A stretch of DNA of 22,406 nt from a virus: IMG/VR virus record IMGVR_UViG_3300037149_000078, positions 1 through 22,406 of that record, one strand, 5' to 3'. Position 1 is the first letter of the stretch. Every line of letters begins with the position of its first letter. This document shows, piece after piece, positions 1 to 22,406 of the stretch. Made by a program: the position numbers and the translations under genes. The notes below the pieces were generated by a model, which saw only the letters and a program-made list of their open reading frames with translations, was not told the origin of the DNA and searched no databases.

Positions 1-579
1 GTTGCCGACGCCGGTGTACGTGCTCTGCATCAGCTGGGCCAAGAGATTGTTGTTTCCAGTCAGTGCGCTCGCTTCTCCGCCCAGCACTCCCGCCATGCCG
101 CCCGCCGACGAATTGGCTAGGTTGCCGTAGGAGTTGAGCGCGCCTTGGGCGTTCGACACGGCGCCCTGATAGGTGTTCTGCGCCAATCCCGTATCGTAAT
201 TGGAGAGCGCAGTGAGCTGGTTGCCAGAATTGAGAGTGCCATTGGCCGCAGCGGCGGCATTAATCGCATTGTTTCCTTGGCCAAGCGTGAACTGATAGCC
301 AGGCGTCGTCTGGAGGGCCGCGAGAGCGGACTGATCCCCCGCCGCGCCGTTCATGCCCAGCAGGTTGCCGAGCTGGTTGCTCGACCCCGTGAGCCCCGCT
401 GACGCGGTGTTGAAGTTCGACTGGTAGGGCTGAAGCGCCTGCCCGCCATACTGGGTGATAATGCCCGGATTCGCGTTCAGATACGGGGTCGCGGTATTCA
501 GGCCCGCCATCAGGCCGGCTTCTTGCGCCGTCGCTGCGCTCTGCGCCCCGCCGCCAGCGATATCCGATAGCCACGACAT
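1..579 (-). CDS. DNA ejection / transfer protein (P22 gp7-like), partial
   Basis: This reading frame starts at an ATG that overlaps the preceding gene's stop by one base (TGATG) and stays open to the left edge, so at least 193 residues are visible and the C-terminus is missing. It begins MSWLSDIAGGG and is rich in Gly, Ala, Asn and Gln. It contains GYQFTLGQG followed by an NAINAAAAANG-type stretch and LNSGNQLTAL. That pattern, as I recall it, is typical of internal virion or DNA-transfer proteins of short-tailed phages, which leave the head with the DNA and help it cross the cell envelope. Its place after the gp4-like and gp10-like genes matches the P22 order. Family assignment is from memory of the motif; exact gp7 orthology is inference. 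Confidence 0.72.
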   Translation of the reverse strand, partial: MSWLSDIAGGGAQSAATAQEAGLMAGLNTATPYLNANPGIITQYGGQALQPYQSNFNTASAGLTGSSNQLGNLLGMNGAAGDQSALAALQTTPGYQFTLGQGNNAINAAAAANGTLNSGNQLTALSNYDTGLAQNTYQGAVSNAQGALNSYGNLANSSAGGMAGVLGGEASALTGNNNLLAQLMQSTYTGVGN

Positions 580-797
580 CAGGTGAGCCTTATTCTGACC
601 GCGCCGCTGGACTGGTAGAGGCCATTGATCGGGACGCCCGCCTTCTCCGCGGCTGTGTCGTTTGCCGCGCTGACAAGCGGGCCGATGTTGTTCGCGGCGA
701 TCGCCGTCATGAACTGAAAGAACGCCTGCGTCGGGCGTCCCTGATTCTCAATCCACGGGATCGACACTTGCGGGAGAGGGGCTAGTTTCGCTGCCAT
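579..797 (-). CDS. small conserved phage tail-region protein
   Basis: A 72-residue protein with no membrane segment. Its features are an IPWIENQGRPTQAFFQFM segment near the N-terminus and an ending AGVPINGLYQSSGAVRIRLT-like strand region. Small proteins with RPTQAFFQF and GLY...VRIRL are common in alphaproteobacterial phage tail clusters (recalled), with unknown role. The gene overlaps the ejection-protein start by one base and so is translationally coupled to it. It is divided from the upstream gp10-like gene by the antisense alpha-CTD-like gene, so its mRNA must read through that gene. The divergent starts are only 21 bases apart. Confidence 0.7.
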   Translation of the reverse strand: MAAKLAPLPQVSIPWIENQGRPTQAFFQFMTAIAANNIGPLVSAANDTAAEKAGVPINGLYQSSGAVRIRLT

Positions 798-811
798 GAA
801 TCGCCTATACT
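783..811 (+). promoter_or_regulatory. candidate leaderless promoter for the alpha-CTD-like gene
   Basis: A good -10 hexamer, TATACT (806-811), ends exactly seven bases before the ATG at 819, so transcription would begin at or next to the start codon. No Shine-Dalgarno sequence precedes the ATG. A poor -35 candidate, TAGTTT (783-788), lies 17 bases upstream. The same seven-base spacing occurs at the Cro-like gene. The promoter overlaps the start of the minus-strand gene at 797. Confidence 0.5.
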
Positions 812-818
812 GTCGCCC

Positions 819-1121
819 ATGCGAGACATTCCCGAAGCCATCCTATCCGCCATGACGGACGACGACCTGATAGCCATGATCGCCTCTCTTCAGAGAGAGC
901 TTACTAAGCGCGCTTACTCGGTCGAAGAAATCGAAAGATCTGTCTCGCTATCCAATAGAACGATCAACGCGCTTAAGAAGTATGGGCACGTCAAATTCCA
1001 TACTGTCGCGGACGTGTTGGCCGCCGGAAAGTCCGAGCTAAGACGGATTCCTGGGCTCGGTAAAATCGGTATCAAAGAAATCGAAGACGAGTTGGCCAAG
1101 TTAGGCGCGCAACTAAAATAG
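819..1121 (+). CDS. stand-alone RNA polymerase alpha C-terminal-domain-like protein (antisense moron)
   Basis: A 100-residue protein on the strand opposite to all surrounding late genes. Residues about 41-100 match the RpoA C-terminal domain fold: LSNRTINALKK, then a middle helix, then RRIPGLGKIGIKEIEDELAKLG. Compared with E. coli alpha (from memory), Arg265, Asn268, Gly296 and Glu302 are kept as R47, N50, G81 and E87, while Lys298 and Ser299 are replaced by I83 and G84. The alpha assembly domain is absent. Residues 1-40 look helical. It could bind promoter DNA, sigma or activators in place of host alpha; that is inference. One row inside it (901-960) is about 43% GC, against about 63% in a neighbouring row, which suits a recently acquired moron. 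An alternative is another helix-hairpin-helix DNA-binding protein. Confidence 0.82.
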   Translation: MRDIPEAILSAMTDDDLIAMIASLQRELTKRAYSVEEIERSVSLSNRTINALKKYGHVKFHTVADVLAAGKSELRRIPGLGKIGIKEIEDELAKLGAQLK

Positions 1122-1124
1122 CGA

Positions 1125-1145
1125 GGCCTCAGACCCCCGGAGGCC
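1125..1145 (-). terminator. weak hairpin at the gp10-like / alpha-CTD junction
   Basis: Perfect 6-bp arms GGCCTC and GAGGCC enclose nine bases. They lie between the converging ends of the gp10-like gene, whose stop lies inside, and the alpha-CTD-like gene. On the minus strand the stem is followed by TCGCTATTTTAG, a poor U-tract, so it may be an inefficient or bidirectional terminator. Confidence 0.35.
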
Positions 1146-3213
1146 GCATTTCGCTGTCCATCGTCCCGCCCATGAGGCTCACGAAGACAGCGTCCGTCAC
1201 GTCCAGCCGCCAGCGCACCCCTTGCGTCCCGCTGAAACCCTGATTGAGAACATAGACGCCGGTGCGCAGCGCGTTGCCTTGCGAGCCAAGAGGCCTCAAA
1301 AGGGGGTTTCCCCAATTCAGGCCGCCGTCCTTGCTCATCGAAACCGCGACGGTCGGATTCTGCTGGTTGGGCGTCGTCGTTAGGTCCGTCACGATCCCGC
1401 CGGACGTGTAGGCGTTCACGAACATCGTCGCCTGAAGGTCGAGATGAGTCGCATCGACTACGGAGATCGTCCAGTTGCCGTTCGCCTCGACCGTTCCCGC
1501 AACTCCCGAGACATTGGCCACATCGCCGGAATTCATCCTCGCCGTCGATATGACCTCGAGTCGGACGACGCCGCCTATGCCTACCTGGGTTCCTATAACC
1601 GTCGTCGAGACGTTCCCGACCGCCTGGCCGACGCCGACGACAAAATCAAAATCAGCACGCGCGACGCGCTGCTGAGACGGGAATTTCTTCACTGGCGCGG
1701 ACTCGACCCGATAGAGCATGGGAGCGCCGTTCTCGGTCGGGTTCGTATCGTCCGGCCAAAGCAGATTGCCCGACTGCGCGTCGCCGACCAGCCATTTCCC
1801 GAAGGCGGGGTGTCCCCCGAGCGCGCGCCATGCGCCATACGCGCCAGCGGTGGTCAGCGACCATCTCTCCGTCCATTTCTGGGTTTGAAGATTGAACTCC
1901 CAAGTCCAATCCGGCGACGCCAAAACCCAGAATTTCTTTCCCGATACGATATAGACGCCGGCCCAGAGCATGTTGCCGGCGCGTATTTCGGCCTCAATCA
2001 AACGGTCCAGATCGGAGGTCGAGACCTTGATCTGCCCCAGTTGGCCCGCCGTCATCCAGTGGACGCCGAAATCCTGCGCGACCCATAGGAGTTCGGAAAA
2101 ACCCGTCTCCCACCCCGCAATGGCGGTCGCCTGCGCAAGCCCAAACTCGAGGACCGCCAAGCGAGAATAGGGGAAGTTCGGCGACGGGTTCGCCGCGTCC
2201 TGCCACACCTCGCAAGAGCCGGTCGTAAACGCGAGAAGCAGGCCGGAGAAAGCCACGCCCCTGAGAAGCTGAACGTCGGCCTTGGCCTGCACAGTGATAT
2301 AGGTCAGGGCGTTCATCGACAGGCTGTTGATGCCGGTCGCGTAAATCTGCCCGGACCCGATCGTGAAGAAGAAATAGCCGTCCTGAAAGCAGACCGAATT
2401 CGGCTCCGGAAGGATCGTGTCCGCCGTGTAGAGGGTCGGGACACCGCCGACGAAAGCGCCTACGGTTCCTGCGCCACCCGTCAGGTCTCCTGACGCTGGG
2501 ACGAACGTAACCGTTTCCGTCCCCGTCGTGACCGCCGCGATGACCGATGTCTGGTTTCCGATCGACCCCTGCTGGCTGATCGAAATGACCGCCCCGGCGA
2601 CCGTCGATGTGATGTTGTTCGCCGCGAGAGTTGCGTTGGCGTTGATCGCCGTGTTCAGCGAGGCCGCAACCGTCGACGCCGACTCGCTGGACCCAAGGGT
2701 GTGACTGACCGAAACCGGGAACGGAGGAGAAAGATAAGGGTTGAGAAAATCCAGCGTGACAATATCGCCGGAATTGAAGGCAGAGCCGCCGATCGTCGCT
2801 GTAGCGGTCGCCGCCGTAACAGGCGCGCTCCCCAGAACATAAGCGCCATTGTCAAGATCGACTGCCACAACATCGGGGACCGGAGACGCTTGGTTTTGCG
2901 CGATGGAGACCGGCTTCGTTCCGGGGAACGGCCCAATGGACGTCACGTCTCCCGAAGAATCAACGGTCGACGCGTCGTTTGACCAGCACTCGTAGGCGAG
3001 GTTCTTGACCGTCAGGCCGCCGCGATAGCCACTGTTCGTGGTAGCCGCATGTTGCGACAGGCCCGCCGAACGGATGGTCTTGAACTTGCGGGCGCGGTCG
3101 TCTCCAAGCTGCTCGACATAGGAGTTGATCAGCCTGCCCTCGCTCTCTTGAGGGTTTTGGCCTGGGAAGGTGGAAAGGGGAAACGGAATGTCGACTGGCG
3201 GCTGGACGGCCAT
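1129..3213 (-). CDS. P22 gp10-like tail hub / packaged-DNA stabilization protein with two inserted domains
   Basis: A 694-residue protein. The N-terminus has GRLINSYVEQLGDDRA and later an AGL element, the opening typical of the P22 gp10 family, which with gp4 plugs the portal after packaging and carries the tail. P22 gp10 is about 470 residues; the excess sits largely in two beta-rich insertions. Residues about 135-250 are Thr/Ala/Ser-rich, including AAVTTGTETVTFVPASG. Residues about 535-612 include GTVEANGNWTISVVDATHLDL and FVNAYTSGG, a module recurring in phage virion proteins (recalled). Between them is the conserved body, including SCEVWQDAANPSPNFPYSR. The start overlaps the gp4-like stop by one base. 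The insertions may be exposed decorations. Confidence 0.8.
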   Translation of the reverse strand: MAVQPPVDIPFPLSTFPGQNPQESEGRLINSYVEQLGDDRARKFKTIRSAGLSQHAATTNSGYRGGLTVKNLAYECWSNDASTVDSSGDVTSIGPFPGTKPVSIAQNQASPVPDVVAVDLDNGAYVLGSAPVTAATATATIGGSAFNSGDIVTLDFLNPYLSPPFPVSVSHTLGSSESASTVAASLNTAINANATLAANNITSTVAGAVISISQQGSIGNQTSVIAAVTTGTETVTFVPASGDLTGGAGTVGAFVGGVPTLYTADTILPEPNSVCFQDGYFFFTIGSGQIYATGINSLSMNALTYITVQAKADVQLLRGVAFSGLLLAFTTGSCEVWQDAANPSPNFPYSRLAVLEFGLAQATAIAGWETGFSELLWVAQDFGVHWMTAGQLGQIKVSTSDLDRLIEAEIRAGNMLWAGVYIVSGKKFWVLASPDWTWEFNLQTQKWTERWSLTTAGAYGAWRALGGHPAFGKWLVGDAQSGNLLWPDDTNPTENGAPMLYRVESAPVKKFPSQQRVARADFDFVVGVGQAVGNVSTTVIGTQVGIGGVVRLEVISTARMNSGDVANVSGVAGTVEANGNWTISVVDATHLDLQATMFVNAYTSGGIVTDLTTTPNQQNPTVAVSMSKDGGLNWGNPLLRPLGSQGNALRTGVYVLNQGFSGTQGVRWRLDVTDAVFVSLMGGTMDSEMRPPGV

Positions 3214-3602
3214 CAGAAGCTCTCTGTCCTCTGTGGTTCACCGGTAGGACGCCCGCGAAGCATGATCTTTAGGCTTTGCGCGGCATTGCCTGAGCCTGGC
3301 GGGACGCCTAGCCCAAGCTGGATGAACTCCGGGCCGGCGCCGAACTTCTGCGCGCACTCTCCTGCGACGATCGCGGCGAGATCAATGAACCACTCGCCGG
3401 GGATATTGTTTGGGTCCGGCGCGTAAACGATTTCGAGCGCGGCGAGCTTGCGGAAGATCGCATCAAGCCGAACCTCGACGTACGAGAAGTCCTCCGGCGC
3501 AACCGTCTGCCCAGCCGCGAGAACGCCGAGGTTCGCCAGCGCCTCGAGAATGAGATCGCTGTACGTGAGAAACGGTTGAGAGGGCAGAGGCGCTGCAGGC
3601 AT
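3213..3602 (-). CDS. P22 gp4-like tail accessory / head completion factor
   Basis: A 129-residue mainly helical protein with the layout of the gp4 family: a helix LILEALANLGVLAAG, then a PEDFSYVEVRLDAIFRKLAAL helix, then a WFIDLAAIVAGECAQKFG stretch. In P22, gp4 binds the portal after DNA packaging and forms the platform for gp10. It lies immediately before the gp10-like gene, as in P22. One-base overlaps with both neighbours indicate tight translational coupling. P22 gp4 is somewhat longer, about 165 residues. The call rests on helix pattern and synteny, not on a diagnostic catalytic motif. Confidence 0.7.
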   Translation of the reverse strand: MPAAPLPSQPFLTYSDLILEALANLGVLAAGQTVAPEDFSYVEVRLDAIFRKLAALEIVYAPDPNNIPGEWFIDLAAIVAGECAQKFGAGPEFIQLGLGVPPGSGNAAQSLKIMLRGRPTGEPQRTESF

Positions 3603-4102
3603 CAGCTACGCCAGGGGAGGTCCAAAACGCCATGCTTGACGAAGACGCCCGCGACGTCGTTTTCGCTCATGCCAGCCTCAACGCGCATTTGCTTAAGCTT
3701 CGGCTCGACGAGCGTTCCGAGGAACGAGATATCGTCCTGCCCGACCTCGCATCTCTCCCGCAGAGACCGATCGGCTGACCAAGCGACGGCGATATCGTCA
3801 ATCGAATGAACTCGTTCCATCCAATCGACGACATGCGCTCGATACTCCATCGCATTTTTCGGTAGCTCGCGCGGGCCGGCGCCCTCGGGCGCGCCCTCGC
3901 CAACGTGGAAGAACCTGTTCCCGCGCGCCGCATCGACATGCGCGGCGTTCGTCACGCGAATGGGCACGTTCGCCTTGAACTCGACGCCGCGCCATTTTGC
4001 AGTCGGCGGGTCTCCCGGGCCGGGAGTGTACGTCACCATCTCGCCCTTTTCCTTGGCGGGGGCGGGAGGCTTCGGCGAAGGCGAGGCATTGGCGTCGGCC
4101 AT
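3602..4102 (-). CDS. putative virion-associated protein of unknown function
   Basis: A 166-residue protein from the ATG at 4102, chosen because GAGGAGAAG lies four bases upstream; longer frames lack such a site and read low-complexity Arg/Ser. Residues 1-20 are a Pro/Ala/Lys-rich tail. A VTYTPGPGDPP segment with a KWRGVEFKANVPIRV strand pair follows, then RGNRFFHVG. The C-terminal half is charged and helical. Short VTYTPGxGDP domains occur in several phage head-gene clusters (recalled). Its place between capsid and gp4-like genes suggests a head decoration or joining role. No enzyme motif is visible. Confidence 0.6.
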   Translation of the reverse strand: MADANASPSPKPPAPAKEKGEMVTYTPGPGDPPTAKWRGVEFKANVPIRVTNAAHVDAARGNRFFHVGEGAPEGAGPRELPKNAMEYRAHVVDWMERVHSIDDIAVAWSADRSLRERCEVGQDDISFLGTLVEPKLKQMRVEAGMSENDVAGVFVKHGVLDLPWRS

Positions 4103-4121
4103 GGAACTTCTCCTCGATCCG

Positions 4122-4151
4122 AGGGGTGTCGAGCCTAGCCTCGACACCCCT
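4122..4151 (-). other. 12-bp perfect stem-loop between two head genes
   Basis: Arms at 4122-4133 and 4140-4151 (AGGGGTGTCGAG and its exact complement) enclose six bases. The element lies between the stop of the 177-residue gene and the ribosome binding site of the 166-residue gene. The minus-strand transcript has no U-tract after it, so it is more likely an mRNA stabilizing or processing element than an intrinsic terminator. The plus strand does continue TATTTG. Confidence 0.6.
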
Positions 4152-4160
4152 ATTTGACGA

Positions 4161-4694
4161 TCACTTGTCGTTGTTCTTCGCGAACGTGATGACGACCGTA
4201 ACCACGCCGGTCGTCGCCGCGGTTCCGGTTTGCGCATATTTGAAGTAGACCGGAACGGAGCCGTTGATCGCCGTCTGCTTCGCGGTATTGCCTGTCACGG
4301 CCGTTCCGAGGCCCGCCGCCGACGTGGCGTGCGTGATGCCGGTCGACGTGATCGAGGTCGCCGCAAGGAAGTCAGTCCCCGCCGCCGTGGCGCCGATCTG
4401 CAACGTGTTCGACGACGTGGCGTTGAAGGCTGTCGTGACGTCGAGGTCGACCGTGAGGATGTAGGCGCTGGACGGGAGCGTGAACGCCCACACGCCCGTT
4501 CCGATGCTGTTGTCATTGAAGTTGATCGTCGCCCGAAGGTAGCAGACGTTCTGCCCGGACTGGCAAGAGCGCTCGGGAATGATCTTGGTTCCGGCGATGA
4601 CGCCGGGATCGGTGTAGAGCGCGAGCGACGGTACGACCGCCGCGAGCGCAATTGCGGACGCGAGAAGCGCCGCCTTGATGCGGTTGAGGACCAT
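4161..4694 (-). CDS. signal-peptide-bearing protein next to the major capsid gene
   Basis: A 177-residue protein. The ATG at 4694 is chosen because AGAAGG stands about ten bases upstream and the N-terminus then forms a classic Sec signal: MVLNRIK, a hydrophobic run LLASAIALAAVV, and a likely cleavage site after PSLA (about residue 25). The rest is Thr/Ala/Gly-rich beta-type sequence with two nearby cysteines (C44, C51) that could form a disulfide outside the cytoplasm. It follows the capsid gene across a terminator-like hairpin. Capsid decoration proteins normally lack signal peptides, so its site of action is unclear; an exported moron is the alternative. No family recognised. Confidence 0.62.
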   Translation of the reverse strand: MVLNRIKAALLASAIALAAVVPSLALYTDPGVIAGTKIIPERSCQSGQNVCYLRATINFNDNSIGTGVWAFTLPSSAYILTVDLDVTTAFNATSSNTLQIGATAAGTDFLAATSITSTGITHATSAAGLGTAVTGNTAKQTAINGSVPVYFKYAQTGTAATTGVVTVVITFAKNNDK

Positions 4695-4717
4695 GGAGGG
4701 AAGCCTTCTGAGGGAGG

Positions 4718-4746
4718 AAAGAGAAAGGCGGCGCCGAAGCGCCGCC
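4718..4746 (-). terminator. intrinsic terminator-like hairpin after the major capsid gene
   Basis: On the minus strand an 8-bp perfect stem (arms 4739-4746 and 4727-4734) with a TTCG tetraloop is followed by TTTCTCTTT. It lies ten bases past the capsid stop. This is the best intrinsic terminator in the window, though the interrupted U-tract suggests partial read-through to the downstream head and tail genes. Confidence 0.7.
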
Positions 4747-4755
4747 GTCAGTTCA

Positions 4756-5919
4756 TCATGCGTCAGGAATTGCACTGAAAAAACCTGTACCAATTCCCCA
4801 TTCCTTGAAGTTGCCCGCAGGGGTCAGCTTCGCCAGCTTGCCGATGCCGTAGGCCATCTTGATGCCGGCGCCGCGCAGATACTGGTAGTCGTCCTCCTTG
4901 CGGAAAGTCGGCGTGGGCATCTTGCCCCAGCACCAGGCTTGCGCCTGCTGACCGCACATGAAGGCCGGCGCGACCTGAATCCCGCTCGCGCCCGCCGTTT
5001 GATAGGTGACCGGCAGACGGAGCGAGAGTTCCGGAATTTCCCGGATGATCACGCCGTTGTAGAGCAAGTCGCCGTCGACGAAGATCGGGTTCTTCAGGTA
5101 CCCCTGCTGCTCACGAGCGCGGGAGTTCTGATTCGCCGTCTTGATGTCGGCATCGTTTGCCGCGTCGCGGAACTGCTCCTGGCCGACGAACAACACAAAC
5201 CATTCCGTCCCGTTGTCCTTCAACTTGAAGGGCCGGATGCGCGGATTGGCCTTCTTGATCCGGCGCTTCATCGTCATGATGAGCGCGCCGGAGAGGGTCA
5301 TCACGTTCGTGATGTTCGCCATCGTCGAGGCGAAGTTTCCGGCCACGAGGTTCGCCGTGTTCGAGCTGCCGATCTGGATTCGGTCGGTCTGGTCGGTGAT
5401 CCAAGTGTTGCGCTGCGCTGCGGTCGCGGCGTCGAATAGGAGGCCGTTGACCCGCTGGCCGTTGTTCGATCCAAGCCCCGCCGGGGAAGATTGAGACGGC
5501 AGAGCATAGAAGGCGTCGCAGATTTCGTCGCGCTGAAGCTCCTTGCCCCAATCGACGAGCATGGGCTTCGCCTCGGAGAAGAGATCGATCGACGACTTCT
5601 GCTCTTCGGCATTGTTGATGACGACGGCGTTGCGCGCCCAATCGATCCAAAGCCGCATGCCATAGTTGTCGAGCGCTTCTTCATTGCCGATCAGCGTCCC
5701 GGAGGCGATAGCGGTCGCCTGAAGGCGGGCCATCAGCGGGACGTTGATCTGCTCGCCGCCCTGCTTCCCGCCCTTGTCGAGATCGGGAATGACGCGGATG
5801 ATCGAATTGATGTCCGTCCCCATGTAGGGGGAGAACAGGTTCTCACGCACGTATTCGCGGAAGATTTCCTTTCGGAAGACGATGAGTTTGTTGTTGACTT
5901 GGGTTACGGTCGCGGCCAT
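4756..5919 (-). CDS. major capsid protein, N4-gp56 / DUF4043-like family
   Basis: A 387-residue protein, a usual length for the family. The N-terminal pattern is diagnostic as I recall it: FRKEIFREYVRENLFSPYMG, then DLDKGGKQGGEQINVPLMAR, then a GNEEALDNYGMRLWIDWARN block and AKPMLVDWGKELQRDEI. These correspond to the N-arm and the start of the HK97-like fold. It would form the icosahedral shell on the scaffold encoded just upstream. AAAGGAG lies seven bases before the ATG, one of the strongest ribosome binding sites here, as expected for the most abundant virion protein. Stem-loops flank the gene on both sides. Confidence 0.85.
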   Translation of the reverse strand: MAATVTQVNNKLIVFRKEIFREYVRENLFSPYMGTDINSIIRVIPDLDKGGKQGGEQINVPLMARLQATAIASGTLIGNEEALDNYGMRLWIDWARNAVVINNAEEQKSSIDLFSEAKPMLVDWGKELQRDEICDAFYALPSQSSPAGLGSNNGQRVNGLLFDAATAAQRNTWITDQTDRIQIGSSNTANLVAGNFASTMANITNVMTLSGALIMTMKRRIKKANPRIRPFKLKDNGTEWFVLFVGQEQFRDAANDADIKTANQNSRAREQQGYLKNPIFVDGDLLYNGVIIREIPELSLRLPVTYQTAGASGIQVAPAFMCGQQAQAWCWGKMPTPTFRKEDDYQYLRGAGIKMAYGIGKLAKLTPAGNFKEWGIGTGFFSAIPDA

Positions 5920-5939
5920 AGCCCTGCTCCTTTCGGGTT

Positions 5940-5976
5940 GCCGCGGCCCCTAGTTCCTTAAGGGGAATCGCGCGGC
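5940..5976 (-). other. nested stem-loop between scaffold stop and capsid ribosome binding site
   Basis: Outer arms at 5940-5945 and 5971-5976 (GCCGCG / CGCGGC) enclose inner arms 5947-5951 and 5961-5965 (CCCCT / AGGGG). The structure begins at the base next to the scaffold stop and ends about 20 bases before the capsid ATG. There is no U-tract. A processing or stabilizing element that raises capsid over scaffold output is a reasonable inference. Confidence 0.55.
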
Positions 5977-7050
5977 TTAAGTTGACCAAGCCGAATTGAA
6001 CGTGGCGCTCTCTGAACCATCGAATATTTCGAGGTCATTCGGCGCGCGCTGATTGCTCCCCGGCGTTCTCGCAAGCGAGTTCGGGAGCTTCACAGCGGTT
6101 CGCGGTCGGCCCTGATCGCCGGTCATCGCGTCGCTCCGCAGCGAGGCGAGGAGTTCCTTGCGAAACTCCGGATCGGCCATCAGTTCTGTGCGGGTTTTTT
6201 CGGCGAGGCGGGCTTTGTAGCCGTCGAGGTCGTCACCGACCTCGCGGATCGCCTGGTTGCGCTTGTGCCACAACACGATCGCCTCGCCGGGATTCGGAGA
6301 GGCTTCGAGCCGTTGGATAAGCTGGACAGTTTCAGGGCTCTTCGGCAGGGTTTCGATCGCCTTCCATGCGTTCGAAAAGGCCTCGCCGTGACGGGCCCGA
6401 GCCGACTCGATGCTTGCATTGACCTCACGGTCGCGCATCTGCTTTTGGAAAGCGTCGAACTTTTCCGCCACCGATTTGTTGAGATGTTCGGCGAAAGCGT
6501 TGGGATCTTCGAAGAGGTCAGGGGCCTTGGGCTTGGCCGTGTCTTCCGGCTTCGGCGCCGGCTGGCGCTGTTGCAGCGCAAGCAAAGCGTCGAACTTGGC
6601 GTTGAGATCGGAGACCGCCTTTGCGTTGGCCGCCTTCTCAGCGTCGAGTTGAGCCTTGAGCGTATCGCGTTCGGCAATCGCCGCCCGCGCGCGCTCAGCC
6701 TCCTCGCGCAACCTTCCCGGGGGGATACGCCCTTGCGGTTCGGTCTTGTCCGGTTCGGCAGGCTTGTCCTTGGCTTCCGCTTCTGCTTTCGCCTTGGCCT
6801 CTACCGCGTCAGGATTCTCCGGCTCGTCCTTCGGATGAGCGTCGTCGTCCGTACCGTTATCGGGCTCGTCCGGTTCGTTCTCCTCGTCCTCCGGTTCGTG
6901 CTGACCCTCGAGCCCGTCGCCCATGGTCTCAAGACCACGATCGCCGGTTTCGTCGAGCGTCAGCTCTTCCTTGCCGAAGCCTTCCGCGAAGATTTCCTTA
7001 TCGGTCCCAATGATCGCATCCCGAAGGATGTCGTCCTCTGCTTCCGCCAT
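5977..7050 (-). CDS. capsid scaffolding protein
   Basis: A 357-residue, very acidic protein placed directly between the portal region and the major capsid gene, the standard scaffold position. Residues about 50-80 are nearly all Glu, Asp, Pro and Asn. Residues about 82-100 form an Ala/Lys/Glu repeat. Residues about 110-165 are predicted coiled coil (LREEAERARAAIAERDTLKA and similar). Helical segments follow, and the C-terminus is hydrophilic. Scaffolds diverge in sequence, so the call rests on composition, length and synteny. It would nucleate procapsid assembly and then leave. AGAGA stands about ten bases before the ATG. Confidence 0.8.
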   Translation of the reverse strand: MAEAEDDILRDAIIGTDKEIFAEGFGKEELTLDETGDRGLETMGDGLEGQHEPEDEENEPDEPDNGTDDDAHPKDEPENPDAVEAKAKAEAEAKDKPAEPDKTEPQGRIPPGRLREEAERARAAIAERDTLKAQLDAEKAANAKAVSDLNAKFDALLALQQRQPAPKPEDTAKPKAPDLFEDPNAFAEHLNKSVAEKFDAFQKQMRDREVNASIESARARHGEAFSNAWKAIETLPKSPETVQLIQRLEASPNPGEAIVLWHKRNQAIREVGDDLDGYKARLAEKTRTELMADPEFRKELLASLRSDAMTGDQGRPRTAVKLPNSLARTPGSNQRAPNDLEIFDGSESATFNSAWST

Positions 7051-7138
7051 TTTTCGGATTTCTCTCTATGTCGCTGAGACAGCGGCGAGCATTCACGCCT
7101 GCTCGAAGGGCGTTGCGCCATATCGCGGTCGCGTGCGG

Positions 7139-7156
7139 GCCTCGTATCGTCGAGGC
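7139..7156 (-). other. small hairpin just 3' of the tRNA-Gly
   Basis: Perfect 6-bp arms GCCTCG and CGAGGC flank six bases, beginning 11 bases past the encoded CCA. There is no U-tract. It may mark a tRNA 3' processing boundary; otherwise the stretch between tRNA and scaffold gene (7051-7167) looks empty. Confidence 0.35.
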
Positions 7157-7167
7157 GGACGAACTGT

Positions 7168-7241
7168 TGGAGCGGGCAGGGAGAATCGAACTCCCATCCT
7201 CAGTTTGGAAGACTGTGGCTCTGCCTTTGAGCTACACCCGC
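7168..7241 (-). tRNA. tRNA-Gly (anticodon TCC), CCA encoded
   Basis: A complete cloverleaf of 74 bases including CCA. The acceptor strands are GCGGGTG and TGCCCGC (two G-T pairs). The D arm is GCTC/GAGC. The anticodon loop CTTCCAA carries TCC. The T arm is GGGAG-TTCGATT-CTCCC, the discriminator is T, then CCA. The only flaw is an A-A opposition at the first anticodon-stem pair. It reads GGA codons and would support late translation. It lies inside the late operon between portal and scaffold genes, and its first ten bases form the end of the overlapping 65-residue gene. No attachment site is evident beside it. Confidence 0.93.
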
Positions 7242-7429
7242 TTGAAAACTGCTATGCGGCGGCCGGCTTCGGGGATTAACTTAAGCGCCTCACCATTGAG
7301 TGCGCGGGTAAATGCCGCGAGATACTCAGGCGTGGGGCGCTCTGTCCCTGTTGCTGGGTCCGTCACGAAACGGTCAGACCGCTTACGTCCGTATCCGGAA
7401 CGGATCGTAATGACGTCTGGCGATTTCAT
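7232..7429 (-). CDS. small basic hypothetical protein ending inside the tRNA-Gly gene
   Basis: A 65-residue protein with GGAG about nine bases before the ATG, supporting real translation. It is basic (about residues 10-20 RSGYGRKRSDR), with an EYLAAFTRALNGEALKLIPE helix in the second half. Its last codons are AAG CGG GTG TAG: the stop TAG is bases 8-10 of the tRNA, and the protein's final residues are read from the acceptor stem. No family recognised. It could be a small virion or regulatory protein. Confidence 0.6.
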   Translation of the reverse strand: MKSPDVITIRSGYGRKRSDRFVTDPATGTERPTPEYLAAFTRALNGEALKLIPEAGRRIAVFKRV

Positions 7430-7500
7430 GTCGCGTCTCCGGCTTAATGCAAGGCGATAAACTCGTTTCGGAGCCTATGAGCTACGCCGGCATGTCTGAC

Positions 7501-7567
7501 GCCGCCGAGGGACCGCCAAGTTCCCCTACGCCCAGATTACGAGTCTGGAGCTCTTAATGGCGGCGGC
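7501..7567 (-). other. tRNA-like fold without a D arm (anticodon-like CGT)
   Basis: Directly after the portal gene the minus strand folds as a perfect 7-bp acceptor-like stem (GCCGCCG / CGGCGGC). Inside it is a perfect 5-bp anticodon-like stem, CCAGA / TCTGG, with a seven-base loop CTCGTAA that has T33 and A37, giving CGT (Thr) if real. A third 5-bp hairpin has a nine-base loop instead of a normal T loop. Only 12 bases stand where a D arm should be, and no CCA follows. A decayed tRNA, or a tRNA-shaped processing signal, are both possible. Confidence 0.4.
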
Positions 7568-7596
7568 CTATCCTCCTCAGACTAGAGGCCGAAACG

Positions 7597-9555
7597 TTAG
7601 GCAGCCTTCCCCGGCTTCGGCTGTTGCGCCTGCTGGGCCTGCTGGGCCTGCTGCTGTAGCTGCTGGAAGGACAAGCCGACCTCGGCAACCTCTTTCCACA
7701 TCTGATGCTGAAGCGCGACGTCGTCTCTCGTGTTGTCGACGCCGAGATCGGCCGATTCCGCAAGCGCCTTGTGGGCCGCCGCATCGTTTCGGCGCGCCTC
7801 GGCCGCCAGCTTGGCGTTCTTCAACGCCTCGCCTTCCATCTTCGTCTTGAGGGCCGCCAACTGAATCGGGTTCGGGGGAGGCTTCAGCATCTGCAGAATG
7901 CGGTTCTTCTGCGTCCTCGGCATCGGCGACATTTCGATGAGAACCTGGGGCGGGAACGTGCCGGGCGGATAGCCCTTCATCATCTCGTAAACGTCTTGCG
8001 ATAGGCTGGCGACGTCCGGCCCTTCCTCAAGGATGATATCGACGTCCAGCGCGCCGAGCGCGTTGACAAGCACGGGGCGCCCGTATTGATCGAGCGACAG
8101 GCCGTTCAACTGGACGAACGTAGCCTTTTGCGATTCGTCATCGGTAATGCGGAGCCACTTCTCCGATGTCCAATAGCGCTGCGCCGTGTTCCAGATCGAG
8201 CGGTAGAGCTGCAGCTTCCATCGCCGCACAGCGAGGATGAACGGACCAAGCTCCGCCATCCCCGGCTGGCGCAAGAGCTCGATCGCCCGCCCGGAGATGT
8301 TCGCCAGCGATGTCCCGGAGAGGATTGCGACGTTGATCGAGGCGAATTGTTCGATCTCGTTGGCGGCGCTTTCCCCCATCGCGGTGAACGCCGCTAACTG
8401 CTGACCCTTCTCGCTATCGTCCGGATTGAATTCTTTTTTTGGATTGACCTCAATGAATCCATCCGGACGGGCCATCTCTATCCGCGCCTTCTCGACGTCA
8501 TCGACCGAGCCCTTTTCGGCAATGACCCGGCGCGAGTTGGCGACGTGCAGCGCCTTAGATTTCGACTGGTTGAGCGAGTCTTGCGGACCCTTCATGTTCC
8601 GCACGAAGCCGTAGCGATCGCCATCATGGTCGACAGCAACCGAGAACATGTGGAACGCCCGAGCCGACCTCCCTCGCTCATCGAAGAACGGCGAAACACC
8701 CTGATCGAGCAAGGTGGTCGAGACATAGAACGCCCAGCGCCACTTTCCGCGGTGCTTGTACCAGTGCTCGATCAAACGGATGCGCTGCGTCGAGGCGACG
8801 ACCCATTTGTATTCGCGATCGGCGTTCGTCGTCAGATCGCTATCGCCCTCGATCATCCCCCGGAGTTGATCTTCCTTATCGGGGAAAAGCTCGATCGCCT
8901 CGCCGATGTCGAGCCACTTGGAAATCCCCTCGTATCGGCTATCGGAGAAGTCCTGCCGGTAGGACTTCGGGTCATAGAAATACTCATCCCCGATCACGTC
9001 AACGAGCGCGATATCCGTCTGCCCCTCATCGTCCTTGGTGAGAACTGTCTGAACGCCCGCAATCCCATCGATCGCCGACTGGAGCAAGCAGCACGGCTCG
9101 ACGCCCTTGAAGTCGTTCGCGTCAAGGACATAGCGGATGACTTGCGTTGCGAGATCCGCGCCTTGCTCGGAACGCACATGGCGCGGGAGAGCCTTCGGGT
9201 CCGATCTCTGCCTCTCAACGACGCCGATAATGCCGTTGATCTTGCGCCCGACCCGGTTCCACGTGAGCGGCGGCTGGCGGCGCCGGCGCATGATGTTGAT
9301 CTGCTCAGGCGTCCACTGCGCGCCGTGGTAGTAGTGGCGAGAGTCTTTCTGCTCCTCGATCTCGTCGGTCTTCGAGGTCAGATAGTCGATGAATTGCGTT
9401 CGCAGTTTGCGAACGTCGAGGAACGGCTCTTTCTCGTCATCGAAGGTCGGCGAGATCGGCCCGGTCTGCTGGTCTTGCGGAACGCCGACGAGCGGCGCGA
9501 GCCGGGCAGCGTCCGACGCCGCAATCGACTGACCGATGGCAGAGGTGTCAGGCAT
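7597..9555 (-). CDS. portal protein, P22 gp1-like
   Basis: A 652-residue protein close to P22 portal length (725). Typical features are an acidic N-terminal helix, HYYHGAQWTPEQINIMRRRR, then PPLTWNRVGRKINGIIGVVE, then VLDANDFKGVEPCCLLQSAI with a GDEYFYDPKS segment. As I recall, these mark the P22_portal family rather than the HK97 or SPP1 portals. The C-terminal 60 residues are Ala/Gln-rich coiled coil ending in a QQAQQAQQAQQ repeat, the crown/barrel region that projects into the capsid in P22. The dodecamer would form the DNA entry vertex and bind terminase and gp4. It starts three bases after the preceding small gene. Confidence 0.88.
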   Translation of the reverse strand: MPDTSAIGQSIAASDAARLAPLVGVPQDQQTGPISPTFDDEKEPFLDVRKLRTQFIDYLTSKTDEIEEQKDSRHYYHGAQWTPEQINIMRRRRQPPLTWNRVGRKINGIIGVVERQRSDPKALPRHVRSEQGADLATQVIRYVLDANDFKGVEPCCLLQSAIDGIAGVQTVLTKDDEGQTDIALVDVIGDEYFYDPKSYRQDFSDSRYEGISKWLDIGEAIELFPDKEDQLRGMIEGDSDLTTNADREYKWVVASTQRIRLIEHWYKHRGKWRWAFYVSTTLLDQGVSPFFDERGRSARAFHMFSVAVDHDGDRYGFVRNMKGPQDSLNQSKSKALHVANSRRVIAEKGSVDDVEKARIEMARPDGFIEVNPKKEFNPDDSEKGQQLAAFTAMGESAANEIEQFASINVAILSGTSLANISGRAIELLRQPGMAELGPFILAVRRWKLQLYRSIWNTAQRYWTSEKWLRITDDESQKATFVQLNGLSLDQYGRPVLVNALGALDVDIILEEGPDVASLSQDVYEMMKGYPPGTFPPQVLIEMSPMPRTQKNRILQMLKPPPNPIQLAALKTKMEGEALKNAKLAAEARRNDAAAHKALAESADLGVDNTRDDVALQHQMWKEVAEVGLSFQQLQQQAQQAQQAQQPKPGKAA

Positions 9556-9558
9556 CGA

Positions 9559-9744
9559 TCAGCCTGGTGCGCTCGGAAAGTCGAAACACCCAACTCGGCG
9601 CAATACTCGCCACCAGTTCGTCCGCATCTCATGCACAGACGAAAATCGGAACGTCCGCAACCCTGCGTTCGCCTGGAATCCACCATTGGCGACCGGCACG
9701 ATGTGCGGCCTGTCCACGTTGACGGGATGCTTCCTCTTAGCCAT
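9559..9744 (-). CDS. small basic hypothetical protein before the portal
   Basis: A 61-residue basic protein (MAKRKHPVNVDRPHIV, then NWWRVLRRVG). Its start overlaps the end of the 100-residue gene by eight bases, and its stop is three bases before the portal start, so it sits firmly inside a coupled operon. No cysteine pair, membrane segment or known motif is visible. Function unknown. Confidence 0.5.
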   Translation of the reverse strand: MAKRKHPVNVDRPHIVPVANGGFQANAGLRTFRFSSVHEMRTNWWRVLRRVGCFDFPSAPG

Positions 9745-10039
9745 GGTTGCTCTCTGACGCCTTTTCGAGAGCCTTCTCGCTCACGAGCCCGCGCTTCATA
9801 TGGCCCTTCATGCCCTGGGCGAGCTTGCGGTGGTGCTTGGCCTTTTTCTCATGGTGCTTGGCGATGGCTTCGACGAACTTCGGATTGCCGCTGATCTCCT
9901 CGGCGCGCTCCATCGCGCGGCCGGCGTCCTCGAGATCGTACTCATCCCAAGGGCCGTCTTTGCGCTTGTGCGGCTGGACGTACGGACCGGCCTTCCCGCC
10001 TTCGCCGCTGTTGGCCGAAGTTATGGCGACTCTCGGCAT
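9737..10039 (-). CDS. Lys/His-rich small protein with SHOCT-like C-terminal tail
   Basis: A 100-residue protein from the ATG at 10039, two bases after the ATP-grasp gene's stop; a GTG at 10048 would add three residues. Residues 1-30 are flexible and Gly-rich. Residues 54-78 are a Lys/His-rich helix (KHHEKKAKHHRKLA). Residues 82-97, KRGLVSEKALEKASES, match the tails of the ATP-grasp enzyme and of the 44-residue protein upstream. A nucleic-acid-binding or assembly-adaptor role is possible; function is unknown. Confidence 0.62.
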   Translation of the reverse strand: MPRVAITSANSGEGGKAGPYVQPHKRKDGPWDEYDLEDAGRAMERAEEISGNPKFVEAIAKHHEKKAKHHRKLAQGMKGHMKRGLVSEKALEKASESNHG

Positions 10040-10041
10040 CT

Positions 10042-11394
10042 TCACCACCCGTTCTTCTCGGAGACTTTCTCGAATTGCCTCTGGCTGATCTTGCCAGATT
10101 TCAGCGCGCTCTCTGCCTGCGTCTGCTCTTTCGAGGCTGGCTGATCGGCAGTGTTGCCCAGCGTCTCTTTCAGGTCCGCCAACGCCGCCTCAAGCGCCTC
10201 GGGTTGGCTCTTGATGTCGAACGCCTCGACCGTCTTGGCGATCTCGGTCACCTTGTCGATCGCCTCCTTGGCGGTATCGCCATAGCCGACCACAGCGCCG
10301 AGGAACGGCATTTTGTTGGCCTGCGGGATGACGTAGCGCGAGCCTTCGTACTCAGTGAAATACCGCAGCTTGATGTTGGCCGCGTGTTCCTCTGGAAAAC
10401 TCACCTTGACCCAGGACTCGGCCAGCGCGTCGGAGAGGATGATGAGTTCCGCCCCCCATTTGCCGGCGAACTCGGGGTCAACCAGAATGCCCTCGGCGCC
10501 GTACCAGATGACCTCGCCGAGGTTTTCGACGATGAGCTGGTAGAGTTCGCCAGGAGGAGACCCGGAGCGGCAGCAGGGGTCAATCAGATAGTCGTGGCCG
10601 TCCTCCGTGCTTCTGATCTCCGTCGAGAGGAAGCCTCGATACTGGTATTTTTTCAACTGCGGCGAGAGCTTGTCGTTCACCCCGCGCACGGCAGGGGGAA
10701 TTCTGCTGTATTTCATCTGCTTGGCGACGTAGGCCGTGTCTTTGGCCTCGACCCCAACCAGGCAAGAAGCCGGGAACTGGCCATCGATCGTATAGCCGTC
10801 ATATCCGACCTCAATGGCCGGACCCGTGTTGTCCTCGACGATGAACTCCATCAGATCCGCTTTCGGCCCCAACTTAAAATCGATCGAGTCCAGCTGGCCT
10901 TCGACAGCCGCATAATTCGGCGCGTGGAATGTCTCCATGTCGCCGCGCGTGCGGCTGATCTTCACATACTGATCGTCGTGTTTCTTGAGGTAGGATCGAA
11001 GCTTCTCAATTCCGACCATTGTCTTATACGGGCCGACCTCGATCCCGAGCCTCGTGCTGATCTCTTTCGACTTCGCGCGGTCGATCTCCATTTCCGATCC
11101 GCCGCGGCAGCCCCAAACCAGCTTGCCTAGCCCAACGAGGTATTGCTGAACGTCTCCTTCATAGACGTCCGGGAAGACGAAAATGTCCACGTCATCAAGA
11201 TGAGGCCACGGGCTGTCGACGCGTTCAATCCCCTTCACGCCGACGCCGATCATCTGCAATTGAGAGGTCGGGAAGCCGGTCACCCACGGGCAGTAGTAGA
11301 GAACCCTGCCGAAATGAGCCGATAGCGTCACGGCGAGACTTACGAATAAGCCATTATCCCAGACCAAGCACGTCTTTGTTTTCAGTCTAGGCAT
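10042..11394 (-). CDS. ATP-grasp superfamily ligase-like protein
   Basis: A 450-residue protein with the domain order of PurD-type ATP-grasp enzymes. A pre-ATP-grasp Rossmann-like part is residues about 1-100 (LVWDNGLFVSLAV...FPDVYEGD). An ATP-grasp core covers about 105-285, with DRAKSKEISTRLGIEVGPYK, QYVKI (K145 as candidate ATP lysine), FLSTEIR (E259) and YLIDPCCRSGSPPGE (D272, R276). A GARS-like C-terminal strand set includes GAVVGYGDTAKEAIDKV. Such enzymes join a carboxylate to an amine through an acyl-phosphate; the substrate cannot be read. Residues 432-447 form a SHOCT-like tail shared with two small neighbours. It stands between terminase and portal genes, where simple P22-like phages have nothing. 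A true purine enzyme is unlikely in this setting. Confidence 0.62.
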   Translation of the reverse strand: MPRLKTKTCLVWDNGLFVSLAVTLSAHFGRVLYYCPWVTGFPTSQLQMIGVGVKGIERVDSPWPHLDDVDIFVFPDVYEGDVQQYLVGLGKLVWGCRGGSEMEIDRAKSKEISTRLGIEVGPYKTMVGIEKLRSYLKKHDDQYVKISRTRGDMETFHAPNYAAVEGQLDSIDFKLGPKADLMEFIVEDNTGPAIEVGYDGYTIDGQFPASCLVGVEAKDTAYVAKQMKYSRIPPAVRGVNDKLSPQLKKYQYRGFLSTEIRSTEDGHDYLIDPCCRSGSPPGELYQLIVENLGEVIWYGAEGILVDPEFAGKWGAELIILSDALAESWVKVSFPEEHAANIKLRYFTEYEGSRYVIPQANKMPFLGAVVGYGDTAKEAIDKVTEIAKTVEAFDIKSQPEALEAALADLKETLGNTADQPASKEQTQAESALKSGKISQRQFEKVSEKNGW

Positions 11395-11584
11395 CTTTGC
11401 TGTTCGATTCCCTCAGACGTTCCTTGAACTTCTCATGAATCCAAGAGAACACGTCAATGACGCCCAGGATCGCCATGTCCGCGAACGTCGGCCGGAATCC
11501 GACGAATGGAGAAGATCGCCGACGTGCGCAGGGGGAAGTCGGCGATCTTCTTGGCCCGGAGGCCGCCCCTTTCGGGGATTCCAT
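11387..11584 (-). CDS. small ORF with apparent internal frame switches
   Basis: From the ATG at 11584, six bases past the previous stop, this frame gives 65 residues and ends by overlapping the ATP-grasp start (GATGCCTAG). The end, FADMAILGVIDVFSWIHEKF, looks like genuine protein. The middle in this frame is low-quality Arg/Ser/Pro with poor codons. Over about 11513-11555 the neighbouring frame instead reads AKKIADFPLRTSAIFS with almost all codons ending in G or C. The original gene was perhaps frame 1, then 2, then 1, meaning two compensating single-base shifts, or a natural recoding site. If only the clean end is translated, the start would be 11476 (29 residues), but no ribosome binding site precedes it. 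Confidence 0.4.
   Translation of the reverse strand: MESPKGAASGPRRSPTSPCARRRSSPFVGFRPTFADMAILGVIDVFSWIHEKFKERLRESNSKDA
11510..11551. repeat. 14-bp perfect inverted repeat in the frame-switch zone
   Basis: Arms at 11510-11523 and 11538-11551 (AGAAGATCGCCGAC and exact complement) enclose 14 bases. No U-tract follows on either strand. Flanking shorter complementary elements (GGAATCC near 11576-11582 and GGATTCC near 11494-11500, plus CCCC-GAAA-GGGG) could extend it into a larger RNA fold. It lies upstream of the ATP-grasp gene and covers the out-of-frame coding stretch. Confidence 0.7.
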
Positions 11585-11589
11585 AATGA

Positions 11590-11988
11590 TCAGACGTGCT
11601 CGGGGGCGAGCGGGACGAGTTCCTCGACCTTGACCTCAGGCTCGAAGGCGACAGGCGCCCCAGCGGCTTCCGTGATCGCATCCGGCAGCGGCTTGATGAC
11701 GGTTGCCCTCGTTCCCGGATCATAGGACTGCAAGAGAACGAACTCGCCGTTGCTGAGCGTGAAGCCGTCCTTGTAGCAGTAGAGGGCCTTATTCGTCGCA
11801 AAGGTGACGTCCACATCGCCCTCGCCGAGATGCAGGGTCATCGTCATACCCGGCTCGCAACAGACGCAGGTCGTATCGCCAGCGTTGGCGACGAAGCCCT
11901 TTGAACCGGAGGCGAAACGTTCAAGCACGAGGTCTTCGCCGGCCACGGCCATGCGCGAAGAATACATTTCTAGGCTGTAATCACACAT
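11590..11988 (-). CDS. MCDYSL-type conserved hypothetical protein
   Basis: A 132-residue protein with AGGAG about seven bases before the ATG. It opens MCDYSLEMYSSRMAVAGEDL and carries a cysteine cluster, TTCVCC (C41, C43, C44), plus C71. I recall the MCDYSL opening from alphaproteobacterial hypothetical proteins of chromosomes and phages, with no known function. The middle is beta-strand-like and residues 100-132 are acidic. The cysteines could bind a metal; no histidine partner is obvious. It begins the accessory block that includes the ATP-grasp gene. Confidence 0.65.
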   Translation of the reverse strand: MCDYSLEMYSSRMAVAGEDLVLERFASGSKGFVANAGDTTCVCCEPGMTMTLHLGEGDVDVTFATNKALYCYKDGFTLSNGEFVLLQSYDPGTRATVIKPLPDAITEAAGAPVAFEPEVKVEELVPLAPEHV

Positions 11989-12036
11989 GCGCGTAGCTCC
12001 TCTTCTCTTCCTCGTCAGATCACTGGGAAGTTCCGC

Positions 12037-12588
12037 TTAATACTGCATCGGCGTATTGGGGGCCGGGATGGGATTGGCCGGCGGTACATTGGCCGGTGGC
12101 GCGGGGTTGAATGGCCAGGGCGCCGGGTTCTTCTTCTTGGCCGCCTCCGTCTCTTCGACCTGTTTCCGATTGGCGTCGTTGCGGGCTTTGTAGGCCTCGT
12201 CGTTCTCGCCTGGAAGGCGCGGAAGATCCGCCACGTGGGCCTTCTCCGCCTCCTTAGCCGGCCCCTTGTGGGACGGCAGCTTGGCGTACGAGATGCGTTC
12301 CGGGTACGCCTCGTCGTCCGCCAGCATCTTGATCGAGTGCTTCTGCCACTGGTCGCCGTTCTTGCCGAACACGGCGAGATTGACAGTTCCGTTCTTGTGG
12401 ACGTAGGTCACGATCGCCGCGAGCGGCTGGTCGGACGTCATCACCGTTTCGTGGACGCCCGGATTGAACAAGATGATTTGACCGATTGCGGGAGCGCCCT
12501 TACGGACACCCGGCTCGACGAAGTTGGGGTCAGGCATCGGATCGTCGCCCAAGTGCGGCTCGCGGGAATAGATATTCGGATCGCTCAT
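12037..12588 (-). CDS. hypothetical protein with beta domain and proline-rich tail
   Basis: A 183-residue protein whose ATG overlaps the preceding stop (ATGA). Residues about 35-90 look like a small beta domain (GQIILFNPGVHETVM, IVTYVHKNGTVNLAVFG). Residues 110-155 are charged and helical. Residues 157-180 are a Pro/Ala/Asn repeat (PAPPANVPPANPIPAPN) that is probably extended. No enzyme motif is visible. Its place between terminase and portal genes, and its flexible tail, would suit a virion-associated or packaging accessory protein. Function unknown. Confidence 0.62.
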   Translation of the reverse strand: MSDPNIYSREPHLGDDPMPDPNFVEPGVRKGAPAIGQIILFNPGVHETVMTSDQPLAAIVTYVHKNGTVNLAVFGKNGDQWQKHSIKMLADDEAYPERISYAKLPSHKGPAKEAEKAHVADLPRLPGENDEAYKARNDANRKQVEETEAAKKKNPAPWPFNPAPPANVPPANPIPAPNTPMQY

Positions 12589-12719
12589 TTTCCAGTTTCC
12601 TTCTGCTGGGCTTTCGCCAGTTGCGCGTCAGAGACCAGCCCGCGCTTGTGCGCCTTGCGTATTTTTCGCCCCTTAAATTTCACGGAGACGTTATTCTGCT
12701 GCGGTGCGGTTTCGGCCAT
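12585..12719 (-). CDS. 44-residue basic protein with SHOCT-like tail
   Basis: A very short gene, found by translating the gap after large terminase. It starts ten bases after the terminase stop with GAAGG upstream and ends in an ATGA overlap with the next gene, which is good support for reality. It is Lys/Arg-rich (VSVKFKGRKIRKAHKR). Residues 25-40, KRGLVSDAQLAKAQQK, match the tails of the 100-residue protein and the ATP-grasp enzyme in the same operon. Function unknown. Confidence 0.62.
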   Translation of the reverse strand: MAETAPQQNNVSVKFKGRKIRKAHKRGLVSDAQLAKAQQKETGK

Positions 12720-12729
12720 CGGCGCGCCT

Positions 12730-14061
12730 TCAAATCGTCAGCGGATCAATCTCGGCCATGTCGCTCACATTCCGCGACGTGTAATCATCGAGCTGCTTCT
12801 TCTCAGGCTCCGGCGGCTTCGGGCCGGCCGCCATCATGTCAAGCAGCTGCCCGATAAGGCCGCAGGCGTCGACCTGATCGTCATGCACGCCAGCAGGAAA
12901 GCGAAGCAGCTCATTCTCGAATGCCGGTCGCCAAGGGGCCTTGGCGGGGATTCTGAGGCCTCTCGTAGCGCATAGACCGCGGAACGACTGCGCCCGCACC
13001 GCCTTGTCGCCGCGCGTGGGGAACTGCTCTCTCGCGCAATAAGCGCGCCGCTCGCGCATCTCGCGCTCAAGGAAAGGCCCAACGCCAGACTTGATCTGCC
13101 CGTTCTCCTCGGCCCAGGCCATAGGCCGATACTTGATGACAAGATCGCAGAAAGCCTCAACCCATTTGTCGGACGATGCCTGCTCGCGCCAGAGGTCGAG
13201 AACCCATGGATTGCCATCAGGGTCTAGCCCAACCACCACGTGAGCTGTGTAATCTCCGCCTTCGTCTGTGACAGCGTAGTCCGAACCGCCATAGACCCGT
13301 AGCGTCTCTCGAGGCGGCAGAATATCGACAGGGAGTAGCCACTCGGCTTTGAAGTACCGGCCGGAGCCGGAGCGCGGCTCATAGCCGCCGCCCCAGATCC
13401 AGGCGAACTTGTCGGGATCGGTTGCGCGGTCAAATTCCATTTCCTCGCGCAGATCGTCCGGAAACCACGGATTGTCGTTCCAGTTCGCCTCGACCACGAT
13501 CGAACGCGGCGGGGCATTGGGGCCGCGAAAGAATGCGTCAATCGGATCGTCCGGAGCCTTGGGGTTCCAACAGGCCCATATCTCAGCGCCGCCGCGCATC
13601 GTAGGGCGCAATAGATCGAGGCTGGTCTGTGAGGCGTTCTGCGCCTCCTCGAACCATAAGATTCGGAAGCCCTCCAGAGACTTTATGCTCTCGCTGTTGT
13701 GCGCCTGCATTCCGTTGAAAATGATCAGCCCGCCGCCTGGCGTCTGGATCACCGCCTCTTGAACGTCGAACAGCGGACCTAAGCCGAGCTTCGCGATCTT
13801 GTCCGCCAAGAGCATCTTGCTCGACGTTCGGAGGTCCTTCTGGATTTCGCGGACGCAGACGGCGCGCGTGCCCGGCCTTTGCATGCATTCGTCGATCAGG
13901 AGTTCGCCGAAGAAATGACTCTTCCCGCTTCCTCGTCCCCCATAAGCGGCTTTGTACCGGGCAGGGCCAAGCAGCGGGAGATAGACCCGAGCGGTCGGGA
14001 TTTGAAGGACAGAACCGGTCAAATCTATTTTTCCGAATGAAACATCGGCGATTCGACCCAT
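12730..14061 (-). CDS. terminase large subunit
   Basis: A 443-residue DNA-packaging motor and nuclease, normal length for the PBSX-like (Terminase_3 / 6C) type. The ATPase has Walker A GGRGSGKS (residues 41-48), Walker B ILWFEEA (about 134-140) and a coupling segment ACWNP (163-167). The C-terminal RNase H-like nuclease has its first Asp in YGGSDYAVTDEGGD (D261) and a late acidic cluster, VHDDQVDA. It would cut the concatemer and pump DNA through the portal with ATP. It lies 42 bases after the small subunit, as usual. The C-terminus (KPPEPEKKQLDDYTSR) is flexible, typical of the portal-binding end. Confidence 0.93.
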   Translation of the reverse strand: MGRIADVSFGKIDLTGSVLQIPTARVYLPLLGPARYKAAYGGRGSGKSHFFGELLIDECMQRPGTRAVCVREIQKDLRTSSKMLLADKIAKLGLGPLFDVQEAVIQTPGGGLIIFNGMQAHNSESIKSLEGFRILWFEEAQNASQTSLDLLRPTMRGGAEIWACWNPKAPDDPIDAFFRGPNAPPRSIVVEANWNDNPWFPDDLREEMEFDRATDPDKFAWIWGGGYEPRSGSGRYFKAEWLLPVDILPPRETLRVYGGSDYAVTDEGGDYTAHVVVGLDPDGNPWVLDLWREQASSDKWVEAFCDLVIKYRPMAWAEENGQIKSGVGPFLEREMRERRAYCAREQFPTRGDKAVRAQSFRGLCATRGLRIPAKAPWRPAFENELLRFPAGVHDDQVDACGLIGQLLDMMAAGPKPPEPEKKQLDDYTSRNVSDMAEIDPLTI

Positions 14062-14103
14062 AAAAGGCGAACTCGACCCGCCAGATTCCCGCCAAACTGA
14101 GTA

Positions 14104-14598
14104 CTATTCAGAAGATTTGGGGTCCACAATCCTCCGCTCGATCGCCGTGAAGTTGTGCTGAATCGGGCCGCCATCAGCGCCAGTCTGCTCTTGGCGGGAA
14201 ACGTCCTGCCACTCAGGAACATGCCGCTCGCCCTTGCGTGAGCGGTTCTTCAAACCAAACACGGTGGCGGTCGCATTGCCATCGCCTGTTTGCGCTAGCG
14301 TGATGTTCTGCCGCTCCCAGAAAAGCACCGCGAGGCCTTCTCCGATCCTTTTGGCGTCAGAAAACTCGGGAAATTTGTCCGCCCAATCGTAGATTGTCTC
14401 GCGCGATATGCGAAAATCACCAGCGCAGGCTGCGAACGACAAGCCCTCTTCACAAAGCTCAATCAAGCGGCTGGGATGAAAGGTGCGGTCATATTTCGAC
14501 GGACGCCCGCCTGCGTGCTTTGGCTTCTCTTCGGCGTAATCGCTGAGATTGGCCTTTGCTTCGCGCGCAGGCAGCGCGTGCTTGTCGCGCGTGGGCAT
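14104..14598 (-). CDS. terminase small subunit
   Basis: A 164-residue protein next to the large subunit. After a charged N-terminus comes GGRPSKYDRTF, then a helix-turn-helix (about residues 43-75, SRLIELCEEGLSFAACAG, ISRETIYDWADKFPEF), the DNA-recognition layout of small terminases. The middle (LAVLFWERQNITLAQTG) would be the oligomerisation helix, and the C-terminal 40 residues would contact the large subunit. It would bind the packaging site and start DNA cutting. It starts three bases past the Ig-like gene. Confidence 0.85.
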   Translation of the reverse strand: MPTRDKHALPAREAKANLSDYAEEKPKHAGGRPSKYDRTFHPSRLIELCEEGLSFAACAGDFRISRETIYDWADKFPEFSDAKRIGEGLAVLFWERQNITLAQTGDGNATATVFGLKNRSRKGERHVPEWQDVSRQEQTGADGGPIQHNFTAIERRIVDPKSSE

Positions 14599-14601
14599 CG
14601 A

Positions 14602-14928
14602 TCAGACCAAGGCGGGGATCTGCGTGATCTGGACCGAGGAAAGAACCTGCGGCGGAGGAACCACGGCGGCGACGGTGATCGAAGCTGTTGCGGTGAAGGT
14701 CTGACCGCCGGCGACAAGCGTCAGCGTGACGACATCGCTGCCCGCGGCCGTGGGGTTGTAGGTGGCTGACTGACCTGTCGACGAGGGAGTCAGGGCCCCC
14801 GTTCCTGGGGTCGAATTGCTCCATGTCGCGGCGCCAGCGACGGGCGGGGCCATGGGGTTTCCGCTCTGATCAAACTCGGAGAACCCGAGGAATACCGGCT
14901 GGTCGACGGTAAGTGAAAACGCTGCCAT
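14602..14928 (-). CDS. Ig-like domain protein at the head of the late operon
   Basis: A 108-residue protein. The ATG at 14928 is preferred because AGGAAAG lies nine bases upstream and because MAAFSLTVDQP resembles the start of related phage proteins I recall; the frame stays open to 15072, giving up to 156 residues. The sequence is a single beta sandwich (GAATWSNSTPGTGALTPSS, SDVVTLTLVAGGQTFTAT) resembling a Big-type Ig-like domain. These are usually exposed on capsids or tails and may bind surface sugars; which it decorates is unknown. First gene after the 320-base non-coding region. Confidence 0.68.
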   Translation of the reverse strand: MAAFSLTVDQPVFLGFSEFDQSGNPMAPPVAGAATWSNSTPGTGALTPSSTGQSATYNPTAAGSDVVTLTLVAGGQTFTATASITVAAVVPPPQVLSSVQITQIPALV

Positions 14929-15249
14929 TTTCGTGATCTTTCCTGCTCGTAGCTGCTTCGATTGGATCAGTTTCCAGGGGCCGGAAGCTCGTCGGCTGTC
15001 CTGCTGTTCGTAGATATAAAACCAGACTACTGGGGTCCGGGGGCGCCAAGGGAACCAGGGGAATGAAGCCATGAGGAGCCTGCGTTCTAACGCGCCCGGC
15101 GCGAGCGTCGGTGAGCCCTAAAACGCAATCGCGTTCGCTTGGGAATTCGTCTGAATTCTATAGGAAAATCCAATGCGGCAGCACCGTGGGGTTGCAAAAT
15201 TACCACACACGGTGTCGATTGGTATTTAAGCCAATAGCACATCAGACGG
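14929..15249. promoter_or_regulatory. structured non-coding region at the early/late boundary
   Basis: About 320 bases without a convincing gene. On the minus strand, in transcription order, it holds ATTGG-N8-CCAAT, a stem with CACCGTG / CACGGTG arms around 19 bases, a TATAGA-like element near two GAATTC copies four bases apart, and GC-rich sequence. No clear -35/-10 pair was found. Its position just after the NusG-like gene and before all late genes suggests the late promoter and leader, possibly the loading site of that factor; this is inference. Confidence 0.4.
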
Positions 15250-15960
15250 CTAACTGTCAATGTGCTCAAGATCGCGCGCGTCGACTTCAGTGGGGGTTTT
15301 TCCCCCGAACAACTCGACGGCGATTTTCACGCGCCCGGAAGCGTTTATTTCCTCAATGATCGCGGCGAATTGATCGAACGGACCCCCCTTCACGCGAACT
15401 GAATCGCCGCGTTTGAGAGGCTTCTGGTGAGGCGCCCATCTCGCGCTCTTGACATCGAAGTCGAATTTACCTTTCACTTCCGCAAGATTGATCTTGTCTA
15501 TTTCGGCCTCGACGAGCTTATGCTTTGGGGGTCTGAGCACATCGATCACCCTATCGCAATCGAATCGATCGAGCTCTCGGCTCGTCTCGCCGACGAACAG
15601 ATAGCGGCCGAACACGGGAACAATGTACGTGCGGCGAACGCGCTTGCCCGCGACACTTCGAGCTCGGAACGCAACAAATCGCTTCAACGGCAAATAGACC
15701 AGAAATCCGATCCTGCTCAGCACCTCCGCGACCCCATGCTCATCCCCGGAACGGACGCAGGCCACTACCCAGCGAACTCCTCGGGCATCAATCCGCTTGG
15801 GCGTGTAGGTTTCCTTGCGCTCCTTGACAGCCTTGGCTAACTCGCTGAGGGCGAGCCGGGATAACGGACGTGGCCCTCGAGAAGGCGCGTAGCGTGTCAC
15901 GCCTTCAGCTTGGCCCTCGCTCTTCCGTTTGAGAGTTTCGATCTCAGTTGTGCGTGACAT
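15250..15960 (-). CDS. phage NusG-like transcription (anti)termination factor
   Basis: A 236-residue protein with NusG architecture. A basic N-terminal extension (1-60) is followed by an NGN domain (about 63-145: VRWVVACVRSGDEHGVAEVL, GFLVYLPLKR, VPVFGRYLFVG) and a KOW domain (about 182-233: LKRGDSVRVKGGPFDQFAAI, VELFGGKTPTEV). NGN domains bind the clamp of RNA polymerase and make it processive; specialised paralogues such as RfaH act on selected operons. Host NusG is about 180 residues, so the extension is extra. Standing at the end of the early operon and just before the late leader, it probably lets polymerase run the 15-kb late operon, including past the internal hairpins. That target is inference. 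Confidence 0.85.
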   Translation of the reverse strand: MSRTTEIETLKRKSEGQAEGVTRYAPSRGPRPLSRLALSELAKAVKERKETYTPKRIDARGVRWVVACVRSGDEHGVAEVLSRIGFLVYLPLKRFVAFRARSVAGKRVRRTYIVPVFGRYLFVGETSRELDRFDCDRVIDVLRPPKHKLVEAEIDKINLAEVKGKFDFDVKSARWAPHQKPLKRGDSVRVKGGPFDQFAAIIEEINASGRVKIAVELFGGKTPTEVDARDLEHIDS

Positions 15961-16050
15961 TTGTTGGCTTCCCTAAGTGAACCACACTCACGCGCCGCAA
16001 CTTTCGACCTACCCAGATTGTACGCATGGAACCGCGATAGAAAAGGAGAG

Positions 16051-16548
16051 TCACGGAGGTTGGGCTTTGAACGCAGCTGGAGACAAGGGAGCTGGAGGGT
16101 CGTTCACGTAATTTCTCGGAGGACCCTTGTCCCTATCAATGGCAGATGAAGTAGAACTACTATGAATATGACTAGCATTGCCTTCGCCTAATAAACGCAT
16201 ATGCGTTTTATGTCCGTTCGCATGTCTAGGATTTTTCTTATCTTTCCATCGCTTATTCGCTGACAGCATAGCTTTTGTGCTCTTTATTTCCGCACTTTCG
16301 CGCTCTTTTTCGATCCGCTTGTGCCGCCACTTTGGTCCAAATAACGAAAAGAGCGTACTGCGAACGCACATCCATTCGCTTTGCGACATTCTGGCTATCC
16401 GGGCGAGCTGTTCGTCGTCGTCCGGCAGGGATCCGTTAGTCCAATAATCCATAATCAAAAGGAGGTATGCGCCATGCTCCACTGTGGACAGTCGCATTGT
16501 GTCCCGAAGATAGTCCCCAACATACAACCGCATATAAGGGATGCTCAT
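16051..16548 (-). CDS. DUF1376 domain protein, putative replication accessory
   Basis: A 165-residue protein from the ATG at 16548, chosen because it overlaps the previous stop as ATGA. Residues 4-60 carry the DUF1376 signature: YMRLYVGDYLRDTMRLSTVE, HGAYLLLIMDYWTNGSLPDD, then DEQLARIARMS. The second half is Lys/His/Ser-rich and unstructured. DUF1376 proteins are common in early regions of temperate phages beside replication genes and resemble the N-terminal winged-helix part of replisome organisers; no helicase or primase motif is present. The stretch is AT-rich (row 16201-16260 is about 40% GC), unlike neighbours. Confidence 0.8.
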   Translation of the reverse strand: MSIPYMRLYVGDYLRDTMRLSTVEHGAYLLLIMDYWTNGSLPDDDEQLARIARMSQSEWMCVRSTLFSLFGPKWRHKRIEKERESAEIKSTKAMLSANKRWKDKKNPRHANGHKTHMRLLGEGNASHIHSSSTSSAIDRDKGPPRNYVNDPPAPLSPAAFKAQPP

Positions 16549-16991
16549 TGGGCGGCCCGCATGGCGTCGATCCAGTCGAACACCTCCCGGGCGCAGAACT
16601 CTGAATCGTTCCATATCTCACTGCCCGTAAAACGAAAGACATCGAGGCCATCCGTTTGCAGTTCTCTGTCCCGTGACCGATCAGCGGCTGCTTGTTCTTT
16701 CGTGCGGTCATGCCAATCGTGACCATCGCATTCCACAACCAGCCATTTGATGCTATCCAAAACTCTCAGGCCCAACAGAAAATCCAATCTATAGCGTCCT
16801 ACTTTCGCTTGAAGAGTCATTCCGATCGATATTTTATTCTGCCCGAGCAATTCTTTTTTTATATCAAGACGGTTAGCGCACATCATAATTTGTTCTCTAC
16901 GCGTGCGGAGCAACGCCCTCACCAACGCGTTCTCGATTGGACTCTCGCACGTTTCAGAAATGTGCTTGTCAACGAGCTCTTGATCGCTCAC
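16545..16991 (-). CDS. DUF559 / Vsr-like PD-(D/E)xK nuclease-type protein
   Basis: A 148-residue protein with a GTG start that overlaps the previous stop (GTGA). An early CESPIENALVRAL helix (E20) is followed by RYRLDFLL (D70), WLVVECDGHDWH (E87, D89, H91) and RDRELQTDGLDVFRFTGSEIW. This is the DUF559/Vsr-like layout of a small restriction-endonuclease fold. The active-site lysine is not obvious; His may take its place as in Vsr-type enzymes. It could process recombination or repair intermediates or restrict competing DNA. It sits in an AT-richer patch with the DUF1376 gene. Confidence 0.72.
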   Translation of the reverse strand: MSDQELVDKHISETCESPIENALVRALLRTRREQIMMCANRLDIKKELLGQNKISIGMTLQAKVGRYRLDFLLGLRVLDSIKWLVVECDGHDWHDRTKEQAAADRSRDRELQTDGLDVFRFTGSEIWNDSEFCAREVFDWIDAMRAAQ

Positions 16992-17461
16992 TGCGCCTTC
17001 TCCGCTCTCTTGCGAAACGTTCCCATGACGGTCAGCGCCTCGATAAGCGCGTTGGCTCGCTCAATTTCTCCGCGAGCGCGCGCAGGACTGATTCGCCGCG
17101 CTAGCTCTTTCTCGGCGCGCTTAAGGGGAGCGAGCGATCGTAATCCTTCACTCGCTCCCCCCAGCTTTCGGCTAGAGAACTGAGCCGAGCGCTTGCCGGA
17201 GAGGGCAAAGGTGACTCCGGCGCGGCTACCGATCACCAAGTCCGCAGCAGCCGCTCTTGACGGCCGACTTGCTTCGACCGCCAACACGCCAGCCCATTGG
17301 GCCGACAGTGTTCCTACGGCACGCTTGGCGACGCCTCGCGCAAATCGTGCATCGATCTTGTATTTGCCCGGATGGGCGTCCGACGTGTTGAGCACGGCCC
17401 CGCATATGATGCGCAGAACTTTTTCCTCACGTGGAGAGGCTCGCTTCCATAGCGTGCTCAC
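16988..17461 (-). CDS. hypothetical early protein
   Basis: A 157-residue basic protein. The GTG at 17461 is preferred because it forms a GTGA overlap with the stop of the 42-residue gene, as other links of this operon do. The alternative ATG at 17620 would overlap the methyltransferase by 38 bases and read poorer codons. It is rich in Ala and Arg (FARGVAKRAVGTLSAQWAGV, ELARRISPARARGEIERANA), mostly helical. A 10-bp perfect inverted repeat (17125-17134 / 17151-17160) lies inside. No family recognised. Confidence 0.55.
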   Translation of the reverse strand: MSTLWKRASPREEKVLRIICGAVLNTSDAHPGKYKIDARFARGVAKRAVGTLSAQWAGVLAVEASRPSRAAAADLVIGSRAGVTFALSGKRSAQFSSRKLGGASEGLRSLAPLKRAEKELARRISPARARGEIERANALIEALTVMGTFRKRAEKAQ

Positions 17462-17586
17462 CGCGCCTTCTCCGCTGGCTCGCGCTTGCCCAGCGCTGAC
17501 ACGCAAGGGGGATTGCTGACAAAGGGCCAGCGGGCGCGGTTGGGCTTCTGTGGGGACTTTGGATCTGGGGTGGGCTTTTGGGTCAT
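17458..17586 (-). CDS. 42-residue hypothetical protein hidden by a longer frame
   Basis: Short gene with ATG overlapping the methyltransferase stop (ATGA) and stop overlapping the next start (GTGA). Its codons end in G or C far more often than the competing frame's. The product is Pro/Lys-rich (MTQKPTPDPKSPQKPNRARW) followed by a GKREPAEKAR tail, probably disordered. Function unknown. The reasoning is structural; it may only be a spacer peptide that couples translation. Confidence 0.45.
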   Translation of the reverse strand: MTQKPTPDPKSPQKPNRARWPFVSNPPCVSALGKREPAEKAR

Positions 17587-18242
17587 GCGGCGTCGCTTGG
17601 ATAGTCGCTGTCGCGCTCAAGGCGCTTGCGGCAGGGCCGGATCCAATGAAATTCCGTCGTTCCAGTCGTCGCGACTCCGAGTTCTCGAAGCTCGAATTGT
17701 TTTCGCCAAACCAACCAGCAATAGGCGGTGGCCGTCGATCCCTTGCGGTCGAGCCGACCCTTAAACATCGGCACGCGCTCTACGAATTGGAGAATGTCGC
17801 TCGGAGGCAGATGCGAGAAAAGCTCGACATACCGCTCGGCGCTTTCGAGGAACGCTGTTCTGACAAGCAGCGCCACGCCGACGCGCGCCCGCTGAAGCGC
17901 TGTCGTCGCAAACGCTTGTCCAAGGCGAAATGGCGGATTTGTGACTATCCAGTCGAACATCGGAGCGTTCGGCCACGGCAACAGGAAGTCGACGAGCCCG
18001 TCTGCTGCCCCATGCTGCTGAACGTCAGTGGAGCGCACGATCGCAAAGTACTCAGCCAGCGGGCGCGCCATGTCACCAAAGCCGCAGGCGCACTCCCACA
18101 CAGTGCTCTCGCGCTCAATGCCTCGCTGCCTTAACCATTCGCACAGCGCTCTCGTGGCCCAAGGCGGAGTCGGAAACAGATCAAGGCTATCATGCGCCTC
18201 ATGGCGCTGCGACATGACGGCGTGCGACGTGTTCTGCGTCAT
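17583..18242 (-). CDS. phage SAM-dependent DNA methyltransferase (NPPF type)
   Basis: A 219-residue protein from the ATG at 18242, chosen for its ATGA overlap with the VRR-NUC gene; a further ATG at 18269 is possible. It has DLFPTPPWATRALCEWL, motif I ECACGFGDMA (SAM binding), motif IV TNPPF (catalytic, amino-methyltransferase type, adenine N6 or cytosine N4) and a conserved TATAYCWLVWRK end. Small stand-alone methyltransferases like this are common in temperate phages, where they may protect phage DNA or alter gene expression. No partner restriction enzyme of the same specificity is recognisable, although two nuclease folds are encoded nearby. Confidence 0.82.
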   Translation of the reverse strand: MTQNTSHAVMSQRHEAHDSLDLFPTPPWATRALCEWLRQRGIERESTVWECACGFGDMARPLAEYFAIVRSTDVQQHGAADGLVDFLLPWPNAPMFDWIVTNPPFRLGQAFATTALQRARVGVALLVRTAFLESAERYVELFSHLPPSDILQFVERVPMFKGRLDRKGSTATAYCWLVWRKQFELRELGVATTGTTEFHWIRPCRKRLERDSDYPSDAA

Positions 18243-18577
18243 CCCGCTGCCCTTCGAACTAGACCCCATCGCTCAAGGACCGCGATCGGTTCATCCCTGC
18301 CGTGGCTGATAGCCCAGGGAACGCCCCACCTTTCGCAGATGCCCAGAATGTGAAGCTGGGCCTTCGATGGCGCGCCGGTGAGCGTCTTTAGCTCGATGAA
18401 GCCGACGCCTTGAGGGCCGATGCAAAGAAGATCCGGGAGGCCCTTGGTGAGGCCCGCCTGCCCCGCAGCCCGCATATTGGGGATCGTGGCCAAGAGCGTC
18501 CCCGGAACGCCCAGCGCGGTCCAGTGGGCTAATACAGCCGAATGAATGGCCTTCTCGGATAGCGCCCCCACTTTCAT
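18239..18577 (-). CDS. VRR-NUC domain nuclease
   Basis: A 112-residue protein that is almost entirely one VRR-NUC domain, of the PD-(D/E)xK fold. Residues are E8 in the first helix, then GLTKGLPDLLCI (D49), GFIELKT (E62, K64), and PSKAQLHILGICERWG (Q74) closing the fold. Such stand-alone nucleases resemble Holliday-junction or structure-specific nucleases and occur in phage replication modules. It would act on branched or flapped DNA. Start and stop both overlap neighbours by four bases. Confidence 0.87.
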   Translation of the reverse strand: MKVGALSEKAIHSAVLAHWTALGVPGTLLATIPNMRAAGQAGLTKGLPDLLCIGPQGVGFIELKTLTGAPSKAQLHILGICERWGVPWAISHGRDEPIAVLERWGLVRRAAG

Positions 18578-19200
18578 CCCGCCAGCGCTTCCTTGATCGC
18601 CTCGACATCGGCGCGCAGCGCGTCGTCCGTGAGGAGAAGCGCTTCGATTTTGCGGATGCCGTGCAAAATCGTGGTATGATCTCTATTCCCTATCCTTCGC
18701 CCGATTTCGGGAAGAGAGCGAACGGTAAGCGTCTTGGCTAAATACATCGCGATGTGACGTGGCATGCACGCTCCGGCTGTTCGCCGCGAGCCGATTATAT
18801 CGCCGAAGCTGACTTGGAAATGAGCGGCAGATGCTTCGATAATTTTATCAATTCTGCGATAGGCACTAGCCAAAGAGACCGACTCGCGCACTTCATCCAT
18901 AACGCGATCGAGAAGTTCGTCTTGCTTATTGATCCGGATCTCTTGTGACTTGACGGTCGCCCGCAAAAACTCAACCTCGGCAGTCAACCCCGCAATAATC
19001 GCCTCGATCCTGTCTGGAAGGGAATTGGAAGGTGCCAAGCGCTGCGGCGAAGCAACAATGACGGCGCTCACGTATCTCGCTCTGCGCTCCTGGGCTCTCC
19101 GCTGCATTTCCTCGAGCGTGCGCGGGCCGCCAGGGTCCAGCACTGCGGCGGGGATCGAGGGCGATGCGCGGCCCATCGTGAGCGATGAGGGACCGTTCAT
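18574..19200 (-). CDS. DnaA domain IV-type DNA-binding protein
   Basis: A 208-residue protein. Residues about 117-190 are a DnaA C-terminal domain: an IDKIIEASAAHFQVSFGDII helix, GSRRTAGACMPRHIAMYLAK, LPEIGRRIGNRDHTTILHGI. The last includes the RDHTT signature that contacts DnaA boxes. The AAA+ ATPase is missing. Residues 62-105 form a coiled coil that may make a dimer. Host DnaA is about 450-500 residues, so this is not a fragment but a separate design. It may mark a phage origin, compete with host DnaA, or act as a regulator. It opens the replication part of the operon by an ATGA overlap. Confidence 0.85.
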   Translation of the reverse strand: MNGPSSLTMGRASPSIPAAVLDPGGPRTLEEMQRRAQERRARYVSAVIVASPQRLAPSNSLPDRIEAIIAGLTAEVEFLRATVKSQEIRINKQDELLDRVMDEVRESVSLASAYRRIDKIIEASAAHFQVSFGDIIGSRRTAGACMPRHIAMYLAKTLTVRSLPEIGRRIGNRDHTTILHGIRKIEALLLTDDALRADVEAIKEALAG

Positions 19201-19496
19201 GCGACCCTCTCGGGCATGCGCAGTGGAGCATCAGGATTCGCGGGCTGGCGGATGAGAGCGGAAAGGTGTTCTAGCTCAGCGTCGCCGTCGAGAGGGCGGA
19301 AGGCGTTCGAAAGGAAAAATTGAGCCGGATCTGCCCATTCCTGCAGGGTAAAAAACAGGGCATCCCACCGTTCGCAGACGTCCGTCACCGTCCATATGCT
19401 GCCTTTCGCCGGGCCGGTATCGAGAGCGCCGCCCGGCAACGTCCAAGGCCCCGCAAAGATGCACACGACCTTCATCCCTGGGCCGACTGCGGTCAT
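19197..19496 (-). CDS. hypothetical early protein
   Basis: A 99-residue protein with AGGAGGG about eight bases before the ATG. The first half looks like a small beta barrel (MKVVCIFAGPWTL, KGSIWTVTDVCERWDALFFT, FRPLDGDAELEHLSALIR). Proteins with a GSIWTV element and a PLD-type ending are frequent in alphaproteobacterial prophages (recalled) and have no assigned role. It overlaps the DnaA-like gene by four bases. Confidence 0.68.
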   Translation of the reverse strand: MTAVGPGMKVVCIFAGPWTLPGGALDTGPAKGSIWTVTDVCERWDALFFTLQEWADPAQFFLSNAFRPLDGDAELEHLSALIRQPANPDAPLRMPERVA

Positions 19497-19499
19497 GGC

Positions 19500-19856
19500 T
19501 TATTCCCTCCTGAGCGCTTTCCGCGCCTCTTCCAGCGAAGCTTCAGCTCTTCTAACGTCAGGGTCGCTAGTGCCGTACATAGTTTTCGCAAGCTGGAGTT
19601 CGTGGGTAAGGCTTGCGATCCGTTGTTCGATTTTTCTGACGAGGAGCGCACGTAGCTTGCCCTCAATTCGATCCACAAATTTCAGTCGGCCGCGTTCAAG
19701 GTTTTCGAGGCTGCCGGGCGCCACGCCAGCCTGCTTGGCGACGATAGAGCGCGCCTCCGTCCACTTGACGCCGCGCCCCACTCTCTCTTCGGCGATTAAC
19801 CGCCTCGCAATGGCAACTGCTGTCATGGCGAAAACATCCCCTACACTTGGACGCAT
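19500..19856 (-). CDS. putative DNA-binding early protein
   Basis: A 118-residue basic helical protein; GGAG lies eight bases before the ATG at 19856. Residues about 32-60 (TEARSIVAKQAGVAPGSLEN, LERGRLKFVDRIEGKL) look like an XRE-type helix-turn-helix. Residues 70-118 are a probable coiled coil. A phage regulator or nucleoid-type protein is likely. The 118 bases upstream hold no gene that I can support. Confidence 0.62.
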   Translation of the reverse strand: MRPSVGDVFAMTAVAIARRLIAEERVGRGVKWTEARSIVAKQAGVAPGSLENLERGRLKFVDRIEGKLRALLVRKIEQRIASLTHELQLAKTMYGTSDPDVRRAEASLEEARKALRRE

Positions 19857-19974
19857 TGTCCGTTCTCCGCGTGCTCTGTTGCTTCACGGAAGGACGGATT
19901 ACCTCTTGAGATTCGAACCGCTATCGATCATCGCCATGCGCGTATTTGCTGAAATGGGCGCGCCAACGCCCGCT

Positions 19975-20115
19975 TCAGCCGACAGAAAGCCAGGAAAAGA
20001 CAAAGGCGCTTATCGCGCCGACGACCAGCGCCGCCATGGCGCAAAGCAGGACCAGCGCGACCAGAGCGATCACGTCAGCCGACGCCATGTCCAGCTCGTC
20101 TTCAGGTCTGCTCAT
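19975..20115 (-). CDS. 46-residue membrane protein
   Basis: Starts at the ATG at 20115, overlapping the previous gene by 14 bases, with AGAAGG and GAGGG upstream. After MSRPEDELDMASAD comes one long hydrophobic stretch (VIALVALVLLCAMAALVVGA and on to about residue 43), a single or tight double membrane segment. Small early membrane proteins can act in superinfection exclusion or host membrane control; nothing here shows which. A longer reading of the same frame would pass through unlikely coding sequence. Confidence 0.55.
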   Translation of the reverse strand: MSRPEDELDMASADVIALVALVLLCAMAALVVGAISAFVFSWLSVG

Positions 20116-20350
20116 CGCCCTCAAACCTTCTGGGATCAGTGGGCCGATAGGCGGGATTGAAGTGGGATCGTTTGTATTTTGGGTAATCCCAGCCAATCCC
20201 AGCGTTGGACTCGACGAGATAGAGTTGCCGTTTCTCTTCCGCCGTGAGTTTGCGCCGCTTCTTAAGTTTGGAGCGCGCCGCCTGGGTCCGTGGGGCGGAA
20301 GCGGCGCGCTCCGTTGCGCGACGGCAGGGAGTTGCGTCACGCAAATTCAT
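20102..20350 (-). CDS. hypothetical basic protein
   Basis: An 82-residue protein whose ATG overlaps the Cro-like stop (ATGA). The first half is Arg/Ala/Lys-rich; the second has LTAEEKRQLYLVESNAGIGW, then DYPKYKRSHFNPAYRPTDPR. No cysteines and no membrane part. Function unknown. The coupling suggests it is made together with the Cro-like protein at first expression from the leftward promoter. Confidence 0.58.
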   Translation of the reverse strand: MNLRDATPCRRATERAASAPRTQAARSKLKKRRKLTAEEKRQLYLVESNAGIGWDYPKYKRSHFNPAYRPTDPRRFEGDEQT

Positions 20351-20541
20351 GCGGCGATCTCATCGTCGCTTCGCCGAGCAAAATCAGCGAATGACAGCGA
20401 GCCGGGGCGCGCCTGAACAAACCTGATTTGCCAAGCAGAAGGGATGCCGCGGGCTTTCCATTTCTTGCGGGTCGCCATCGGAACGCCCTCGTTTTCCGCG
20501 AGTTCGTCGATGAGCGCCCATTTGGCCGGATCAAACTTCAT
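20347..20541 (-). CDS. Cro-like helix-turn-helix regulator
   Basis: A 64-residue protein, first gene of the leftward operon. A helix ALIDELAENEGVP is followed by TRKKWKARGIPSAWQIRFVQ, which looks like a recognition helix of Cro/YdaS-type small regulators. Its ATG lies seven bases past the -10 of its promoter with no Shine-Dalgarno site, so the mRNA is probably leaderless. By position it would oppose the repressor by binding the same operators; that is inference. Confidence 0.68.
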   Translation of the reverse strand: MKFDPAKWALIDELAENEGVPMATRKKWKARGIPSAWQIRFVQARPGSLSFADFARRSDDEIAA

Positions 20542-20548
20542 GCGCCGA

Positions 20549-20577
20549 GACTAAGAGACAATCCGTCCCCTTGTCAA
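20549..20577 (-). promoter_or_regulatory. leftward early promoter with internal operator
   Basis: A perfect -35 TTGACA (20572-20577) and -10 TTAGTC (20549-20554) are spaced by 17 bases on the minus strand. The spacer contains GACGGATTGTC. Transcription would start at or one base before the ATG at 20541. The geometry copies the rightward promoter. Confidence 0.78.
20557..20567 (-). promoter_or_regulatory. repressor operator copy, GACNNATTGTC (left promoter)
   Basis: GACGGATTGTC lies four bases past the -35 and two before the -10, exactly as in the rightward promoter. It has GAC/GTC half-sites. A weaker half-match (GACAAAAAGGC, 20580-20590) lies upstream of the -35. Confidence 0.68.
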
Positions 20578-20627
20578 GAGCCTTTTTGTCCCTTTAGGCG
20601 ATTGGCGTCATAGGCGACAATGCGCCA

Positions 20628-20906
20628 ATGGCGGTCGATCCAAGCGAAAGAGAGTATAGAAAAGCGCTCGTGGCGCGCGTCAAGGCGGCGCGAAAGGCGC
20701 ACGGATGGTCTCAGGAGTTCGTCGCTACCTCCCTCTCAATTCCCCTACCCACATATAAGAAATATGAGAGTCGGACGCCGATTCCTCATTACTGGATTGA
20801 GAGATTTTGCATTCTTACGGGGACCGATCTGTATTATTTGATCACCGGCCATCAAAAGCGCCCTCACGCGGAGACCGTCGAAATGGACGACAGCGCCCAG
20901 CGATAG
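20628..20906 (+). CDS. XRE-family phage repressor (CI-like), compact
   Basis: A 92-residue protein with one XRE helix-turn-helix: ALVARVKAARKAHGWSQEFV, then SLSIPLPTYKKYESRTPIPH with WIERFCILTGTDLYYLITG closing the five-helix bundle (about residues 10-72). No S24/LexA-like self-cleaving domain follows, so RecA-driven cleavage is not expected. It is encoded between the two outward early promoters, the topology of the lambda immunity region, and would hold both shut by the GACNNATTGTC sites. No Shine-Dalgarno site precedes the ATG. A possible -10 GACAAT ends at 20621. Induction may need an antirepressor. Confidence 0.78.
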   Translation: MAVDPSEREYRKALVARVKAARKAHGWSQEFVATSLSIPLPTYKKYESRTPIPHYWIERFCILTGTDLYYLITGHQKRPHAETVEMDDSAQR

Positions 20907-20921
20907 AATTTTTCCGCAAGG

Positions 20922-20934
20922 GGACAAATTGTCC
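20922..20934 (+). promoter_or_regulatory. repressor operator copy, perfect palindrome upstream of right promoter
   Basis: GGACAAATTGTCC is a perfect palindrome around one central base and abuts the -35 TTGACA. The core GACAAATTGTC fits GACNNATTGTC. Confidence 0.7.
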
Positions 20935-20963
20935 TTGACAGGGAGACTGATTGTCTCCTAGGT
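20935..20963 (+). promoter_or_regulatory. rightward early promoter with internal operator
   Basis: -35 TTGACA (20935-20940) and -10 CTAGGT (20958-20963), 17 bases apart. The start would be near 20970, followed by a short leader with AGAGAGG and the ATG at 20992. The -35, spacer length and operator position match the leftward promoter; the -10 is weaker. Confidence 0.72.
20942..20958 (+). promoter_or_regulatory. repressor operator copy inside right promoter
   Basis: GGAGAC-N5-GTCTCC, containing GACTGATTGTC (20945-20955), lies between -35 and -10. A bound dimer would exclude RNA polymerase. Confidence 0.7.
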
Positions 20964-20991
20964 TGCCTCTTACGAACAAAGAGAGGCGGCG

Positions 20992-21177
20992 ATGGCAACC
21001 CAAGGCAAGCGTCCCGGATACACGGACAGCGATGGCACCCGTAAGGCGCCCTATCTTTATTCCGAAGCCCATCAGCAGTGGATCGCGGCTGTCCGGCGTG
21101 GCGACAAGCGCGCAGCGGATATTGCTGCACGATCGCACAATTCGCGCTTCGGGCTCTTCTCGGCTCCCTCGTACTGA
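20992..21177 (+). CDS. small hypothetical early protein
   Basis: A 61-residue protein, first gene of the rightward operon, with AGAGAGG upstream. It is basic and polar (MATQGKRPGYTDSDGTRKAP, then a WIAAVRRGDKRAADIAARSH helix). No known motif. First-transcribed rightward genes of temperate phages often act against host functions or regulate later genes; nothing specific is seen. Confidence 0.6.
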   Translation: MATQGKRPGYTDSDGTRKAPYLYSEAHQQWIAAVRRGDKRAADIAARSHNSRFGLFSAPSY

Positions 21178-21188
21178 GGGAGGCGGCG

Positions 21189-21464
21189 ATGACCAGCACG
21201 CGATCCGAGATTTCCCGCTCCATAGACGCCACGCGCGCCGTGCTCATGCGCCTTTCGCCAGCGCAACTCGAGACGGTTCGCGCGGAGACGGATCGGAGGC
21301 TCCTCGGGTTCATCGAAAGCGAATGGCTTCCCGCAGCGCGCGCCGCACGTCTCGAGAGAGAAGCGAGCCAGGCGCGCGTCACGGCTGCGACCTTGGAATT
21401 GGCGGAGACGAGCATGAAGGCTTCGATGATTGAACGGCTACTCGCCGAGCGGAGGGCCGCATGA
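21189..21464 (+). CDS. hypothetical helical early protein
   Basis: A 91-residue protein starting at 21189, with GGGAGG upstream; the frame is open further left but without a site. It is almost fully helical and charged (LSPAQLETVRAETDRRLLGF, ARLEREASQARVTAATLELA), probably a coiled coil. Function unknown. Confidence 0.6.
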   Translation: MTSTRSEISRSIDATRAVLMRLSPAQLETVRAETDRRLLGFIESEWLPAARAARLEREASQARVTAATLELAETSMKASMIERLLAERRAA

Positions 21465-21676
21465 GCCAGCGCACGATCGTCGAGATCAACCACGATTTTG
21501 CCTACTTAAACGAAGCAGAGTTCGAGCTTTTTGCCAAGCGCTTTCGGGCTGCGATTGGAAGCGGCTCTGCGGATTCTTGGGAACCGCTTGAGCGCTACGG
21601 CTTCCGGCGCGTCGTCCAGTGTCACCACAGCGACGAGCGCAAGGTCGTGACGAAGCATCAGGAATTCAAGCTGTGA
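21461..21676 (+). CDS. hypothetical early protein
   Basis: A 71-residue protein in ATGA overlap with the previous gene. It opens MSQRTIVEINHDFAY, followed by EAEFELFAKRFRAAIGSG and a basic end. A TIVEINHD opening recurs in alphaproteobacterial prophage proteins (recalled), without assigned function. No enzyme motif. Confidence 0.62.
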   Translation: MSQRTIVEINHDFAYLNEAEFELFAKRFRAAIGSGSADSWEPLERYGFRRVVQCHHSDERKVVTKHQEFKL

Positions 21677-21701
21677 GAACCGCTCTCATAACGAGGATCG
21701 C

Positions 21702-21935
21702 ATGACCCACCCCGTCATTCTCGCGCTCGGCCTCGGAATGCTTCTGTGCGCCGCGATTTTCATTGGGCTGGCGTTGCGCGCGCGGAGTTTCGCAGACGAC
21801 GTGTCCCCAGCCGAATTCGCGCGTCTCAAGGCCAATTACGAGCGCAGCAAGAGGGCTCACAACGGCCAACGCGCGGCGTGGAGAAAACTGAGCGCGGCGA
21901 CGCATACGCAGCTTAGGCGGGAGCTGAGGCGATGA
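21702..21935 (+). CDS. small single-pass membrane protein
   Basis: A 77-residue protein with GAGGA upstream of the ATG. Residues 5-26 are a membrane helix (VILALGLGMLLCAAIFIGLA); the rest is a basic cytoplasmic-type helix (ARLKANYERSKRAHNGQRAA). The topology is N-terminal anchor with a positively charged tail. It could be an exclusion or host-takeover factor; this is a guess. It overlaps the next gene by four bases. Confidence 0.6.
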   Translation: MTHPVILALGLGMLLCAAIFIGLALRARSFADDVSPAEFARLKANYERSKRAHNGQRAAWRKLSAATHTQLRRELRR

Positions 21936-22372
21936 TAGAAGATCCTATCGTAACCGACGATATCGTTCAGGGCGCCGATAGCAATCTCGGGCCGGGCTAC
22001 TTCGCTGCTCACCGCTTCGCCGAAGCGTTCATGAGCGGAGTAGAGGCTGAGCACTTTAAGCCCGTCCTCGAAAAGGTGGTGAAGGATATCGCCGACGCTC
22101 TATTCGATCGCGTGCAAGACAGCTTCATCCATAGCGTCGAGAGCAACGTCCAGTCGCATATCTGGCAGGAAGTTGATCAAATCGTCCGCTATCTGCTTGC
22201 CGGAACGCCGTGGGCCGTCGAGAGATACGCGCTCGGCAATCGATACAACTGCGTTCAGGTTCGCGAGGCCGTCGCACGGCATGTGCCGGAAGAATTGCAG
22301 GACGAGCGGATCGCCGATCTTGAGGCGGAAGTCGCGTCGCTCAAGCAATCGCTCGAATGGGCGCGGCGATGA
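21932..22372 (+). CDS. hypothetical early protein
   Basis: A 146-residue acidic helical protein. Mid-protein helices (LEKVVKDIADALFDRVQDSF, SHIWQEVDQIVRYLLAG) are followed by a C-terminal coiled coil (RIADLEAEVASLKQSLEWAR). No catalytic motif is visible. ATGA overlaps at both ends show translational coupling. Confidence 0.62.
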   Translation: MIEDPIVTDDIVQGADSNLGPGYFAAHRFAEAFMSGVEAEHFKPVLEKVVKDIADALFDRVQDSFIHSVESNVQSHIWQEVDQIVRYLLAGTPWAVERYALGNRYNCVQVREAVARHVPEELQDERIADLEAEVASLKQSLEWARR

Positions 22373-22406
22373 ACCTCAAGCTCACCGCTCGCGAGCAATC
22401 CCGCAT
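22369..22406 (+). CDS. start of next rightward gene, partial
   Basis: An ATG overlaps the previous stop as ATGA and the frame is open to the window edge (MNLKLTAREQSR). Too short to identify; supported only by the coupling pattern. Confidence 0.45.
   Translation, partial: MNLKLTAREQSR

Follow-up and report, generated by a model that had tools for sequence, protein, structure and literature searches.

Genomic context of the antisense gene

The window, by which we mean the whole stretch of 22,406 bases that was analyzed, is an IMG/VR virus record of a phage that infects soil alphaproteobacteria. The identified phage genes from position 1 to about 20.5 kb, including those for terminase, portal, capsid and the head-closure protein Hc3, lie on the minus strand, with the exception of one intact open reading frame that starts with ATG, comprises 100 codons and encodes the 100-residue protein P0002 (Table 1). 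Plus-strand genes start again at position 20,628, where the first is a repressor-like HTH gene. The description of P0002 in the original prediction as the sole plus-strand gene among some 20 kb of minus-strand genes is thus borne out, as is its richness in AT (51.0% GC versus 59.9% for the whole window). The prediction had also placed the gene in a tail operon; the antisense position within a late operon holds, but the exact place is the head-completion end, next to the gene for Hc3 (phrog_578).

Table 1. Features at the α-CTD locus and its flanks (window coordinates).
Feature	Position	Strand	Basis
Late gene, 72-residue protein kept in relatives (flank)	579–797	−	relatives compared
331-nt insert between the Hc3 and 72-residue genes, which abut in most relatives	798–1128		locus comparison
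AGGCG, Shine-Dalgarno-like site of the 72-residue gene, within the insert	802–806	−	sequence
TATACT, possible −10 box, 7 nt 5' of the ATG (leaderless spacing)	806–811	+	sequence; missed by consensus scan
Stand-alone α-CTD open reading frame (P0002)	819–1121	+	ORF list and profile matches
Predicted long N-terminal helix, residues 14–45, with acidic VEEIE	858–953	+	AlphaFold2 model; alignment
RNA_pol_A_CTD domain, residues 41–93	939–1097	+	PF03118 match
Arg47 to Asn50, aligned with α Arg265 to Asn268 (DNA minor-groove contacts)	957–968	+	alignment
GGCCTC-9-GAGGCC inverted repeat over the Hc3 stop codon and insert end; weak terminator candidate	1125–1145		minus-strand hits; z −1.9 plus, +0.27 minus
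Late gene, head closure Hc3 (phrog_578) (flank)	1129–3213	−	phage family match

A promoter of its own, which had likewise been claimed for the gene, did not hold up. The TATACT hexamer upstream of the start codon has no acceptable −35 element, and a σ70 consensus scan returned a single site, at 1092–1119 inside the reading frame, and none at the gene start. A strong promoter is thus not supported by the signals in the DNA. The inverted repeat at the opposite end of the insert was considered as a terminator and is weak (z values in Table 1).

No integrase gene was recognized in the window; the phage is regarded as temperate on the basis of the repressor-like gene and of two relatives found within bacterial assemblies, one being a Rhizobiales MAG and the other that of Bradyrhizobium sp. 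YR681. Several other minus-strand genes were noted. A NusG-like protein (15250–15960; PF02357, 23.4 bits versus a cut-off of 22.2 bits, with a weak KOW match) heads the late genes and is a candidate late-operon antiterminator. The replication region encodes a DnaA C-terminal DNA-binding domain (18574–19200; Bac_DnaA_C, 86.7 bits). A tRNA-Gly (TCC) lies in the late operon at 7168–7241, between the gene at 5977–7050 and the portal gene, and a 450-residue protein with no Pfam match, ATP-grasp-like by eye, is encoded between the terminase and portal genes (10042–11394).

P0002 is a free α-CTD-like protein

Residues 41–93 of P0002 match the C-terminal domain of the RNA polymerase α subunit (RpoA), RNA_pol_A_CTD (PF03118), with 30.6 bits and an E-value of 2.8e-7 in a profile search of 24,736 families, above the curated cut-off of 23.8 bits; a six-frame search of the window record returned the match as well (E 8.5e-9). 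Only the C-terminal domain was matched in Pfam and NCBIfam, and the α N-terminal domain is absent, in agreement with the original prediction of an RpoA C-terminal domain standing alone in a 100-residue protein. In NCBIfam, RpoA models score best and weak matches to HHH-containing families come after them; the PDB sequence matches are RpoA apart from two RAD51 entries. The lone domain is counted as phage-encoded because it lies in an IMG/VR virus record that carries terminase, portal, capsid and head-closure genes.

The second-ranked Pfam match, HHH_5 with 21.4 bits, together with RAD51-type domains lower in the list of similar folds, would fit a DNA-binding protein of the helix-hairpin-helix type that plays no part in the initiation of transcription. 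HHH_5 stays below its cut-off of 27 bits, however, and the Pfam, NCBIfam and PDB comparisons are each headed by RpoA profiles or structures, so an unrelated helix-hairpin-helix family is not favored and we consider this explanation improbable. A chance reading frame was rejected on the E-value of the domain and on a homologue in a related phage, L002 (described below). Recent capture of the domain from the host was rejected as well, given the identity of about 30–35% to RpoA α-CTDs and a best PDB match to Thermus. The identity of the product as a free α-CTD-like protein is therefore well supported, while its mechanism is one that we infer.

Structure model and conserved residues

AlphaFold2 models were built from a two-sequence alignment of the window and L002 proteins (pLDDT 78 and 68.5, respectively; pTM about 0.5), and predict an α-CTD fold for P0002, as anticipated. 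In a Foldseek comparison with the PDB, ranks 1–23 for the window model are all RpoA or α-CTD structures, and the best 50 rows for the L002 model are likewise RpoA or α-CTD, except for 1y88. Superposition of the window model on α-CTDs with VIA-align gave Z values of 5.6–6.5, with about 60 residues aligned at about 2 Å in the case of isolated domains; RAD51-type domains rank next below. Because these Z values are middling, the assignment of the fold leans on its agreement with the sequence profile.

The residue roles considered here are those of the E. coli α-CTD. In the alignment, P0002 keeps the equivalents of Arg265, Asn268, Gly296 and Glu302, whereas Lys298 is replaced by Ile and Ser299 by Gly, in agreement with the residues kept and lost in the original prediction. 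P0002 thus has Arg265 (its Arg47), which is central to DNA contact, but not all of the residues through which the E. coli domain contacts DNA (R265, N268, G296, K298, S299 and E302). Loss of Lys298 and Ser299 suggests a weaker or altered contact with DNA, so that contacts with partners may outweigh DNA binding. The predicted N-terminal helix, modeled with moderate confidence, contains a VEEIE sequence that can be aligned with the 261 determinant of RpoA, and position 261 is acidic in both the window and L002 proteins. The retained Arg265 and the acidic 261-type patch are suggestive of minor-groove contacts and of contacts with sigma or an activator.

P0002 thus shares with the RpoA C-terminal domain (PF03118; E. 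coli 1lb2, Thermus 1doq) the profile, the fold, Arg265/Asn268/Gly296/Glu302 and the acidic patch. It differs from that domain by the absence of Lys298 and Ser299 and by insertions of four and three residues, and from complete RpoA in having an extra helix in place of the α N-terminal domain.

The insert in related phages and a second antisense copy

Relatives carrying Hc3 and capsid homologues number in the dozens in IMG/VR, and the capsid relatives among named phages are distant (at most 34% identity). The original prediction called for a comparison of such relatives, which shows that the gene is rare and that its site is empty in most of them. Both flanking genes were found in 77 locus entries, some of which are two views of one contig; the gap between them is at most 50 nt in 64 of these, versus 331 nt in the window. 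In L147, for example, the insert is missing and the start of the 72-residue gene overlaps the Hc3 stop codon. The insert of the window holds the α-CTD gene together with the Shine-Dalgarno-like AGGCG of the downstream 72-residue gene.

A second antisense copy was found in a single relative, L002 (IMGVR_UViG_3300018040_000048). There, the Hc3/72-residue junction is closed and the α-CTD gene is placed after the next late gene, as an open reading frame for 138 residues (5757–6173 including the stop codon) with a GC content of 43.7% versus about 60%. The domain scores 33.5 bits in the genomic and 32.6 bits in the protein search, both above the PF03118 cut-off, and the PDB relatives of the protein are RpoA only. 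The L002 protein thus resembles that of the window in its origin from a related phage, its antisense and AT-rich gene and its domain match. It differs in its junction, in a C-terminal tail, and in the residues that it keeps, as Lys298 is present and Asn268, Ser299 and Glu302 are lost. With 29% identity between the two proteins, a common function is not assured. Profile searches of six-frame translations of the related-phage loci gave no further convincing copies, and among 50 whole records PF03118 was matched in one, L002.

Inserts at late junctions of other relatives are on the same strand where readable, and none of the readable ones is an antisense α-CTD. Two of them, in L040 (7160–7672) and L045 (3665–4171), are HNH homing endonuclease-like by eye, which indicates that late junctions accept mobile genes. 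In L067, an AT-rich gap (1244–1510; 49% GC) between the 72-residue gene and the next late gene contains no reading frame of at least 30 residues and is possibly a decayed insert.

Weak promoter signals and rarity among relatives could also mean that the window gene is an unexpressed or decaying insert. The reading frame is intact, however, its domain match is significant, and an intact antisense homologue exists at another junction, which makes decay very unlikely. That one phage group has two intact α-CTD genes, each AT-rich and antisense, at separate junctions is less well accounted for by chance than by a mobile cargo gene, and the copy in L002 speaks for a genuine gene of this kind, a so-called moron.

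Free α-CTDs in other phages and genomes

The original prediction knew of no named phage system of this kind. At the level of annotation this does not stand, as phage free α-CTDs turn out to be scattered widely and often so named, by automatic annotation only; it does stand in that the open-access literature searched gave no study of what any of these proteins does. A scan of viral contigs with a Rhizobiales RpoA α-CTD gave 24 IMG/VR loci, in all of which the domain-bearing frame spans 98–207 residues from the first ATG or GTG, leaving no room for an α N-terminal domain. BFVD also holds phage proteins named for the RNA polymerase α C-terminal domain. These IMG/VR and BFVD proteins are, like P0002, lone α-CTDs on phage contigs. 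In contrast to the window, their genes belong mostly to same-strand gene runs, and the proteins are nearer to RpoA, partly because RpoA peptides served as search patterns. Arg265 is present in 25 of 25 aligned free α-CTDs, most of which were retrieved with RpoA-derived patterns.

Among named phages, QDP42789.1 of the Bacillus phage Goe8 (Herelleviridae; 'RNA polymerase subunit alpha', 210 residues) resembles P0002 in carrying a C-terminal α-CTD (78 bits) and no match to the α N-terminal domain, but has a long unrelated N-terminal part and is encoded near the genome end with neighbors on the same strand. Gp24 of Atraxi and gp26 of Mazun ('DNA binding protein'), both Microbacterium phages, and gp68 of the Mycobacterium phage Zenteno07 are small proteins with, as in the window, an α-CTD above the cut-off; their genes are collinear with small neighbors, unlike the antisense gene in the late operon. 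No close homologue of P0002 was found in INPHARED phages, plasmids or viral contigs, nor in 199 genomes of one family (that of G051) in a search that lacked a positive control. Across 71 genomes from one order (that of G052), all 68 PF03118 matches lie in open frames of at least 339 residues, consistent with RpoA. At least one free α-CTD, of 97 residues, was among the matches listed for 297 genomes: it is encoded among small genes in a genome of the latter order (L179:1405–1698, plus strand; 52.8 bits) and keeps R265, N268, G296, K298, S299 and E302.

In nearly all phage free α-CTDs the domain is extended at the N or C terminus by additional parts, which differ in kind. Together with the predicted long helix of P0002, this would suit an adaptor to a regulator of the phage or the host: the helix would dimerise or hold a partner, the α-CTD fold would contact DNA or sigma, and the protein would work as a small transcription factor in its own right instead of competing with host α. 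An N-terminal motif common to the window and L002 proteins looks good by eye, but the similarity is not significant (178 of 3000 shuffles reach it), which counts against the adaptor. We regard this role as possible, with perhaps one chance in four, and place it second.

Proposed function

The reading ranked first, at about even odds, is that the gene is accessory cargo on the lysogen side, whose product competes with or modulates the host α-CTD at some promoters. What has been observed in its favor is the intact reading frame, the α-CTD profile and predicted fold, the empty sites in relatives and the second antisense copy in L002. The moron would have been inserted backwards into the late operon, bringing an α-CTD with a helical N-terminal extension. 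Since the gene shares its strand with the repressor-like gene, expression in the lysogen is plausible, and transcription may take place mainly there, when the late genes are silent. Lacking the α N-terminal domain, the product could not join the polymerase core as α does and would act in trans. Its Arg265 face would occupy the minor groove of AT-rich DNA close to promoters, and sigma region 4 or an activator would possibly be contacted through the acidic 261-type patch. Overall, the protein would compete with the host α-CTD, or stand in for it locally, at a subset of promoters.

The host α-CTD is a known target of binding, modification and cleavage by phages, and T4 modifies Arg265 of the host α. 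Rac of phiKMV-like phages also attacks host α (PMC7552054). The cargo position and lysogen-side strand would, along with these precedents, also suit a decoy that protects against superinfecting phages or other proteins targeting the host α-CTD, for example by modification or cleavage. With an identity of only about 30–35% to host α, a good mimic is less likely, and we hold the decoy to be improbable, well behind the competition or modulation proposed above.

If a phage does supply its own detached α-CTD, this would be another way to steer the host polymerase. The class appears broad, as a single RpoA-based scan gave 24 IMG/VR contigs and several named phages have such proteins, and free α-CTDs are small and easy to express, which makes regulation of promoters in trans directly testable. 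The antisense pair of the window and L002 may also serve as an instance of cargo on the lysogen side within a late operon, and that operon may be read under a phage NusG-like factor. It is tempting to speculate, although we think it rather less probable than the reading for the window gene itself, that temperate phages of Rhizobiales carry antisense, detached α-CTD cargo that rewires transcription of the lysogenic host and belongs to a wide class acting on promoters in trans.
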